This document shows, in pieces, positions 1 to 64,000 of a stretch of DNA of 64,000 bases (within the stretch, counting starts at the first letter, position 1; the number at the start of each line of letters is the position of its first letter). The position numbers and the translations under genes were made by a program. Under the pieces are notes generated by a model. It had not been told where the DNA came from. It did no database searches and worked only from the letters and a program-made list of their open reading frames with translations. The stretch comes from Solwaraspora sp. WMMD406 (GTDB taxonomy: Bacteria; Actinomycetota; Actinomycetes; Mycobacteriales; Micromonosporaceae), in contig NZ_JARUBF010000001.1 in NCBI RefSeq assembly GCF_029626025.1, positions 5,674,001 through 5,738,000 of the forward strand, read 5' to 3'.

Positions 1-377
1 ACCCCGGTGAAGCCAGAGCCCGGTAACCGGACCTGCTCCAATTCGGCCGACGGCCCCGGCGGATCCCAACTCAACCGGTCGAGGGCGTGGTCGACGAACG
101 GCTGCGGATCACCGGTGAACCGCCGGGCGGCGAGGGCGAGGTACACGTCGTCGCCGACGTCGATGCCGACGTCACCGGTGCCGGGACGGGAATCGATGGC
201 GAGTCGCGCGTCGGCGGGCGGATCGACCGTCACGCCGTAGCCGACGTCGAGCCGTCCGGTCAGCCGTGGCCCGTCGACGGGCCACGCGAGCGACACCACA
301 CCGGGCAGGCACACCAGGATCGTCAGCCCGACCAGTACGGCGACCCCGGCGAGGGCGTTGCGCCAGCCCTTGTCCAC
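1..377 (-). CDS. membrane-anchored protein, 3' end cut by the window edge
   Basis: The first 125 codons of a gene reading leftward out of the window. The GTG start has GAGAGGAG about nine bases upstream. Residues about 5-35 (WRNALAGVAVLVGLTILVCL and on) form one transmembrane or signal-anchor helix; the rest, with a repeated Gly-Asp-Val pattern and an Ala-rich segment, looks extracytoplasmic. It is divergent from the helical protein at 564, with about 190 bases between the starts. I do not recognise the family, and the missing C-terminus prevents a better call. Confidence 0.6.
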   Translation of the reverse strand, partial: MDKGWRNALAGVAVLVGLTILVCLPGVVSLAWPVDGPRLTGRLDVGYGVTVDPPADARLAIDSRPGTGDVGIDVGDDVYLALAARRFTGDPQPFVDHALDRLSWDPPGPSAELEQVRLPGSGFTG

Positions 378-563
378 CTGAGCTGGCTCCTCTCGCCCGA
401 CCACCCGGGTCGACCCACGCGTCCGGGTGCTCCACAGTGCCAGACCCGCGCCATCGGTCCGGCGGCGGGCAGCGCCAACCGGCACGGGGCGGTGGGCGCC
501 GGGGACGAGGGCGGTGGGCGCCGGGAACGGGCGCCGGTGGTCCGGTGGGCGCACAATGAGGGG

Positions 564-1337
564 ATGCCGCTCCCACTGTCGCTCCCGGTGAAGGTCCTCG
601 CGTTGGCCCGGACCACGGCCGGCCAGGTCGCCTCGTCGGCGACCGACACCGTCGGCCGGGTCACCGGGCACACGATGCAGCTGGTGGGACAGGCCGGTCA
701 GCTCGCCGCCGAGTACGCGGCGGTGCCCGGCCGGGCGTTCGCCGTACTCGACGAGATCGAGTCCCTGGTCCGCCGGACCGGCACCGTGGTGGACCATGTC
801 GAGTTGCTGCTCGAACGCAGCGCCCAGGTGGTGGACGAGACCGAGGAAGCGACCCGCCGGGTCGAGGTGATCGCGGCGGCGGCCACGTCGGCGGTGGAGG
901 CGGCGACCCGGTTGGCGGCGGCGGCCGAGACGTTGCTCGGCGACGCCGACCAGGTGGCGGTCGGGGCGAGTCGGCTGGTGGGGCAGAGCGAACAGATCGC
1001 CGCCCGCTCGGCCGATCTGCTCGGGGAGTACGAGCCGGCCCTGCGCCGGGGCGCGCCGATGGCCCGGCACTTCGTCGAACAGCTCAGCGAGGACGAGGTG
1101 GACGCGGCGGTGAAGCTGGTCGACGAGCTGCCCCGCTTGACCCGGCACATCCAGGCCGACGTGCTGCCGATCCTGGCCACCCTGGATCGGGTCGGTCCGG
1201 ACATTCACAGCCTGTTGGAGGTGACCCGGGATCTGAAGCTGGCGGTGGCGGGCATTCCCGGGCTACGGATGCTCCGTCGGCGGGGCGCGGACCGGCTCGG
1301 CGAGGAGGAGGAGCCCGCCGCGAACGACTCAGCGTGA
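564..1337 (+). CDS. alanine-rich helical protein, unknown function
   Basis: 257 aa, almost entirely predicted helix, rich in Ala, Val, Glu and Arg with heptad-like spacing (roughly residues 50-200). This resembles apolipoprotein- or methyl-accepting-chemotaxis-type coiled coils without their signature motifs. There is no membrane segment. The C-terminus is charged, with Arg-rich LRRRGADR followed by EEEE. ATG 564 was chosen because the frame before it has poor codon bias; a CACAAT box ends six bases before it, so the transcript may be leaderless. Function is unknown; a structural or scaffolding role is only an inference. Confidence 0.75.
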   Translation: MPLPLSLPVKVLALARTTAGQVASSATDTVGRVTGHTMQLVGQAGQLAAEYAAVPGRAFAVLDEIESLVRRTGTVVDHVELLLERSAQVVDETEEATRRVEVIAAAATSAVEAATRLAAAAETLLGDADQVAVGASRLVGQSEQIAARSADLLGEYEPALRRGAPMARHFVEQLSEDEVDAAVKLVDELPRLTRHIQADVLPILATLDRVGPDIHSLLEVTRDLKLAVAGIPGLRMLRRRGADRLGEEEEPAANDSA

Positions 1338-1362
1338 TCGCGGGATCGTTGACCCGCCGGCC

Positions 1363-1368
1363 TACCCT
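1363..1368 (+). promoter_or_regulatory. -10 box of a leaderless promoter
   Basis: TACCCT ends six bases before ATG 1375, the arrangement expected when transcription starts at the A of the start codon. No good -35 is seen at 17 bases. Confidence 0.4.
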
Positions 1369-1374
1369 GCCCGC

Positions 1375-1920
1375 ATGCGCAGATCGATGGTCCGGCCGAC
1401 CCGTGGTGTCGTCGGGCTGATGCTCGTCGGGATCGGGTTGACCGGGTGCGGCGCCATCGTTCCGGGTGTCGGTTCGGGCGCTGTCGACCGTACCGCCGAG
1501 CGGGGTGTCACGGCCGGCGGACGCGGCGACGTCGCCGACGGACGGGGTCCGACCCCACGGACCTTGACCGCCGCCGAGGTCGAGGCCAACGCCAAGGTAC
1601 GGCTGCCGCCGGGCACCGTCCTGTTGTCCACGTCGTTCGTCAGCTTCCAGGACTGGCATCTCACCGCGATGTTCCGGATGCCGGCCACGGCGTTGCCGGG
1701 GTTCCTGGCCGACAGCGGGTTCCCGCGGCCGCGGCCGGGGCTGCGCGCCGTCGGCGACGGCGACCACGCGTCCGGCGACACGTGGCGGCCGGACGCCGCG
1801 GTCGACGTCGTCGGGGTGGAGCAGTTGACCGAGCCGACGCAGGGCGTGTTCCGCAAGCTGCTGGTCGACCTGGACCGGCCGGACGACGTCACCGTCTACC
1901 TGGTGGCGTTCACCACTTGA
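1375..1920 (+). CDS. putative lipoprotein
   Basis: 181 aa. The N-terminus is a lipoprotein signal: Arg-rich n-region, hydrophobic core GVVGLMLVGIGL, then the lipobox LTGC at residues 23-26, so the mature protein would be anchored through Cys26 outside the membrane. The remainder holds a segment at about residues 65-180 with no motif I recognise. It starts 37 bases after the previous stop, and no Shine-Dalgarno is visible, so leaderless initiation from TACCCT is likely. Function unknown. Confidence 0.8.
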   Translation: MRRSMVRPTRGVVGLMLVGIGLTGCGAIVPGVGSGAVDRTAERGVTAGGRGDVADGRGPTPRTLTAAEVEANAKVRLPPGTVLLSTSFVSFQDWHLTAMFRMPATALPGFLADSGFPRPRPGLRAVGDGDHASGDTWRPDAAVDVVGVEQLTEPTQGVFRKLLVDLDRPDDVTVYLVAFTT

Positions 1921-1958
1921 CGGTGGACTCGCTGCACCCCATTGAGATAAACACTTCG

Positions 1959-1988
1959 TTGAAAACACCAAATTGACAACGGCATGAT
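1959..1988 (+). promoter_or_regulatory. candidate promoter of the HTH gene
   Basis: TTGAAA (1959-1964), an 18-base spacer and CATGAT (1983-1988) make a plausible promoter lying across the inverted repeat 1966-1994. The sequence TTGACA at 1973 has no -10 partner at the right spacing. Confidence 0.35.
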
Positions 1989-1994
1989 TTGGTG
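1966..1994. promoter_or_regulatory. inverted repeat, candidate operator
   Basis: Perfect 8-bp arms CACCAAAT (1966-1973) and ATTTGGTG (1987-1994) are separated by 13 bases. The right arm ends one base before the first possible start codon of the HTH gene, in an unusually AT-rich patch. This fits an autoregulatory operator, by inference. Confidence 0.5.
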
Positions 1995-1995
1995 A

Positions 1996-2487
1996 TTGAG
2001 TCGAACGGTGACTGTCGACGACCCGTTCACCCCGCCCGATGCCGCCCGGTCGCGGGCACACCGCGCTCACGCCGCGCTGCTGCGAATCGCCGAGCGGCAC
2101 GCTGACACCTCCAGCAGGCGCCACCGTCATCTGCACCCCGAGGTGGTCGATCCGTACGAAGCCATCCGACTGGTCCTGGCCCTGGCTGTCGGCGGCGCGA
2201 CGTCCGAGGCGGGCGAACCGGCGCTCGACCAGAGCGACCTCGTCGCGGCGCTGACCCTGGTAGCACCCGTGCGCGCCGACCTCGACGCGATCGAACTGGG
2301 CCTGCTGGAGGCCGCCCGGCAACGGGGTCTCACCTGGCAGGCCATCGCCTTCGGGCTCGGTCTCGGCACCGCCCAGGCCGCCAGGCAACGGTATGAACGG
2401 ATTTCCGGCCGGAGCTTGCCACGGACCACATCCGGTACGCAGCAGACTCCGGAGACGTCAGGCGTGGACCAGACCGGGACGGCGTAG
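1996..2487 (+). CDS. helix-turn-helix DNA-binding protein, sigma-factor region 4-like
   Basis: Up to 163 aa. Residues about 95-140 hold a C-terminal HTH of the sigma-like type (LLEAARQRGLTWQAIAFGLG followed by a Gln-Ala-Ala-Arg-Gln-Arg-Tyr recognition helix). The N-terminal half is helical and charged. Two starts compete: TTG 1996, seven bases after a CATGAT box, and GTG 2008; neither has a good Shine-Dalgarno. The 3' end overlaps the convergent yccF gene by 30 bases. The dyad at 1966-1994 over its start suggests it represses itself. Its targets are unknown. Confidence 0.75.
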   Translation: MSRTVTVDDPFTPPDAARSRAHRAHAALLRIAERHADTSSRRHRHLHPEVVDPYEAIRLVLALAVGGATSEAGEPALDQSDLVAALTLVAPVRADLDAIELGLLEAARQRGLTWQAIAFGLGLGTAQAARQRYERISGRSLPRTTSGTQQTPETSGVDQTGTA

Positions 2488-2874
2488 GTCCTCGACGTCG
2501 ACCACCTCGCGACCGAGCGGCCAGAACGCGGCCGGCACCAGCTTGAAGTTGGCGATCCCGAACGGGATGCCGATGATGGTCAGGCAGAGAGTGACGCCGG
2601 TGACAATGTGGGTCAGTGCCAGCCACCAGCCGGCCAGCAGCACCCAGAGGAGGTTCGCCAGCCCGGAGCCGATGCCGGCACCCGACTTCGCGACCAGGGT
2701 CCGGCCGAAGGGCCACAGGGAGTAGTACGCCAGCCGCAGCGACGCCACCCCGAACGGAATCGTGATGACCAGGACGAAGCAGATCAGGGCGGCGATGCCG
2801 TAGGCGACGCCGAGCACGATGCCGCCGCCGAAGATCAGCCAGAGCAGGTTGAGGATGACTCGCATACCGGCCAT
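2458..2874 (-). CDS. yccF: YccF-family (DUF307) inner membrane protein
   Basis: 138 aa with two copies of the YccF domain: NLLWLIFGGG with ITIPFGVASLRLAYYSLWPFG in the first half, and NLLWVLLAGWWLA with IIGIPFGIANFKL..AFWPLG in the second. Each has a hydrophobic hairpin and a Pro-Phe-Gly turn. The family is a conserved small membrane protein of unknown biochemical function. It is the last of four co-directional genes, 36 bases after rbsK, and its C-terminal codons overlap the convergent HTH gene. Confidence 0.9.
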   Translation of the reverse strand: MAGMRVILNLLWLIFGGGIVLGVAYGIAALICFVLVITIPFGVASLRLAYYSLWPFGRTLVAKSGAGIGSGLANLLWVLLAGWWLALTHIVTGVTLCLTIIGIPFGIANFKLVPAAFWPLGREVVDVEDLRRPGLVHA

Positions 2875-2910
2875 GGTCGCCCATCGGCGCCACCCGTACC
2901 GGCGGATGCG

Positions 2911-3801
2911 TCAGACGGCCAGGGCGTCGATCTCGGCGCGGTCCGGCAGCGACACCGACGCACCGAGCCGCCGTACGCAGGCCGCGCCGGCGGCCGAGGC
3001 CCAGCGGACCGCCGCCAGCAGGTCCCGTCCTTCTCCCCAGGCCACCGCGAGCGCCCCGGTGAACGCGTCACCGGCGGCGGTGGAGTCCACCGTCTCGACG
3101 GCGATGGCCGGCACGTGACACGTCGGCCCGTCCCGCTCGACGAACCAGGCACCTTGTACGCCGAGGGTGAGAACCGCCCGGGACACCACGGTCAGCAACG
3201 CCGTCGGATCCTCGCTTCCGGCGCCGACGAGCGCCCTGGCCTCGGTGTCGTTGACGACCAGCAGGTCGACCGCGTCGAGCAGTTCGGCCGGCAGTGGCCG
3301 GGCCGGTGCGGCGTTGAGCACCACCCGGGTGCCCGCCGCCCGGGCCGCCGACGCGGCGGCGACAACGGTGTCGAGCGGGATCTCCAGCTGGGCGACCAGC
3401 ACGTCGGCGGACCGGATCGCCGCCAGCTCGGGCTCGGTCAGGCCGTCGAACGCGGAGTTGGCGCCGGGGGTGACCACGATGGCGTTCTCGCCCGCCTGGT
3501 TGACCATCACGACCGCGACACCGGACGGCCCGTACACCACCCGTAGTTGACTGGTGTCCACGCCGGAACGGGCGATCCTGCCGGTGAGGGTGACGCCGAA
3601 AGAGTCGGAGCCGACCGCGCCGAGGAAGACGCAGTCACCGCCGGCCCGGGCGGCGGCGATCGCCTGGTTGGCACCCTTGCCGCCGGGGACCATCACGAAG
3701 TCGCTGCCAAGCAACGTCTCCCCCGGCGACGGCAGCCGAGGAGCGGTCGCGACCAAGTCCATGTTCGCGCTGCCCACGACGACGATCCTCGGACGTCTCA
3801 C
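2911..3801 (-). CDS. rbsK: ribokinase, PfkB family
   Basis: 296 aa, the normal length. It phosphorylates D-ribose at O5 with ATP. Visible motifs: N-terminal GSANMD, the substrate motif PGGKGANQA near residue 40, and the C-terminal PfkB signature with anion hole and catalytic Asp in DSTAAGDAFTGAL near residue 250. GTG 3801 has GGAGG six bases upstream. No rbs transporter is adjacent; its neighbours are an ABC ATPase upstream and yccF downstream. Another furanose or nucleoside-derived sugar remains possible as substrate. Confidence 0.88.
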   Translation of the reverse strand: MRRPRIVVVGSANMDLVATAPRLPSPGETLLGSDFVMVPGGKGANQAIAAARAGGDCVFLGAVGSDSFGVTLTGRIARSGVDTSQLRVVYGPSGVAVVMVNQAGENAIVVTPGANSAFDGLTEPELAAIRSADVLVAQLEIPLDTVVAAASAARAAGTRVVLNAAPARPLPAELLDAVDLLVVNDTEARALVGAGSEDPTALLTVVSRAVLTLGVQGAWFVERDGPTCHVPAIAVETVDSTAAGDAFTGALAVAWGEGRDLLAAVRWASAAGAACVRRLGASVSLPDRAEIDALAV

Positions 3802-3872
3802 GGTGCCTCCGCCTCGTCTGCTCACCGCCGGGTAACCCTGCGGCCTGCGAGTGTAGGCCGGAGTTGCCGGCG

Positions 3873-4670
3873 TCAGGCGGCGCGGGCGGTGAAGCGCGCA
3901 CCGGCGCGTTCCACCACCAGCGGCAGGTCGAAGGTCTTCGACAGGTTTTCGCCGGTGAGCGTCGACGCCAGCGGGCCGGCGGCCACGATCGTGCCCGTCC
4001 GCAGCAGCAGAGCGTGGCTGAAACCGGCTGGGATCTCCTCGACGTGGTGGGTGACCAGCACCAGCGCCGGGGCGTCCGGGTCGCTGGCCAGCGCGCCGAG
4101 CCGGCCGACCAGTTCCTCCCGGCCGCCGAGGTCGAGCCCGGCCGCGGGCTCGTCGAGCAGCAGCAGTTCCGGGTCGGCCATCAGGGACCGGGCGATCTGG
4201 ACCCGCTTGCGTTCGCCTTCCGACAGGGTGCCGTAGCCGCGGTCGGCGAACCCGGCGACGCCGAACTGGCCGAGCAGCGACCGGGCCCGGCTCTCGTCGA
4301 CCGCGTCGTAGCTTTCCCGCCACCGGCCGACCACCGACCACGCGGCGGTCAGCACCACGTCGAGGACCCGCTCGTCGGCGGGGATCCGGTCGGCCAACGT
4401 CGCGGTGGATAACCCGATCCGGGTACGCAGTTCCGCCACGTCGGTACGGCCGAGTCGCTCACCGAGCAGGTGCACGGTGCCGGTGGTCGGGTGGAGCCGG
4501 GCGGCGGCCAGGCTGAGCAGGGTGGTCTTGCCGGCGCCGTTGGGCCCGAGCACCACCCAGCGTTCGTCGGGGCGCACCCGCAGCGTGACGTCGTGCAGCA
4601 GGGCGGCGCCGGAGCGGGTCACGCCCACCCCGTCGAGCTGGATCACCAAGTCGTCAGCAGCGGTCGGCAC
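3873..4670 (-). CDS. ABC transporter ATP-binding protein
   Basis: About 265 aa, one nucleotide-binding domain. Walker A is GPNGAGKTT, the signature is LSEGERKR, Walker B is LLLLDEPAAGLD, and the H-loop histidine lies in LVTHHVEEIP. The Thr-His-His-Val-Glu-Glu-Ile segment and the overall length fit the stand-alone YlmA/ModF-like ATPases. No permease gene is adjacent, so it may act with an unlinked partner or outside transport. GTG 4670 is preferred; TTG 4682, four codons earlier, is the alternative. Confidence 0.82.
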   Translation of the reverse strand: MPTAADDLVIQLDGVGVTRSGAALLHDVTLRVRPDERWVVLGPNGAGKTTLLSLAAARLHPTTGTVHLLGERLGRTDVAELRTRIGLSTATLADRIPADERVLDVVLTAAWSVVGRWRESYDAVDESRARSLLGQFGVAGFADRGYGTLSEGERKRVQIARSLMADPELLLLDEPAAGLDLGGREELVGRLGALASDPDAPALVLVTHHVEEIPAGFSHALLLRTGTIVAAGPLASTLTGENLSKTFDLPLVVERAGARFTARAA

Positions 4671-4800
4671 CGGTCCATCCAACCACGCGGGCCCGACCGG
4701 GTTCCGGCCGGATCTGCCCGACGGGTCGACGTGCCGACGCAGACCGCCAGGTATCGGCCGGACACCCGCAGGCGGCGGGCCGGTGAAGGTCAGGCGCAGG

Positions 4801-5976
4801 TCAGGCCACGGTGGAGCCGAACACCTCGTCCCGTACGGCATCGAGGGCGATCCGCAGGGCTCCCTGCAGCACCGGTTCCTCGGTGACCTCGGTGACCACC
4901 ACGCGGGGGGTGACCAGAGTGATCGCGGCCACTTCGTGCTGCACCCGTTGCGCGAGCGCGTCACCGCCGGCCTGGCCGACCTCGCCGGTGAGCACGACCA
5001 GCGGCGGGTCGAGCACCACGCAGGCGCTGGCGACGCCGAGGGCGAACCGGCGGGCCAGTTCGTCGAGGACCGGGCCGCCACGGGTACCGGCGGCGACCGC
5101 GGCCCGGACGGCGTCGCCCGCGCCGGCCGCGCGGAACCCGTGTTCGCGGGCGAGGGCGCGGACCGCGTCCGCTCCGGCGATCTGCTGGAACGCCGGCTTC
5201 GCCCGCCGGGAGACGTCGCGTGGGATCGGGGCACCCGGCACCGGCAGGTAGCCGATCTCACCGGCGGCACCGGTGCTGCCGTGGTGCAGCCGCCCGCCGA
5301 GCACGATGGCCAGACCGACGCCGACTCCGGCCCAGACCAGCACGAAGTTCGGCACGTCGCGGGCCGCGCCGGCGTGTGCCTCGGCGACGGCCGCGAGGTT
5401 GACGTCGTTTTCGAAGACCACCGTGGTGTCGAGATCTTCGCGCAGGGCGGCGAGCAGACCTCGGTGCCACCGGGGCAGGTTGTAGGCGAAGGTGATGTCG
5501 CCGGTGGCCGGGTCCACCAGGCCGGGGGTGCCGAGCACCACCCGCCGTACGCTGGCCAGTTGGGTCGCCGCGCTGCCGGCCGCCTGGACGACGGCGTTGT
5601 GCACCACGCCGACCGGGTCGTCGGTATCCTTGGTGGACTGTTCGACCCGGCCGATCACCGATCCGGTGATGTCGGCGCAGGCGGCGACGACCCGGTCGGG
5701 TCCGACGTCGACTCCGACCACGTGGGCGCTGCCGGGTTCGACGGCGTAGAGCTGCGCGTTCGGCCCTCGGCCGCCGGCCTGCTCACCCACCCGGGTGACC
5801 AGGCCACGACCTTCGAGCCGTTCCACCAGCTGGGAGGCGGTCACCTTGGACAGCCCGGTCAGCTCGCCGAGTTGGGCTCGGGTCAGCGGACCCCGGGCGA
5901 TGAGCAGCTCCAGCGCGGCCCGGTCGTTGAGGGCGCGCAGCAGACTTGGCGTGCCGGGTAGGCGCGGGGAACCCAT
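4801..5976 (-). CDS. ROK-family transcriptional repressor
   Basis: 391 aa. A winged HTH fills about residues 15-75 (ALNDRAALELLIARGPLTRA then TGLSKVTASQLVERLEGRGL), followed by a ROK sugar-kinase-like domain with the ATP-motif-like VGVDVGPDRVVAACADITG. The usual ROK Cys cluster is not evident, so a zinc-dependent kinase is unlikely. It is divergent from the GH3 hexosaminidase at 6157, and a short AT-rich site lies between them, which suggests it controls that gene in response to an amino-sugar ligand (inference). Confidence 0.87.
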   Translation of the reverse strand: MGSPRLPGTPSLLRALNDRAALELLIARGPLTRAQLGELTGLSKVTASQLVERLEGRGLVTRVGEQAGGRGPNAQLYAVEPGSAHVVGVDVGPDRVVAACADITGSVIGRVEQSTKDTDDPVGVVHNAVVQAAGSAATQLASVRRVVLGTPGLVDPATGDITFAYNLPRWHRGLLAALREDLDTTVVFENDVNLAAVAEAHAGAARDVPNFVLVWAGVGVGLAIVLGGRLHHGSTGAAGEIGYLPVPGAPIPRDVSRRAKPAFQQIAGADAVRALAREHGFRAAGAGDAVRAAVAAGTRGGPVLDELARRFALGVASACVVLDPPLVVLTGEVGQAGGDALAQRVQHEVAAITLVTPRVVVTEVTEEPVLQGALRIALDAVRDEVFGSTVA

Positions 5977-5993
5977 ACGTCGTCCTCTAGCGT

Positions 5994-6015
5994 TTAGGAA
6001 AGTTAACTATTATCT
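5994..6015. promoter_or_regulatory. candidate ROK operator/promoter region
   Basis: The stretch TTTAGGAAAGTTAACTATTA is the only AT-rich patch between the divergent ROK and GH3 genes. It contains the palindrome GTTAAC and the partial dyad TAG-GAAAGTTAA-CTA. AT-rich sites containing TTAGGAAAGTTAA-like cores are typical of actinobacterial ROK regulators. Confidence 0.45.
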
Positions 6016-6156
6016 TGGGCAACCTCAACGGAGTAGCCGTAGCGTAATGGCCGTCGACACCGTCGACGGTCCGACGATGCGGCACTCACCGGCAACGACA
6101 GTGCACCCACGGTGCGACACTCGGACCGCGAGGCTGTCACGGAGGGGGAAGACACC

Positions 6157-7608
6157 GTGTCGATCGATCCGGGCCTACGCCGGCTGGCGTTGCGTACCCT
6201 GTTGGCCGCGTTCCCCGGCCACACCCCGCCAGGCTGGGCGATCGACCTGGTCGGCGCCGGGCTCGCCGGACACACCCTGTTCGGCACCAACGTCGCGGAC
6301 CCGGCGCAGGTCGCCACGATGACCGCCACGCTGCGCGCCGCCCGGCCCGACGTCCTGATCGCCATCGACGAAGAAGGCGGCGACGTCACCCGGCTGGCCC
6401 ACGCCACCGGCAGCCCGTACCCGGGCAACGCCGCGCTCGGCGCGGTCGACGACCCCGACCTGACCCGGGCGGTCTACCGGGCGATCGGCGACGAACTCGC
6501 CACCTGCGGGATCAACCTCAACCTGGCCCCGACCGTCGACGTCAACACCGCCGACGACAACCCGATCATCGGCACCCGATCGTTCGGCGCCGATCCGGCC
6601 AGGGTCGCCGCCCACGCCGCCGCCGCCGTCACCGGACTGCAGGACGCCGGAATCGCCGCCTGCGCCAAACACTTCCCCGGCCACGGAGCCACCGTCACCG
6701 ACTCCCACCTGGAACTGCCGGTCGTCGACGTACCGCTGCGGGTGTTGCGCGACCGGGACCTGCCGCCCTTCGCGGCGGTCGTCGGCGCCGACACGCGGGC
6801 GATCATGACCGCGCACATCCGGGTCCCGGCGCTCACCGGCGACGCCCCGGCCACCCTGAGCCCGGACGCGCTGACCGGGCTGCTCCGCCAGGAATACGGC
6901 TTCACCGGGGTGATCGTGACCGACGCGTTGGAGATGCGCGGCGCCACGCTCGCCGCCGGCGGCATCGTGCCCGCCGCGGTCGCCGCGCTCGCCGCCGGGG
7001 CCGACCTGCTCTGTGTCGGCGCGCGGGTCGACCAGTCGCTGGTGGAGCGGATCGCCGCCGGCATCGCCGACGCGATCACCGACGGCACCCTGCCGGTCGG
7101 CCGGGTCGAACAGGCCGGCGACCGGGTCGGCGCGCTCGCGTCGACGGTACGTCGCGCGTCCGACGCGGCCGGCGGGCCGAGTGACCTCGGGTACGCCGCC
7201 GCCCGGCTCGCGGTCCGGGTGGAAGGATCCCTCGACGGGCTCGGTACGCCGCTGGTGGTGCACCTGGCGACCAGTTCGACGATCGCCGAAGGCCGGGTGC
7301 CGTGGGGGCTCGGTCCGCATCTGGACGGCACCGAACACCGCCGGGTGGTACCGGCCGACGTCACCGCCGACGCCCTGCGTACGGCAGCCGCCGGTCGTCC
7401 GCTGGTGCTGGTCGGCCGGCACATCCACCGGGTCCCCGGCGCTCGGGAACTGATCGAGACGCTCGCCGCCGGGTATCCGGTCTCGGTGGTGGAGATGGGC
7501 TGGCCGTCACCGTGGCGCCCGGCGGGCGTACGAGCCTTCGTCACCACCTTCGGCGCAAGTCACGCCAACGGGCGGGCGGCCGCCGAGGCACTCGGCCTGG
7601 CCGCCTGA
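6157..7608 (+). CDS. nagZ: beta-N-acetylhexosaminidase, GH3 NagZ-like
   Basis: 483 aa. The first 330 residues are the GH3 TIM-barrel domain. The NagZ signature KHFPGHG starts at Lys171 and is followed by a DSH..LP segment, giving the His/Asp dyad used as general acid in NagZ enzymes. The nucleophile is Asp256 in VTDALEM. The last 150 residues form an alpha/beta C-terminal domain found in two-domain NagZ types. It would release N-acetylglucosamine from peptidoglycan or chitin-derived oligomers in the cytoplasm; no signal peptide is seen. GTG 6157 has GGAGGGGG eight bases upstream. Divergent from the ROK regulator. Confidence 0.88.
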   Translation: MSIDPGLRRLALRTLLAAFPGHTPPGWAIDLVGAGLAGHTLFGTNVADPAQVATMTATLRAARPDVLIAIDEEGGDVTRLAHATGSPYPGNAALGAVDDPDLTRAVYRAIGDELATCGINLNLAPTVDVNTADDNPIIGTRSFGADPARVAAHAAAAVTGLQDAGIAACAKHFPGHGATVTDSHLELPVVDVPLRVLRDRDLPPFAAVVGADTRAIMTAHIRVPALTGDAPATLSPDALTGLLRQEYGFTGVIVTDALEMRGATLAAGGIVPAAVAALAAGADLLCVGARVDQSLVERIAAGIADAITDGTLPVGRVEQAGDRVGALASTVRRASDAAGGPSDLGYAAARLAVRVEGSLDGLGTPLVVHLATSSTIAEGRVPWGLGPHLDGTEHRRVVPADVTADALRTAAAGRPLVLVGRHIHRVPGARELIETLAAGYPVSVVEMGWPSPWRPAGVRAFVTTFGASHANGRAAAEALGLAA

Positions 7609-7671
7609 CCACGATGCACTCGGCCTGGCGGCCTGACCACGAGGCACTCGGCCTGGCGGCCTGACCCCAAA
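7588..7671 (+). repeat. 28-bp tandem repeat, three copies, spanning the nagZ stop codon
   Basis: Copies begin at 7588, 7616 and 7644 with exact 28-bp period, each starting GCACTCGGCCTGGC. The first copy contains the final codons (ALGLAA) and TGA of nagZ; the others are downstream. Because 28 is not a multiple of three, the copies are not in one frame. Confidence 0.95.
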
Positions 7672-7686
7672 GGAGCCCGGAGACGG

Positions 7687-7723
7687 GCCGACCCCGGAAC
7701 CTGGAGACGGTTCCGGGGTCGGC
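7687..7723. terminator. strong bidirectional hairpin
   Basis: Perfect 15-bp stem: GCCGACCCCGGAACC (7687-7701) and its complement at 7709-7723, with a 7-base loop. It sits between convergent nagZ and ahcY. There is no T-run, as is common for actinobacterial terminators. Confidence 0.85.
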
Positions 7724-7767
7724 ACACCGGCCGGTGCGCGGACCTGGTGGCCCGCACCACGCCCAGG

Positions 7768-9237
7768 TCAGTAGCGGTAGTGCTCCGGCTTGTAGGGGCC
7801 GGCCACGTCCACGCCGATGTAGTCGGCCTGCGCCTTGGTGAGCACCGTCAACTTGGCGCCGAACGCGTCGAGGTGCAGCCGGGCCACCTTCTCGTCGAGG
7901 TGCTTGGGCAGCACGTAGACCTGCTTGCCGTACTCGCCGACCTTGGCGAACAGCTCCACCTGGGCGATCACCTGGTTGGAGAACGAGGTCGACATCACGA
8001 AGCTCGGGTGCCCGGTCGCGTTGCCGAGGTTGAGCAGCCGGCCCTCCGAGAGCACGATCACCGAGTGTCCGTCCGGGAAGCGCCACTCGTCGACCTGCGG
8101 CTTGATGTTGATCTTCTCGATGCCCGGTACCTTGGCGAGCCCGGCCATGTCGATCTCGTTGTCGAAGTGCCCGACGTTGCCGACGATCGCGTTGTGCTTC
8201 ATCTTCGCCATGTGCTCGGCCATGATGATGTCCTTGTTGCCGGTCGTGGTGATGAAGATGTCGCCCCGCTCGACCACGTCGTCCAGGGTCACCACGTCCA
8301 GCCCGTCCATCGCCGCCTGCAACGCGCAGATCGGGTCGATCTCGGTCACCACGACCCGGGCACCCTGGCCGCGCAGCGACTCGACCGCGCCCTTGCCGAC
8401 GTCGCCGTACCCGCAGATCACGGTGAGCTTGCCGGCGATCATCACGTCGGTGGCCCGGTTGATGCCGTCCACCAGCGAGTGGCGGATGCCGTACTTGTTG
8501 TCGAACTTGCTCTTGGTCACCGAGTCGTTGACGTTGATCGCCGGGAAGAGCAGCTTGCCGTCCCGGGCCAGCTCGTAGAGGCGGTTGACGCCGGTGGTGG
8601 TCTCCTCGGAGACGCCGATGATCGGCTCGGCCATCTCGGTGTACTTGGTGGGGTTCGTCGCCAGCGACCGCCGCAGGGTCTCCAGGATGATGCCGTACTC
8701 GTGCGAGTCGGTCGGTGCCGTCGACGGCACCGCGCCGGCCTCCTCGAACTGCTTGCCGAGGTGGATGAGCAGGGTCACGTCCCCGCCGTCGTCGACGATC
8801 GAGTCCGGTCCCGAGCCGTCCGGCCAGGTCAGCATCTGCTCGGTGCACCACCAGTACTCGTCGAGCGTCTCGCCCTTCCAGGCGTACACCGCCACACCCT
8901 GCGGGTCCTCGACGGTGCCGTTGGGCCCCACGACGACCGCCGCCGCCGCGTGGTCCTGGGTGGAGAAGATGTTGCAGGAGACCCAGCGCACGTCGGCACC
9001 GAGTGCGGTCAGCGTCTCGATCAGCACCGCGGTCTGCACCGTCATGTGCAGCGAACCAGCGATCTTCTTGCCCTTGAACGGCTGCTGGGCGGCGTACTCG
9101 CGGCGCAGCGCCATCAGGCCGGGCATCTCGTGCTCGGCGAGCTCGATCTCCTTGCGCCCGAAGGCGGCCAGCGAAAGGTCAGCGACCTTGAAGTCGCTGA
9201 CCGAGCCTGCGCTGTCGGCGGTCAGAGTGACGGTCAC
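7768..9237 (-). CDS. ahcY: S-adenosylhomocysteinase
   Basis: 489 aa. It hydrolyses S-adenosylhomocysteine to adenosine and homocysteine, completing the methyl cycle. Visible: substrate-domain [15 protein letters not shown] and [13 protein letters not shown], the insert typical of bacterial enzymes around residues 150-190, the NAD-binding GYGDVGKG, and the C-terminal KPEHYRY whose Lys and Tyr contact NAD in the neighbouring subunit. GTG 9237 has GAGGAGA just upstream. It is a single transcription unit ended by the hairpin at 7687; no metK or metF is nearby. Confidence 0.97.
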
Positions 9238-9337
9238 GAAATCTCCTCGGGTTTCTACGGATGCGTCCGTCCTGCCGGGTACGGCGCGCACGACACCCAT
9301 CCACCATACGGCCCGTAGAAGAGCATTCCCGCCCCGA

Positions 9338-9376
9338 GGGCGGACCGCGCAACCTGGAAGTCACGCCGGTCCGCCC
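9338..9376. repeat. 10-bp inverted repeat in the ahcY leader
   Basis: GGGCGGACCG (9338-9347) and CGGTCCGCCC (9367-9376) are separated by 19 bases, about 100 bases upstream of ahcY. It could be an RNA hairpin in the leader or a terminator for the upstream npd gene. It does not match the SAH riboswitch as I know it. Confidence 0.45.
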
Positions 9377-9458
9377 CTACCCGTACGCTCCGTCGATCCG
9401 GACCCGACCGGGTCGGGGTCGACTCCGAGTCGTCCCGAGTCGAATCGACCGCGGTGGC

Positions 9459-10088
9459 TCAGTCCCTGGCCAGGGCGAACCCGACGGTCGGGCCGCCACC
9501 TCCGCCGTACGCGACCTGGATGAGCAGCGCGGCGACCGGTTCCAGATAGCGTGCGCTGGACAGCGGCCCGGCGTCGACCGTGTCGAACCCGAGCTGGGTG
9601 CCAAGCTCCTGGACTGTCTTCTTGGCGGCCAGGTCGTCCCCGGCCACCGGTACCGACTGCCGGACCCCGCCCAGCACCGGCCGGGCGTGATTGGGCGCGA
9701 GAACCGTGTTGAACGCCTTGATGACCTGTGCCGCCGGCACCAACTCGGCGATCCGCTCGGCGGCTGAGGTGTCGTGCCCGATCCGCAGCGACATGTGGTC
9801 CGGGCCGAGCGGGTTGGTCACGTCGATCACCGTCCGCCCGGTCAGGGCCCCGGCCACCGGCCCGGCCAGCGTGCTGTCGACGTCGGCGAAGGGTACGGCC
9901 AGCACGACCAGGTCCGCCTCGGCCGCCCGCTCCGGCGCCACGGGGGTCACCCCGGTGGCGGTGGTCGCCTGCGCCAGCCGGGGGGAATCGGGGCTCGACG
10001 CGGAGATCGTCACCTGGTGGCCGACCTCGGTGAGCCGGCGCGCCATCGCGGATCCGACATTACCGGCGCCAATGATGCCGATGTCCAT
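9459..10088 (-). CDS. NADPH-dependent F420 reductase family oxidoreductase
   Basis: 209 aa, the F420_oxidored / NAD-binding Rossmann type. It begins MDIGIIGAGNVGSAMARRL, with the glycine-rich loop, then a phosphate-binding Ser-Ser after the second strand that favours NADP. The ADLVVLAVPFADV and DVTNPLGP segments are typical of the family, as is VIKAFNTV. It probably moves hydride between NADPH and coenzyme F420, supplying F420H2; a related role with another substrate is possible. The 40 bases before the start are nearly pure G/A with repeated GAGCG, containing the ribosome-binding site. Confidence 0.85.
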   Translation of the reverse strand: MDIGIIGAGNVGSAMARRLTEVGHQVTISASSPDSPRLAQATTATGVTPVAPERAAEADLVVLAVPFADVDSTLAGPVAGALTGRTVIDVTNPLGPDHMSLRIGHDTSAAERIAELVPAAQVIKAFNTVLAPNHARPVLGGVRQSVPVAGDDLAAKKTVQELGTQLGFDTVDAGPLSSARYLEPVAALLIQVAYGGGGGPTVGFALARD

Positions 10089-10251
10089 CGTTTCTCCCTC
10101 TCGCTCTCCCGTTCGCTCCCGCTCGCTCTTTCGCTCGGCGGAAACGCTGGCTGGTAGCTCGTCAGCGGGCCCTCGCCGGGGCGGGTACCCGCTGCCCCCG
10201 GACGGAAACGATCACCGGCGAGTCGGGCGGGGCGGCACACCCCCCGGCCGG

Positions 10252-11559
10252 TCAGCGGCCCACCGGATGGAACAGTTCCGGCGACGACGTTTCCAGCGGC
10301 ACCGCCGACGGCGGCACCAGCCCCAACTGCACACCTTGGCGGGACAGCAGCGACTCCAGCATCCAGTCGGCCGCCACCCGTACCCGGTTGCCGGGGATCG
10401 ACGCCAGGTGGTAACCACGGGTGACCACCTTGGCCAGTGGCCCGGACAGCGGCACGTGCAGCGGGTTCGCCGCCGCCTGCGCGCCGCCGAGGTCCACCAC
10501 GAAACCGAGGTCCTTGTGCCGGTACGGCGCGGGCGAGCCGTGCCCGTACGAGGCCGCGATGTTGCGGGCGACGAGCTTGCCCTGCCGTACGGCGTGTTGG
10601 GCGGTCATCGGGGTGATCTCGCCGGGACGACTCGGATCCGGGACGGCGGCGGCGTCGCCGCACGCGAACACCTCCGGGTGCCGTGGTACGGCGAGGAACT
10701 CGTCCACCACCAACCGACCCTTCAGCGTGGCCAGCCCCAGCTCGTCGACGACCGGATCCGGCCGGACCCCGACGCACCAGATCAGCGAGCGGGTGGCGAC
10801 GAACTCGCCGTCGGACAGGTGCACCCCGTCGGCGGTGGCCTCGCGCACCGAGGTGCCGAAGCGGGTGTCGACTCCACGCGAGTCGAGCACCTTCTGCGCG
10901 GTGACCGACATCCGCTGGTCCAGCTCCGGCAGCACCCGGTCGGCCAGATCGAGCAGCAGCCAGCGAACCTCCTGGTTGGCCAGCCGGGGGTGACGGCGGA
11001 CCAGCAGGTCGGTCGCTGTCACACAGTGCGCGGCGACCTCCGTACCGGTGTATCCGGCCCCGACCACGACGAACGTGCAGCGGGCCGCGCGTTCGGCGGA
11101 GTCGTCGGTGAGGTCGGCGAGTTCGATCTGCCGGGTCAGGTGGTCGCGCAGGTAGAGCGCCTCCGGCAGGGTGCGGAAGCCGTGCGCGTGTTCGTTGACG
11201 CCCGGTATCGGCAGCAACTTGTTGACGCTGCCGATCGAGACGACCAGTCGGTCGTAGCGCAGGTCGGCCGGGCTGCCTTCGGCGTCGACGTAGCCGACCC
11301 GACGCTCCGGCAGGTCGATCCGGTCGATCTCACCGAGCACGATGCGCACTCCGGGCAGCGTGTCCGGCAGGGAGACGGTCGCCCGGCGGGGTTCCAGCAC
11401 CCCGGACGCCACCTCCGGAAGCAGCGGTACGTAGAGGAAGTAGTCGGTCGGGTTGATCAGCACGATCTCCGCCGCCCCCCGGGCCGTCCGGGAGAGCGTA
11501 CGGGCGGCCTGGTAGCCGGCGAATCCGGCGCCGACGATGACGATGCGTGGTCGACTCAT
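10252..11559 (-). CDS. type II NADH dehydrogenase-like FAD oxidoreductase
   Basis: 435 aa. FAD-binding GAGFAGYQAARTL starts at residue 9, the NADH-binding loop is VVGAGYTGTEVA, and the second FAD motif is FACGDAAAV near residue 310; together this is the NDH-2 / Pyr_redox_2 layout. The C-terminal segment KVVTRGYHLASIPGNRVRV is amphipathic and may bind the membrane. It would pass electrons from NADH to menaquinone without pumping protons. ATG 11559 has GGAGA seven bases upstream. No quinone or respiratory genes are adjacent. Confidence 0.87.
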   Translation of the reverse strand: MSRPRIVIVGAGFAGYQAARTLSRTARGAAEIVLINPTDYFLYVPLLPEVASGVLEPRRATVSLPDTLPGVRIVLGEIDRIDLPERRVGYVDAEGSPADLRYDRLVVSIGSVNKLLPIPGVNEHAHGFRTLPEALYLRDHLTRQIELADLTDDSAERAARCTFVVVGAGYTGTEVAAHCVTATDLLVRRHPRLANQEVRWLLLDLADRVLPELDQRMSVTAQKVLDSRGVDTRFGTSVREATADGVHLSDGEFVATRSLIWCVGVRPDPVVDELGLATLKGRLVVDEFLAVPRHPEVFACGDAAAVPDPSRPGEITPMTAQHAVRQGKLVARNIAASYGHGSPAPYRHKDLGFVVDLGGAQAAANPLHVPLSGPLAKVVTRGYHLASIPGNRVRVAADWMLESLLSRQGVQLGLVPPSAVPLETSSPELFHPVGR

Positions 11560-11731
11560 GTCGTTGATCTCCGATCGAAGGTGTCTGCGGTGCCTGCGGC
11601 GCGAAAGTGGGTGTCCCCGCCACCGCCCGGCCCCGGGCGCCGGGGAGACCAGGCGGAGCACTGAGGACACCCACCGGAGGGTTCCGCCGACCGCCGGTCG
11701 GCCTACGGCCGGCGGGTTCGACGACGAGTGG

Positions 11732-12151
11732 TCAGTTGTTGGGTTCGTCGGTGCTGATGTCGGCCAGCACCGAATCCGGCTCCCACTCGACGGCCAGATC
11801 ACCCATCGACACCACACCGACCAGGCGGCCGTCGTCGACCACCGGCAGTCGGCGCACCGAGTAGGTCCGCATCAGTTCGGCGGCGGCGACCGCGTCGTCG
11901 TACGGCGAGACGACCACCACGTCCTCGCTGAGGATCTGGCTGAGCTGGGTGCTCGCCGGATCCATCTCGGAAGCCACCGCACGGACGGTGATGTCCCGAT
12001 CGGTCACGATTCCTTGGATTTCACTGCCATCGGTGACGATGATGTCCCCGATGTCGGCATCGCGCATCTGTCGCGCCGCTGCGGTCAGCATGTCGTTCGC
12101 GTCCATGGTGAACGGCCGGGCTGTCATGAACTCTCCGACGGTCGTCATCAT
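11732..12151 (-). CDS. CBS-domain protein
   Basis: 139 aa made of two tandem CBS domains: residues about 8-60 (MTARPFTMDANDMLTAAARQ ... GIVTDRDITVR) and 72-125 (DVVVVSPYDDAVAAAELM ... VGVVSMGDLA). It resembles the Hrp1-type stand-alone pair. Such modules bind adenosine nucleotides or SAM, but the ligand here is unknown. GAGAGGAG precedes two successive ATG codons (12151 and 12148). It is divergent from the PP2C phosphatase gene across 178 bases. Confidence 0.9.
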   Translation of the reverse strand: MMTTVGEFMTARPFTMDANDMLTAAARQMRDADIGDIIVTDGSEIQGIVTDRDITVRAVASEMDPASTQLSQILSEDVVVVSPYDDAVAAAELMRTYSVRRLPVVDDGRLVGVVSMGDLAVEWEPDSVLADISTDEPNN

Positions 12152-12329
12152 GCACTCCTCTCGGTGTCGGCGCCATGTTCCGGGTACCCGTGCCCCGGCC
12201 CGGAAAACCGGCCGGCACCCCGCTCACCCACCCACATTGGCGGGCCGGCCGGAGCACCCGCGATCGGCTAGGCTTCCTGCACGAGAACGGCCTGCTGGGA
12301 CCGGTCCAGCGTCGGGTAGGGAGCAGGAC

Positions 12330-13460
12330 GTGTGGGTGCGCCGGGGCGACTGGCGTATGCCCGGTTCGCCGGACTGGACGCTGATGCGACGTACCGAACG
12401 CTGGCGCGGGCTGCCGGCGGCGTTGGCGCTGATCGCGGTGATCACCGTGATCGACGTGCTCACCCGGACCGACGCGGTCGTGCTCGGTTTCCTGTCCCTC
12501 GCCCCGCTGCTCGCGGCAGCGGTCGAGAAGACCCGCCGGACCGCGCTGGTGGCGGCCGTCGCCTGCCTGGTCGCGCTGGTCGCCGGCCTGCCCAGCGGCG
12601 TGTTCGGCAGCCTGGACCACCTGCTGCGCACCTCGGTGGTCTTCGCCGTCGGCATCGTGTCGATCTACGTCGCCCGGTCCCGCAACCTGCGCGAGGCCCG
12701 CCTGAGCCGGATGACGGAAATCGCCCAGGTCGCCCAGCGGGCGGTGCTGCGGACCCCGCCACCCTGGCTGGGTGATGCCGCGCTGGTCGCCCGCTACCTG
12801 TCCGCCTCCGAGGCGGCGAACGTCGGCGGCGACCTGTACGAGGCGGTGGCCAGCCCGTACGGCGTACGGCTGATCATCGGTGACGCGTGCGGCAAGGGGC
12901 TGCAGGCGGTGCAGATCGCCACCACGGTGATGGGCACGTTCCGGCAGTCCGCCTTCGTACGGCCGGAGCTGTCCGCGGTGGCGGCCGACCTCGACCAGGC
13001 GGTGGTACGGGACGCGATCGGCGCCGGTCAGCCCGCGCAGTTCGTCACCGCCGCCCTGGTGCAGCTGACCGGTGACACGCTGACGGTGATCAACTGTGGC
13101 CATCCGGCACCGGCGTTGCGGACCGCCGACGGGAAGCTGGAGATCCTGGAGCCGACGGACCGGCATCCGCCGCTGGGACTGCACCGCGACGCCCCGGATC
13201 CGACCGAGCTGACCCGGCCGTGGTCACCCGGCGACCGGCTGCTGCTCTACACCGACGGACTGGTCGAGGCGCGCAACGGTGGCGGCAAGTTCCTCGACTC
13301 CACGCAGGTGACCGCCTGTCTGGACCTGGCGGACCGGCAGGAGGTCCTGGACCGGATCGTCGCCGAACTGCACCGGCATTCCGGCGGTCAGATCACCGAC
13401 GACGCCGCCCTGCTGCTCGCCGAACGGCAGAGCCCGGACCTGCCGACCATCGGCCGGTAG
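12330..13460 (+). CDS. membrane PP2C/SpoIIE-type serine phosphatase
   Basis: 376 aa. Three or four hydrophobic segments occupy residues about 25-105 (ALALIAVITVIDVL, GFLSLAPLLAAAV, ALVAAVACLVALVAGL, TSVVFAVGIVSIYVA), followed by a cytosolic SpoIIE domain. Metal-binding acidic residues lie in NVGGDLYEA, GDACGKGLQA, YTDGLVEA and DDAALL. Such phosphatases usually dephosphorylate anti-anti-sigma factors. No anti-sigma or STAS partner is in the window. GTG 12330 has AGGGAG upstream; ATG 12357 is a later alternative. Confidence 0.88.
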   Translation: MWVRRGDWRMPGSPDWTLMRRTERWRGLPAALALIAVITVIDVLTRTDAVVLGFLSLAPLLAAAVEKTRRTALVAAVACLVALVAGLPSGVFGSLDHLLRTSVVFAVGIVSIYVARSRNLREARLSRMTEIAQVAQRAVLRTPPPWLGDAALVARYLSASEAANVGGDLYEAVASPYGVRLIIGDACGKGLQAVQIATTVMGTFRQSAFVRPELSAVAADLDQAVVRDAIGAGQPAQFVTAALVQLTGDTLTVINCGHPAPALRTADGKLEILEPTDRHPPLGLHRDAPDPTELTRPWSPGDRLLLYTDGLVEARNGGGKFLDSTQVTACLDLADRQEVLDRIVAELHRHSGGQITDDAALLLAERQSPDLPTIGR

Positions 13461-13481
13461 CCGGCCCGGGCCGGTACGGGG

Positions 13482-15265
<1,784 letters not shown>

Positions 15266-15342
15266 CAGCGGCTCGCCTCTCTGCGGCACATTGCGGACAC
15301 CCGGGTACAACGGATGACACACCCTCGTGGGTTCGACCGTGT

Positions 15343-15885
15343 TCAGTCGCCTACCGCCGGCGAGGTCGCCGGGCCGCGACCGCGCCCGGTCCACTGCAGG
15401 AACCGGGCGTACAACTGGGCGGGGTCGGGACCCGGCTCAGGGCTCAGCCGATGCAGGTCGGCAGCCGCGTCGAAGAGGTTGACCGCCATGTAGACGCTGA
15501 GGCCGACCCGGTCGGCGCGGTACTCGTGCAGCAGATCGAGGCGGGCGGTGGCGCACGGCCACGGTTCGGCGCAGCGCCGGCACAGCCACAGCGGCCGGCG
15601 CGGCTCGTGCGGGCGACCGGCCAGCCGGGCCTGGGCGCTCACCACCAGCCCTCGTTGCGGCGGCGCGCCCGCCGCGACGCCGGCCACGTCGGTCCGGGCA
15701 GCGACATCGGCGGCGACCAGAACCGGTCCGGGCAGTTCGACCACCGCAGGCCGCAGCTGCACCAGCGCCGGCACCACCGCCAGACCCGCCGGTGCACCGG
15801 CCCGAGCGGTACGGGTTTCGCGTCTCCGTAAAGGGGCATACGCGCAACGCTGCCACAGGGGTTGACGAGTAGTCAATGGCCCCAT
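15343..15885 (-). CDS. Cys-containing protein, 'flavin reductase'-like actinobacterial family
   Basis: About 180 aa. The conserved part is the C-terminal 85 residues, from PLWLCRRCAEPWPCATARLD through LLHEYRADRVGLSVYMAVNL, followed by a DLHRL..PDPAQLYARFLQW tail. The three cysteines CxxC...C could bind a metal. Similar short proteins are often labelled flavin reductase in Micromonosporaceae, but no flavin motif is visible and I do not rely on that name. The N-terminal half is Val/Ala-rich and may not all be translated: ATG 15885 has no ribosome-binding site and lies inside the 40-bp dyad. Divergent from the small HTH gene. Confidence 0.65.
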   Translation of the reverse strand: MGPLTTRQPLWQRCAYAPLRRRETRTARAGAPAGLAVVPALVQLRPAVVELPGPVLVAADVAARTDVAGVAAGAPPQRGLVVSAQARLAGRPHEPRRPLWLCRRCAEPWPCATARLDLLHEYRADRVGLSVYMAVNLFDAAADLHRLSPEPGPDPAQLYARFLQWTGRGRGPATSPAVGD

Positions 15886-15900
15886 TGATAAGTCGTCAAC
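15861..15900. promoter_or_regulatory. 40-bp composite dyad, candidate operator
   Basis: Outer arms GTTGACGA (15861-15868) and TCGTCAAC (15893-15900) and inner arms TCAATGG (15873-15879) and CCATTGA (15882-15888) share one centre with equal 4-base spacers. The element lies between divergent genes, one of which encodes a small HTH protein. The symmetry suggests two stacked repressor dimers or a tetramer. Confidence 0.75.
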
Positions 15901-15924
15901 CCACCTACTCGGAAGCTCCGCCGG

Positions 15925-16116
15925 ATGCAGGTCATGGCGCTCACAGAGGTAGCCGACTGCCTCGGGGTCAGTCGGCAGCGGGCGGCCATCCTGGTCGACC
16001 GGCCCGACTTCCCGGCCCCGATCGCCACCCTCACCGTCGGACGGATCTGGCTCGCCGCCGACGTACGGGCGTACGCCGAGAAACGTCACCGCCGGATCAG
16101 CGACTCCGAGGAGTGA
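15925..16116 (+). CDS. small helix-turn-helix protein, AlpA/MerR-like
   Basis: 63 aa, a single winged-HTH of the excisionase/AlpA type: MALTEVADCLGVSRQRAAIL, then the DFPAPIATLTVGRIWLAADV wing and a short basic C-terminus. The fold is used both by phage excisionases and by small chromosomal regulators. No phage genes are nearby. ATG 15934 has AGG five bases upstream and is an alternative start. It begins 25 bases after the 40-bp dyad, so it is the obvious candidate to bind there. Convergent with the DksA-like gene. Confidence 0.85.
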   Translation: MQVMALTEVADCLGVSRQRAAILVDRPDFPAPIATLTVGRIWLAADVRAYAEKRHRRISDSEE

Positions 16117-16204
16117 CAGCGCGGCTCGTCCACTCGTCGACCATCGTGGCCGTCGCAGTGAAGTCGTCAGGCCTGCCGGGAGACAGGGTCAGGCACCGGC
16201 GGGA

Positions 16205-16257
16205 GGGGCGTCGGCGGCGCGGCGCAAGCGCCGGACATGGGCTGACGCCGACACCCC
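16205..16257. terminator. nested hairpin between convergent genes
   Basis: GGGGCGTCGGC (16205-16215) pairs with GCCGACACCCC (16247-16257) with one mismatch, and encloses a second small hairpin GGCGC..GCGCC. It sits between the HTH gene and the DksA-like gene, which converge. Confidence 0.55.
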
Positions 16258-16273
16258 TGCCGTTGGCTTTCGC

Positions 16274-16582
16274 TCAGGCGGTGCAGGGCACGCAGTACCG
16301 GGCGTGCGGCAGGATCTCCAGCCGTTCCCGGGGGATGTCGCCGCCGCACTTGTCGCAGCGACCGTAGCGACCGGCGGCGATCCGGTTCAGTGCTTCCACG
16401 GCCTGGTCGTAGCCGCGCCGGGCGGCCACGATCAGCGCGGCCCGGGTGTGCGCGTCACGCGGGTCGCCGGTGTCGGCGGTGAGTTCGGTCAGTTGGGCCC
16501 GGTGCGTGTCGAGCTGGTCGGCCAGTTGCACCCGCGCCTGTTCGATCCATTCGCTGTTACGGCCCTGCAGTTCGGTGCTCAT
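16274..16582 (-). CDS. DksA/TraR-type C4 zinc-finger protein
   Basis: 102 aa. A helical N-terminus (ARVQLADQLDTHRAQLTEL) leads to a C-terminal zinc finger CDKCGGDIPRERLEILPHAR followed by YCVPC, the DksA/TraR four-cysteine motif. The acidic tip Asp residues of true DksA are not obvious, so it may be one of the shorter TraR/YbiI-like regulators that bind the RNA polymerase secondary channel. The site AGGAGG seven bases upstream of ATG 16582 is the best Shine-Dalgarno in this area, so translation is probably strong. Confidence 0.9.
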   Translation of the reverse strand: MSTELQGRNSEWIEQARVQLADQLDTHRAQLTELTADTGDPRDAHTRAALIVAARRGYDQAVEALNRIAAGRYGRCDKCGGDIPRERLEILPHARYCVPCTA

Positions 16583-16606
16583 GAAGTCGCCTCCTAAATG
16601 GAAGAA

Positions 16607-16631
16607 GGGCCGAAGCTGATGCGCTTCGCCC
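16607..16631 (-). terminator. hairpin in the leader of the DksA-like gene
   Basis: On the minus strand GGGCGAAGC and GCTTCGGCCC pair with one bulge around a GCATCA loop, followed by TTCTTCC, only 25 bases before the start codon. It could be an attenuator or a leader-stabilising hairpin. Confidence 0.35.
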
Positions 16632-16877
16632 CTGGTGGCCGTCGGATGGGTGTACGTCAGCCGCCAGGTGGACCCCGGTCGGCCGGATTCGGCAGCACCG
16701 GTCGACCTCCGGCGGTCGGCGCGACGGCGCGCACACCGACGGCAGTCGTGTGAGTCACGACTGCGTAGCGCTGCGCGAATCCACCCATCCGGCAACCATA
16801 GGCCGGCCCCACTGGAAAGCCAACCGGGTTACCTGCGGGAACGGTCACCACTGGGCGGCGTACGACGCTCAACGCGC

Positions 16878-17945
16878 TCACCGGGAGCCGACGATCTGGG
16901 CGACGGTCAGGGCGATCGGCAGGATCAAGGTGGTGGCGGCCCGGCCCAGGAAGCCGGGTGAGAACGGAGCAGGTTCTGTCGCGGCGACCGCCTGCCGCAG
17001 GCGCAGTGCCAGGTCCAGACGCGACAGTTCGCCGACCATTCGCTCTGGCACCAACCGATTGGGGGCTGTCACCGCGAGGGCCGCGTCCTCAATGGCGGGT
17101 GCCAGTTGGTCCAACGCCCGTTCCTGCGACTCCCGACTGAGCCGGTACAGTCGCCAGGCCGGAATGCTGAAAACCGCCAGCCCGCCCAGGGACAGCAACA
17201 ACAGGAACAGCCAGACGATCACCAGGCTCACCGGCCGTAGCTGCGGCAGGATGCCGAGCATCGCCGGCACGAACAGTGCTCCGCAGCTGAAGATCAGCCC
17301 TTCGAGCCAGGCGAATCCGTACAACTCTCGAATCCCCCAGGCCCGGTCGGCGCGAAACGCGCTCCAGCGCAGGCCGGCCGTACCGCATGCCGCGTCGATC
17401 AACGCGATCACCTTGGTGATGCCCCAGATACCGGACGCCGAACAGATCCCGACCGCACCGATGACCACGAGTCCGGATATCCGCTGCCCGGTCGTGTGTA
17501 CCGGGATCAGCGCAGTCAAGGGTTCAAAGGACACCGCCAGAGCCAGCGACGGCGCCAGGCCGACCGGCAACACGGTCCAGAAGTAGGCCCGGTCCCAGCG
17601 GTCCAGACGCCGTTGCATCGCGGTCAGGTCCCAGCCGGCGTACCGCCCGTGCCGGCTGAAATCCGCCAGCAGCCTCTCCAGGACGAACTCGCCCTGTTGC
17701 ATCAGGATCGGGGACAGCGTGACCCACAGCGCGGCGGTGGGGATCGCCCAGTGCAGGGTGGACGGCCTCGTCCCGAGGTGATCGACGACGGCGGTGGCGT
17801 ACCACCACCAGAACAACCCGGTCGGTGCCGCAGCGAAGATCAGGACGGCCAGCAGCCGCTGCCGGCCGCGATTTCGCCGCGCCCAGGCCACCCGACGCGG
17901 CACCGACGTGTACGGTCCGACGAAGGTGGTGACCCGCTGCGGCAT
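16878..17945 (-). CDS. multi-pass membrane protein, unknown function
   Basis: 355 aa with about eight hydrophobic segments, clear at residues 30-60 (LLAVLIFAAAPTGLFWWWYA), 65-85, 125-150, 170-195, 225-270 and the C-terminal end. A cytosolic stretch LYRLSRESQERALDQLAPAI separates the last two. No transporter signature is visible. ATG 17945 is only four bases after the flavoprotein stop, so the two are translationally coupled; it may help in a lipid or quinone modification with that enzyme (inference from coupling alone). Confidence 0.8.
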   Translation of the reverse strand: MPQRVTTFVGPYTSVPRRVAWARRNRGRQRLLAVLIFAAAPTGLFWWWYATAVVDHLGTRPSTLHWAIPTAALWVTLSPILMQQGEFVLERLLADFSRHGRYAGWDLTAMQRRLDRWDRAYFWTVLPVGLAPSLALAVSFEPLTALIPVHTTGQRISGLVVIGAVGICSASGIWGITKVIALIDAACGTAGLRWSAFRADRAWGIRELYGFAWLEGLIFSCGALFVPAMLGILPQLRPVSLVIVWLFLLLLSLGGLAVFSIPAWRLYRLSRESQERALDQLAPAIEDAALAVTAPNRLVPERMVGELSRLDLALRLRQAVAATEPAPFSPGFLGRAATTLILPIALTVAQIVGSR

Positions 17946-17949
17946 CGCC

Positions 17950-19164
17950 TCACCAGCCGTGTCGCAGAATCCGCCAGGTCGTGTCGGCCCGGATCCGCCC
18001 GACACCGAACAGCAGCGAAACGGCGTCGGAGAACACCACCGGGTCGCGTTGCGCGGCCTGGATGACCTGCCGGGCCCACCACGGCATCGACATCAGGCCG
18101 TGGGCGATCCGGCAGGAAACCAGATGTGCCCGATAGGTACGCCGGAACCAGGCTTCGAACTCGTTCAACGCCGTTGTCAATGGCACTGCGGAGGTCAACT
18201 CCGCCGGTAGCCCGGTGATCAACTGGCGGGCGGCCGTCATGCCGTAGACGATGCCTTCCCCGCTCAGCGGGTTGACCATCGAAGCGGCGTCACCCAGCAG
18301 TACCGCCCGTTCGTGCGCCAGCGGCGGGACCCGAGACGCGAGGGGCAGGTGATGCGACCGGTAGGCGTGCAGGTCGGCCAACTCGATCCCCCGTTGCCGG
18401 CACGAATCCGCGAACCGGTCGAGCACCGAGCGGAGGTCGAGACCCCGGTGCCGCATCGCGCGCAGCATCACCCCGACCCCGACGTTCACCACGCCCTTGC
18501 CGGTGGGAAAGAGCCAGCCGTACGCCGGCAGCAACTCCTTGGACCATTCGAAGATCATTCGGCCGCCGTACGGACCGTCCGGATCGAAGGCGTCGGTCTC
18601 GGCGTACGCCCGCATCGCGATCGCGGTGTGTCGCACAGCCGGCCGTCCCACGCCGAGCATCCGGCGTACGGTCGAATAGGCCCCGTCCGCAGCGACGACG
18701 AGCGGCGCGGTCAGTCTCGACTCGGTGCCGCCCCGGCGCACGGACAGCCACCGTCGCTGCTCGCCGAGCCCGGTGCCGGTCACCTTGTGTCCGGCCAGGT
18801 CCACCGCGCCGGCGGCGAGGGCCGCCAGCCGCAGCCGCTGATCGAAGTCGGCCCTGGGCACCACGTAGCCCTCGGTGGTGTGCCCGTCCACTCCAATCAG
18901 CGGGGCGTTCAGCTCGGCACCGCCGGGACCGTACACGGTGAGGGCGGCGACCGGAGTCTCGGCAGCCAGCAATCGGCCCAGATCCAGCTCGCGCAACAGC
19001 TGCGCGACGCCCGGACCCAGACCGTCGCCGCACGGCTTGTCCCGAGGGAATGCGCGCTGGTCGACCAGGGCCACATGCCAGCCGCGTCGGGCGGCGAGCA
19101 GCGCCGCGGTCGCGCCAGCCGGACCGGAGCCGACCACCACCACATCGAAGGCCGTCGCGTCCAC
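17950..19164 (-). CDS. geranylgeranyl-reductase-family flavoprotein
   Basis: 404 aa. Features: FAD loop VVGSGPAGATAALLAARRGW near residue 8, the family motif DKPCGDGLGPGV near residue 42, and the second FAD motif GDAASMVNPLSGEGI near residue 280. These enzymes reduce double bonds of prenyl chains in menaquinone or polyprenols. A role in partial saturation of the menaquinone tail, common in actinomycetes, is plausible but not shown. It is followed at four bases by a membrane protein. The start ATG 19164 opens directly on the FAD fold. Confidence 0.88.
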   Translation of the reverse strand: MDATAFDVVVVGSGPAGATAALLAARRGWHVALVDQRAFPRDKPCGDGLGPGVAQLLRELDLGRLLAAETPVAALTVYGPGGAELNAPLIGVDGHTTEGYVVPRADFDQRLRLAALAAGAVDLAGHKVTGTGLGEQRRWLSVRRGGTESRLTAPLVVAADGAYSTVRRMLGVGRPAVRHTAIAMRAYAETDAFDPDGPYGGRMIFEWSKELLPAYGWLFPTGKGVVNVGVGVMLRAMRHRGLDLRSVLDRFADSCRQRGIELADLHAYRSHHLPLASRVPPLAHERAVLLGDAASMVNPLSGEGIVYGMTAARQLITGLPAELTSAVPLTTALNEFEAWFRRTYRAHLVSCRIAHGLMSMPWWARQVIQAAQRDPVVFSDAVSLLFGVGRIRADTTWRILRHGW

Positions 19165-19219
19165 ACCGCCAGTGTGACAGTCCGCGACAACGACTTCGAC
19201 AACAGCGGAGCGCGATCAG

Positions 19220-20563
19220 TCAGCTGGCGTCGAGCATCTCCCCCAGGCCGGAGGCGGTCAGTTCGTCGCGGATCTGCGCGGCGTCGCCCTCCACCACCAG
19301 GGTCAGCCCTTCGGCGTGCAGGTGGGTCGCGGCGGCGGCGCCGACCTCGTCGACGGTGGCCGACAGCAGCTGCTCGCGCAGGGTGGCGTGGTAGTCGTCG
19401 GGTAGGCCGTACACCACCAGGGTGGACAGTGCCCCGGCGATCGCCGACGGGGTCTGCAGGTCGACCGAGAGCTGACCGGCCCGCCAGGACCGGGCCACCG
19501 CCAGCTCCTCCTCGGTCACCCCGCCGGCCTGGGTACGGGCGACCTCGCCGACCGCGTCGACCAGGGCGGGCGCGGTGACTCCGGTCTGCACACTCGAACT
19601 GACCGTGAACCGTCCGAACCGGCGGGACAACCCGAAATCCGACCGGATGCCGTACGTGTAGCCGCGTACCTCCCGGATCAGGTGGTTGAGCCGGGACGTG
19701 AAGGCACCGCCGAGCACCGTGCTGGTCAGGCTCATCGGCACGTAGTCGGGGTGGGCCCGGTGCGGTGCCGGGTGACCCAGGCGCAGCGCGGACTGCACCG
19801 AGCCGGGCCGGTCGACCAGGATGATCCGACGCTGGTCCCGCAAGGTCACCGGCAGCGGCGGACCGACCGGCTCCGGCCCGCCGGTGGCACCAGCGAACGC
19901 CGCCGCGCCGAGCGCGTCGAGGTCGAGCAGATCCAGGTCGCCGGCGACCAGCAGGGTGCCGGGGCGGGTCAACCACCGCCGGTGGAAGCCGACCACGTCG
20001 TCGACGGTGACCGCTGCCACCGAGTCCGGGTCGCCGCCCATCGGGCGGCCGTGGCGCTGGTCGGCGCCGAACAGGTCGGCCCGCAGCGCCGCGTCGGCCC
20101 GTGGTCCTGGGTTGGCCCAGTACATCCGCAGGCCGGTGACCTCGTCGTCGCGGACCCGCTCGACGTCGGCCGGATCGAGCTTCGGCGTACGGACGGCTTC
20201 GGCGAGCAGTTCGACAGCGGCGCCCAGCCGGTCGGCGGGCACCTGCACGCCGACCCGGAACGAGTCCCAGTCGGCCGAGACGAACAGTTCGGTGCCGAGC
20301 CCTTCCAGAGCGAGGGCGTACGCGGCGGAGTCCCGGCTGGCGGTGCCCTCCTCCAACGCCTTGGCCAGCACACCGGCCAGCCCTTCCCGGCCGATCGGCT
20401 CGCGGCCGGCACCGGCGTCGAGCAGCAGGCTGGCCACGGCCAGCCGGTGTCCGGGCAGGTGCGCGGCGACGATCTCGCCGCCGGCGACGCTGCGCCGGAT
20501 CACCGGTGGGAACCGGTACGGCCGGGCCGCCCCGGCGTCGGGACGTTGCGCGATGACGGTCAC
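19220..20563 (-). CDS. M16-family peptidase, non-catalytic partner
   Basis: 447 aa with both halves of an M16 repeat, but the HXXEH zinc motif is missing: the equivalent segment reads LLLDAGAGREPIGREGLAGV. The C-terminal half keeps the Arg/Tyr contact region (REVRGYTYGIRSDFG) that partners use to complete the active site. It begins with GTG that overlaps the stop of the catalytic partner by GTGA, so the pair is made 1:1. This matches heterodimeric M16B peptidases. The substrate is not predictable. Confidence 0.9.
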   Translation of the reverse strand: MTVIAQRPDAGAARPYRFPPVIRRSVAGGEIVAAHLPGHRLAVASLLLDAGAGREPIGREGLAGVLAKALEEGTASRDSAAYALALEGLGTELFVSADWDSFRVGVQVPADRLGAAVELLAEAVRTPKLDPADVERVRDDEVTGLRMYWANPGPRADAALRADLFGADQRHGRPMGGDPDSVAAVTVDDVVGFHRRWLTRPGTLLVAGDLDLLDLDALGAAAFAGATGGPEPVGPPLPVTLRDQRRIILVDRPGSVQSALRLGHPAPHRAHPDYVPMSLTSTVLGGAFTSRLNHLIREVRGYTYGIRSDFGLSRRFGRFTVSSSVQTGVTAPALVDAVGEVARTQAGGVTEEELAVARSWRAGQLSVDLQTPSAIAGALSTLVVYGLPDDYHATLREQLLSATVDEVGAAAATHLHAEGLTLVVEGDAAQIRDELTASGLGEMLDAS

Positions 20564-21852
20564 TTGTCGCCCTCCGGCAGGTAGGTCAGGTGAACCCGGT
20601 TGTCCGGCCGCAGCAGCCGCGCGGCCTCGTCGCCGACCGCTTCGGTGGTGACGGCCAGCCAGCCCGACAGCCGCTCGCCGGCGCGGGCCGGTTCGCCGAA
20701 CTGGGTGGTGAAGCGGCCGAGGATGTCGGCCCGGCCTTCGAACGTGGCGACCTGCCGCCACCAGCCGGTGGTCAGCAGCGCGATGGCCCGGTCGAGTTCG
20801 GCCTGGGTGACGCCGTCGCGGGCGACCTCGTCGAGCACCTCGATCAGCCCGTCGGCCAGGCGTTCGGCGCTGACCTGCGGCTGGGCGGTAGCGGTGACGA
20901 TCAGCGGGGCGGGCGCGTGGGCCAAGTCGACGCCGTACGCCCCGAGGTAGTCGGGTTGGGCGATGCGCGCGCCGTCGGCGAGCCGTTGGTAGAGCCGGCT
21001 GCCCCGACCGCTGCCGAGGATCGTGCCGAGCACGGTCGTCGCGTCATATCCGGGGGTGCCGAACGGGTGGGTCCGGTAGGCCAGGTAGTGCCGGGGGGCC
21101 GGCACGTCGGCGGTGACGGTCTCCCGCACCGGGCCGCCGAGCGGGGGCGGCTGGCGGCCGTCCGGGGCCGGTGGGATGTCGTCGCGTGGCGCGATCGCGC
21201 CGAAGTACTTGTCGGCGAGGCTGAACACCTCGTCGGCGTCGGTGTCGCCGACGACGGTGAGCACCGCGTTGTTGGGCGCGTAGTACATCTCGTGGAACGC
21301 CTGGAAGGTGGCCAGGTCGGCGGCGTTCAGGTCGTCCATCGAGCCGATGGTGGCGTGGTGGTACGGGTGGCCGGGCGGGTAGAGCAGCGGCAGCATCCGC
21401 AGCCAGGCGTCACCGTACGGCACGTTGTCGTAGCGCTGCCGGCGCTCGTTCTTGACCACTTCCCGCTGGTTGTCCAGGGTTTCCTGGGTCAGCGCGGGCA
21501 CCAGGGCACCCATCCGGTCGGCTTCCAGCCACAACGCCAGGGCCAGGTGTTCGGCCGGCACCGTTTCGAAGTAGTTGGTCCGGTCCGGGTTGGTGGTGGC
21601 GTTGAGCGAGCCGCCGGCCCCCTGGACCAGCTTCATGTGCTCGGTCTTGGCGACGTTGACCGAGCCTTCGAACATCAGGTGCTCGAAGAGGTGGGCGAAT
21701 CCGGTCCGGCCGGCCGGTTCATGCCGTGAGCCCACGTCGTACCAGAGGTTGACCGCGACAACCGGTGCACTGCGGTCTGAGCTGACGACGACCCGCAGGC
21801 CGTTGTCCAGTCTGGTGGTCTCGATCGGCCAGGGGTACCCGTTGGGCGACAT
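20560..21852 (-). CDS. M16-family zinc metallopeptidase, catalytic subunit
   Basis: 430 aa. The inverted zinc motif HLFEH lies in GRTGFAHLFEHLMFEGS near residue 55, with the third ligand Glu in NQREVVKNERRQ about 75 residues later, as in insulinase and processing-peptidase families. The second half carries DADEVFSLADKYFG and SRLYQRLADG. It forms an operon with the inactive partner downstream. A TAACGT box seven bases before the ATG suggests leaderless transcription. Confidence 0.93.
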   Translation of the reverse strand: MSPNGYPWPIETTRLDNGLRVVVSSDRSAPVVAVNLWYDVGSRHEPAGRTGFAHLFEHLMFEGSVNVAKTEHMKLVQGAGGSLNATTNPDRTNYFETVPAEHLALALWLEADRMGALVPALTQETLDNQREVVKNERRQRYDNVPYGDAWLRMLPLLYPPGHPYHHATIGSMDDLNAADLATFQAFHEMYYAPNNAVLTVVGDTDADEVFSLADKYFGAIAPRDDIPPAPDGRQPPPLGGPVRETVTADVPAPRHYLAYRTHPFGTPGYDATTVLGTILGSGRGSRLYQRLADGARIAQPDYLGAYGVDLAHAPAPLIVTATAQPQVSAERLADGLIEVLDEVARDGVTQAELDRAIALLTTGWWRQVATFEGRADILGRFTTQFGEPARAGERLSGWLAVTTEAVGDEAARLLRPDNRVHLTYLPEGDK

Positions 21853-21859
21853 GGGCCCG

Positions 21860-21865
21860 ACGTTA
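21860..21865 (-). promoter_or_regulatory. -10 box of leaderless M16 operon promoter
   Basis: TAACGT on the minus strand ends seven bases before ATG 21852; no Shine-Dalgarno precedes the start. Confidence 0.45.
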
Positions 21866-21913
21866 GCCGATCGGGGCGGTCGGCGAGCGCACCGGCACGG
21901 CCGGCGACGGTAC

Positions 21914-21952
21914 CGATCCGTCCCGGCGATCCGTCCCGGCGATCGGTCCGGG
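21914..21952 (-). repeat. 13-bp tandem repeat downstream of the small acidic gene
   Basis: Three copies with a 13-bp period (CGATCCGTCCCGG, with changes in the last) lie between the small acidic gene, whose stop is at 21978, and the M16 operon promoter. Confidence 0.8.
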
Positions 21953-21977
21953 TCGACCGGTCCGGTCCGACCGGCGA

Positions 21978-22238
21978 TCAGCCCGGCGGCTCCGGCGTGG
22001 GCGCGGTCTCGGCCGAGGTACGCCGCTCCAGGATGGTGTCCGGGGCGGCGTTCGGGTCGGCCTCGCGCCGGTCGGAGTCGTCGAGAATGGTTTCGGCCTG
22101 GCGGACCGGGTCGTCGCTGCCCGCCGCCTCTTCCTCGGGAAGCAGGTGGCGGGCGCGGGACTCGATCCGCTCGGTCTCGGCGTCGTCGAGCGATGCCAGC
22201 GGCGGGCTGACCCAGGAGTCGTCGGTGTCGGTGTTCAT
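21978..22238 (-). CDS. small acidic protein, unknown function
   Basis: 86 aa, very acidic (about one residue in four is Asp or Glu) and Pro-rich at the end, without hydrophobic segments. The central part ETERIESRARHLLPEEEAAG and AETILDDSDRREADPN would form helices. Strong G/C in third codon positions supports real coding. No ribosome-binding site is evident before ATG 22238. It lies between the M16 operon and the DUF839 gene, with no sign of functional linkage. Not a family I can name. Confidence 0.7.
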   Translation of the reverse strand: MNTDTDDSWVSPPLASLDDAETERIESRARHLLPEEEAAGSDDPVRQAETILDDSDRREADPNAAPDTILERRTSAETAPTPEPPG

Positions 22239-22285
22239 GGGTATCGGGTTTACCCACTGGTGGCGGTGGCCACGCCTGCCGGGCC

Positions 22286-22341
22286 CAGGACCGCCGGCCA
22301 GGAGACGGTCAGGACCGCCGATCAGGAGACGATCAGGACCG
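22286..22341 (-). repeat. 24-bp tandem repeat spanning the stop codon of the DUF839 gene
   Basis: Units begin CAGGACCG at 22286, 22310 and 22334, with 24-bp period (two full copies and a partial). Read in the gene direction the repeat contains GGTCCTGA, so the stop TGA of the DUF839 gene is inside it. Confidence 0.85.
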
Positions 22342-23487
22342 GAACGGGCCGCGTACCTCGTAGGTGATCCCGCCGGACGACGACCCGGAGGTGCCGCGCT
22401 GGGAGGAGAAGTAGAGCCGGGTGCCGTCCGGGGAGAACGCCGGACCGCAGATCTCCGACGACGACTGCCCGCTGATCCGCAGGAACGGGGCGACCCGTTC
22501 GTCGGGGGTGATGACGCAGATCTCCATGTTGCCGCCGTCCTCGGCGACGTAGAGGTCGCCGCCGCGCGAGCCGGTGATGTTGTCCACCCCGGTCAGCGGT
22601 GGGGTGCCGGAGATTAGCGAGTCGTCGTAGGCCAGGTCGATGCGTTGGTTGACCGCGTCGTACGCCCAGACCCGGTTGTCGCCCTTGGTGGTGAACCAGC
22701 AGACGCCGTCGGCGTAGTGGCAGCCTTCGCCGCCGTTGAACCGCTTGGCGCCGGAGACCTGGTTGCGGGTCGCGGTCGGCAGGCCGTCCACGTCGGGGAC
22801 CCGGGCCCAGCTGACCGGCCCGCTGGTGGCGGTGCCGGCGACCAGGACCTCCAGGGTGCCGGCGGACAGGTTGCCCCAGGTGGTCGGGCGGAAGCGGTAG
22901 AAGCAGCCGTTGCTTTCGTCTTCGGTGAGGTAGATGACCTGGCGAACCGGGTCGGCGGCGGCGGCCTCGTGGTTGAACCGGCCCATCGCGTCGCGGCGGA
23001 CGGCAGTGGTGCCGCCGAGCGGGTACGTCTCGTAGACGAAGCCTCGGCTGACTTCCTCGCAGGACAGCCAGGTTCCCCACGGGGTCGCTCCCCCGGCGCA
23101 GTTACGGTTGGTGTTGGCCAGGATCCGGTACGCCGAGACGATGCCGCCGCCGGAGTCGAACCGGATCGCCGAGGCGCCGCCGGTGCGGGAGATCTCGGAG
23201 TTGGAGACGTAGACCCAGCCGGAGCCGGCGATGAAGCAGGCGCCGCCGTCCGGGGCGTCGTGCCAGACGTACGAGGTGGTGCCGACCCGTTGCCGCGACC
23301 GGGCGACGATCCGGCTGGTGAATCCGCTGGGCAGGGCGATGCCGTTGGCGTCGGGGCTGCCCAGTGGCCCGTACGGGCTGGCTCCGGGTTGGGCCGGGGC
23401 AGCGAAGGCACCGGTCCAGAGGCTGCCGGAAAAGGCGGCGGTGCCGGCGCCGACCACGGCGGCGCGCAGCATGGTACGACGGTCCAT
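22333..23487 (-). CDS. Tat-exported DUF839/PhoX-like protein
   Basis: 384 aa. The N-terminus MDRRTMLRAAVVGAGTAAFS is a twin-arginine signal ending near an Ala-X-Ala site (GAFAAPAQ), so it is exported folded. The rest is a beta-propeller of the DUF839 type: repeated motifs WGTWLSCEE, GRFNHEAAAADP, YLTEDESNGCFYRF, YFSSQRG. DUF839 includes the PhoX alkaline phosphatase, but a metal-binding set cannot be confirmed here. GGAGG five bases before ATG 23487 fixes the start. It is divergent from the aroF leader. Confidence 0.9.
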   Translation of the reverse strand: MDRRTMLRAAVVGAGTAAFSGSLWTGAFAAPAQPGASPYGPLGSPDANGIALPSGFTSRIVARSRQRVGTTSYVWHDAPDGGACFIAGSGWVYVSNSEISRTGGASAIRFDSGGGIVSAYRILANTNRNCAGGATPWGTWLSCEEVSRGFVYETYPLGGTTAVRRDAMGRFNHEAAAADPVRQVIYLTEDESNGCFYRFRPTTWGNLSAGTLEVLVAGTATSGPVSWARVPDVDGLPTATRNQVSGAKRFNGGEGCHYADGVCWFTTKGDNRVWAYDAVNQRIDLAYDDSLISGTPPLTGVDNITGSRGGDLYVAEDGGNMEICVITPDERVAPFLRISGQSSSEICGPAFSPDGTRLYFSSQRGTSGSSSGGITYEVRGPFRS

Positions 23488-23614
23488 CTCGACCTCCGTC
23501 AACAACGACAATGATCGATAGGCTAGCCACGCTCGGTGACCGGACATATCGACATCGGTTAACGCGAGGCAAGAAGCCACCGAAGTTCATGGTGGCGTCG
23601 CGGCGCGAGTCCGG

Positions 23615-23620
23615 TACAGT
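23615..23620 (+). promoter_or_regulatory. -10 box of the aroF leader transcript
   Basis: TACAGT ends seven bases before GTG 23628, so the leader peptide would itself be translated from a leaderless mRNA. Confidence 0.5.
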
Positions 23621-23627
23621 GATCGCC

Positions 23628-23687
23628 GTGACGCGTGTGTATCGATGGTTTATGCGGCCGGCCCTGGTGCCGGTGACGCGGCCTTGA
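23628..23687 (+). CDS. aromatic leader peptide for attenuation
   Basis: A 19-codon frame, GTG to TGA, encoding VTRVYRWFMRPALVPVTRP. Consecutive Tyr-Arg-Trp-Phe codons (5-8) are a clear sensor for charged tRNA-Tyr, -Trp and -Phe, the end products that regulate DAHP synthase. Downstream are mutually exclusive hairpins ending in a terminator before aroF. The stop codon falls in the first pairing arm. Recognised by position and composition; the peptide has no other expected function. Confidence 0.8.
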   Translation: MTRVYRWFMRPALVPVTRP

Positions 23688-23742
23688 TCTGACGTCACCC
23701 CCTCCAGAGCCGGCCAAGGGCAGGGCGTCCGCCCCTGCCCTT
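23658..23742 (+). promoter_or_regulatory. transcription attenuator upstream of aroF
   Basis: Segments that can pair: GGTGACG (near 23672-23678) with CGTCACC (near 23693-23699); and the GCCGGC..CTGG segment (near 23657-23667) with CCAG.GCCGGC (near 23704-23714). The terminator follows: AAGGGCAGGG (23716-23725), 7-base loop, CCCTGCCCTT (23733-23742), then T. Ribosome stalling at Tyr/Trp/Phe codons would change the folding, letting transcription reach aroF. Confidence 0.75.
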
Positions 23743-23743
23743 T
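23716..23743 (+). terminator. attenuator terminator hairpin
   Basis: Perfect 10-bp stem AAGGGCAGGG/CCCTGCCCTT with a 7-base loop, ending in a short T-run, between the leader peptide and aroF. Confidence 0.85.
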
Positions 23744-23816
23744 CGCATGCCAACGAGCAGCCGGCTCGCGCCTGGGGACGCCGGCCCCCAGGGAGGTCGG
23801 CGGAAGGAAGACCATC

Positions 23817-24899
23817 GTGATCCCGTCCGGACGCGTCACCGACCAACGCATCGACCGGGTCGTCCCGCTGACCACCCCGGCCCTGCTGCACCACGAACTC
23901 CCCCTCGACGAACAGCTCTCCGCGCGGGTCCTGGAAGGCCGACGAGCCGTCGCCGGGGTGCTGGACGGCCAGGACGATCGACTGCTGGTCGTGGTCGGTC
24001 CCTGCTCGGTGCACGACCCGGCAGCCGCCCTGGAGTACGCGCACCTGCTCGCCGCCGCCGCCGAACGACTCGCCGACGACCTGTTGATCGTGATGCGGGT
24101 GTACTTCGAGAAGCCCCGCTCGACCGTCGGCTGGAAGGGCCTGATCAACGACCCGGGCCTGGATGGTTCCGGCGACGTCAACTCGGGCCTGCGGATCGCC
24201 CGTTCCCTGCTGCTGGAGGTGTTGCGCACCGGCCTGCCGGTCGGTTGCGAGTTCCTCGACCCGATCACCCCGCAGTACATCGCCGACACGGTCGCCTGGG
24301 GAGCGATCGGCGCGCGGACCGTCGAAAGCCAGGTGCACCGGCAACTCTCGTCCGGGCTGTCGATGCCGATCGGGATGAAGAACCGTCCGGACGGCAGCGT
24401 GGAGACCGCCGTCGACGCGATCCGCGCCGCTGGCGTACCGCACGTCTTCCCCGGTATCGACATGTCCGGAACCCCGGCGATCCTGCACACCCGGGGCAAC
24501 GCCGACTGTCATCTGGTGCTCCGAGGTGGCGCGGGCGAACCCAACTACGACGCCGAATCGGTCACTGCCGCGTTGTCCCTGCTGAGCGCCGCACGGTTGC
24601 CGCAGCGGCTGGTCATCGACGCCAGTCACGGCAACAGCGGCAAGGACCACCGCCAGCAGCCGGTGGTGGTCGAGGACATCGCCGAGCAGTTGGCGGGTGG
24701 GCAGCGCGGCATCGTCGGGGTCATGCTGGAGTCGTTCCTGGTGCCCGGCCGCCAAGACCTCGATCCGACCCGCGACCTGGTGCACGGTCAGTCGATCACC
24801 GACGCGTGCCTGGGCTGGGACCAGACGGAGCAGGTGCTGCGGCGGCTGGCCGAAGCGGTCGGTGACCGCCGCTCGGCCCTGGCCACGGCGACGCAGTAG
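23817..24899 (+). CDS. aroF: 3-deoxy-7-phosphoheptulonate synthase, class I (AroF/G/H type)
   Basis: 360 aa. It condenses phosphoenolpyruvate and erythrose 4-phosphate, the first step to chorismate. Class I motifs: VVVGPCSVHDP (near residue 58), MRVYFEKPRSTVGWKG, GIGSR-type loop replaced by VESQVHRQLSSGLSMPIGMK, then RGG and DASHGNS for metal and PEP binding. Many actinomycetes use the class II enzyme; having class I with its own attenuator is notable. GTG 23817 has GGAAGGAAG about seven bases upstream. Followed by a heptamer repeat. Confidence 0.95.
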   Translation: MIPSGRVTDQRIDRVVPLTTPALLHHELPLDEQLSARVLEGRRAVAGVLDGQDDRLLVVVGPCSVHDPAAALEYAHLLAAAAERLADDLLIVMRVYFEKPRSTVGWKGLINDPGLDGSGDVNSGLRIARSLLLEVLRTGLPVGCEFLDPITPQYIADTVAWGAIGARTVESQVHRQLSSGLSMPIGMKNRPDGSVETAVDAIRAAGVPHVFPGIDMSGTPAILHTRGNADCHLVLRGGAGEPNYDAESVTAALSLLSAARLPQRLVIDASHGNSGKDHRQQPVVVEDIAEQLAGGQRGIVGVMLESFLVPGRQDLDPTRDLVHGQSITDACLGWDQTEQVLRRLAEAVGDRRSALATATQ

Positions 24900-24930
24900 T
24901 CCGACGTCGTCGACCGGCGTCCTCGACCGA

Positions 24931-25000
24931 GTCCGGGGTCCGGGGTCCGGGGTCCGGGGTCCGGCGTCCGGGGTCCGGGGTCCGGCGTCCGGCGTCCGGC
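24931..25000 (+). repeat. 7-bp tandem repeat, ten copies
   Basis: Ten units of GTCCGG followed by G or C run uninterrupted for 70 bases, 31 bases downstream of the aroF stop. No frame here is credible, so it is probably a length-variable non-coding repeat. Confidence 0.95.
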
Positions 25001-25072
25001 CCGCGTCGACCGGCAACGCGTCGACGTTGGCCGGGCCTCGGGCCGGCGCTTCGTGGCGCCGCTACGCGGTCG

Positions 25073-25363
25073 TCACGGGCCGGCGCGGCCCGGCGCGTCG
25101 GTCGGCCGATGCCCCGCCACCCGGGCGGCGATCCAGACGAAGAAGACCGCCAACGCGACCTGGATCGCGTGCCGCAGCCAGTCGATGCCCCGGGTTTCGC
25201 CGATCCCGAGCCAGGTGGCGAAGACACCGCCCAGCAGCGCGGCGGCGATCCCGACGCCGATGGTGAGCCACACCGAGATGTTCTGCCGGCCGGGCAGCAG
25301 GAGCCGACCCAGCGCGCCGATCACGGCACCGGCGACGAGTGCCCACAAGATGGTCCCGATCAT
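25073..25363 (-). CDS. GlsB/YeaQ/YmgE-family membrane protein
   Basis: 96 aa with three hydrophobic helices: MIGTILWALVAGAVIGALGRLL, then WLTIGVGIAAALLGGVFATWLG, then IQVALAVFFVWIAARVAG. This is the layout of the transglycosylase-associated YeaQ/YmgE family, small inner membrane proteins induced by stress, of unknown biochemistry. ATG 25363 has GAGGAGGT six bases before it. Longer in-frame extension upstream is rejected because its composition is poor. Confidence 0.9.
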   Translation of the reverse strand: MIGTILWALVAGAVIGALGRLLLPGRQNISVWLTIGVGIAAALLGGVFATWLGIGETRGIDWLRHAIQVALAVFFVWIAARVAGHRPTDAPGRAGP

Positions 25364-25706
25364 GGTTGCACCTCCTCGGCCGAGCCTAGGTGGGCAGACC
25401 TCGGGTGTGTGGCGGGAACGCCGAGGTCGGCAGGGTGAAACGCCGAACCGCCCCCGGCCAAATGGCCGGAGGCGGTTCGGTGGTGTCGGCGCGCAGGTCG
25501 CCTCTCGGCGAGTGGCACGACGCGGCTCCAGCCGGACGGTATTCCGCGACGGCGTGTAGGTGAGGCCCGGGGACACTGGACGCGCCGACGATCCAGTCAA
25601 CCACGACCCCGGCCCGGATGTTCCCGGCGTCGTCGGGTGGGCTGGCTCACCCGTGCGGTCCGGGACCCCGGAGTTTGCTGATCCGGCACCGGGGTAGCAG
25701 GCACGG
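25364..25706. other. intergenic region with a long hairpin, no gene seen
   Basis: 343 bases between the divergent YeaQ-like gene and the small protein at 25707. The only marked structure is the hairpin 25443-25480. Reading frames crossing it have poor composition. I find no promoter box I would defend. Confidence 0.5.
25443..25480. terminator. 16-bp hairpin between divergent genes
   Basis: CCGAACCGCC (25443-25452) and GGCGGTTCGG (25471-25480), one mismatch, then CCGGCC/GGCCGG around an AAAT loop. It has terminator shape but lies in front of both neighbouring genes, so it may end an unseen small transcript or act as a leader structure. Confidence 0.6.
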
Positions 25707-25916
25707 GTGACCGACGACTCCCGTGCCGGGCTCTATGAGCTGCTGGACGACATCTATCTCGGCAAGGAACGTGTGAGCCGGGGCGAGATCGCCCGGCGGG
25801 CGGTCGCCGCTGAACTGCCGGCGGACCTGCTCACCAGGATCAACGCCCTACCAGAGGGCGAGTACGCGCAGGACGAGGCCGAGGAAGTCCTGCGCCAGCC
25901 GATGGAAGAGAGCTGA
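25707..25916 (+). CDS. small DUF2795-like protein
   Basis: 69 aa: helical, with GLYELLDDIYLGKERVSRGE, then a three-helix pattern with Leu at fixed spacing and Leu-Pro-Glu-Gly-Glu-Tyr near the end. This resembles the DUF2795 fold (short helical DNA-associated or regulatory modules), but I am not certain. GTG 25707 follows ACGG with no strong Shine-Dalgarno. Six bases separate its stop from the next start, so both small proteins are probably cotranscribed. Confidence 0.65.
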   Translation: MTDDSRAGLYELLDDIYLGKERVSRGEIARRAVAAELPADLLTRINALPEGEYAQDEAEEVLRQPMEES

Positions 25917-25922
25917 CCTGAG

Positions 25923-26129
25923 ATGTCCGACCAACCCGAACCCCGGCCCGCGCTCGGCCAGACCCCGCAGGGCGAGGTCCCGCAGGAGGCCGCGGACTCG
26001 GACTTCGCCAGCGAGCACGACGACACGGCGGTCTCGGACGACATCATCGAAGGGACCGACCGGGACCGCGAGCCGGAGTCGCCGCGCGGCTGGGCCGGGC
26101 TCGAAGAGCCCGGCCTGACGGTGGACTGA
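25923..26129 (+). CDS. small acidic disordered protein
   Basis: 68 aa with about 30 percent Asp and Glu, and Pro and Gln in the first third; no helix or motif stands out. GC-rich third positions and immediate coupling to the previous frame support coding. The function is unknown. Its stop codon lies inside a 21-bp direct repeat. Confidence 0.6.
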   Translation: MSDQPEPRPALGQTPQGEVPQEAADSDFASEHDDTAVSDDIIEGTDRDREPESPRGWAGLEEPGLTVD

Positions 26130-26164
26130 CCAACGAACGGGCCGGACTGACCAACGAACGGGCC
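26123..26164 (+). repeat. 21-bp tandem duplication spanning a stop codon
   Basis: The unit starts GGACTGACCAACGAACGG at 26123 and repeats exactly at 26144, with a 21-bp period. The first copy contains the last codon and TGA of the small acidic protein gene. Confidence 0.95.
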
Positions 26165-26175
26165 GGACGGGCGGG

Positions 26176-26700
26176 TCACCGCTCCGCCCGGCGCGCCGCC
26201 GAGTACGCCATCTGCAGGAAGTCGGAGGCGGCCACCACGGTGAAGCAGGTGGCCACCAGCCGGGTGGTACGCGGGGCGAGCACCAAGCCGCTGGTCATCG
26301 CGGTCGCGATCCAGACGGCCAGGCAGAACGGACAGCTGACCATCTCACCGAAGACGTGCCGGGACCCGCTGCCGTCGTCCCGTACCTCCTCGGCGACCTC
26401 GCCGCCACCGATCGGCTCGTGATAGCGGGTGAACGGTGCCCGCAGCGGACTGGTCACCGCGTCCTTGCTGATCACCCGGCTCAACTTGTGGGTGGCGACG
26501 CTCAACAGCACGATGTCGCCGACGTCCACCCGTGGCGGTAGTCGCCGGCCGGTGGCCGCCACGACGACGCCCACGGCGCCGACCGCGCTCAGATAGACGG
26601 CGAGCGCACGGCTGTACCCGCCGAGCGGTCGCTCCTCCGTCGGCGCGTACGCCCGCAGCAGCCGGCCGCGCTTCTCCCGCCACCGTTCACGCACCCTCAT
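26176..26700 (-). CDS. DUF1360-family membrane protein
   Basis: 174 aa with about three transmembrane helices (near residues 30-55, 120-140 and 148-168). The family core is present: THKLSRVISKDAVTSPLRAP, FGEMVSCPFCLAVW with its CPFC cysteines, and charged loops between. DUF1360 proteins are related to sporulation-associated YjcL-like proteins of unknown activity; the CPFC motif suggests a redox or metal function, by inference. ATG 26700 lacks a strong Shine-Dalgarno. Confidence 0.88.
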   Translation of the reverse strand: MRVRERWREKRGRLLRAYAPTEERPLGGYSRALAVYLSAVGAVGVVVAATGRRLPPRVDVGDIVLLSVATHKLSRVISKDAVTSPLRAPFTRYHEPIGGGEVAEEVRDDGSGSRHVFGEMVSCPFCLAVWIATAMTSGLVLAPRTTRLVATCFTVVAASDFLQMAYSAARRAER

Positions 26701-26715
26701 CGCGGATCCTCCCGC

Positions 26716-27060
26716 TCAGCCGGCGTTCAGGTTGTCGGTCACCGCGTCGACCAGTCCGGTCAGCGCCTCGTCGGCGATCCGGGTCAGTTCCTCGTGCGGC
26801 AGGTCGGCGTCGAGCTCCAGCCGCATCATGGCACCACCCGCTTGTACGGCGTACACCTGCACAGTGGCCGCCCACGACGTGCCGGTCGCCCTCCAACGGG
26901 CCTGCAGTCGGTCGGCCGACACCTGTTCGCGGCGCGCCTGGTGCAGCGGCGCGGGCATCCAGGCGGTACGCCGGTCCGGATCCGTCGCGGTGCCGAAGGC
27001 GACCTCGGGGGGCGCCGACACGCCGCGTTCGGCGCTGGCCGGCACCTCAGCGGCCGTCAC
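26716..27060 (-). CDS. SRPBCC-like small protein
   Basis: 114 aa. The pattern PPEVAFGTATDPDRRTAWMP, then ADRLQARWRATGTSWAATVQ, and a long C-terminal helix (LTRIADEALTGLVDAVTDNL) fits a short START/polyketide-cyclase-like (SRPBCC) helix-grip domain. The ligand is unknown. GTG 27060 overlaps the end of the preceding gene by 14 bases, so the two are translationally coupled. Confidence 0.7.
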   Translation of the reverse strand: MTAAEVPASAERGVSAPPEVAFGTATDPDRRTAWMPAPLHQARREQVSADRLQARWRATGTSWAATVQVYAVQAGGAMMRLELDADLPHEELTRIADEALTGLVDAVTDNLNAG

Positions 27061-27409
27061 GGAGGCGGGCCGGGTCGATCTCCCGGCCCGGGTGGCGGGT
27101 CAGGTACTCCGTTTCCAGATCGGCGGTACGCCGGAGGTGGGTGGCGAGCGCCGCGTCCGTTCCGTGCCGCAGCGTGTCCAGTCGGGTCCGGTGCAGACTC
27201 GTCATCTCGCGCAGCAGGTCGTCGTCGGTGAGCTCGACCGGGTCGACACCGGGCTCGTCGACGACCGGGGCGACGCCGTAGCCGTCCGTCGGGTCGACAC
27301 CGGCCGTGTCGGAGCCGGTTCCGCCGAAGCGGCTCGGCTCGGGTCGGGGTTCGAACGGAACGCCAGCGGTCGACGGCGAGTAGTCGCCGTACCGTACTGA
27401 TTCGGTCAT
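27047..27409 (-). CDS. DUF6158-like small protein
   Basis: 120 aa. The C-terminal 65 residues carry TDDDLLREMTSLHRTRLDTL, then ALATHLRRTADLETEYLTRH and PGREIDPARL, which I recognise as the DUF6158 type of small actinobacterial protein. The first 50 residues are disordered, Gly/Asp/Pro-rich. AGGAGG with eight bases to ATG 27409 sets the start. It is coupled with the SRPBCC-like gene downstream. Function unknown. Confidence 0.7.
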   Translation of the reverse strand: MTESVRYGDYSPSTAGVPFEPRPEPSRFGGTGSDTAGVDPTDGYGVAPVVDEPGVDPVELTDDDLLREMTSLHRTRLDTLRHGTDAALATHLRRTADLETEYLTRHPGREIDPARLRDGR

Positions 27410-27578
27410 CACGTGCCTCCTGGGGGTTCGACGAGGCCTACACCCTGTAGGGGTTCCCTGCCGGCCACCGGCCAAACACCGGGACCGTACGACCGAGGGC
27501 AGCCGGCGGACCGCACGATCGGCACCACCGCACCGGAGTGTCTACGACGGCTCGTCGGAGAGCGCGCCGGGTGGGCGG

Positions 27579-27584
27579 TAGGCT
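27579..27584 (+). promoter_or_regulatory. -10 box of a leaderless promoter
   Basis: TAGGCT ends eight bases before ATG 27593, with no Shine-Dalgarno. Confidence 0.35.
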
Positions 27585-27592
27585 GTAGGACC

Positions 27593-28132
27593 ATGCGGCA
27601 GCTCTGGACCCCGGCGTGGATCCTGCGGCACGTCGGCGCCGTGACGCTGGTCGTCAGCTTCCTCGCCCTGGGCTGGTGGCAGATCAGCAGGGCCGCCGCC
27701 GGAAACACCCTGAGCTGGGCCTACGCTGTCGAATGGCCGGTCTTCGCGGCATTCGTGGTCTTCATCTGGGTTCGTGAGATGCGTCAGGCGCTCCGGGGTG
27801 CCGGCGGCCGACCCGCCACCGCCACGACCTCGCCGGACGGCGACCCAGCCTCGCCGGACAGCGAAACGACCTCACCAGCGACGAACAGCTCCGGTCCCGA
27901 GGGAGGTGGCTCCGTACCCGAGCGGACGGACGACACCGCCGAAAACGGCCGCGTACCTCGACCGGGGATCCGGCGACCGGTCCGCGTCCGGTCCGCCGTC
28001 GCCGCCCGAGCGGCGGTCGGCGGACCAGGTACTGACCCGGCGGAACACGACGCGGAGCTGGCGGACTACAACCGCTATCTGGCGTGGCTGAACGCCAACC
28101 CGGGAGCCCGGGCCAGTGACTACCCCGGCTGA
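27593..28132 (+). CDS. two-helix membrane protein with charged tail
   Basis: 179 aa. Two membrane helices lie at residues about 12-32 (VGAVTLVVSFLALGWWQI) and 48-66 (WPVFAAFVVFIWV), with the loop SRAAAGNTLSWAYAVEWPVF between, a pattern shared with short actinobacterial membrane proteins that precede DUF3817 genes. The remaining 110 residues are Ser/Thr/Pro/Asp-rich and disordered until ADYNRYLAWLNANP at the end. The next gene (DUF3817) starts 66 bases later, in the same direction. Confidence 0.75.
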   Translation: MRQLWTPAWILRHVGAVTLVVSFLALGWWQISRAAAGNTLSWAYAVEWPVFAAFVVFIWVREMRQALRGAGGRPATATTSPDGDPASPDSETTSPATNSSGPEGGGSVPERTDDTAENGRVPRPGIRRPVRVRSAVAARAAVGGPGTDPAEHDAELADYNRYLAWLNANPGARASDYPG

Positions 28133-28198
28133 CGCCGGTCGACAGGCCTGCGGCGGGCGAACCGCCCACTGCGGGAGAACCGAAAGGACGGAACCCAG

Positions 28199-28525
28199 TT
28201 GTCTGCCGCACTCACCCGGTACCGCCTGATCGCCTACGTGGTCGGTGTGGTGCTGATCGCGCTGATGGTGGTCGGAATGCCGTTGAAATACCTGTTCGAT
28301 CAGCCTGTCGTGGTGGAGACCATCGGTCCGGCGCACGGTTTCCTGTACATGATCTATCTGGTGGCGGTCTTCGACCTGGCCAGACGGGCCAACTGGTCAC
28401 TCGGCCGGATCCTGGCGATCATGCTCGCGGGAACCGTGCCGTTCGTTTCCTTCTACGCCGAACGGGTGGTGCACCGCTGGGTCCAGGCCAGCCGGCCGGA
28501 GCCCCGTACGGTCACCACCGGCTGA
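28199..28525 (+). CDS. DUF3817 integral membrane protein
   Basis: 108 aa with three helices (YRLIAYVVGVVLIALMVVGM, GFLYMIYLVAVFDLA, ILAIMLAGTVPFVSFYAE) and the family's conserved HGFLYM and ERVVHR. The function is unknown; small DUF3817 proteins occur widely in actinomycetes. TTG 28199 has AAAGGAC about ten bases upstream. It follows the two-helix membrane protein and is likely cotranscribed with it. Confidence 0.85.
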   Translation: MSAALTRYRLIAYVVGVVLIALMVVGMPLKYLFDQPVVVETIGPAHGFLYMIYLVAVFDLARRANWSLGRILAIMLAGTVPFVSFYAERVVHRWVQASRPEPRTVTTG

Positions 28526-28657
28526 GCCCACGGACCCACCGTACGAGCGACCCGCCCACCGGGCGGACCCACGGCACCGTCGACGTGGTCGCCCGGCCGA
28601 CCACGGTGCCGTCGGGGCGGACCGCCGAGCTGGCGGACCGCCCCGACGGACGATGGG

Positions 28658-28873
28658 TCAGTCGGCGTCACCGCCGACTCGACCCGGGCCACCGGCGCTG
28701 AACCGGGCCACGAAGGCCGTCCATGCCGGGGCGGAGAACTCCAGGTGCACGTCCGGATCGGTCGAGTCACGTACCCCGACCATCGGTCCGATCCCGGCTA
28801 CCTCGACGCACGTGGTCGCCTCGCAACGGCGGCTCTTACGCCACACCGGACCGGCGGTGCTGATCCCAGTCAA
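28658..28873 (-). CDS. DUF397 protein
   Basis: 71 aa, the complete DUF397 domain: WRKSRRCEATTCVEVAGIGP then VGVRDSTDPDVHLEFSAPAW and FVARF. These small proteins are encoded next to XRE/DUF5753 regulators and form regulator-partner pairs in development and antibiotic control in Streptomyces. TTG 28873 has AAGGAG six bases upstream. The XRE gene is divergent 300 bases away, past an 18-bp tandem array. Confidence 0.92.
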   Translation of the reverse strand: MTGISTAGPVWRKSRRCEATTCVEVAGIGPMVGVRDSTDPDVHLEFSAPAWTAFVARFSAGGPGRVGGDAD

Positions 28874-29071
28874 CCAAACTCCTTAAAAGGGCATTACTGC
28901 ATAATTGCCATCAGAACCCTCGGCATTTGGGCGGACTGTATCAGCTTCGGATCTTGGCCCGACGGTGGGGAGATCGGTTGCCGGAGCGGAACATTCGGCC
29001 CACGATCCGGGCCCGCCGTCCATAGCAGACCGGATCGGCTCGGTGTAGCGTGCAATGAGGTGGCAACCAGC

Positions 29072-29143
29072 CAGGTGGCACTCTGCTAACAGGTGGCACT
29101 CTGCTCAGGAGCGCACTCACCGCCAGGAGCGCACTCACCCTCG
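29072..29143 (+). repeat. 18-bp composite tandem array, four units
   Basis: Two units starting CAGGTGGCACTCTGCT (29072, 29090) and two starting GGAGCGCACTCACC (29108, 29126), all with 18-bp period, sharing GCACTC. The array ends 27 bases before the XRE start codon, so it covers the likely promoter and leader. Confidence 0.9.
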
Positions 29144-29170
29144 GAGCCGGCTCACCCCCCGGAGCGTTCC

Positions 29171-30037
29171 ATGCCTGCCCGACACCAGGGACCGACGATC
29201 GGCCGTCGCCGTCTTCGTGCCGCGCTGCGACGGGCCCGCGAAGCCGCGGACCTCACTCAGGATCACGTGGCACGCCAGATGGACTGGTCCCTGTCGAAAC
29301 TGATCAGGATCGAGTCGGGATCGGTCAGCGTCTCGACCAACGACGTCAAGGCCCTGCTCGACCTGTACGGCGTACGCGACCACCAACAGGTCGCCCAGAT
29401 GGTCGAACTCGCCCGCGCTGCCCGTCGCCGGGCCTGGTGGAGCGGATACAAGGACCGGGTGCCACCGGCCTACGCGGCGTACATCGGCTTGGAGGCGGAC
29501 GCCGCCGTGCTGCAGTACTTCCAGCCGATCAGCTTTCCCGGGCTGCTACAGACCGAGGAGTACGCCCGCGCGGTCATCCCGGCCGACGGGCCGCACCACG
29601 TGCCGGCCGCCGAGATCGAGAGCCGGGTCCAGATCCGGCTGGCGCGCCAGCACGCGGTGCTGCACGGCGCCGATCCACCGCAGATCGAGGTGATCCTCGA
29701 CGAGGCGGCCCTGCGACGGGTCACCGGCGGAACCCGAGTGTTGCGCGAGCAGTTGCGGCACGTGGCGACGATGTGCGCGAGAACCGGGATCACCGTACGG
29801 GTCCTGCCGTTCACCGCCGGCAGCAACACCGTGCTCGGTCCGTTCGTCATCCTGCGGTTCGCCGACCACGAGGACGGCGACGTGGTCTACGTGGAGAGCG
29901 CGCTGGTCGAGGAGATCATCGACCGACCCGCCGACGTCCGCTCTTACCAGCACGTCTTCGACCGGCTGAGGGCCGAGTCGCTCTCCCCCGCCGACTCGGT
30001 CGCGCTGCTGCGACGAATCGCCGAGGAGCTCGGCTAG
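29171..30037 (+). CDS. XRE-family regulator with DUF5753 domain
   Basis: 288 aa. The HTH is at residues 10-65: LRAALRRAREAADLTQDHVA, then WSLSKLIRIESGSVSVSTND. The remaining 200 residues are the DUF5753 sensing domain with QYFQPISFPGLLQTEEYARA and the VRVLPFTAG segment. These regulators pair with DUF397 proteins. ATG 29171 has CGGAGCG six bases upstream. The divergent DUF397 partner and the tandem array in the promoter region suggest autoregulation at that array. Confidence 0.93.
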   Translation: MPARHQGPTIGRRRLRAALRRAREAADLTQDHVARQMDWSLSKLIRIESGSVSVSTNDVKALLDLYGVRDHQQVAQMVELARAARRRAWWSGYKDRVPPAYAAYIGLEADAAVLQYFQPISFPGLLQTEEYARAVIPADGPHHVPAAEIESRVQIRLARQHAVLHGADPPQIEVILDEAALRRVTGGTRVLREQLRHVATMCARTGITVRVLPFTAGSNTVLGPFVILRFADHEDGDVVYVESALVEEIIDRPADVRSYQHVFDRLRAESLSPADSVALLRRIAEELG

Positions 30038-30073
30038 CATCGGGGCCGAGGAGCGCGTCCGAGGTCGGGTCCG

Positions 30074-30784
30074 TCAGTCGTCCGCCGGTCGGTGCCGATC
30101 CGGCACCCACGGCTCGATGGTGACCATCGCATCGTTCGGTCCGGACAGCCGGGACACCTCCCTGGCCCGCATCAGCGCCCGGCTCACCTGGCCGTACTGA
30201 CGCTCCTCGTCGCTGCTGAACAGCAGCATCATCCCGCCCCGATGCCGGCCCCAGAGTTCGAACGACCGTGGTCGCAGCCGGTCCGCCAGCCAGGCGATCC
30301 CGACCGGGATGAAGGCAGCGACCAGCAGCGCGAGGTAGGCGAGGGCACTCACCTGGTCCAGGCCCCGGGTGAAGCCGATCACCACGGCGATCACGGCCAG
30401 CACGACGGCGACGACTCCGCCGGCCCGTACGGCCAGCGGGTCCCGGGGCCCCCGGGCGGTCCGCAGGTCAGTGAGGTCTGTGATGGCGAACCGCCGACCG
30501 GCCACGACGAACCATCGGGTGGTCACCTCGATACCGGGTTGGCGGTAGAACGCACGGCCGGGCACGTCGGCGCTGGTCGCGGTGACGTCGGCCGCCGTCT
30601 CCTCGGGCCACGCCGCGCCGACGAGGCGACCCCGACCGTCGCGGGCCGCGAGTACGCTGTCCCGGCCACCGGAGGTGCGGGGGCGGGGGACGGTGTCCCG
30701 CCGGGGGACGGTGTCCTCACGCCGACCGGCTGGCCGGATGAGCGGGGATCCCCGGCGAGGCGGGGTCTGGCGAGTAGCACGCAT
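30074..30784 (-). CDS. DUF6232-like membrane protein
   Basis: 236 aa. The N-terminal 60 residues are basic, Arg-rich and probably disordered. Then comes FYRQPGIEVTTRWFVVAGRR, FAITDLTDLRTARGPRDPLA, two membrane helices (VVAVVLAVIAVVIGF, ALAYLALLVAAFIPVGIAW) and a C-terminal soluble half (SFELWGRHRGGMMLLFSSDE). I recognise this as the DUF6232 type; function unknown. ATG 30784 has GGAGG six bases upstream; an in-frame ATG at 30826 has none. Confidence 0.75.
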   Translation of the reverse strand: MRATRQTPPRRGSPLIRPAGRREDTVPRRDTVPRPRTSGGRDSVLAARDGRGRLVGAAWPEETAADVTATSADVPGRAFYRQPGIEVTTRWFVVAGRRFAITDLTDLRTARGPRDPLAVRAGGVVAVVLAVIAVVIGFTRGLDQVSALAYLALLVAAFIPVGIAWLADRLRPRSFELWGRHRGGMMLLFSSDEERQYGQVSRALMRAREVSRLSGPNDAMVTIEPWVPDRHRPADD

Positions 30785-31222
30785 GGCGGCCTCCGAGGGC
30801 TCGAGCGGCGCTGACCTTGGGTCCATTGTGCAAACGGCGAGCTACTCAATGGAAGCATCGCAATCTGCCACCTAGCAGACTGACGGACGGCAGGACGCAT
30901 CCTGGACGTCGATTCGAGCCTTTGGTAGCGGTTTCTCCTGCTTGACGGCTACCGATCAGCGCGCAGACCGACTAATGCCACATCTCGCCCACGATCCGTG
31001 CGGCGGTTCGGAGGACGCCGGAATTCCCCGACCCACCACCTTATTCGAGGCTCCTCAGTGACTCAGAAATGACATGTGGCCACTTTCCGTGACCCTCCCG
31101 ACGATCGAGCCGCCCGGATGCCAACCATCACATTGGCGGCCCTTTCCGGAGTACATCCTTACCGCTAAATTGGACCCGCTGGTCCGGTCGCCAGTCACCG
31201 ACCGTGGTGACGCCGGCCCAGT
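30785..31222. other. intergenic region, no gene seen
   Basis: 438 bases between the DUF6232 start and the riboswitch. Less GC-rich than its surroundings. It holds the palindrome at 30864-30879 and a possible TAAATT box at 31166-31171 with weak TTTCCG 17 bases before it, which could start the riboswitch transcript about 45 bases ahead of the aptamer. Confidence 0.45.
30864..30879. promoter_or_regulatory. palindrome upstream of the DUF6232 gene
   Basis: TCTGCCACCTAGCAGA: arms TCTGC and GCAGA around CACCTA. On the minus strand it contains CTGCTAGGTGGCAG, made of the same words (AGGTGGCA, CTGCTA) as the tandem array at 29072 in front of the XRE gene. Confidence 0.45.
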
Positions 31223-31373
31223 GCCGCCGAATCATCACTCCCCAGTGACGCACAGTAATTCTTTGCACGTACTGGCGTGGTGGCCGGGGACCCAAGGTGC
31301 ACCTGGGGTGAATCCGCGTCTCGCGGTAGGGCGAACTTCCCGTCCGAATCCGTCAGCTAACCCGGTAGGCGGC
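31223..31373 (+). ncRNA. c-di-AMP riboswitch (ydaO-yuaA class)
   Basis: The class signature is present in order: closing stem GCCGCC (31223-31228) with GGCGGC (31368-31373); GGGGACCCAA and TGGGGTGAATCC; GGTAGGGCGAAC; then CCGAATCCGTCAGCTAACC, close to the Bacillus ydaO and Streptomyces rpf aptamers. It ends 23 bases before an NlpC/P60 cell-wall hydrolase, the typical target. High c-di-AMP would switch expression off, linking wall hydrolysis to osmotic and potassium state. Confidence 0.95.
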
Positions 31374-31396
31374 AAAGGAAGAGGGGTTCTGCGTTC

Positions 31397-32356
31397 TTGT
31401 CATCAGCGCGGATTCTGCTGCGCGCCGTCATGCTGACCGGAGTCACCATCGGTCTGGTGGTCCCCGCCACGGTGGCGTCCGCCCAGCCCACCGTCAGCGA
31501 ACTCACGCAGCAGATCAACAAGGAATCCACCGAGCTCGCGAAGGTGGTCGAGTCGTACAACCGACTCAACGAGGAGACCAAGGCGACCCGCGCGGCGATC
31601 GAGGAGATCGACACCAAGCTGGGTCCGCTGCGGGCCGAACTGAGCCAGGCCGAGATCGAAGTCGGACAGATCGCGGTAACTGCGTACAAATCTGGCGGAA
31701 TGAGCACCGCGAGCGCACTGCTCGACGGCACCTCCGACACGTTCGTGCACCGGCTCGACACCCTCGATCACCTGGCCCGGGATCGTCAGCAGCGACTAAC
31801 CGACTTCACCAGCACCCAGGCGACCTACCTCGCCGAGCAGGAAAAGCTACAGGCGGCGCTGACCAAGCAGGAAGCCCAGGTCACGGAACTCTCCGAACGC
31901 AAGAAGGCGATCGAGGAGGACATCGACGAGCTGTACGCCAAGCGGGAACGAGCGTACGGCGCGGCGACCGAGACCGGCTCGTCGTACACCGGCACCGTCC
32001 CCTCGATCTCCGGCGCGGCCGGCGTGGCCGTCGAGTTCGCGTACGGAGCGATCGGCAAGCCGTACGTCTGGGCCTCGAGCGGGCCGAACGGCTACGACTG
32101 CTCGGGGCTCACCCTCGCCGCGTGGCGCAAGGCCGGCAAGAGCCTGCCGCACAACGCCGCGATGCAGTGGGACGTGGTGGCCAAGATCAACCGTGGCTCG
32201 TTGCAGCCCGGGGATCTGGTCTTCTACAACGGGCTCGCCCACGTCGCGCTCTACGTCGGCAACGGCAAGGTCATCCACGCTCCCACCTTCGGCCGCAGCG
32301 TCGAGCTGGCCAGCGTGGACATGATGACCCCGTACGGCTACGGCCGGGTGCGCTGA
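31397..32356 (+). CDS. NlpC/P60 peptidoglycan hydrolase, RipA-like
   Basis: 319 aa. A signal peptide ends near ASAQP (residue 30). A long coiled coil (about residues 33-190: TQQINKESTELAKVVESYNR through the ALTKQEAQVTELSERKKAIE segment) precedes the C-terminal NlpC/P60 domain. Catalytic Cys is in GYDCSGLTLAAWRKAG, His in GLAHVALYVGNG, and the third residue lies in VIHAPTFG. It should cleave stem peptides of peptidoglycan outside the membrane, with the coil as auto-inhibitor. TTG 31397 follows GGAAGAGGGG, and the gene is controlled by the c-di-AMP riboswitch. Confidence 0.95.
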   Translation: MSSARILLRAVMLTGVTIGLVVPATVASAQPTVSELTQQINKESTELAKVVESYNRLNEETKATRAAIEEIDTKLGPLRAELSQAEIEVGQIAVTAYKSGGMSTASALLDGTSDTFVHRLDTLDHLARDRQQRLTDFTSTQATYLAEQEKLQAALTKQEAQVTELSERKKAIEEDIDELYAKRERAYGAATETGSSYTGTVPSISGAAGVAVEFAYGAIGKPYVWASSGPNGYDCSGLTLAAWRKAGKSLPHNAAMQWDVVAKINRGSLQPGDLVFYNGLAHVALYVGNGKVIHAPTFGRSVELASVDMMTPYGYGRVR

Positions 32357-32488
32357 GGTCCTGCCGCCTACCAGGCCTCGGCTGGACACACCCAGGCCTC
32401 GGCCGAGCACCACGAGTACCGACGAGAACGTCGGCGGCCGGCGATCCGATGGGATCGCCGGCCGCTGACGTTCGGTCGGTGTGGCTGC

Positions 32489-33490
32489 CTAGGCGGCCTG
32501 CAGGCCCTCGGCCCGAGCCAACTCCCGCAGCCGGCCGAGAGCCTGGATCTCCAGCTGGCGGATCCGTTCCCGGGACAGCGAGAACCGCGACGCCACCTCG
32601 GTCAGTGAATGCTCCCGACCGTCTTCCAGGCCGTACCGGGCCCGCATGATGCCGGCGGACCGGTCGTCGAGATGGTTGAGCAAACCTTCGATCCGCTGCC
32701 GCTCCAGCCCGGTCAGCACGATGTCCTCCGGCGACGGCGCGTCGCTGTCGGCGACCAGGTCGCCGAGGTTGGTGTCCCCGTCGTCACCGACCGGGGTATC
32801 CAACGATACGGTGTCCTGCGACCAGCGAACGAGCTCGTGCACCCGCTCGACCGGTACGCCCAGCGATGCCGCGATCTGCTCGGGCTCGGGATCCGAGCCC
32901 AGTTCGCGGGTGAGCTGGCGGGCGACGTTGCGCATCCGGTTGACGTCCTCGACCAGGTGCACCGGCAGTCGGACGGTCCGCTCCTGCTGGGCGATGGCCC
33001 GGCTGATCGCCTGCCGGATCCACCAGGTGGCGTACGTCGAGAACTTGTAGCCGCGCTCGTAGTCGAACTTCTCCACCGCCCGGACCAGACCGGTGTTGCC
33101 CTCCTGGATCAGGTCCAGCATGGGCATGCCCGACCGTACGTAGCGCCGGGCGATCGACACCACCAGCCGCAGGTTGGCGCGGATGAACAGGTCCTTGGCC
33201 CGTTCACCGTCGACGACCAGCCGTTCCAGCTCCTCACGGCTCACGCCCGGCCGCGGCATGCCCTGCTCCAGCAGGTGCTCCGCGTACAGTCCGGCCTCGA
33301 TCGCCTTGGAGAGGTCAACTTCCCCGGCCGCGTCGAGCAGCGGCGTCCGGGAGATCTCATGCAGGTAGACGCCGACCAGGTCCCGTTCCTCGGCAACCTC
33401 GTCGGTCCGCAAAGCCATCGTCTTCTCCACGTTGCCCACGGTCCCCTCGTTTACCCCACTTGCCTTGTCACCTGCGACGCGCATCTCCAT
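32489..33490 (-). CDS. sigma-70 factor, HrdB/SigB group
   Basis: 333 aa. Sigma region 1.2 (DLVGVYLHEISRTPLLDAAG), regions 2.1-2.4 with DLFIRANLRLVVSIARRYVR, GMPMLDLIQEGNTGL and FSTYATWWIRQAI, region 3 with RTVRLPVHLVEDVNRM, and 4.2 with the HTH LTEVASRFSLSRERIRQLE. It lacks the long acidic N-terminal part of a primary sigma, so it is a group 2 (HrdA/C/D-like) alternative rather than the housekeeping HrdB. ATG 33490 has GAGAGG upstream; a later ATG at 33417 is possible. Confidence 0.92.
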   Translation of the reverse strand: MEMRVAGDKASGVNEGTVGNVEKTMALRTDEVAEERDLVGVYLHEISRTPLLDAAGEVDLSKAIEAGLYAEHLLEQGMPRPGVSREELERLVVDGERAKDLFIRANLRLVVSIARRYVRSGMPMLDLIQEGNTGLVRAVEKFDYERGYKFSTYATWWIRQAISRAIAQQERTVRLPVHLVEDVNRMRNVARQLTRELGSDPEPEQIAASLGVPVERVHELVRWSQDTVSLDTPVGDDGDTNLGDLVADSDAPSPEDIVLTGLERQRIEGLLNHLDDRSAGIMRARYGLEDGREHSLTEVASRFSLSRERIRQLEIQALGRLRELARAEGLQAA

Positions 33491-34050
33491 CAGCCTCTCC
33501 CCCGACACGTCTGCCCTCCGGTCCGGCGTACCGTTGTGGTGGTGCCGCCGTACGGCGCTGACACCTACACAACAGATGAGACGTGCCGGGGATTCCGTCT
33601 CGTGAGTTGAAGCTGACATGATTGCCTGAGTAATTGCTGTGAGCGGGATTGACGTTTCCTGCCAGGTGCCGCCCTGGCGCCGTACCGCCAGCTCCGTCGC
33701 CGCGCCCGCCAGCTCCGCCGCCGCCTCCGTCGCCCGCGCCGCGAACGGTCGTCGCGCGCCGCGACCAACCGCCGGTGGCCTGCTAGCGGCCGGCGCGTGG
33801 TCGGCGGGACACCTGGCTGTCCAGCAGACCATGACCAGCACGGCGTCGCAGCGATTCCCGTCACTGGCCTACCTGCGATCCTCGTCACTAGCGGCGGTCA
33901 CTCGTCCCATCCGGCCTGGAGTACGGTTCTATCGGGTACCCGGTTCATCGCGGCCGGCGGTTCGCCGAGCGGCACGGTGTCCGCTACCGAGCCGGGCGGT
34001 CCGGCCCTGCGGTTGTCCGACGCCGGTGTGGCGACGATGCGACGACGAAG

Positions 34051-34063
34051 GTGGAATTTCCAC
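34051..34063. promoter_or_regulatory. palindrome
   Basis: GTGGAA-T-TTCCAC, perfect 6-bp arms around a single T in an AT-richer stretch. A regulator is not identified. Confidence 0.3.
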
Positions 34064-34107
34064 TTCCCTCGTCGATCACCGACTAAACGGGTACCCGGCT
34101 CGACTTC

Positions 34108-34119
34108 CGATTGCAATCG
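34108..34119. promoter_or_regulatory. palindrome
   Basis: CGATTGCAATCG, a perfect 12-bp palindrome 100 bases before the SDR start. A regulator is not identified. Confidence 0.3.
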
Positions 34120-34206
34120 CATTCCCGACGCAAGCCTCAATCAGGATTTTCGTCGCAAATTACGAAGCCGGTCCGGCCGGCGGGATCCGCCGGACACCAT
34201 CGAGAG

Positions 34207-34212
34207 TACGGT
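34207..34212 (+). promoter_or_regulatory. -10 box of a leaderless SDR promoter
   Basis: TACGGT ends six bases before ATG 34219; no Shine-Dalgarno is visible. Confidence 0.5.
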
Positions 34213-34218
34213 GTGCCG

Positions 34219-34941
34219 ATGAGCGATCGCACCGTTCTGGTCACCGGTGGCTCCGGCGGACTGGGAAGCGCCGTGACGGCTACCCTGCGGGCCAGCGGCT
34301 GGCGGGTGGTGTCAGCCAGTCGCCGCGTTCGTGGCGGCACCGCCGACGACCGGCCGGCCCCGGGTGACGCCACCGTCGCCGGGCCCGCCGTCACCGAAGT
34401 GGCGGCCGATCTGACCGAGCCCGACGGTGCGGCTGCCGCCGTGCAGCACGCGGTGAGCGACCCGGACGCACCGTTGCGCGCGGTGGTGAACCTCGTCGGC
34501 GGCTACCACAGCGCCGGTCTGATCCACGACACACCGGTCGCTGACTTCGACCAGATGCTGCGGGTCAACCTGCGACCCACCTATCTGGTGACCCGCGCCG
34601 CCCTGCCGTACCTGATCGACGCCGGCGACGGCGCCATCGTCTGTGTCTCCTCCCGCGCCGCCGGTACGCCGTTCGCCGGGGCGGCTGGTTACGTCACCGC
34701 CAAGGCCGCCGTCCAGGCCTTCGCCGCGGCGGTCGCGGTCGAGTATCGACAGTTCGGCGTACGGTGCAACACGGTCGCGCCCGGAGTGATCGACACCCCG
34801 GCCAACCGCCGGCAACAGCCGGCAGCCGATCACGGCGCGTGGGTCGACCCGTTGGAGATCGCCTCGGTGGTCAGGTTCCTGATCAGCGCGGACTCCGCCC
34901 CCACCAGCGGCGCCGTGATACCGGTGTACGGCCGCGGTTGA
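34219..34941 (+). CDS. short-chain dehydrogenase/reductase
   Basis: 240 aa, Rossmann fold. The cofactor loop is TGGSGGLG near residue 8. Catalytic Ser is in CVSSRAAGTP, and the Tyr and Lys in AGYVTAKAA (YxxxK). The C-terminal VRCNTVAPGVIDTP is typical of the classical SDR family. A short variable loop before the catalytic set is Ala-rich. The substrate cannot be predicted. It is convergent with the dTMP-kinase-like gene, whose stop codon abuts its own. Confidence 0.9.
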   Translation: MSDRTVLVTGGSGGLGSAVTATLRASGWRVVSASRRVRGGTADDRPAPGDATVAGPAVTEVAADLTEPDGAAAAVQHAVSDPDAPLRAVVNLVGGYHSAGLIHDTPVADFDQMLRVNLRPTYLVTRAALPYLIDAGDGAIVCVSSRAAGTPFAGAAGYVTAKAAVQAFAAAVAVEYRQFGVRCNTVAPGVIDTPANRRQQPAADHGAWVDPLEIASVVRFLISADSAPTSGAVIPVYGRG

Positions 34942-35772
34942 TCAGCCCGACGGCCGTGGCCCGGCCGGTGCCACGCCCCGCCACCACCGTCCGCGAGGCA
35001 CGGCGTCCGGACGGGACAGCCAGGCCGCCAGCTCCGCTCGGATGAGTCGAGCGACCTCGTCGGCACTGCCGCTGGCGTCGATCACGACGAAGGCAGCGGC
35101 CTCCGGCAGCGACTGGTAGGCCGCCGCGCTACGGACCAGGAACTCCAGGGATTCGCTGTCGGTGCCGCGAGTCTCGATCCGCTGGCGTGCCTCGGCCGGC
35201 GGCAGCCACAGCAGAAACGTCACGTCCGGCTCCGGAAAAGGTCGGTAGACCAGTCGGGCAAGCGATTCCCAGGCGGACGCGCCATGGGTGCGGATGCTGG
35301 CGTACTGGCAGGCGGCGTACCGGTCCATCACGGCGACCTTTCGCGGCGAACCCACCACCGACCGGGCGATGGCGAGCCACCGCAGCAGCGCCTCCAGGAA
35401 CAGCAGCCCGCCCCGACCCAGCAGGCGCCGCGCGTCGGGGCGGCCGAGCCGGACCGCGAGGCGGTCGAGCCAGCGGCGTCCACCCGCGTTACGCCAGTAA
35501 CGCGCCGGTAGGCCGGCGGCGGTCAACTCCTCGGCCAGTCGGTGCGCCTGAGTGGTCTTGCCCACGCCGTCGATGCCGACCAACGCGATCCGCCGTAGTG
35601 GGGGCGGGCTCGGCGTCGTCGCGGGCGCGGGCGCTGGGGCTACCAGAGTGGACGCCGGACGCACCGGCGAGGACGAGAGTCTCGAATCATTGGTGGGTGG
35701 CGGCTGTCGTCGTGCCGGAGGCAATGTGGCGAGCACCTTTACCACGGTACAAAGCTGCCGCACCTCGTCCAC
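34942..35772 (-). CDS. dTMP-kinase-like P-loop protein
   Basis: About 277 aa. Walker A is GIDGVGKTTQAHRLAEEL, near residue 60 in this frame. Downstream, VAVMDRYAACQYAS carries the Asp-Arg-Tyr motif and LPPAEARQRIETRGTDSESLEFLVR the lid-like segment of thymidylate kinases. It is longer than canonical Tmk at the N-terminus. A true dTMP kinase or a sugar/nucleoside kinase-like relative is possible. The start is uncertain: GTG 35772 is a guess; the frame extends further without a clear Shine-Dalgarno. Confidence 0.75.
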   Translation of the reverse strand: MDEVRQLCTVVKVLATLPPARRQPPPTNDSRLSSSPVRPASTLVAPAPAPATTPSPPPLRRIALVGIDGVGKTTQAHRLAEELTAAGLPARYWRNAGGRRWLDRLAVRLGRPDARRLLGRGGLLFLEALLRWLAIARSVVGSPRKVAVMDRYAACQYASIRTHGASAWESLARLVYRPFPEPDVTFLLWLPPAEARQRIETRGTDSESLEFLVRSAAAYQSLPEAAAFVVIDASGSADEVARLIRAELAAWLSRPDAVPRGRWWRGVAPAGPRPSG

Positions 35773-35990
35773 CGTGCCCGCGACGGCATCAACGACCCCC
35801 ACGGCCGGCGACCGGCGGACACGCGACCGGGTGGGCCGACCCGGACACTCCGCCGTGAAGCGGACCCCGGGCATGAAGCGGGACACCCACAAGGTGTGAA
35901 CTCTCGGCGGGCCGGGTAGGGGTGAACTCCACCACAGGACCACGCCACGGCACCGACCGCCGCTATACACCACCCAGCACGGGAGCACAG

Positions 35991-36656
35991 ATGGTTCACC
36001 GAGAAGACGACGGGCTGCTGTACACCCTGAAGCGGGTCGCCGCCGTACTCAAACAGTCGGACATCCCGTTCGTGCTGGGTGGAAGCTTCGCCGTCTACGC
36101 GCACGGCGGGCATTCCAGCGATCACGACGTCGATTTCCTGATCCGCGAGACCGACGTCGAGCCGGCGCTCGCGGCCTTGGTCGCCGCCGGATTCACCGCC
36201 GAGCGGCCGCCCGAGGACTGGCTGGTCAAGGTCTACGACGACGGACGGATGGTGGACCTCATCCATCGTCCGATCGAGACCCCGGTGTCCGAGGAGACGT
36301 TCGCCGAGAGCGTCGTCAGACCGGTCGACGCGATTCACCTTCCGGTGCTGTCGGCCACCCTGCTCATGGTGCACAAGCTGATGAGCTTCTCGCAGCACTA
36401 TTGCGATTTCGCCCGGGCGCTGCCGTTGGCCCGGTCGCTGCGGGAACAGATCGACTGGGAACGGGTACGCAAGGACACCGCGCACTCGCCGTACGCCGAT
36501 GCCTTTCTGGTGTTGCTGGATCGGCTGGACGTGGTGCCGGACAACCAGCGGGAGGTAAGCGATGACCAGAGCATCCGAACCGCAAGCCGGTCCGCCGGAC
36601 CAGGCCAGCCGGATCGACGAGTACGCGGAAGCGGCGGTACAGCGCCTGCTCAGTGA
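35991..36656 (+). CDS. nucleotidyltransferase-fold protein
   Basis: 221 aa. The N-terminal half carries the NTase pattern GGSFAVYAHGGHSSDHDVDF, i.e. Gly-Gly followed by DxD metal ligands, as in MNT and aminoglycoside-modifying folds. The second half has a helical region VLSATLLMVHKLMSFSQHYC. ATG 35991 has GGGAG nearby. It is the first of three genes; the last 95 bases overlap the next start, so its C-terminal tail (rich in Arg/Gly/Ser) is constrained by two frames. The substrate is unknown; see the operon finding. Confidence 0.83.
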   Translation: MVHREDDGLLYTLKRVAAVLKQSDIPFVLGGSFAVYAHGGHSSDHDVDFLIRETDVEPALAALVAAGFTAERPPEDWLVKVYDDGRMVDLIHRPIETPVSEETFAESVVRPVDAIHLPVLSATLLMVHKLMSFSQHYCDFARALPLARSLREQIDWERVRKDTAHSPYADAFLVLLDRLDVVPDNQREVSDDQSIRTASRSAGPGQPDRRVRGSGGTAPAQ

Positions 36657-36855
36657 GCACGCTGCCGTCGCCGAGCAGGGCATCACCGTCGTCCGCCGGG
36701 AACACGAGTTGGTGCTCCGCGGTGAGGTGGAGAGCGACCACCGGCGGGACGAGATCGTCCGACTGGTCGCCGAGCGGTTTCCCGACGTCCGGCTGAGCAG
36801 TGACATCGGGGTGATCCGGGCGCAGGCCCCGAGCGAGGCGGAGGAGCTGTCATGA
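36562..36855 (+). CDS. small BON-like protein
   Basis: 97 aa. AAVQRLLSEHAAVAEQGITV then VRREHELVLRGEVESDHRRD, DEIVRLVAERFP and DVRLSSDIGVI fit a BON-type fold (two alpha-beta units with a Gly-Glu-Val turn), here without a signal peptide. ATG 36562 has GGGAGGT six bases upstream, so this start is real despite overlapping the nucleotidyltransferase by 95 bases. The stop overlaps the phosphoesterase ATG (ATGA). It probably bridges or regulates the two enzymes (inference). Confidence 0.8.
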   Translation: MTRASEPQAGPPDQASRIDEYAEAAVQRLLSEHAAVAEQGITVVRREHELVLRGEVESDHRRDEIVRLVAERFPDVRLSSDIGVIRAQAPSEAEELS

Positions 36856-37583
36856 TCCGTATCGCCGCCGTGGGCGACGTGCACATGGACACCGACGTAC
36901 TGGGGCGTTTCCGCCCGGCTCTCGCCCAACTGGCGGACCAGGCCGACGTGTTGCTGCTCGCCGGCGATCTGACCCGGCACGGCACCGAGGCGGAAGCACG
37001 CTGCGTCGCCAAGGAGTTCGGTGGTCTACCGGTGCCGGTCGTGGCCGTACTCGGCAATCACGACCACCACTGCGACCAGGTGCCACAGGTGACGAAGGTC
37101 CTCACCGAGGCGGGCATCACCGTGTTGGAAGGAACCGGGGTGGTCGTCGACTGCGCCGGTGGCCGGCTCGGCATCGCTGGAGTCAAGGGCTTCGGGGGTG
37201 GTTTCGCCGGACGCTGCGCCAGCCAGTTCGGTGAGCCGGAGATGAAGGCCTTCGTCGGCACCACCGCGGCGTCCGCCGATCGGTTACGGTCGGCCCTCGC
37301 CGACCTGGACTGCGACGTACGGGTGGCCTTGACCCACTACTCCCCCGTGCCGGAGACCCTCGTCGGCGAGCCGTTGGAGATCTACCCGTTCCTCGGTTCC
37401 TATCTGCTCGCCGAGGCGGTGGACGCGGTTCCGACCGCGCTGGCCGTCCACGGTCACGCGCACTTCGGCAGCGAACGGGGCATCACCCCCGGTGGCGTAC
37501 GGGTGCGAAACGTGGCGCATCCGGTGATCAAGCAGGCATACAGCGTCTTTCATCTCAGCGAGTCGATAGTCGACCGGGATTGA
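36852..37583 (+). CDS. calcineurin-like metallophosphoesterase
   Basis: 243 aa with all five metal motifs: GDVHMD (residue 8), GDLTRHG, GNHDHH, THYSP and GHAHFG. Two metal ions would be held for phosphodiester or nucleotide hydrolysis. No signal peptide, so cytosolic. It is the third gene of the nucleotidyltransferase operon, coupled by a 4-base overlap. A nucleotidyl-adding enzyme with a phosphoesterase suggests addition and removal of a nucleotide group, but the target is unknown. Confidence 0.92.
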   Translation: MIRIAAVGDVHMDTDVLGRFRPALAQLADQADVLLLAGDLTRHGTEAEARCVAKEFGGLPVPVVAVLGNHDHHCDQVPQVTKVLTEAGITVLEGTGVVVDCAGGRLGIAGVKGFGGGFAGRCASQFGEPEMKAFVGTTAASADRLRSALADLDCDVRVALTHYSPVPETLVGEPLEIYPFLGSYLLAEAVDAVPTALAVHGHAHFGSERGITPGGVRVRNVAHPVIKQAYSVFHLSESIVDRD

Positions 37584-37623
37584 CGAAGGTTTCCCGAGCC
37601 GACCAGACGGGTACTCAGCAACC

Positions 37624-37767
37624 ATGGAGCTACTTCTCTGGATTCTCGCAGTCGTACTGGTCGTTGCCGGCGTCTTGGCCCTGTTCCGCCGGCAGCTGCT
37701 CTGGGGCATCGTGCTCATCGTCGTCGGGCTGCTCGTCGGTCCCGGCGGAGTCAGCTTGTTCGCTTGA
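37624..37767 (+). CDS. GPGG-motif small transmembrane protein
   Basis: 47 aa: MELLLWILAVVLVVAGVLAL, a short basic turn FRRQ, a second helix LLWGIVLIVVGLLV, then GPGG and a short tail. This is the arrangement of the small actinobacterial GPGG transmembrane family, of unknown function. It is hydrophobic from end to end, GC-rich in third positions, and begins 41 bases after the phosphoesterase stop, so it may belong to that transcript. No clear Shine-Dalgarno. Confidence 0.8.
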   Translation: MELLLWILAVVLVVAGVLALFRRQLLWGIVLIVVGLLVGPGGVSLFA

Positions 37768-37936
37768 CGATGCCCGGCGCCCCGGCATGACGCCCGGCCG
37801 CCACCTGTCTGCCGTACCTCTCCCACCCTCCCGAACCTGCCGGGGCCGTCGAGCCCGGATCCGGTCCTCCCCGAAGCGGACCGGCGACGACGGCCCCGGC
37901 ACCAGCTTTCTACCCGTGGAAGGCGAGGTTCCGCCC

Positions 37937-38452
37937 GTGGAAGATCACGCGAGAACAGCCACCACCGTGTCTGGTTCGCCCGTACGGGACACCAACCGGC
38001 CCTGGTGGGGTGTGTTCGTCTTCGTGGCGATGGTGGCTGTCGCGGCAGCGGTCGGCGCACTCGCCGCTTCCGGCGCGTCGAGCGAGTACGCCGGCCTGGA
38101 GCAACCCTCCTGGGCGCCACCGTCGTGGCTGTTTAGTCCGGTATGGACTATTTTGTATGCCATGATAGCCATCGCCGGTTTTCTGGTCTGGCGACGGCAC
38201 GGCGTATCGGTCGCGGTCGGCGCCTGGGTGGCCCAGCTGGCCCTCAACGCGGCGTGGACGCCGCTGTTCTTCGGCGCTGGTCGGTACGGCCTGGCATTCG
38301 CCGAGATCGTCCTGCTCTGGCTGGTCATCGGGGTGACCGTGACGCTGTTCTGGCGGATCTCGCGAGTGGCAGCCGTGCTCATGTTGCCCTACTGGGCCTG
38401 GGTCACCTTCGCCGCCGCGCTCAATCTGGCCATCTGGCGACTCAACGCCTGA
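37937..38452 (+). CDS. tspO: TspO/MBR-family protein
   Basis: 171 aa with five membrane helices: FVFVAMVAVAAAVGALAA, SPVWTILYAMIAIAGFLVWR, VGAWVAQLALNAAWTPLFFG, AEIVLLWLVIGVTVTLF and VLMLPYWAWVTFAAALN. Family marks include W in PSWAPPSWLFSPVW, NAAWTP and ALNLAIWRLN. TspO binds tetrapyrroles and takes part in stress and porphyrin transport. GTG 37937 has GGCGAGG upstream; GTG 37916 is an alternative. Confidence 0.93.
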   Translation: MEDHARTATTVSGSPVRDTNRPWWGVFVFVAMVAVAAAVGALAASGASSEYAGLEQPSWAPPSWLFSPVWTILYAMIAIAGFLVWRRHGVSVAVGAWVAQLALNAAWTPLFFGAGRYGLAFAEIVLLWLVIGVTVTLFWRISRVAAVLMLPYWAWVTFAAALNLAIWRLNA

Positions 38453-38643
38453 CCGCGAGCACCCCACCCGAAACCGGACGGGCGGGCACCCCCGCCGTGC
38501 CGAACACCTGTCGAATGATCGAACATCTGCTATGCCTGGCTGATCACTCAGTCAGGCCATCACCGCGTCCGGACAGCCCGGGACCGGCGAGGTTTCCGAA
38601 TTGTTACAAGCCGAGATGCTCTCAGGGCTAGACGGAGATCCGC

Positions 38644-38657
38644 TGCAAGCGCTTACA
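38644..38657. promoter_or_regulatory. LacI-family operator before the agl operon
   Basis: TGCAAGCGCTTACA has the central CG and the half-sites typical of LacI/GalR operators. It lies 82 bases before aglE, and the operon encodes a LacI repressor, so it is the expected binding site. Confidence 0.75.
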
Positions 38658-38739
38658 TGTGAAGACGCCCAGACAGCAACGACCGGCGTGATCAGGTCAC
38701 GGGACTCGCGGCCACGTCGGCTAGGAAGGGAGAACGCAC

Positions 38740-40086
38740 ATGGCGGTCTTCACCAGACCACGCCAGGCCTTCGCGCTCGCCAGCGTGCTCGGGCTGGCAC
38801 TCGCCTCGACAGCGTGCGTTTCGGAGAGCGGCACCAACGCTGACCCGGAATCCGAGGAATGCGCCCCATACAGTGACTACCAGGGCAACGACGGCACCGA
38901 GGTGACGATCTACGCCTCGATCCGCGACGCCGAGGCCGATCTGCTCGAGGAGTCCTGGAGCGAGTTCGTCGACTGCACCGGCATCGACATCCGCTACGAG
39001 GGCAGCGGCGAGTTCGAGGCCCAACTGCAGGTGCGGGTCGACGGCGGCAACCCGCCGGACATCGCCTTCATCCCGCAGCCGGGTCTGCTGCAGCGCTTCG
39101 CCGACTCCGGCCAGCTGCAGGCCGCCTCGGACGAGACCAAGGCGATGGCCGAGGCCAACTACAGCGAGGACTGGCTCAACTACGGCACCGTCGACGGCAC
39201 CTTCTACGGCGCCCCGCTCGGCTCCAACGTCAAGTCCTTCGTGTGGTACTCGCCGAGCATGTTCGCCGACAACGGCTGGACCGTGCCGGAGACCTGGGAC
39301 GAGCTGATCGCGCTCAGCGACGAGGTCGCCGCGACCGGCACCAAGCCGTGGTGCGTCGGAGTCGAGTCCGGTGACGCCACCGGTTGGCCGGCCACCGACT
39401 GGATCGAGGACATCATGCTCCGGACCCAGACGCCGGAGGTCTACGACCAGTGGACCACCCACGACATCCCGTTCAACGACCCCCGCGTCGCGGAGGCCGT
39501 CGACCAGGCCGGGTCGATCCTCAAGAACGAGGAGTACGTCAACGGCGGCTTCGGTGGGGTCTCCAGCATCACCGCCACCGCGTTCCAGGAGGCCGGTACG
39601 CCCATCCTCGACGGTGAGTGCGCGCTGCACCGGCAGGCCAGCTTCTACGCCAACCAGTGGCCGGCAGGCACCGAGGTGGCCGAGGACGGCGACGTCTTCG
39701 CGTTCTACTTCCCGACCAACGACCCGAGCGCCGGTCAGCCGGTTCTCGGCGGTGGCGAGTTCACCGTGGCGTTCGCCGACCGGCCCGAGGTCCAGGCCGT
39801 GCAGACCTACCTGGCTTCCTCGGAGCACGCCAACAGCCGGGCTTCGCTGGGCAACTGGGTGTCGGCCAACAACGGGCTGGACATCGCCAACGTGGAGAAC
39901 CCGATCGACCGGCTCTCCGTGGAGATCCTGCAGGACGAGAACACCACGTTCCGCTTCGACGGAAGCGACCTGATGCCGGCCGCGGTCGGCGCCGGTACGT
40001 TCTGGCGCGGCATGGTCGACTGGCTCAGCGGTCAGAGCACCGCCGAGACCCTCGACTACATCGAAGGTTCCTGGCCCGCCAACTGA
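38740..40086 (+). CDS. aglE: alpha-glucoside ABC transporter substrate-binding lipoprotein
   Basis: 448 aa. A lipoprotein signal ends at LASTAC (Cys26). The rest is a family-1 extracellular solute-binding fold: TIYASIRDAEADLLEESWSE opens the domain, followed by VRVDGGNPPDIAFIPQPGLL and the LGNWVSANNGLDI C-lobe. Its neighbours, two MalF/MalG-type permeases, a LacI regulator and a GH13 glucosidase, point to maltose, trehalose or a similar alpha-glucoside. No ATPase gene is linked; a shared MsiK-type ATPase is the usual solution in actinomycetes. Confidence 0.92.
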   Translation: MAVFTRPRQAFALASVLGLALASTACVSESGTNADPESEECAPYSDYQGNDGTEVTIYASIRDAEADLLEESWSEFVDCTGIDIRYEGSGEFEAQLQVRVDGGNPPDIAFIPQPGLLQRFADSGQLQAASDETKAMAEANYSEDWLNYGTVDGTFYGAPLGSNVKSFVWYSPSMFADNGWTVPETWDELIALSDEVAATGTKPWCVGVESGDATGWPATDWIEDIMLRTQTPEVYDQWTTHDIPFNDPRVAEAVDQAGSILKNEEYVNGGFGGVSSITATAFQEAGTPILDGECALHRQASFYANQWPAGTEVAEDGDVFAFYFPTNDPSAGQPVLGGGEFTVAFADRPEVQAVQTYLASSEHANSRASLGNWVSANNGLDIANVENPIDRLSVEILQDENTTFRFDGSDLMPAAVGAGTFWRGMVDWLSGQSTAETLDYIEGSWPAN

Positions 40087-40170
40087 CACCACGCGGCCGG
40101 TCCGCCCCGGAGACGGGGCGGGCCGGCCGCACCACAGCCGGGATCGGTCGACGCACCGTTGGGAGGGCGG

Positions 40171-41232
40171 ATGTACTTCGACGTCGCAGAGCAAGTCCCG
40201 AAGCTGATCATGCTGCTGTACGGGTTGCTCGCGTTCGCTGTGATCGTCGGTGGGCTGCTGCTGTTACTCGACGCCGTACCGAGCTGGTTCGCGCGGCGCC
40301 GCGAGCAGCGGCTACTCGCGGTGAGCGCCAGCACCGGCGGTTCGGTGCCGATCGGTCGACCCCGGCGCGGCTCCGAGGGCCTGTTCGGGATCTTCTTCCT
40401 GTTGCCGGCCCTGCTGCTACTCGGGATCGGCTTGGTCGTCCCGGCGCTGCGGACGACCGTCCTGTCGTTCATGGACGGGCGCAGCGAGAACTGGGTCGGG
40501 CTGGACAACTACCAGTGGATGTTCTCCCAGGACGAGATCATCCAGGTACTCACCAACACCCTGATCTGGGTGTTCCTGGTGCCGACGATGGCGACCGCGA
40601 TCGGCCTGATCTACGCCGTACTGGTGGACAAGGCCCGGTTCGAGGCGCTGGCCAAGTCGCTGGTCTTCATGCCGATGGCGATCTCCTTCGTCGGCGCCAG
40701 CATCATCTGGCGGTTCGTCTACGCGTACCGGGGCGGTGAGCAGGAACAGTACGGCCTGCTCAACTACGTGGTCACCTTGTTCGGGTTCGAACCGCAACGC
40801 TGGTTGCAACTCGACGCACCCCTCAACACGCTGCTGCTGATCGTGGTGATGATCTGGATCCAGGCCGGGTTCGCGATGGTGGTGCTCTCCGCGGCGATCA
40901 AGGCGATCCCCGGCGACATCATCGAAGCGGCCCGCCTCGACGGCGTGAACGCCTGGCAGATGTTCTGGCGGGTGACGATGCCGAGCATCCGGCCGGCGCT
41001 GATCGTCGTCGTGGTGACCATCTCGATCGCCACCCTCAAGGTCTTCGACATCGTCCGGACCATGACCAACGGCAACTACGACACCGGTGTGATCGCCAAC
41101 GAGATGTACAACCAGGCGTTCCGCTACGGCCAGAACGGATACGGCTCGGCTCTGGCGGTGTTCCTGTTCGTCCTGGTCATCCCGATCGTCATCTATCAGA
41201 TCCGCAACCTGCGCAAGCAGCGGGAGGTGTGA
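40171..41232 (+). CDS. aglF: ABC sugar permease, MalF type
   Basis: 353 aa with about eight hydrophobic helices; an extra N-terminal pair (residues 15-45) precedes the usual six. The EAA coupling loop is IIEAARLDGVNAWQMFWRVTMP near residue 255. It pairs with AglG. ATG 40171 has GGGAGGG four bases upstream; the in-frame TTG 40159 lies inside that site and is not favoured. Gap to aglG is four bases. Confidence 0.93.
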   Translation: MYFDVAEQVPKLIMLLYGLLAFAVIVGGLLLLLDAVPSWFARRREQRLLAVSASTGGSVPIGRPRRGSEGLFGIFFLLPALLLLGIGLVVPALRTTVLSFMDGRSENWVGLDNYQWMFSQDEIIQVLTNTLIWVFLVPTMATAIGLIYAVLVDKARFEALAKSLVFMPMAISFVGASIIWRFVYAYRGGEQEQYGLLNYVVTLFGFEPQRWLQLDAPLNTLLLIVVMIWIQAGFAMVVLSAAIKAIPGDIIEAARLDGVNAWQMFWRVTMPSIRPALIVVVVTISIATLKVFDIVRTMTNGNYDTGVIANEMYNQAFRYGQNGYGSALAVFLFVLVIPIVIYQIRNLRKQREV

Positions 41233-41236
41233 GCCC

Positions 41237-42205
41237 ATGACCACTACCACGCCCCCCGTGGCCGCCCCGGCCACCAGCGGGGAGGAGCAGCCCCGTACCC
41301 GGGTCGGCCGGGTCCGCAAGCGGCTCAACACACCCGCCGCGACGATCGTCGCGATCGTCATCGCGGTGATCTGGACGATCCCGACCTTCGGCCTGTTCGT
41401 CTCGTCGTTCCGACCGGCGGAGGAGATCCGGACCACCGGCTGGTGGACCTTCTTCACCAACCCCCAGGTCACCCTGGAGAACTACCAGGACGTGCTCTTC
41501 GGTCGATCCTCGTCGTCCGGGCAGCTCTCCAGCTACTTCATCAACTCGCTGGTGATCACGATCCCGTCGGGGCTGTTCCCACTGGCGTTCGCCGCGCTCG
41601 CCGCGTACGCCCTGGCCTGGATCAACTTCCGGGGCCGGGACCTGATCTACATCTGCATCTTCGCCCTGCAGATCGTGCCGTTGCAGATGGCGCTGGTGCC
41701 GCTGCTGCGGTTCTTCTCCCAGGGCACCACGATCGGTGGCATCACCCTCACCCCGGCCTGGGGACTGGACAGCTACGAACGCTATGTCCAGGTCTGGTTC
41801 GCGCACACCTGCTTCGCCCTGCCGCTCGGCGTCTTCCTGTTACACAACTTCGTGTCGCAGCTGCCGAAGGATCTGATGGAGGCGGCCCGGGTCGACGGCG
41901 CCACCCACCCGAAGATCTTCCGGACCATCGTGCTGCCGCTGATCGCCCCGGCACTGGCCGCGTTCGGCATCTTCCAGTTCCTCTGGGTCTGGAACGACCT
42001 GCTGGTCGCGTTGATCTTCGCCGGCGGCGAGAGTCGGGTGGCACCGTTGACGGTACGGCTGGCCGAACTGGCCGGCACCCGGGGCGACGAATGGCAACGG
42101 CTGACCTCCGGTGCGTTCGTCTCGATCATCGTGCCGTTGATCGTCTTCCTCTCGCTGCAGCGGTACTTCGTCCGAGGGCTGCTCGCCGGAAGTGTGAAGG
42201 GCTGA
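41237..42205 (+). CDS. aglG: ABC sugar permease, MalG type
   Basis: 322 aa, six helices. The first is IVAIVIAVIWTIPTFGLFVS. The EAA loop is LMEAARVDGATHPKIFRTIV near residue 210. MalG-type permeases form the second half of the channel with MalF-type ones. Starts four bases after aglF, so cotranslated. Confidence 0.95.
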   Translation: MTTTTPPVAAPATSGEEQPRTRVGRVRKRLNTPAATIVAIVIAVIWTIPTFGLFVSSFRPAEEIRTTGWWTFFTNPQVTLENYQDVLFGRSSSSGQLSSYFINSLVITIPSGLFPLAFAALAAYALAWINFRGRDLIYICIFALQIVPLQMALVPLLRFFSQGTTIGGITLTPAWGLDSYERYVQVWFAHTCFALPLGVFLLHNFVSQLPKDLMEAARVDGATHPKIFRTIVLPLIAPALAAFGIFQFLWVWNDLLVALIFAGGESRVAPLTVRLAELAGTRGDEWQRLTSGAFVSIIVPLIVFLSLQRYFVRGLLAGSVKG

Positions 42206-42263
42206 GTCCGGGCCGCCCGGGCACCACCGGGCACACGCCGAGTCGACCCAGGACCAGAGACCC

Positions 42264-43289
42264 ATGACCAGAATCGACGACGTCGCCCGACTCGCCGGGG
42301 TCTCCACGGCGACCGTGTCGCGGGCCCTGCGGGGCCTGCCCACGGTCACCGAGGCGACCCGGCTGCGGGTGCTCGACGCCGCCGCCCGCCTCGGCTACAT
42401 CGCCTCGCCGAGCGCGTCACGCCTCGCCGGAGGCAAGACCCGGGCCGTCGCCGTCGTGGTGCCCCGGATCACCCGCTGGTTCTTCAGCACGGTCGTCGAG
42501 GCCGCCGAGGACACCCTGCAAGAAGCCGGCTACAGCCTGCTGCTCTACAACCTCGGCGGTCGGGAACGGACCCGGCACCGGCTGTTGCAGACCGCCAACC
42601 TGCACCAGCGGGTGGACGCGATGATGCTGATCGCGACCCCGCTGGAGCCGTCGGACTTCGCGGCGATCACCGCGTCGGCGATGCCCGGCGTCACGGTCAG
42701 CTCCGGCACCGTGGTGCCCGGCTGGCCGAGCGTCCGGATCGACGATGTGGCGGCGGCCCGGTCCGCCACAGCACATCTGATCGGGCTCGGGCACCGGCGG
42801 ATCGCCCACATCTCCGGCAGCTCCGCCGACGAACTGGCCTTCACCACTCACCTGGACCGGCGACGCGGCTACCAGGAGGCGCTGATCGCCGCCGGGCTGA
42901 CCACGGATCCGGCGCTGGACGTGGAGGGCGACTTCACCATCAGCGGCGGCGGACGGGCCACCACCGAACTGCTCCGCCGCGACCCGCTGCCGAGCGCGAT
43001 CTTCGCCGCCTGCGACGAGATGGCGTTCGGCGCGATCGCCGTCCTGCGCCAGGCCGGACTGCGGGTCCCCGCCGACGTCAGTGTGATCGGTGTGGACGAC
43101 CACGACGTCGCCCGCGTCGTCGGCCTCACCACGGTGGCGCAACCCGCCGCCGAGCAGGGTCGGCTCGCCGCTCGCGCGCTCCTCGGCCCGTTACGCGGCG
43201 CGGGGCGCGACGAACCGGTCGCGTCGGTGATCCTGCCCACCCGACTGATCCTGCGAGAGTCGACCGCGCCGCCTGCGGGAACGCGGTGA
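42264..43289 (+). CDS. LacI-family transcriptional repressor
   Basis: 341 aa. HTH at the N-terminus: IDDVARLAGVSTATVSRALR, hinge VTEATRLRVLDAAARLGYIA, then the periplasmic-binding-like sensor domain (FSTVVEAAEDTLQEAGYSLL, DDVAAARSATAHLIGLGHRR, AIFAACDEMAFGAIAVLRQA). Position inside the agl operon and the LacI operator in front of aglE make it the local repressor, released by an alpha-glucoside. The stop codon lies in a 24-bp tandem repeat. Confidence 0.95.
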   Translation: MTRIDDVARLAGVSTATVSRALRGLPTVTEATRLRVLDAAARLGYIASPSASRLAGGKTRAVAVVVPRITRWFFSTVVEAAEDTLQEAGYSLLLYNLGGRERTRHRLLQTANLHQRVDAMMLIATPLEPSDFAAITASAMPGVTVSSGTVVPGWPSVRIDDVAAARSATAHLIGLGHRRIAHISGSSADELAFTTHLDRRRGYQEALIAAGLTTDPALDVEGDFTISGGGRATTELLRRDPLPSAIFAACDEMAFGAIAVLRQAGLRVPADVSVIGVDDHDVARVVGLTTVAQPAAEQGRLAARALLGPLRGAGRDEPVASVILPTRLILRESTAPPAGTR

Positions 43290-43357
43290 ACCGAAAGCCG
43301 GCCGGACCAGTGAACCGAAAGCCGGCAGACCCAGTGAACCGAAGATCAGCAGGCAAG
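43286..43357 (+). repeat. 24-bp tandem repeat from the stop codon of the LacI gene
   Basis: Units beginning GTGAACCGAAAGCCGG at 43286, 43310 and 43334, with 24-bp period (the last diverged). The first unit contains the TGA of the LacI gene. The repeat fills most of the 100 bases before the GH13 gene. Confidence 0.92.
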
Positions 43358-43389
43358 ATGGACCGCTACGTGAGGCGAGGAGTACCGCA

Positions 43390-45099
43390 GTGAGCACCCC
43401 AGCAGCCCGTACCCGCGACGACGCCGCCACCCGATGGTGGCGGCAGGCGGTCATCTACCAGATCTATCCCCGGTCCTTCGCCGACTCCGACGGCGACGGC
43501 ATCGGCGATCTGCCCGGTGTCACCGCCCGGCTGGACCACCTGGTCGCCCTCGGCGTCGACGCGGTCTGGCTGTCGCCGTTCTATCCGTCGCCGCAGGCCG
43601 ACGCCGGCTACGACGTCGCCGACTACCGCGACGTCGACCCGATCTTCGGGCGGCTCGCCGACGCCGACCAGCTGATCGCCGAAGCGCACGACCGGGGCCT
43701 ACGGGTCATCGTCGATCTGGTGCCCAACCACACCTCGTCGGCACACCGGTGGTTCGTCGAAGCCCTCGCCGCCGCACCGGGCGACGCCGCCCGGCAGCGT
43801 TACATCTTCCGCGACGGCCGGGGCCCGAACGGCGACCAACCCCCCAACAGCTGGCACTCCGTCTTCGGCGGACCCGCCTGGACCCGGACCGAGAACCCGG
43901 ACGGCAGCCCGGGACAGTGGTACCTGCACCTGTTCGACGCCGGCCAGCCGGATCTCAACTGGGACAACCCGCTGGTACGGGACGAGTTCATCGACATCCT
44001 GCGGTTCTGGCTCGACCGGGGCGTCGACGGGTTCCGGGTGGACGTGGCACACGGCCTGGTCAAGCAGGCCGACCTGGCCGACTGGCACTACCCGGAGGAG
44101 ACCTACTCCGGCGAACACGTCGACCTGCCCCGACCACCGATGTGGGACCAGGACGGCGTCCACGACGTCTACCGGCAGTGGCGCGAGGTGCTCGACGGGT
44201 ATCCCGGCGAGCAGATCCTGGTCGCCGAGGCCTGGGTGCAGCCCGCCGAACGCCTCGCCGCCTACGTCCGCGCCGACGAGATGCACCAGGCGTTCAACTT
44301 CGAATACCTGGAGGCGGCCTGGACCGCCGACGCGCAGCGTACGGTGATCGAACGGTCGTTGGCCGCCGCCGACGCGGTCGGCGCCCCGACGACCTGGGTA
44401 CTGTCCAACCACGACGTGCTGCGGCACGCGACCCGGCTGGCGCTGCCGGTCGGCGCCCCCCGGCCGAACGGCATCGGCGCGGACGACCCGCAGCCGGACC
44501 CGGCGCTGGGGCTACGCCGGGCCCGCGCCGCCAGCCTGCTGATGCTGGCCCTGCCCGGCTCGGCCTACCTCTACCAGGGTGAGGAGCTGGGGCTTCCGGA
44601 GCACACCACGCTGCCGGACGAGGTCCGGCAGGACCCGACCTGGCGACGCAGCGGGCACACCCAGCGGGGCCGCGACGGCTGCCGGGTGCCGATCCCCTGG
44701 GAGGCCGACGCCCCGTCGTACGGGTTCGGACCGACCGACGCCAGTTGGCTGCCGCAGCCACCGGTCTGGGCCGAGTACGCGGCGGACCGGCAGGTCGGGG
44801 TGCCGGGCTCGACGTACGAGATGTATCGCACCGCGCTGGCGCTGCGCCGCGAACACGGTCTCGGTGCCGGCGAACTCCGCTGGTTGGATTCGCCGCCGGA
44901 CGTCCTCGCGTTCCAGGTCGGTGCGTCGAACGGCGAGTCGACCGGCGACGAGCCCGGTGGGCTGATCGTGATCACCAACTTCAGCGCCGGGCCGGTACCG
45001 CTGCCACCGGGCCTCGAACCGGTGCACGTCAGCGGCCCGCTCGACGACGGTGACCGGGTGCCGACAGACATCACCGTCTGGGCTCGGCAGCGTCGCTGA
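43390..45099 (+). CDS. aglA: GH13 alpha-glucosidase
   Basis: 569 aa. GH13 motifs in order: DLVPNHTS (region I), GVDGFRVDVAHG with the nucleophile Asp (II), ILVAEAW with the acid Glu (III), and VLSNHDVLR with the stabilising Asp (IV). IGDLPGVTARLDHLVALGVD and WLSPFYPSPQADAGYDVADY are typical of the oligo-1,6/alpha-glucosidase subfamily. No signal peptide, so it acts on imported sugar in the cytosol. GTG 43390 has GAGGAG eight bases upstream. The end overlaps the convergent MFS gene by 29 bases. Confidence 0.95.
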   Translation: MSTPAARTRDDAATRWWRQAVIYQIYPRSFADSDGDGIGDLPGVTARLDHLVALGVDAVWLSPFYPSPQADAGYDVADYRDVDPIFGRLADADQLIAEAHDRGLRVIVDLVPNHTSSAHRWFVEALAAAPGDAARQRYIFRDGRGPNGDQPPNSWHSVFGGPAWTRTENPDGSPGQWYLHLFDAGQPDLNWDNPLVRDEFIDILRFWLDRGVDGFRVDVAHGLVKQADLADWHYPEETYSGEHVDLPRPPMWDQDGVHDVYRQWREVLDGYPGEQILVAEAWVQPAERLAAYVRADEMHQAFNFEYLEAAWTADAQRTVIERSLAAADAVGAPTTWVLSNHDVLRHATRLALPVGAPRPNGIGADDPQPDPALGLRRARAASLLMLALPGSAYLYQGEELGLPEHTTLPDEVRQDPTWRRSGHTQRGRDGCRVPIPWEADAPSYGFGPTDASWLPQPPVWAEYAADRQVGVPGSTYEMYRTALALRREHGLGAGELRWLDSPPDVLAFQVGASNGESTGDEPGGLIVITNFSAGPVPLPPGLEPVHVSGPLDDGDRVPTDITVWARQRR

Positions 45100-46522
45100 C
45101 CGGCTCCGGGCCGGCGGCTGACGTACCGCCGCCGGCCGCCCGGCCGGTGAGCAGGGTGTGCACGTCGTCGATGTCACACGGGGCGGTCCGGGACGCCAGC
45201 CAGTACATGATCCCGGTCGGGACGAAGAACAGCTGGAACACGGCGAGCCCGACCGCGTAGTTCATCGGCGGCGGCACCGCCCCACCGATGGCCCGCAGGG
45301 CGACCGGCAGCAACGCGTTGCCGGTCGCCCGACCGACCCCGTTGACCAGGTTGCCGAGGCTGTAGACGGTGCCCCGGTGCTCCGGCGGGTTGACGTCGGC
45401 GATCAACGCGAACCAGTTCGGCGAGTTGGCCGAGGTCAACGCCAACGCGAGCAGGGCGGTCAGGAAGGCCAGCCCGATCGTCGGCTCGCTGAACACACCG
45501 CGCAGCACGGCGGCGGTCACCGTACCCGCGCCGGCGCCGTCGGGCACGTCGATGCGCATCGGGACGAAGAACAACACCAGGTAGAACGGCACCGCCGCGA
45601 GGATGCCGACGGCCGCGACCAAGGCCCGGCCCCGAGGGGTACGCCGTTGCAGCCGGTCGCCGACCAGTCCACCGACGATCGACAACGCCCCGCCGAGCTG
45701 GAACAACGTGGCGAAGACGCTGCCGACGACGATCGCCGTACCGGCGGTGTAGCCCTGGTCCTCGGCGCGGGCCCGGAACAGCGCCGGCAGCCAGACCAGT
45801 GAGCCGAACGCCACCTGCGCGGTGAGCCCCTGCGCCACCAGCCAGACGTTGGTGCGTCGCCGGGCGATCGTCGGCAGGTCGGCCCGGCTGATCCGGTGCT
45901 CGTACTCGCCGCCGGCGGCGAACCGGCCGGCCAGCTCCGGCTGGCTCTGCCCGCGCCGCACGTCGACGGTGAACAGGTACGCGACCGTGGCGACCAGCCC
46001 GGCGGCGGCGAGCACCAGGAACGGCCGCCGCCAGTCGGCGTGCCCGAGCAGTCCGCCGAGCAGGGTCCCGGCGAGGGTGCCGACGCCCTGCGACAGCCCC
46101 CAGAAGCCCATCACCAGACCCCGCCGGGCCGGGGTGATCAGGTCGCTGACGACGGAGAACCCGACCGAGGCGACCGCGCCCAGCCCGATGGCGGCGACCA
46201 GTTGGGCGGCGAAGAACAGCGGGTAGCTGCCCGCGAGGGCGGTACCGGCCGCGCCGAGGCCCCAGATCACCGTACCGGCCATCAGCAGCGGTTTGCGGTT
46301 GCCGCGGTCGCCGACGTACGCCCAGCCGACCGCAGCGATCGCGCTGACCAGGAACGTCGCGGCGGTGACCGCGCCGATCGCCCCTTCCGGTACGGCGTAC
46401 GTGTCGGCGATGCTGCCGTACAGCGGCGGAACCAGGCCGATCGCCACGTTGTCCAGCGAGGCGAGCACGATGAACACGACGACGCTGTAGATGCGGTGCG
46501 CCCGCCCACCGGTCAGCGTCAT
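45071..46522 (-). CDS. MFS transporter, spinster-like
   Basis: 483 aa, twelve helices. Visible MFS marks: WAYVGDRGNRKPLLMAG between helices 2 and 3, VASVGFSVVSDLITPARRGL, and GGLVGDRLQRRTPRGRALVA in the central loop. The third and tenth loops are charged. Substrate unknown; spinster-type carriers move lipids or organic ions. A CATACT box seven bases before ATG 46522 suggests leaderless transcription. Confidence 0.9.
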   Translation of the reverse strand: MTLTGGRAHRIYSVVVFIVLASLDNVAIGLVPPLYGSIADTYAVPEGAIGAVTAATFLVSAIAAVGWAYVGDRGNRKPLLMAGTVIWGLGAAGTALAGSYPLFFAAQLVAAIGLGAVASVGFSVVSDLITPARRGLVMGFWGLSQGVGTLAGTLLGGLLGHADWRRPFLVLAAAGLVATVAYLFTVDVRRGQSQPELAGRFAAGGEYEHRISRADLPTIARRRTNVWLVAQGLTAQVAFGSLVWLPALFRARAEDQGYTAGTAIVVGSVFATLFQLGGALSIVGGLVGDRLQRRTPRGRALVAAVGILAAVPFYLVLFFVPMRIDVPDGAGAGTVTAAVLRGVFSEPTIGLAFLTALLALALTSANSPNWFALIADVNPPEHRGTVYSLGNLVNGVGRATGNALLPVALRAIGGAVPPPMNYAVGLAVFQLFFVPTGIMYWLASRTAPCDIDDVHTLLTGRAAGGGTSAAGPEPVSDAAEPRR

Positions 46523-46529
46523 GCCGACG

Positions 46530-46535
46530 AGTATG
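46530..46535 (-). promoter_or_regulatory. -10 box of leaderless MFS promoter
   Basis: On the minus strand CATACT ends seven bases before ATG 46522. Confidence 0.45.
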
Positions 46536-46537
46536 GA

Positions 46538-46792
46538 TCAGCGCACCCGACTGCCGATGGTCGGGCACAGGCTTCCCGCCACCCGATTACGGACCTCAAC
46601 GCGACACGCCTGACCCGAGTGCCCGTCAACGATCTTCAGCCTCTGGACGATCTCGGCGTTCGTCGAACACTCGGTGATCTTGATCGGTTGACGTGCGACG
46701 TAGGCCGACGGCGACTTGCCGACAGCCGCCGCCCGCTCCTTGACCGGCTCGGCGACATCATCGGACATGTCTCGGATATTCAGCGTGGCGAC
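46538..46792 (-). pseudogene. decayed ribbon-helix-helix antitoxin
   Basis: The frame reads VATLNIRDMSDDVAEPVKER, then AAAVGKSPSAYVA and STNAEIVQRLK, a normal VapB/FitA-like antitoxin: first strand ATLNIRD and then the helix pair. But the codon where a GTG start is expected is GTC (46790-46792), an in-frame TAG follows shortly upstream, and the only ATG (46768) falls after the DNA-binding strand. The C-terminus after about residue 52 is abnormal. No PIN-domain toxin is next to it. An orphan remnant is the best reading. Confidence 0.55.
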
Positions 46793-46844
46793 GAAGGGCG
46801 GCTAGCGCCTTGCCAGCTCGCCGCAGGTCACCTCGGACAGCACG

Positions 46845-47609
46845 TCATGATGCGCGGGACACGCCTTGGTCCGGTGACCGGTCGACGAGCCGGTACGACG
46901 GCAGGTCGCGTCGGCGGATCAGCCACTCGGCGACGATCACGTTGGGCAACCAGGACAGGAACGGCACGGCGGCGTAGGCGGTCTCGAACAGCAGGTCCGG
47001 GTCCGTGTCCGGTCCGGCGAACGGCAACTGTACGACGATGAGGACGCCGACCCACGAGCGCAGGGTCACAGCGGCGAACGTCAACGCGTAGTTGCGGATC
47101 ATCCAGGCCTGGTGCTGGCGCAGGTCCCGCCGCCGCGCGGTGTCGAAGCCGCGCCACGCCGTGTACGCCCACAGCACCGCGACCGCACCGAACCCGAAGA
47201 AGCCGACTATCCGGGCGTGGTTGAACGGCAGCATCACCAGCGCACACACCGCCGCGACGCCGACGGTGAGCAGGTACGCCACACCGACCGAGCGGTGAGC
47301 TAACGGCCAGCGGCGGCGCAGCCGCTGGGAGAACTGCCACGGCCCGAGCAGCAACGCGAGCGACCCGAGGGCGACGTGGACGTAGAAGGCCCACCGGACC
47401 GGCAGCGGCGCGTCCACGTAGGTGCCGGCCAGCCCGGCACCGTCGTCGGCGAGGGCGCGCAGGTCGGCGCTGGCGTAGGTGTACAACGAGAACCCGCCGA
47501 TCGCGAGCGAGGTGAGCAGCACCGCCGTCCAGCCGGTGCGGGACCGCCGTACCGGTCTTCTGCTGGTTGTCCGCACCGGTGGTGACGCCATCACTGCCGT
47601 GTCGCTCAT
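46845..47609 (-). CDS. DUF2306 membrane protein
   Basis: 254 aa, about seven helices: WTAVLLTSLAIGGFSLY, WAFYVHVALGSLALLLGPWQ, SVGVAYLLTVGVAAVCALVM, IVGFFGFGAVAVLWAYTAW and others. HVALGSLALLLGPWQFS and AHRSVGVAYLL are DUF2306 marks. Function unknown. It is divergent from the TetR regulator across an 80-base promoter region with repeated sites, so it is the likely target of that regulator. Confidence 0.88.
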   Translation of the reverse strand: MSDTAVMASPPVRTTSRRPVRRSRTGWTAVLLTSLAIGGFSLYTYASADLRALADDGAGLAGTYVDAPLPVRWAFYVHVALGSLALLLGPWQFSQRLRRRWPLAHRSVGVAYLLTVGVAAVCALVMLPFNHARIVGFFGFGAVAVLWAYTAWRGFDTARRRDLRQHQAWMIRNYALTFAAVTLRSWVGVLIVVQLPFAGPDTDPDLLFETAYAAVPFLSWLPNVIVAEWLIRRRDLPSYRLVDRSPDQGVSRAS

Positions 47610-47656
47610 GACCGCCCCCTGGCGAGTATGTAAGTGCCATTCACAATGTAAGTGAC

Positions 47657-47691
47657 GTCAACATACGGCCTGATGTTAATGTCGTCAACAT
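47657..47691. promoter_or_regulatory. repeated TetR-type sites
   Basis: GTCAACAT occurs at 47657-47664 and again at 47684-47691 (overlapping the TetR start), with the inverse ATGTTA at 47673-47678 between them. This fits an autoregulated TetR operator controlling both divergent genes. Confidence 0.5.
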
Positions 47692-48283
47692 GGCAGCTGG
47701 GGCCACTCGCCGGACGTACCACCACGGAGCGCTACGCGATGCGCTGCTCGCCGGTGCCCGGGAGCTGTTGGCCGAGCGCGGAGCGGAGGGCTTCAGCCTC
47801 AACGAGCTGGCCCGGCGGGTCGGCGTCAGCTCCGCAGCGCCGTACCGGCACTTCGCCGACCGCGAGGCGCTGCTGTCCGCGCTGCGCGACGAGGGGTACG
47901 ACGCGTTCGGTGCCGCCCAGCGCGCCGCCGCCGCACAGGCCACCGACCCCGCCGACCGGATCATCCGCCTGGTCGCCGCGTACCTGCGCTTCGCCGAGGA
48001 GAACGACGCGATCTTCGGCATGATGTTCCGGTACTGGTCCTGGGCCGAGGTACGGCCTGACACCTTCGCGCCCCTGGTCGACGCGGTGGCCGAGGCACAG
48101 CAGGCAGGTTTCCTGCCCGACGGTCAGTCCGCCACCGCGCTGGCTCGCACCATCTGGTGCACCGTCCACGGCCTGACGACCTTGCGTCTCACCGGTGGTC
48201 TGACGAAACTCGGCCTGGACGCCCCGACGGACGAGTTGATCCGCGACACGTTCGCGGCGATCCTGCGGCCCTCGGATAGCTGA
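47690..48283 (+). CDS. TetR-family regulator
   Basis: 197 aa. The N-terminal HTH spans residues 8-58 (YHHGALRDALLAGARELLAE, GFSLNELARRVGVSSAAPYR, HFADREALLSAL). The C-terminal domain matches TetR_C_33-like sensors (IIRLVAAYLRFAEENDAIFG, then GLTTLRLTGGL). The ligand is not known. The gene starts directly on a GTCAACAT site, so it probably represses itself and the divergent DUF2306 gene. Confidence 0.93.
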   Translation: MAAGATRRTYHHGALRDALLAGARELLAERGAEGFSLNELARRVGVSSAAPYRHFADREALLSALRDEGYDAFGAAQRAAAAQATDPADRIIRLVAAYLRFAEENDAIFGMMFRYWSWAEVRPDTFAPLVDAVAEAQQAGFLPDGQSATALARTIWCTVHGLTTLRLTGGLTKLGLDAPTDELIRDTFAAILRPSDS

Positions 48284-48376
48284 GATCCACTGCCGGCGAA
48301 GCGCCACGCACAATCACCATGATCACCGTGGACCCTGACGACGCTAATTGGTAGGGGTCTTCAGGTCGGAACGTCG

Positions 48377-48547
48377 ATGATGGATGATGCCCCGGTGCTG
48401 TGGTGGCTGGCAGGGCTGGTGGACGACGATGACGAGGGGTCGGCCGGCAGCCTCTACTTCGTGCCCTTGCGGGGCTGGGCCGTCGTCACAGCAATCATCG
48501 GGTTGATCCTCACCGTGGCCAACGTCATTCACGCAATACGGCTCTGA
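48377..48547 (+). CDS. small single-helix membrane protein
   Basis: 56 aa: a short acidic N-terminus (MMDDAPVLWWLAGLVDDDDE) then a helix VVTAIIGLILTVANVIHAIR. Third-position GC is high, and a shared Asp-rich turn with a following hydrophobic run is a common actinobacterial micro-protein design. There is no good Shine-Dalgarno. I do not recognise a family; it could be chance, but the composition is coding-like. Confidence 0.55.
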   Translation: MMDDAPVLWWLAGLVDDDDEGSAGSLYFVPLRGWAVVTAIIGLILTVANVIHAIRL

Positions 48548-48626
48548 CGCGATCCGAAAGCCGGATTCGAGCTACCTGCAACCTGCCGATCAGCGAACCA
48601 TCCGTCGAGGACCTCGACAACACGAC

Positions 48627-48641
48627 GGACGGTGACCGTCC
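48627..48641. terminator. 15-bp palindrome between convergent genes
   Basis: GGACGGT-G-ACCGTCC, perfect 7-bp arms around one base, downstream of both the small ORF and xylB. A terminator or a palindromic site are both possible. Confidence 0.35.
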
Positions 48642-48704
48642 TGGATCGACGACGACCACGCCGGTCGGGACAACAGGACCGTCAGACAGCGGAGTACAGC
48701 CGGG

Positions 48705-50123
48705 TTAGCCGGCGGTGGCCCGGTTCAGGACGTGGTCGCGGGCGTCGGCGTACCGGGCCCGGATGGCAGGCACCGGATCGGCGGTGTACTCCTCGGTGTC
48801 GGCCGGGGTCCAGTCGGGCGCGTCCGGGGTGCCCACCGCCAGCCAGGCGGCCTGCCGGGCCGCGCCGTCGGCGACATACTCTCCCGGCGGCGGTACCAGC
48901 ACCGGGCAGCCGAACACCTCGGGGGCAATCCGGCGTACCGCCAGAGACCGCGCCCCACCACCGACCAGGATGACCCGGTTGATGGCCGCACCCTGGGCGA
49001 CGATCGCGTCGAGACCGTCTGCGAGCGCGCAGAGCAGCCCTTCGACGGCGGCCCGGGCCAGATGCGCCGGAGTGGTGTTGGCCAGGGTCATCCCATGCAG
49101 GGCGGCGCTGGCGTCCGGGCGGTTCGGGGTGCGTTCGCCCTCGAAGTACGGGACCAGGACCAGTCCGTCGGCGCCGGCCGGTGCGCCGAGCGCCAACTCG
49201 GCGAGCCGGGCGTGGTCGACGCCGAGCAGCGCGGCGGTGGCGTCGAGGATCCGCGCCGCGTTGAGGGTGGCGACCAGCGGCAGGAACCGGCCGGTGGTGT
49301 CGGCGAAGCCGGCGACCGTACCGCTGGGGTCGGCGGCCGGGGTGTCGGCGACGCTGAACACGGTGCCGGAGGTGCCGATAGACACGATGACGTCGCCGGG
49401 GCGGGCACCGACGCCGAGCGCGGCGGCGGCGTTGTCGCCGGCGCCGGGGCCGAGCGGGGCGCCGGAGCGCAGCGCGCCGGCCAGGTCGGTGGGGCCGAGC
49501 ACTGTCGGCACCAGCGGCGTCCGACCGAAGGCGTGTTCGAGCAGATCCGGCCGGTACTGGCCGGTCGCGGCCGACCAGTAGCCGGTGCCGCTGGCGTCAC
49601 TGCGGTCGGTGCGCAGCGCGGCGAGGTCGCCGGTGCCGGCCAGCCGCCAGGTCAGCCAGTCGTGCGGCAGGCAGACGGCGGCCGTACGGTCGGCGGCGGC
49701 CGGCTCGTGTCGGGCCAGCCAGCGCAGTTTGGTGATGGTGAAGCTGGCCACCGGCACCAGGCCGACCGCGTCGGCCCAGGCATGCCGGCCGACGAGCCCG
49801 CCACCGAACTCGTCGACCAGTTCGGTGGCGGCACCGGCCGAGCGGGTGTCGTTCCACAGCAGGGCCGGCCGGACCACCTGGCCGGCTTCGTCCAGGCAGA
49901 CCATGCCGTGCTGCTGACCGGCGACCGCGGCAGCGGACACGTCGTCCAACCCGCCGGCCGCGTCGACGGCCTGTCGCAGCGCCGCCCACCAGGCGTCCGG
50001 ATGCACCTCGGTGCCGTCGGGATGCCCCGCCCGGCCCTCACGGACCAGCTTCCCGGTGTCCGCGTCGCGGATCACCACCTTGCACGACTGGGTCGACGAG
50101 TCGACACCGGCGACGAGGGTCAC
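48705..50123 (-). CDS. xylB: xylulokinase
   Basis: 472 aa, FGGY family. It phosphorylates D-xylulose with ATP. Motifs: [12 protein letters not shown] near the N-terminus (phosphate 1), [10 protein letters not shown], then [12 protein letters not shown] and the C-terminal ILVGGGARS of the FGGY signature. The substrate is supported by xylA upstream in the same operon and by the divergent ROK/XylR gene. GTG 50123 has CTGGAGG about nine bases before. Confidence 0.95.
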
Positions 50124-50190
50124 GGCTGGGCCTCCAGGAGGATCGGGCGGGGTAGGCAGGCGGCGCGGTCAGGCAGGGGTCAGCGGATGG

Positions 50191-51381
50191 TCAGGACCGG
50201 GCGCCGAGCAGGTGCTCGACGGCGAGCTGGTTCAGCCGTACGAAGTGGAAGCCCTGCTCGGCGACGGCCTCCGGGTCGAAGTCCTCGAAACTGGCCCGGT
50301 CGGCGAGCAGATCGGTGTAGGTCTCCCCCGGGCTGAGGGTGGGCACGGCCAGGTCCGGGACCTTGCTGGCGGCCAGAGCCTCCTGCACCTCGGGGTCGGC
50401 CCGGAACGCCGCCGCCCGCTCCTTGAGCAGCAGGTACGTGCGCATGTTGGCGGCGGCCGAGGCCCAGACGCCGGTGTAGTCCTCGGTGCGCGACGGCTTG
50501 TAGTCGAAGTGCCGGGGGCCGTCGTAGGCGGGGCTGCCGTCGGGGCCACCGTTTTCCAGCAGGTCGACCAGGGAGAACCCGTTGAGCAGGTCGCCGTGGC
50601 CGAAGACCAGGTCCTGGTCGAACTTGACGCCGCGCTGGCCGTTGAGGTCGATGTGGAACAGCTTGCCGTGCCACAGGGCCTGGGCGATGCCGTGGGTGAA
50701 GTTGAGCCCGGCCATCTGCTCGTGGCCGACCTCGGGGTTGAGGCCGACCAGCTCCGGGTGGGCGAGGCTGGAGATGAAGGCGAGGGCGTGGCCGACGGTG
50801 GGCAGCAGGATGTCGCCGCGCGGCTCGTTGGGCTTGGGCTCGATGGCGAAGCGCAGGTCGTAGCCGCGGTCGAGGACGTACTGGCCGAGCAGGTCGACGG
50901 CCTCCCGGTAGCGGTCGAGCGCGGCCCGGATGTCCTTGGCGTGGTCGTACTCGGAGCCTTCCCGGCCGCCCCACATGACGAAGGTCTTCGCGCCGAGCTC
51001 GGCGGCGAGGTCGATGTTGCGCAGCACCTTGCGCAGCGCGTACCGCCGGATGGAGCGGTCGTTGCTGGTGAAGCCGCCGTCCTTGAAGATCGGGTGGCCG
51101 AAGAGGTTGGTGGTGACCATCGGCACCACCAGGCCGGTCTCCTCGAGGGCCTTGCGGAACCGGGCGATGTGCTGGTCGCGGCTGGCCGCGTCGGCGCCGA
51201 ACGGGATCAGGTCGTCGTCGTGGAACGTGATGCCATACGCTCCCAGCTCAGCGAGCTTGTGGACCGCCTCGACCGCGTCGAGTGGCCCTCGGCTGGCGTC
51301 GCCGAACTGGTCGCGGGCCTGCCACCCGATCGTCCAGAGGCCGAAGGAGAACTTGTCAGCCGGAGTGGGCTGGACTGCCAT
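50191..51381 (-). CDS. xylA: xylose isomerase
   Basis: 396 aa, TIM barrel of the Streptomyces-type (class I) enzymes. Metal and substrate residues lie in [10 protein letters not shown] and [16 protein letters not shown], the catalytic His in YGITFHDDD, and the HIDLNGQ motif is present. It converts D-xylose to D-xylulose. ATG 51381 has GGAGGT four bases upstream; an in-frame start four codons earlier is less likely. xylB follows after 67 bases. Confidence 0.98.
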
Positions 51382-51418
51382 GGTGACCTCCACGTAACAC
51401 GGTCGATTTGTTTAGTCA

Positions 51419-51448
51419 TTGAATTATTTTCCTCGGTTATGGCATTGT
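51419..51448 (+). promoter_or_regulatory. xylR promoter
   Basis: TTGAAT (51419-51424), 18-base spacer, CATTGT (51443-51448), then seven bases to ATG 51456. This is one of the most AT-rich patches of the window and also the promoter area of divergent xylA. Confidence 0.5.
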
Positions 51449-51455
51449 CAAGAGC

Positions 51456-52829
51456 ATGCCCGCCGCTGATCCCAGTTCTGCCAGGTCCGGGTCGACCCGC
51501 AGTCCGGCTCGACCCGACAGCGCCCCCGAACCGCACCCTGGCACCCCGGACGGGCGCATCGGCGGCCCAGCCCGGCAACCCGGCGGCGGGCCAGCCCAGC
51601 AACCCGGCGGCGGGCCGGCGCAGCGGTCCGGACGCCCACTGCGCCAGGCCGGTCTGCGGGAACACCACCTGGGTCTGGTGATGCGGCAGGTGGCGGCCGC
51701 CCACCGGCCACCGTCGCGGGCGGACGTCTCCGCCGCGACCGGCTTGACCAGGGCCACCGTGTCGGCGCTCGTCGACGAGCTCATCGTCGGCCGGCTGCTC
51801 ACCGAGGTGGACCCGCTGCCCCGCAGCGGAGCCGGTCGCCCGGCGACCGGTCTGGTCCTCGCCGACGACGGCCCCGCCGGCCTCGGGCTGGAGATCAACG
51901 TCGATTACCTGGCCGCCTGCGTGGTCGACCTGACCGGGGCGGTCCGGCACCGGGCCGTACTCCGTGCCGATCAGCGACCCGACGCACCGGAGCGGGTACT
52001 CGCCCGACTCGCCCGACTCGCCCAGACGGTCACCACCGCACCCGAGGTCGCCGGCCTGTCCCTGGCCGGCGCGGCGGTGGCCGTACCCGGGTTGGTGACC
52101 CGGGCCGGCACCGTCCGGCTGGCACCCAACCTGGGCTGGCAGGACATCGACATCCCGACGGTGCTCTCGACGCTGCCCGAACTGGCCGGTGCCCCGCTGA
52201 CGGTCGACAACGAAGCCAACCTCGCCGCGCTCGGCGAACTCCACGCCCGCTCCGACGATCTCACCGACTTCGTCTACGTCTCCGGCGAGATCGGCGTCGG
52301 AGCAGGGATCGTCATCGACGGCCAACTGTTCCGGGGCGCACGGGGCTGGAGCGGAGAACTCGGCCACATGGCGGTCCGCCCCGACGGGCCGGCCTGCCGG
52401 TGCGGCGCGCAGGGTTGTCTCGAGCAATACGCCGGCCAGGAGGCCTTGTTGCGCGCGGCCGGTCGCGGCGGTTCCGGGGGGTCGGCGGCGACGGCGCTGC
52501 GCATGGTCGAAGGGCAGGCCACCGCCGGTGATCCGGCGGTGCACCGGGCGCTCGCCGAGGCGGCGACGGCGCTCGGGGTGGTGCTCGCCGGGGTGGTCAA
52601 CCTGCTCGACGTGCAGACCGTGGTGCTGGGTGGGATCTACGCGCCGCTGGCCCGGTGGCTGGCACCGGGAGTGTCGGCGGAGATCAGCCGGCGGGTGCTC
52701 ACCGCCGGCTGGTCACCGGTGACCGTACGGGAGTCAGTGCTCGGCGCCGAGGCCGCGGTCACCGGTGCCGCCGGATCGGTGGTCCGGGCGGTACGCGACC
52801 ACCCGGCGTACTGGCTGGGCTCCCGATGA
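51456..52829 (+). CDS. xylR: ROK-family xylose repressor
   Basis: 457 aa. A Pro/Gly/Gln-rich N-terminal tail of about 60 residues is followed by the winged HTH (RADVSAATGLTRATVSALVD) and a ROK domain. The zinc cluster CRCGAQGCLEQYAG is intact, near residue 310, and VYVSGEIGVGAGIVIDG is the kinase-like sugar site. Divergent from xylAB, it is the expected repressor, relieved by xylose. The N-terminal tail is made of a 24-bp in-frame repeat (see repeat). Confidence 0.93.
   Translation: MPAADPSSARSGSTRSPARPDSAPEPHPGTPDGRIGGPARQPGGGPAQQPGGGPAQRSGRPLRQAGLREHHLGLVMRQVAAAHRPPSRADVSAATGLTRATVSALVDELIVGRLLTEVDPLPRSGAGRPATGLVLADDGPAGLGLEINVDYLAACVVDLTGAVRHRAVLRADQRPDAPERVLARLARLAQTVTTAPEVAGLSLAGAAVAVPGLVTRAGTVRLAPNLGWQDIDIPTVLSTLPELAGAPLTVDNEANLAALGELHARSDDLTDFVYVSGEIGVGAGIVIDGQLFRGARGWSGELGHMAVRPDGPACRCGAQGCLEQYAGQEALLRAAGRGGSGGSAATALRMVEGQATAGDPAVHRALAEAATALGVVLAGVVNLLDVQTVVLGGIYAPLARWLAPGVSAEISRRVLTAGWSPVTVRESVLGAEAAVTGAAGSVVRAVRDHPAYWLGSR
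51564..51611 (+). repeat. 24-bp in-frame repeat in the xylR 5' end
   Basis: Units of 24 bp start at 51564 and 51588, with a partial at 51612, encoding the Gly-Gly-Pro-Ala-Gln/Arg-Gln-Pro-Gly pattern of the disordered XylR tail. Confidence 0.85.
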
Positions 52830-52884
52830 CCGACAACCCGACGACCCCGACGGCTTGGCCGCCCGGCGGCCGGCCAACTCGCGA

Positions 52885-54369
52885 TCAGTAAGCCCCCCGG
52901 CCGTTGACCACCGCGCCGAAGGTCTTCCACAGGATCGTCAGGTCACTGGCGAGCGACCAGTTCTCCACGTAGTAGAGGTCGAGACGGATGCCGTCCTCCC
53001 AGGAGAGGTCCGACCGGCCGCTGACCTGCCACAGACCGGTCATTCCCGGCTTGACCAGCAGCCGCCGGGCGACGTCGCCGTCGTAGCGGGCCACCTCGCT
53101 GGGCAGCGGCGGTCGGGGACCGACCAGGCTCATGTGTCCAAACAACACGTTCGCCAGCTGCGGCAGTTCATCGAGCGAGTACTTGCGCAGGAACCTGCCG
53201 ACCCGGGTGATCCGGGGGTCGTCGCGCATCTTGAACATCAGACCGTCGGTTTCGTTCTTGGCCGCCAACTCGGCCAGCAGGGCATCGGCGTTGACCACCA
53301 TCGTCCGGAACTTGAAGACGTGGAACTCCTCGCCGCCCTGACCGACCCGGACCTGCTTGAAGATCACCGGTCCTCGGCTGTCCAGCTTGATGGCCAGCGC
53401 GAGCAGCGCCAGCACCGGGAACGCGAGCGTGAGCGCGAGCAGTGAGATGGACCGGTCGACGAAGCCCTTGACGAGCTTGCGCGTTCCCCGGAACTCCGGA
53501 GCCTCCACGTGGATCAGCGGCAGTCCGGCCACCGGCCGGGTGTGGATGCGCGGGCCGGCGACGTCGGTCAACGCCGGGGCGAGCACCAGATCGACACCCG
53601 TGCCCTCCAGTTGCCAGCCGAGCCGGCGGAGCCGGGTGGCGGTCAGTTCCCCGGAGGCGGTGACCGCGACGGTGTCCGCCCCGGTCGCCTTGGCGGCGTC
53701 CGGGATGTTGCGGAACGATCCGGCCACCGGTACGTCGCCGAGTCGCTGCGGCACCGGGGCCAGCAGTGCGTCGGGTATGCAGGCACCGACCACCTGGTAT
53801 CCGGCGTACGGCTCACGGCGCAACGTGTGCACCAGCTCGAGTACGTGCGGGGTGTCGCCGACCACCAGGACCCGGCGAAACCAGCCGCTGCCCTGTGCCC
53901 GGCGTCGGTGCAGGTACTTGCGGGCCCCGAACCGGCCGGCGACCAAGCCGACCGTGCCGACCGACAGGGCCACCGCCAGGTAGCCACGGCTGATCTCGAC
54001 GCTGGCGACGTACCCGATGATCGCCACGGTGCCGGCGAGTCGCAGGCTGGCGGTGATCACCCGCCGGTACTCGTCGGCGCCGTAGCCGAGCACCCGGTCG
54101 TCGTAGCATCGCAACAGCTTCAGCGACCCCAGCCAGGCCACCATCAGCAACGGTGTCACCAGCACGTACGGCAGATCTGCGCCGGTGGCCTGGTCGGTAC
54201 CGAAACGCACCAGGTAGCCGGCTAGGACTGCAACACTGAGGATGCAGAAGTCGAGGGCGGCGATCGCCCGAATGTAGGCACGCTGACGCGCGTGCAGGAC
54301 TGTGATTGGTGCCTCCGGAGTGGAGTCCGGTTGCACCACCACAGCATTGACCAGTGTCGCCGACGTCAC
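52885..54369 (-). CDS. polyprenyl-phosphate sugar phosphotransferase
   Basis: 494 aa. Four or five N-terminal helices (about residues 35-150), then a CoA-binding-like domain (RVLVVGDTPHVLELVHTL), then the C-terminal Bac_transf domain with KLVKGFVDRSISLLALTL, the FKFRTMVVNADAL segment, RKYSLDELPQLANVL, LVGPRPPLPSEVARY and GLWQVSGRSDLSWEDGI. Such enzymes move a hexose-phosphate to undecaprenyl phosphate to start exopolysaccharide synthesis. No other EPS gene is in the window. GTG 54369 has GGAGGG upstream; the longer frame is not convincing. Confidence 0.93.
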   Translation of the reverse strand: MTSATLVNAVVVQPDSTPEAPITVLHARQRAYIRAIAALDFCILSVAVLAGYLVRFGTDQATGADLPYVLVTPLLMVAWLGSLKLLRCYDDRVLGYGADEYRRVITASLRLAGTVAIIGYVASVEISRGYLAVALSVGTVGLVAGRFGARKYLHRRRAQGSGWFRRVLVVGDTPHVLELVHTLRREPYAGYQVVGACIPDALLAPVPQRLGDVPVAGSFRNIPDAAKATGADTVAVTASGELTATRLRRLGWQLEGTGVDLVLAPALTDVAGPRIHTRPVAGLPLIHVEAPEFRGTRKLVKGFVDRSISLLALTLAFPVLALLALAIKLDSRGPVIFKQVRVGQGGEEFHVFKFRTMVVNADALLAELAAKNETDGLMFKMRDDPRITRVGRFLRKYSLDELPQLANVLFGHMSLVGPRPPLPSEVARYDGDVARRLLVKPGMTGLWQVSGRSDLSWEDGIRLDLYYVENWSLASDLTILWKTFGAVVNGRGAY

Positions 54370-54647
54370 TAGCCCTCCCCAGCTCGCTCGAGTCGACGCG
54401 TCCCCCCGGGCACCTGGCTGGCCCGTCGTTGGTACCGGCGGTGCCAGGGCACCCCGATATCTTGGCGCACCTGATGGTACGGCCGAAGCTAGCGACAGAT
54501 TACTGTCACAAGACCAGTTGATCTCCACATCAGAAGTACAATATGGAGCCACTTCACAACCCTGAGTGAGAATCAATTGGGAGGAAGTTCATCAAATCGC
54601 CCACTTGGTCTCCCGATTGTCTAGTCAGCGGAGTGTCATGTCGACGA

Positions 54648-56414
54648 TCAGCGGACCACAGTCGGCCGAAGCGCGATCGCCTTGAGGAGGATGTCGCCGA
54701 TGTTGGCCGGATCCTCCGTCACGAAGACACCTCCACCCGTGGTATTGGTGATCGACTCCAGTTCCTCCTGACTGACCTCGTCGCCGATTCCGATGAAGAT
54801 GACCTGGATCGGTCGCTGCGGGTCGGCCGCGTCGGCCAACTGTGCGAGCAGCTGATCCCTGGTCAACCCGTTGTCGTCCTCGTTCCTACCATCAGTGAAA
54901 ACCACCACCGAGTTGACACGCCCGGGTGCCCAGTCTTCCTGCACCGCGAGGTACGCGGCGAGGGTGGTGTCGAACAAGCCGGTGTTGCCGTTGCGCTTCG
55001 GCACGACCTGCGGCAGGGCTGCCTCGAGAACGGCCCGCTGGCTGCTCAACGGCCCGATCGGCACCAGCTCCCGCCAGTCCTGGGTGCCCTGCAGCTCGGT
55101 GGAGAAGATCCACAGCCCGAGCGCCCAGGAGTCGTCGAACAGCGCCATGCCCCGGCGGGCGGCTTCCCTGGTCACGTCGGCCCGGCTGGCGTCGTTGGCC
55201 GTCGGTACGGGCTGCAGCATCGAACCCGAGACGTCGATCACCGCCAACATCCGGGCGGGCAGGGTCACCGCGGTCCAGGTGGCGAGCGCCCGGTCGATCA
55301 CCACCGGGTCGAGCCCACCCGCCGCCGTACCGCCAGCATCGCCAGGCGCGGTCGTGACCGGGGCCGTTCCGGCCGGGCTCGGCGCTCCCTGGGGCGCGAC
55401 GAATCCGGCGCCCCAGGTGCCGTCCGGCGACCGCAGACCCTGGTCGCCGAGGCGGTCGCGGAACAGGGCACCGCGCAGGACGTCGAAGAAGCCGGACGCG
55501 GCGGCGGCGGTCGCCGGGTCGGCGCCGGGCAGCACCGCGTACGGGTAGTCGAGCGACATCGGCGCCGGGTCCAGGTAGAGCGCGGCCAGCGCGATAGGTG
55601 GCTGGGTCGCGTTGTACTCGATGACGTCCTCCTCGGACAGCGCGGCGGCACCGAGCGAGGAGGCGATCGAGGCCGGATCGGCCGACCGGGGGAAGCGGGC
55701 CAGCAGGTCGTCGCGGAGCGCGGACCGGCCGGTGGCGAGGGTCCGCAGCGCGGCGGTGGTCGCCTGCTGCGCGTTCTCCCCCGCCTCACCGGCGGCCGCG
55801 GCGAGCGCGAGCAGACCGGCGAGCCCGGCGGCGTCCCGGGTGGGTTCGACGATCCCGGTCCGCAGGTCGGTGCCGGTGGTGATCTGCTGCAACAGATCGG
55901 TCCAGGTGAGCTGCTGGTTGGGCCAGCCGAGACCGGCGGCCAGCGGCTCCGGCATGGCGACCACGACGGGGCTGCGCGCCACCGACTCGGTGTTGGCGGG
56001 GGTGAATCCCGGAGCCAACGAGCCGAGCCGCAGCAGCCAGGTGGACGAGTCCGGCACCCACACGTCGGGCGCGACCGCCGTACCGCTGGCTTGCCCGACG
56101 CCGGCCAGGGCGACGCCGTGCTGACCGGCGACCACGGCCGCGACGTCGACCGGATCGGTGGCGGTGATCTCGATCGCCACGCAGGTGTCACCGACCGCAC
56201 CGCCGTCGGTACGCCACTGGTCGGCGGCGGCCCGCAGGGCCGGCGCGACCTCGGGCGCGGCGGACAGCGTCAGGGGCAGTTCACCAGAGCACGACGATCC
56301 GGCGAATCGCTGATAGCCCAGCCATCCTCCGGCGGCAACGACGACAAGCGCCATCACGGCCGCGATGGCGCCTGTTCCGCTGACCTTACTTCGCATCCGA
56401 TGGCGGCCTGGCAC
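54648..56414 (-). CDS. secreted solute-binding plus VWA-domain protein
   Basis: 588 aa. One N-terminal transmembrane segment (about residues 15-35) anchors it outside. Residues 40-370 resemble an extracellular solute-binding domain (LPLTLSAAPEVAPALRAAAD). Residues 385-575 are a von Willebrand A domain with the MIDAS motif DVSGS starting at Asp394 and the following TDG near 507-510. The two are joined by a Pro/Gly/Thr linker. It may bind a ligand at the surface and present a metal-dependent adhesion site. The sugar phosphotransferase follows after 278 bases. Confidence 0.88.
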   Translation of the reverse strand: MPGRHRMRSKVSGTGAIAAVMALVVVAAGGWLGYQRFAGSSCSGELPLTLSAAPEVAPALRAAADQWRTDGGAVGDTCVAIEITATDPVDVAAVVAGQHGVALAGVGQASGTAVAPDVWVPDSSTWLLRLGSLAPGFTPANTESVARSPVVVAMPEPLAAGLGWPNQQLTWTDLLQQITTGTDLRTGIVEPTRDAAGLAGLLALAAAAGEAGENAQQATTAALRTLATGRSALRDDLLARFPRSADPASIASSLGAAALSEEDVIEYNATQPPIALAALYLDPAPMSLDYPYAVLPGADPATAAAASGFFDVLRGALFRDRLGDQGLRSPDGTWGAGFVAPQGAPSPAGTAPVTTAPGDAGGTAAGGLDPVVIDRALATWTAVTLPARMLAVIDVSGSMLQPVPTANDASRADVTREAARRGMALFDDSWALGLWIFSTELQGTQDWRELVPIGPLSSQRAVLEAALPQVVPKRNGNTGLFDTTLAAYLAVQEDWAPGRVNSVVVFTDGRNEDDNGLTRDQLLAQLADAADPQRPIQVIFIGIGDEVSQEELESITNTTGGGVFVTEDPANIGDILLKAIALRPTVVR

Positions 56415-56605
56415 GGTCCCATACTCCGGATCCGCAGGCCAGGGTGGTAGGTACGTTCGGACGATAGTTACGGAGCAGAAACACTGGCGGACCGTTTAGT
56501 GACTTGCGGTAGTGACGCCACTTCCGTTAGTGCCGCGAAACCGGCAACTCGGCCATGACCTCCAGAAACACCCGGCCGGTGGCGCACCACCCGATCGACC
56601 TTGGG

Positions 56606-57667
56606 TCACCAGGGAACAGGCAACACGCACGTGGGGGTCAGGACCGGCACCGAATCACCGAGCGCAACCGGAACACCACTGGAATCGTCAATCACATAGA
56701 CGCCAATCGAATCTGAACGCTCGTTAGCTACATAGAGGTGCGGCCCGATCACAGCGAAATGCCGGGGCCACCGACCACCGGTGGACACCTCGGCCACGTA
56801 CCGAGGGGCGGCGGCGTCGGCGAGATCGAACACCGCGATCGTGTCGACGCCACGGTTTGCCACGTACAGGAAACGCCCGTCCGGCCGTACCGCGATCTCC
56901 GAAGGCTGCACCGGCCCATGCTCGGCGCTCGCCGCGACCCGCTCGCGCTCGACCAGGCCGCCGGTCCCGTCGATCTCGTACGCCGTGACCGACGCGTCCA
57001 ACTCGCCGACCAGGTAGGCGTGCCCGCCGGCCGGGTGCCGGGCGAGGTGGCGTGGGCCACCGCCAGGCCGGGTAGGCGACGCCGGGTCGGGTTCCGCCAG
57101 CGTGCCGGTGGCCGGATCGAGCAGGTAGCGGTGCACGGCATCCGCTCCCAGGTCCACGACGTACAGTCCCGGTCCTCCCGGATCCGGCGACACCATGTGC
57201 GCGTGCGGCCCCTCCTGCCGTCCGGAGTCAGGCCCGGAGCCGGTGTGCTGCCGCAGGTCGCTACGGGGCTCGACGGCTCCGGTGTCGGTCAGCGGATGCA
57301 CCGCGACGCCGCCGCTGCCGTAGTTGGCGCTGACCAGATGGCCCCCGGTGCCGGCGACCGCCAGGTGGCACGGGCTCGACCCGCCGGTGTCCTGGCTACC
57401 GAGCGGATGCAGTTCGCCCTCGTCGTCCACGGACCAGGCTCCCACCGCGCCCTGCTCGACCTCGCTGACGGCGTACAGGACCCGTTGGCGTGGGTGGCGG
57501 GCGAGAAACGACGGGGACGCCGTCCGCGCCACCACGGTCGGCGGCTCCAGCCATCCGGTCGCCGGATCCCGGCGGGCCCGCATGATGCCGGCGCCGCGCC
57601 CGTCACCGTCGGCCGTGTAGCAGCCGAGGTAGACGGTCGTCACCGACGATGATCGATCCACGTTCAC
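56606..57667 (-). CDS. beta-propeller lactonase
   Basis: 353 aa, a 7-bladed lactonase (COG2706-type). Repeats with a Gly-Leu-Tyr-Val-Val-Asp pattern, ASPSFLARHPRQRVLYAVSE, PHAHMVSPDPGGPGLYVVDL and FLYVANRGVDTIAVFDL are visible. Similar enzymes hydrolyse 6-phosphogluconolactone or sugar lactones. GTG 57667 has GAGAGGA about seven bases upstream. It is divergent from the GntR-lutABC operon across a perfect palindrome, suggesting it is part of that regulon. Confidence 0.88.
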   Translation of the reverse strand: MNVDRSSSVTTVYLGCYTADGDGRGAGIMRARRDPATGWLEPPTVVARTASPSFLARHPRQRVLYAVSEVEQGAVGAWSVDDEGELHPLGSQDTGGSSPCHLAVAGTGGHLVSANYGSGGVAVHPLTDTGAVEPRSDLRQHTGSGPDSGRQEGPHAHMVSPDPGGPGLYVVDLGADAVHRYLLDPATGTLAEPDPASPTRPGGGPRHLARHPAGGHAYLVGELDASVTAYEIDGTGGLVERERVAASAEHGPVQPSEIAVRPDGRFLYVANRGVDTIAVFDLADAAAPRYVAEVSTGGRWPRHFAVIGPHLYVANERSDSIGVYVIDDSSGVPVALGDSVPVLTPTCVLPVPW

Positions 57668-57696
57668 CCGAATTCCTCTCTTCTCCACCCGCCGAC

Positions 57697-57710
57697 GATC
57701 CTATAGGATC
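57697..57710. promoter_or_regulatory. perfect 14-bp palindrome, candidate GntR operator
   Basis: GATCCTATAGGATC, self-complementary, lies between the lactonase and GntR genes and resembles FadR/LldR-type operators. It is 46 bases before the GntR start. Confidence 0.7.
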
Positions 57711-57755
57711 TTTGATCTACCCCGGCTGGTTGCCGGCCAACCACGAGGAGTACGC

Positions 57756-58415
57756 GTGCGGCCCGCCCGTCGACTCACCCTCACCGACGAGGTGTACGAA
57801 GCCGTCCGTGCCCAGGTGATGGATCACGTCGTCGCGCCCGGCGCCCGGATCAACATCGACGCCCTCGCCCGCGAACTGCGGGTCTCCCCCACCCCGGTCC
57901 GGGAGGCCCTCGCCCGCCTCGAAGCCGACGGCCTGGTCCGCAAACGTCCGCTGGTCGGCTACACCGCCACCGGACTGCTTACCCGCGACGAGTTCGACGA
58001 ACTCGTCGACATGCGGCTGATCCTGGAGAGCGCCGCCGCGCGCCGGGCCGCCGACCGGCGCCGCGAGATCGACATCGACCGGCTGCGCGACGCGGCCGAC
58101 CTGCCCGGCCCGGTGCCGGACACCCAGGGGTACGCGAGCATCGCCGCCTTCACCGCCCAGGATGCCCGGTTCCACCACCTGCTGGCCGAGGAATCCGGCA
58201 ACCGGATGCTGCACGACGCGGTCGTCCGGCTCCGCCCGCACCTGCACCTGTTCCGGCTGCATTTCCCCACCACCCACTACCAGACCAGCGAAGCCGAACA
58301 CCACCGGATCGTCGACGCCGTCGCCGCCGGCGACCCGGACCGGGCGGCCGACGCGGTACGCGACCACCTGCTCGCCGCCCGGGCCCGCCACCTGCCCCAC
58401 TTCCGGCAGGCGTGA
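57756..58415 (+). CDS. GntR-family (FCD) regulator
   Basis: 219 aa. Winged HTH at residues 10-70: LTLTDEVYEAVRAQVMDHVV, INIDALARELRVSPTPVREA, LARLEADGLVRKRPLVGY. The C-terminal FCD domain has the metal/ligand residues in FDELVDMRLILES, DARFHHLLAEESGNRM and SEAEHHRIVDAV. The gene starts the lut operon; LldR/LutR regulators of this type respond to L-lactate. GTG 57756 has GAGGAG six bases upstream. Confidence 0.93.
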   Translation: MRPARRLTLTDEVYEAVRAQVMDHVVAPGARINIDALARELRVSPTPVREALARLEADGLVRKRPLVGYTATGLLTRDEFDELVDMRLILESAAARRAADRRREIDIDRLRDAADLPGPVPDTQGYASIAAFTAQDARFHHLLAEESGNRMLHDAVVRLRPHLHLFRLHFPTTHYQTSEAEHHRIVDAVAAGDPDRAADAVRDHLLAARARHLPHFRQA

Positions 58416-58416
58416 C

Positions 58417-59151
58417 ATGCGGATCGCTCTCTTCGTGACCTGCGTCAACGACCTGCTCTTCCCCGGCACCGGGCAGGCCGTGGTCCGCCTGCTGGAACGG
58501 CTGGGGCACACCGTCGAGTTCCCGCTCGGGCAGACCTGCTGCGGCCAGATGCACGGCAACAGCGGCTACCGTACCGAGGCGATGCCCCTGGTCCGCGCCT
58601 TCGTCGAGGCGTTCGAGGACCACCCGGTGGTGGTGGCGCCCTCCGGCTCCTGTGTGGCGATGGTCCGGGAGACGTACCCGCGACTGGCGGCCGGCGACGC
58701 GGCGCTGGCCACCGCCGTGCGCCGGCTGACACCCCGGGTGTACGAGCTGTCCGAGCTGCTGGTCGACGTGCTCGGGGTGACCGACGTCGGGGCGTACTTC
58801 CCACACCAGGTCACCTACCACCCGACCTGTCACGGGATGCGGATGCTGCGGCTCGGCGACCGCCCGCTGCGGCTGCTGCGCGCGGTCCGCGGACTCGACC
58901 TGATCGAGCTGCCCGACCAGCGAGAGTGCTGCGGATTCGGCGGGACCTTCGCGGTGACCAACGCGGCGGTGTCGGCGGCGATGACGGCCGACAAGTGCCA
59001 GGCCGTCACCGACACCGGCGCCCGATATCTGGCCGCAGCCGACAACTCCTGCCTGGCGCACATCGGCGGCGGACTGTCCCGTCGAGGCTCCCCGGTCCAG
59101 GTCGTCCACTACGCGCAGATCCTGGACAGCACCGCCACGGAGGGGCCATGA
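58417..59151 (+). CDS. lutA: L-lactate utilisation protein LutA
   Basis: 244 aa with two CCG-type iron-sulfur cysteine motifs: FPLGQTCCGQMHGNSGY near residue 40 and LPDQRECCGFGGTFAVTN near residue 170, and a CHGMR segment. LutABC oxidise L-lactate to pyruvate. It follows the GntR stop immediately (one base) and overlaps lutB by ATGA. Confidence 0.95.
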   Translation: MRIALFVTCVNDLLFPGTGQAVVRLLERLGHTVEFPLGQTCCGQMHGNSGYRTEAMPLVRAFVEAFEDHPVVVAPSGSCVAMVRETYPRLAAGDAALATAVRRLTPRVYELSELLVDVLGVTDVGAYFPHQVTYHPTCHGMRMLRLGDRPLRLLRAVRGLDLIELPDQRECCGFGGTFAVTNAAVSAAMTADKCQAVTDTGARYLAAADNSCLAHIGGGLSRRGSPVQVVHYAQILDSTATEGP

Positions 59152-60725
59152 CCGGAACCGGCAACATCGTGACGCGGCTACCGTTCCCCACCGCAGCCGC
59201 CCGCGAACTCGACGACGCCCAACTCCGGGCGAACCTGCACCGCGCCACCCGTACCATCCGCGACAAGCGGGAACGGGTCGTCGCGGAGGTGCCGGACTGG
59301 GAAGCGCTGCGGGCCGCCGGGGCGGCGATCAAGGACGACGTGCTGGCCCGACTGCCCGAACTGTTGGAACGCTTCGAGGCCGCCGCCACCACCGCCGGCG
59401 CGCGGGTGCACTGGGCCCGGGACGCGACCGAGGCCAACCAGGTGGTGACCGAACTGGTCCGGCGGGCCGGTGCCGACCAGGTGGTCAAGGTCAAGTCGAT
59501 GGCGACCCAGGAGATCGGGCTCAACGAAGCACTGGCCGCAGCCGGCGTCGAGGCGGTCGAGACCGACCTCGCCGAGCTCATCGTGCAGCTGGCCGACGAC
59601 ACCCCGTCGCACATCCTGGTGCCGGCCATCCACTACAACCGCAGCCAGATCCGGGACATCTTCGCCCGACGGATGCCCGGAATCGACCCGTCCACCCTCA
59701 CCGACGACCCGCCGGCCTTGGCCGAAGCGGCCCGCCGGCACCTGCGGCAACGGTTCCTCTCCGCCACGGTGGCGATCTCCGGGGCGAACTTCGCCGTCGC
59801 CGAGACCGGCACCCTGGTGGTGGTCGAATCCGAAGGCAACGGCCGGATGTGTCTGACCTTGCCGCAGACCCTGATCTCGGTGGTCGGCGTCGAGAAGATC
59901 GTGCCCACCTTCCGAGACCTGGAGGTGTTCCTCCAACTGCTGCCACGCTCGTCGACCGGCGAACGGATGAACCCGTACACCTCGATGTGGACCGGGGTGA
60001 CCCCCGGCGACGGGCCGCGTGAGGTGCACGTCGTGCTGCTCGACAACGGCCGCGCCGACACCCTGGCCGACCCGGTCGGCCGTCAGGCCTTGCGCTGCAT
60101 CCGCTGCTCCGCGTGCCTCAACGTGTGCCCGGTCTACGAACGGGTCGGCGGCCACGCGTACGGGTCGGTCTACCCCGGCCCGATCGGGGCGATCCTGTCC
60201 CCGCAGCTCACCGGCCCCGACGCCGGGGCCAACCGGACCCTGCCGTACGCGTCGACCCTCTGCGGGGCCTGCTTCGACGCCTGCCCGGTCCGCATCGACA
60301 TTCCCGAGGTGCTGGTGCACCTGCGCCAGCGGGGCGTGGACGCCGTACGGAGCCGGCCCTCGGCGCGACGCACCGCGATGCGGGCCATGTCCTGGGTGCT
60401 GCGGGACCGGCGCCGCTACACAGCCGCGCTGCGGGCGGCCCGGCGGATCGGCGCGCCGCTACGCCTGGCCGGCGGTCGACGCACGGCGATCCGTCGGCTG
60501 CCCTGGCCGCTGGACGCCTGGACCGCCAGCCGGGACGCCCCGCTGCCAGCCCGGCAGAGCTTCCGGGACTGGTGGCTGAGCCGGCCGCCCCAAGACCAGC
60601 AGCCGACACCACCAGACGACGGCAGCCGCCCGCCGGCACCACCGGACGACGCGGCACCACCGGACGACGCGGCACCACCGGACGACGCGGCACCACCGGA
60701 CGACGGCGGGAAGGTACCGCGATGA
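59148..60725 (+). CDS. lutB: L-lactate utilisation protein LutB
   Basis: 525 aa. LUD domain up to about residue 300 (EIGLNEALAAAGVEAVETDL, HILVPAIHYNRSQIRDIF). Two 4Fe-4S ferredoxin motifs follow: CIRCSACLNVCP and LCGACFDACP. The C-terminal 45 residues are a disordered tail of Pro-Pro-Asp-Asp repeats not usual for LutB. The 5' and 3' ends overlap lutA and lutC, each by ATGA. Confidence 0.96.
   Translation: MTGTGNIVTRLPFPTAAARELDDAQLRANLHRATRTIRDKRERVVAEVPDWEALRAAGAAIKDDVLARLPELLERFEAAATTAGARVHWARDATEANQVVTELVRRAGADQVVKVKSMATQEIGLNEALAAAGVEAVETDLAELIVQLADDTPSHILVPAIHYNRSQIRDIFARRMPGIDPSTLTDDPPALAEAARRHLRQRFLSATVAISGANFAVAETGTLVVVESEGNGRMCLTLPQTLISVVGVEKIVPTFRDLEVFLQLLPRSSTGERMNPYTSMWTGVTPGDGPREVHVVLLDNGRADTLADPVGRQALRCIRCSACLNVCPVYERVGGHAYGSVYPGPIGAILSPQLTGPDAGANRTLPYASTLCGACFDACPVRIDIPEVLVHLRQRGVDAVRSRPSARRTAMRAMSWVLRDRRRYTAALRAARRIGAPLRLAGGRRTAIRRLPWPLDAWTASRDAPLPARQSFRDWWLSRPPQDQQPTPPDDGSRPPAPPDDAAPPDDAAPPDDAAPPDDGGKVPR
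60636..60710 (+). repeat. 18-bp in-frame repeat in the lutB 3' end
   Basis: Units starting GCACCACCGGACGACGCG at 60636, 60654, 60672 and 60690 encode repeated Ala-Pro-Pro-Asp-Asp-Ala. Eighteen bases keep the frame; the last unit is diverged. Confidence 0.95.
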
Positions 60726-61351
60726 GCGAGGCGCGCGACGAGATCCTGAGCCGGCTACGGGCGGTCCGCGACCAGCGGCCGGTGCCGGTCCCCCGCGACT
60801 ACCTGACGGCCAGTGCCGCCAGCGGCGCGGATCCGGTCGCGTTGCTGGTCGATCGGCTGGTCGACTACCGCGCGACGGTGCGCCGGTGCGGCCGCGCCGA
60901 GCTGGCCCCGGTACTCGCCACCGTGCTGGCCGACGTTCCCCGGATCGCGGCACCGGCCGATCTGCCGACCGGTTGGCTCACCGACTACACCGGCGAGGTA
61001 CGGCGCGACGACGCCCCGGTCCCACTGACGGTCACCGAACTGGACCGCCCAGGGCTGGCTGTCGTGACCGGCTGCGCCGTCGCGGTCGGCCAGACCGGGA
61101 CGGTGATCCTCGACGCCGGGCCGACGCAGGGTCCACGCCGGCTCACCCTGGTCCCCGACCATCACGTCTGCGTGGTCGGCGCCGACCAGGTGGTGACCGG
61201 ACTTCCCGAGGCGTTGGCCCGGATCACCGATCCGACCCGGCCGCTGACCCTGATCTCCGGCCCTTCCGCCACCAGCGACATCGAACTGAACCGGGTGGAA
61301 GGCGTCCACGGGCCGCGCCGACTCGACGTGATCATCGTCGAGTCGGCCTGA
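60722..61351 (+). CDS. lutC: L-lactate utilisation protein LutC
   Basis: 209 aa, an LUD domain protein: the family's MSEARDEILSRLRAV start, TELDRPGLAVVTGCAVAVGQ, TGTVILDAGP and the VVTGLPEALARI, LISGPSATSDIELNRVEGVH core are clear. It completes the lutABC set. The stop lies inside a 23-bp tandem duplication. Confidence 0.96.
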   Translation: MSEARDEILSRLRAVRDQRPVPVPRDYLTASAASGADPVALLVDRLVDYRATVRRCGRAELAPVLATVLADVPRIAAPADLPTGWLTDYTGEVRRDDAPVPLTVTELDRPGLAVVTGCAVAVGQTGTVILDAGPTQGPRRLTLVPDHHVCVVGADQVVTGLPEALARITDPTRPLTLISGPSATSDIELNRVEGVHGPRRLDVIIVESA

Positions 61352-61382
61352 TCCTGGTTGTCGAGTCGGCCTGATCCTGCTC
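61337..61382 (+). repeat. 23-bp tandem duplication spanning the lutC stop
   Basis: Units beginning GTCGAGTCGGCCTGATCCTG at 61337 and 61360, 23-bp period, followed by a partial copy. The first carries the final codons (VESA) and TGA of lutC. Confidence 0.92.
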
Positions 61383-61386
61383 GTCG

Positions 61387-61424
61387 GGCCGACGCGGGCC
61401 GACGCGGACCGACGCGGACCGCGC
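61387..61424 (+). repeat. 10-bp tandem repeat
   Basis: Nearly four units of GGCCGACGCG / GACCGACGCG in the gap between lutC and the conservon. No reading frame is supported here. Confidence 0.8.
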
Positions 61425-61428
61425 CCGG

Positions 61429-62031
61429 TCAGCCGGTCGGGACCGGTTGACCGCGCCGGTACGCGACATGCTCCACCAACTCGATCAGTACCTGCTTACC
61501 CGAGTGGCGATTACGCGCGTCGCAGAGCACGACCGGGACATCCGGGTCGAGATCGAGCGCCTGGCGTACCGAGTCGGGACTGAAGTGCTGGGCACCTTCG
61601 AAGCAGTTGACCCCGACGACGAACGGGGTGCCCCGCTGCTCGAAGTAGTCGACCGACGGGAAGCAGTCGGCCAGCCGGCGGGTGTCGGCCAGCACCACCG
61701 CGCCGAGCGCGCCGAACGCCAGCTCGTCCCAGAGAAACCAGAAGCGGTCCTGGCCCGGGGTGCCGAACAGGTAGACCTGCAGGTCTTCGTTGATGGTGAT
61801 CCGACCGAAGTCCATGGCGACCGTCGTGGTGCGCTTGGCCTCCACCCCAGAGGTGTCGTCGGTGCCCAGGCTGGCACTGGTCAACACCTCCTCGGTCTGC
61901 AACGGCCGGATCTCGCTGATCGCGCCGACGAGGGTGGTCTTGCCGACCCCGAACCCGCCGGCGATGAGGATCTTCAGCGCCAGCGGGATTCGCCGCCTCG
62001 GCTGGAAACGGTCAGAGCGCACGGAGTCCAT
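61429..62031 (-). CDS. cvnD: conservon GTP-binding protein CvnD
   Basis: 200 aa, small Ras-like GTPase. G1 is GGFGVGKTTLVGA, G3 FGTPGQD, G4 NCFEG (atypical, replacing NKxD), G5 near CDARN. Conservon GTPases couple to the CvnA sensor kinase through CvnB and CvnC, and act in development and metabolism. It is the last gene of the operon; the ATG overlaps the DUF742 gene by 20 bases. Confidence 0.93.
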   Translation of the reverse strand: MDSVRSDRFQPRRRIPLALKILIAGGFGVGKTTLVGAISEIRPLQTEEVLTSASLGTDDTSGVEAKRTTTVAMDFGRITINEDLQVYLFGTPGQDRFWFLWDELAFGALGAVVLADTRRLADCFPSVDYFEQRGTPFVVGVNCFEGAQHFSPDSVRQALDLDPDVPVVLCDARNRHSGKQVLIELVEHVAYRRGQPVPTG

Positions 62032-62401
62032 TGACCACCGCCTTGAGGATGTCGTCGTGGGGGTGATTGGCCGAGGCCGGGGGTTCGTAAAGGGCGATCA
62101 GCCCGGCCGAGAGCAGGTCGCCGAGCAGCACTCGGACCACGCCCAGCGCCAGGTCCAGGTCGGCGGCGAGGTCCGCCACCGAGACCGGCTGCTGGGCGAG
62201 GCCGAGGATCCGGCGATGTTCCGGCTGCAGGTAGGCGAGTCCGTCGGCCGCCTCCGGCTGACCGGCGACCACGAAGGCCAGCAGATCGAAGGTGGTGCCG
62301 GTCGGGCGAACCCGACCACCGGTCACCGTGTACGGGCGGACCACCGGACCGGCGTCGGAGTCCAGCCAGTCGTGGTGCGGCCCGTCCGTGTCACCCCGCA
62401 T
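62012..62401 (-). CDS. cvnC: conservon DUF742 protein CvnC
   Basis: 129 aa. The DUF742 core is visible: RPYTVTGGRVRPTGTTFDLL, AYLQPEHRRILGLAQQPVSV, ADLAADLDLALGVVRVLLGD and PPASANHPHDDILKAVVNGL. It is an adaptor between the kinase/roadblock parts and the GTPase. Overlaps cvnB by 11 bases. Confidence 0.94.
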   Translation of the reverse strand: MRGDTDGPHHDWLDSDAGPVVRPYTVTGGRVRPTGTTFDLLAFVVAGQPEAADGLAYLQPEHRRILGLAQQPVSVADLAADLDLALGVVRVLLGDLLSAGLIALYEPPASANHPHDDILKAVVNGLRAL

Positions 62402-62810
62402 CGGATGACGCCGCGGGCGGGCGGGCGGAGGCGCTGAGGTTCTGACCCACCCGGGTGACCAGCATCGCCATCTCGTACGCGATGAGACCGATGTCCGCGT
62501 CGGCGGCGCTGAGCACCGCCAGGCACGCGCCGTGTCCGGCTGCGGTGACGAACAGGTACGCCGACTCCATCTCGACCACGGTCTGCCGGACCGGACCGGA
62601 CCCGAAGTGGCGACTGGCGCCCTTGGCCAGACTCTGAAAACCGGCGGCCATCGCCGACATGTGCTCGGCGCCCTCTTTGGTCAGGCCTCGGGACGAGCCC
62701 ATCAGCAGACCATCGGCGGAGAGCACCACCGCCTGCTGGGCGGCGGGGACCCGCTCGACGAGGTCGTCGAGCAACCAGTCGAGGTTCATCGCATGCCGTG
62801 TCGTGTGCAC
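62391..62810 (-). CDS. cvnB: conservon roadblock/LC7 protein CvnB
   Basis: 139 aa. Roadblock fold: LDWLLDDLVERVPAAQQAVV, LSADGLLMGSSRG, HMSAMAAGFQSLAKGASRHF, FVTAAGHGACLAVLS. It starts two bases after the end of the kinase. GTG 62810 has GGAG; ATG 62789 (MNLDWLLDD) is an alternative. Confidence 0.94.
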   Translation of the reverse strand: MHTTRHAMNLDWLLDDLVERVPAAQQAVVLSADGLLMGSSRGLTKEGAEHMSAMAAGFQSLAKGASRHFGSGPVRQTVVEMESAYLFVTAAGHGACLAVLSAADADIGLIAYEMAMLVTRVGQNLSASARPPAASSDAG

Positions 62811-62812
62811 TG

Positions 62813-64000
62813 CTACAGCTCCCTCTCGGACTCGTCCGTCGCCACCGGGGGCGGTAGCACGGCACTCGGCGGCGGGGTGGCGGTACCACGGGCCGGCGGC
62901 ACCTCCCCGGCGGGGGAAACGGGGGTGGTTTCCCCGGTGACCTCGGCTGCGCGGCGCCCACGGGCGGTCCCGGCTTGCAGCGCGGACATCAACGCCCGTA
63001 CCTCCTGTGGTGACCGCTGCGGTGCCTCACGGCCCGGCTGCCGGGCGACAGCGGACTGCTCCGGCGCCTGCCGCAGCTGGGGTGCCAGGCTGGACTGCCG
63101 GACCCGACGCGGTAGCCCGTCCTCGGTGGTCTCCGCCGGCCCGGTCGGTCGCGTCGGCAACGTGGTGGGCCGGCGACGGGCCGGCAGTTGCGCACCGGCG
63201 GGTGCCGCCGGTGCGGCCTGCGTGGCTCGTGCCGGCGGTGCGGTCGGTGCCGCTGGTGCCGCTGAGACCGGGGCCGTCGACATCCCCGGCACCGCAGGGA
63301 CGACCGGTGTGCCTGACGCCGGAGTCGTGGTCACCGTCGAGGGGGCGGCGAACAGCTCGGTACGGGACGGATCGGTGGCGCCAGGATCGCCACCCGGTCC
63401 ATCCGTACGCCCGCTCGGGGTGGGCGCGACGGCGGTCAACGCGGTCGGTGGTCGTCCCGACGGCAGCGCCAGCACCTCGGACTCTGGTGAGATCAGCTCC
63501 GCCGGGATCAGCGCGACGGCGGTGATCCCGCCGTACGGCGACGGCCGCAGGTTGACCCGTACGCCGTGGCGGGCGCCGAGTTGCGCCACGACGAACAGAC
63601 CCAGCCGGGCGCTGTTGTGCGGGTCGAAGTCCGCTGGCTGGGCAAGTCGCTGGTTCGCCTCCTCCACCGCCTCCGGGTTCATCCCGAGGCCACGGTCCTC
63701 CACTTCGATGGCGTACCCGTGCGGCACCGACTGGCCGATGACGGTGACCTTGGTCTGCGGCGGGGAGAACGACGCCGCGTTCTCGATCAGCTCGGCGAGC
63801 AGATGGATCACGTCGCCGACGGCCCGCCCGGCGACCGCCGCCGACTCGACCGTCGTGACGTGCACCCGGGCGTAGTCCTCGATCTCCGAAACCGCTCCCC
63901 GGATGACGTCCACGACCGGTACCGGGTTGCGCCAGCCCCGGCCCGGGGTGGCGCCAGCGAGAATGACGAGGTCCTCGGCGTGGCGACGCATCCGGGTGGC
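62813..64000 (-). CDS. cvnA: conservon sensor histidine kinase CvnA, 5' end beyond the window
   Basis: The last 396 codons. The ATPase (HATPase_c) domain is complete: N box DVIHLLAELIENAASFSPPQ, G1 VEDRGLGMNPEAVEEANQRL, G2 SARLGLFVVAQLGARHGV. The tail of about 180 residues is Pro/Ala/Thr-rich and disordered. The membrane and HAMP part is off the edge. First gene of cvnABCD. Confidence 0.92.
   Translation of the reverse strand, partial: ATRMRRHAEDLVILAGATPGRGWRNPVPVVDVIRGAVSEIEDYARVHVTTVESAAVAGRAVGDVIHLLAELIENAASFSPPQTKVTVIGQSVPHGYAIEVEDRGLGMNPEAVEEANQRLAQPADFDPHNSARLGLFVVAQLGARHGVRVNLRPSPYGGITAVALIPAELISPESEVLALPSGRPPTALTAVAPTPSGRTDGPGGDPGATDPSRTELFAAPSTVTTTPASGTPVVPAVPGMSTAPVSAAPAAPTAPPARATQAAPAAPAGAQLPARRRPTTLPTRPTGPAETTEDGLPRRVRQSSLAPQLRQAPEQSAVARQPGREAPQRSPQEVRALMSALQAGTARGRRAAEVTGETTPVSPAGEVPPARGTATPPPSAVLPPPVATDESEREL

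Follow-up and report, generated by a model that had tools for sequence, protein, structure and literature searches.

Results and Discussion

A leaderless aromatic leader precedes aroF

The type I DAHP synthase gene aroF in the window, by which we mean the whole 64-kb stretch of DNA analysed here, is preceded by a short open reading frame that encodes a Tyr-Arg-Trp-Phe run, and related leaders stand before aroF in many actinobacterial genera. The best explanation of this leader is a ribosome-mediated leader-peptide attenuator of the type I DAHP synthase gene, homologous to the aroR-aroF arrangement of Corynebacterium. Judged by sequence comparison, it is probable that aroF is under aromatic-responsive, ribosome-mediated control through the leader; this estimate excludes the putative output of that control, which is considered separately below.

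The elements at the locus follow one another in the order TAnnnT box, GTG start codon, 19-codon Tyr-Arg-Trp-Phe peptide, 10-bp hairpin with a short U run, and aroF (Table 1), in a genome of 7.16 Mb whose nearest named aroF relatives are those of Micromonospora. The GTG codon begins seven bases downstream of TACAGT, consistent with the leaderless layout that an earlier, sequence-only reading of this DNA had proposed. The putative start likewise follows the box by 7 nt in 141 of 170 matching actinobacterial regions (6 nt in 24 and 8 nt in 5, the range of 6-8 being set by our criterion). Nine leaderless short ORFs were found on both strands of the window, and among them only the aroF leader has three aromatics within eight codons.

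A generic scan of positions 23300-24000 returned neither a sigma-70-type promoter, for which it demands two hexamers, nor an intrinsic terminator, for which it wants five T in eight; because it finds neither, the promoter and terminator calls rest on the TAnnnT box, the fold and the comparison with relatives. The terminator of 10 bp that had been claimed earlier is present as a hairpin, here termed T, with arms AAGGGCAGGG and CCCTGCCCTT (10 bp, loop of 7, 23716-23742) and a weak U run after it (CTTTCG, 3-4 U), but it goes uncalled by the generic scan.

At 23684-23692 the sequence TTGATCTGA contains TGA in two frames, so that a leader whose frame shifts after the aromatic codons can still meet a stop within the hairpin loop. 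Repeats of GGGGTCC / GGCGTCC run directly 3′ of aroF (24930-25000). No curated Rfam family matched the aroF leader at gathering score; the window has a single Rfam match, to a c-di-AMP riboswitch at another place (RF00379, 31254-31386, plus strand, 75.3 bits).

Table 1. Features of the aroF leader region, in coordinates of the window.
Feature	Position	Strand	Basis
TACAGT, putative actinobacterial-type -10 box (TAnnnT)	23615-23620	+	sequence; box and spacing common to 170 of 200 regions
Leader ORF, GTG start 23628, peptide VTRVYRWFMRPALVPVTRP, stop TGA 23685-23687	23628-23687	+	sequence and comparison
Putative control codons TAT CGA TGG TTT (Tyr-Arg-Trp-Phe), leader codons 5-8	23640-23651	+	
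Segment a, directly 3′ of the aromatic codons, partner of c	23656-23667	+	
Inner hairpin GGTGACG...GACGTCACC between a and c, leader stop codon in its loop	23672-23699	+	fold
Segment c, partner of a or d, adjoining the terminator hairpin	23704-23715	+	
T, 10-bp G+C-rich hairpin with short U run, likely intrinsic terminator	23716-23745	+	fold; covariation of the equivalent hairpin in A2
Segment d (CAGCCGGCTCG), other partner of c, 3′ of T	23758-23768	+	
aroF Shine-Dalgarno region (GGCGGAAGGAAG; GGAAGGA)	23799-23810	+	sequence
aroF, type I DAHP synthase, GTG start 23817	23817-24899	+	TIGR00034, PF00793
Divergent gene with PhoX and PD40 matches, upstream neighbour	22333-23490	-	domain matches

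The leader is widespread in actinobacteria

We took 201 actinobacterial aroF upstream regions from named contigs and further genomes, of which 200 were distinct; part of the listed loci was taken, and the sample is skewed to the window's family and order because the searches began from the window's aroF protein. A leader was scored when TAnnnT was followed after 6-8 nt by ATG or GTG and an ORF of 8-45 codons that held three aromatics within eight codons. By this criterion 170 of the 200 regions carry a leaderless aromatic ORF before aroF, as compared to 0 of the 200 reverse strands. The aromatic-codon leader peptide that had been read before the DAHP synthase gene is supported, as is its leaderless layout. 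Named matches include Micromonospora, Paractinoplanes, Kribbella, Nocardia, Rhodococcus, Amycolatopsis, Mycobacterium colombiense, Dietzia, Williamsia, Glycomyces, Catellatospora, and one Streptomyces.

The remaining 30 regions include five with a two-aromatic leader only (L166, L171, L193, L198 and L249) and 24 in which no such leader was found, 18 of them scanned and read by eye and six (L234-L239) scanned. Among these 24 are two named Nocardiopsis (L009, L055) and four second aroF copies of an Amycolatopsis-like genus (L184-L187). Also among the misses is L014, from a Streptosporangiaceae bin, in which the aromatic codons and an a-like segment are retained and no stop lies within the allowed length; by eye it reads CGCTTACC where others carry a stop in CGCTGACC, and its ORF runs on. 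Two aroF copies in genome G004 (L087 and L088) have identical leaders and lie at about 45 kb and 6.74 Mb, near opposite ends of one contig, perhaps reflecting an assembly overlap or a terminal repeat.

The order of the aromatic residues varies by lineage (YRWF, FYWF, YWRF, YFWF, RWYAYF, RRYPYF), and in Micromonospora the tail of the peptide shifts frame while the RNA segments persist. Selection therefore seems to act on the codons and the RNA rather than on the peptide.

Aromatic residues and codon choice

Among the 162 leaders extracted ahead of the Corynebacterium-like set, the first 16 residues include all three of Tyr, Trp and Phe in 144, or in 115 of the 132 distinct peptides; taken singly, Tyr occurs in 161, Trp in 146 and Phe in 161. 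The combination of all three aromatic amino acids in one peptide, noted earlier for the window leader, is accordingly a common property of the family. Trp is missing from 16 leaders, 14 of which belong to family f34 (RRYPYF type) and two to genus g12 of the window's family.

The choice of codons is strongly biased. Phe is encoded by TTT in 170 of 202 cases in the leaders as compared to 4 of 324 in long window ORFs, and Tyr by TAT in 172 of 182 as compared to 17 of 265, the reference being 12,681 codons from long window ORFs filtered for high GC3. We read this bias as probable selection for slow decoding, to which a structural reason may be the alternative.

Predicted alternative pairings of segments a, c and d

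The RNA from 23628 to 23746 has a predicted folding energy of -61.9 kcal/mol (z -4.35), with none of 200 shuffles equally good. In predicted duplexes, the median distance from the last aromatic codon to the start of segment a is 3 nt, which would place a beneath a stalled ribosome, and the median gap between the end of segment c and T is 0 nt. Segment d is a near-copy of a that lies beyond T, and c can pair with d in place of a. We assessed these pairings by a swap test on 57 non-redundant leaders out of 118. Segments a and c paired better with their own partner (-33.0 kcal/mol) than across leaders (-24.9 kcal/mol), a difference reached in 0 of 5000 permutations; for c and d the own and swapped values were -26.6 and -24.1 kcal/mol, again with 0 of 5000. 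The permutation leaves relatedness in, which the controls share, and these gave 1089 of 5000 for the same-sense pair a:d and 442 of 5000 for c:d with c reversed.

Alignment A2 brings together 22 APGG-type and ALEE-type leaders, the majority from other families and three from the window's family. Here a:c plus T were paired in 97.2% of cells and 11 of 20 pairs had changes in both partners, which 0 of 500 shuffles reached; moreover, RNAalifold returned both a:c and T unaided. Alignment A1, of 30 Micromonosporaceae and one Kribbella, gives weak covariation support because its helices are nearly invariant G+C: 3 of 15 pairs had changed on both sides (65 of 500 shuffles), with the covariation score matched by 2 of 500. 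RNAalifold returned no a:c for A1, so a manually specified structure served for counting these pairs. The check that had been suggested for the earlier reading, conservation of peptide and hairpins in relatives, is consequently borne out by the aromatic leaders of the 170 regions together with the covariation of a:c and T in A2. In aggregate, the sequence comparison supports the sensor peptide, the leaderless spacing, a:c and T, and more weakly c:d.

To describe how a ribosome over segment a might redirect c, we masked a in an equilibrium model. The mean downstream pairing of c rose from 0.36 to 0.65 in the 120 leaders with T, going up by more than 0.2 in 62 and down in 2, and from 0.00 to 0.63 in the window leader. 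In the leaders without T, 38 after four of the 42 were dropped with c unrecognised, it moved from 0.68 to 0.83 (11 up, 1 down). Without a ribosome, the a:c helix is not dominant in the equilibrium model, with means of 0.40 in leaders with T and 0.17 in those without, and 0.00 in L001. In several lineages d also appears, by eye, to form a helix with a segment e close to the Shine-Dalgarno sequence.

Stalling does not appear to free a trp-type antiterminator

The hairpin with its U run is present in 120 of the 162 leaders; the other 42 lack it by the criterion used, some of them failing solely on U count or stem length. Leaders of Nocardia, Rhodococcus and Amycolatopsis are without T, yet have recognisable a, c and d. 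In a nascent-chain test, we asked if a stalled ribosome would free RNA to take up the 5′ arm of T while the 3′ arm is still to be transcribed. The E. coli trp leader, as positive control, went from an uptake of 0.06 to 0.62. In contrast, the 120 leaders with T gave 0.57 when free and 0.47 at the highest over stalls, with a rise above 0.3 over the free state in 2 of 120 and over the at-stop state in 3 of 120. Thus competing segments in the trp sense, as drawn in the sequence-only reading, are not supported: with a:c against c:d, stalling brings no such rise in uptake of the 5′ arm of T in 118 of 120 leaders, unlike in E. coli trp.

Other conceivable outputs were likewise examined. A full-transcript equilibrium test of T formation gave 0.94 free and 0.95 stalled with a masked (n=120), and over stalls 0.94 free and 0.93 at the lowest, with a drop above 0.2 in two leaders; it was powerless and was discarded because E. 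coli trp was unchanged in it as well (0.98 to 0.97 and 0.96). A short hairpin between c and the 5′ arm of T (GCC...GGC) appeared in several stalled folds, and was rejected as an antiterminator at only about 3 bp. We also rejected access to the Shine-Dalgarno sequence, and the cost of opening the initiation region, as the output, there being no effect in the expected direction: among the 120 leaders with T the narrowest interval around the aroF initiation region became dearer to open on stalling in 72 and cheaper in 29, and among all 162 the accessibility of the Shine-Dalgarno sequence was 0.56 free and 0.57 stalled (up in 35, down in 24). Because the partner of c changes while the arm of T and the initiation region do not, we commit to ribosome-mediated control with a:c as the controlled helix.

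Relation to known attenuators

The aroR leader of aroF (cg1129) in C. glutamicum was reportedly described by Neshat et al. in 2014. Like aroR, the leader in the window is a short aromatic-codon peptide ahead of a type I aroF. Reviews and RNA-seq papers present aroR, in the portions available to us, as a Phe-Tyr-Phe leader before aroF and an attenuator (PMC11802643, PMC4046766, PMC7356990, PMC3890552). According to the relevant portion of a review, stalling on this leader raises aroF transcription under Phe limitation, with no effect of Tyr availability; sensing of all three amino acids by the leaders described here is what their codons would suggest, and the C. glutamicum account, with its response to Phe and none to Tyr, should be read beside it.

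One of 201 genomes of a small-genome genus has a match of 19 bases to a primer published for the region upstream of aroR, and on this basis the genus is taken to be Corynebacterium. The matching genome, whose leader reads MFAARFYFMSGSGAFPRQLAVSRAT, is not taken for the sequenced C. glutamicum strain because the second primer has no exact match in it. In a draw of 61 genomes of the Corynebacterium-like genus, 14 of 15 aroF loci have such a leader, one of these with Tyr-Tyr only. The a:c swap test on 14 leaders of this genus, with L247 dropped (T pattern missed) and L256 being without leader, gave -22.8 for own and -18.9 for crossed partners (0 of 5000 permutations), and uptake of the 5′ arm of T rose by more than 0.2 in 2 of 14, leaving 12 without such a rise. 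These leaders share with the window the spacing from -10 box to start codon, segment a after the aromatic codons, c before T, and T with its U run. They differ in that the C. glutamicum-group genome has Phe-Tyr-Phe and no Trp, and in segment d, which is present in the window and was not seen by eye in Corynebacterium leaders. From these sequence comparisons we conclude that the leader family of the window is homologous to aroR. What these leaders add to aroR is a Trp codon, rare UAU/UUU codons and a wide distribution: a kind of leader studied in Corynebacterium is now seen in many actinobacterial genera, antibiotic producers included, and Trp joins the signals that the aroF leader may read.

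The E. coli trp leader is not leaderless. The aroF arrangement resembles its attenuator (trpL) in having tandem codons for the product in the leader peptide and, ahead of the structural gene, a terminator, but in E. coli trp the 5′ arm of the terminator is taken up on stalling, which was not seen in the aroF leaders. Seliverstov et al. 2005 (PMC1262725), in the part covered, describe actinobacterial leaders for trp, cys, leu, ilv and ileS, which are similar in pairing leader peptides with terminators, some with attenuator parts missing. That part reports no conserved structures upstream of other amino acid pathway genes and does not name aroF. The uORFC-13-1 motif upstream of aroF in Acholeplasma (PMC8632094) is, as far as the accessible text goes, a Phe-linked upstream ORF with a terminator stem before a DAHP synthase gene, but it belongs to another phylum, involves Phe only and has a different structure. 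In the open-access literature, most subscription papers being outside our scope, we recognised no account of an aroF leader outside Corynebacterium.

A proposed mechanism and its rivals

In the mechanism that we propose, transcription would start at or beside the GTG codon and the first ribosome would load on the leaderless 5′ end. When Tyr, Trp or Phe tRNAs are uncharged, it would halt at codons 5-8 with its footprint over a, leaving c free to pair with d beyond T, and aroF would be expressed. When charged tRNAs are plentiful, the ribosome would reach the stop codon and leave, the a:c helix would form adjoining T, and transcription would end at T. Both the stalling and the direction of the response are presumed here. 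Termination would be favoured by the a:c helix beside T and not by the loss of an antiterminator, and in the opposite state c would be disposed of by pairing with d. Where T is missing, a different output, on aroF translation or mRNA fate, would be needed.

Stated in full, as a three-amino-acid attenuator used across actinobacteria without a trp-type antiterminator, in which the ribosome sets c:a (next to T) against c:d, gates aroF to Tyr, Trp and Phe together and employs rare UAU/UUU codons as a sensitive detector, this proposal is tentative and, taken as a whole, somewhat less likely than not. If true, its relay of c:a and c:d would depart from the textbook 1:2/2:3/3:4 scheme. Should the absence of an antiterminator prove real, the route by which a stalled leader ribosome leads to expression in actinobacteria becomes testable. 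The text available of PMC1262725 calls the output of the stalled ribosome ambivalent for actinobacterial ilv and leu leaders.

Another reading, which we consider possible but less likely than not and which is compatible with control of aroF by a ribosome on the leader, retains the same sensor and makes the output translational or a matter of mRNA fate. The switch from a:c to c:d would then act after polymerase passes T, by refolding the RNA ahead of the aroF Shine-Dalgarno sequence, with T a constitutive partial terminator or a spacer. In its favour, c:d sits beyond T and passes the swap test, and the leaders of Nocardia, Rhodococcus and Amycolatopsis keep a, c and d without T; furthermore, a C. 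glutamicum engineering paper, in the part seen, terms aroR a translational regulatory leader peptide. However, stalling is not predicted to make the initiation region cheaper to open, the hairpin and U run are kept in 120 of 162 leaders, and Corynebacterium leaders have a, c and a strong T with no d by eye.

Two further readings appear highly improbable. An arrest peptide, whose nascent aromatic sequence would stall the ribosome on a free effector as in TnaC, would fit the conservation of an aromatic cluster in many lineages, but the order and spacing of the aromatics vary, the Micromonospora tail changes frame where the RNA segments stay, and such a peptide would not need the bias to rare codons. 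That the conserved leaderless upstream ORF and terminator-like hairpin merely set a basal level of aroF, with no regulation, is similarly very hard to reconcile with pathway-product codons in 170 of 200 regions, compensatory pairing and a studied homologue in Corynebacterium.

Other genes and other phyla

A model of the leader, R1, was searched against 26 genomes, some of which contributed sequences to it, and all matches below E 0.05 were upstream of aroF: 11 strong matches (E 1.7e-19 or lower) in 10 genomes, each directly 5′ of aroF, and one weak match (E 0.032) upstream of aroF in G302. Eight further matches had E values of 0.05 to 0.98. The window's genome also encodes one type II DAHP synthase elsewhere, and thus has two DAHP synthases. 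No aromatic short ORF was found upstream of the type II gene at three loci, that of the window's genome included (seven genomes have such a gene). The leader would therefore tune one isozyme of two, so that the proposed tuning of the first shikimate step would hold for the type I aroF isozyme and not for the step as a whole.

Aromatic-rich short ORFs were also seen before type I DAHP synthase genes in Bordetella, Xanthomonas, Burkholderia, Bradyrhizobium and an Anaerolineae bin. At non-actinobacterial loci, at least four aromatics in nine codons occurred in 26 of 55, as compared to 6 of 55 on the reverse strand, with runs such as FYFYFYGF, FYFWYYGF and FYWYF. Such loci include L019, L023, L027, L031, L033, L039, L043, L048, L051-L053, L056, L058, L061-L063, L066, L073 and L078, among others.
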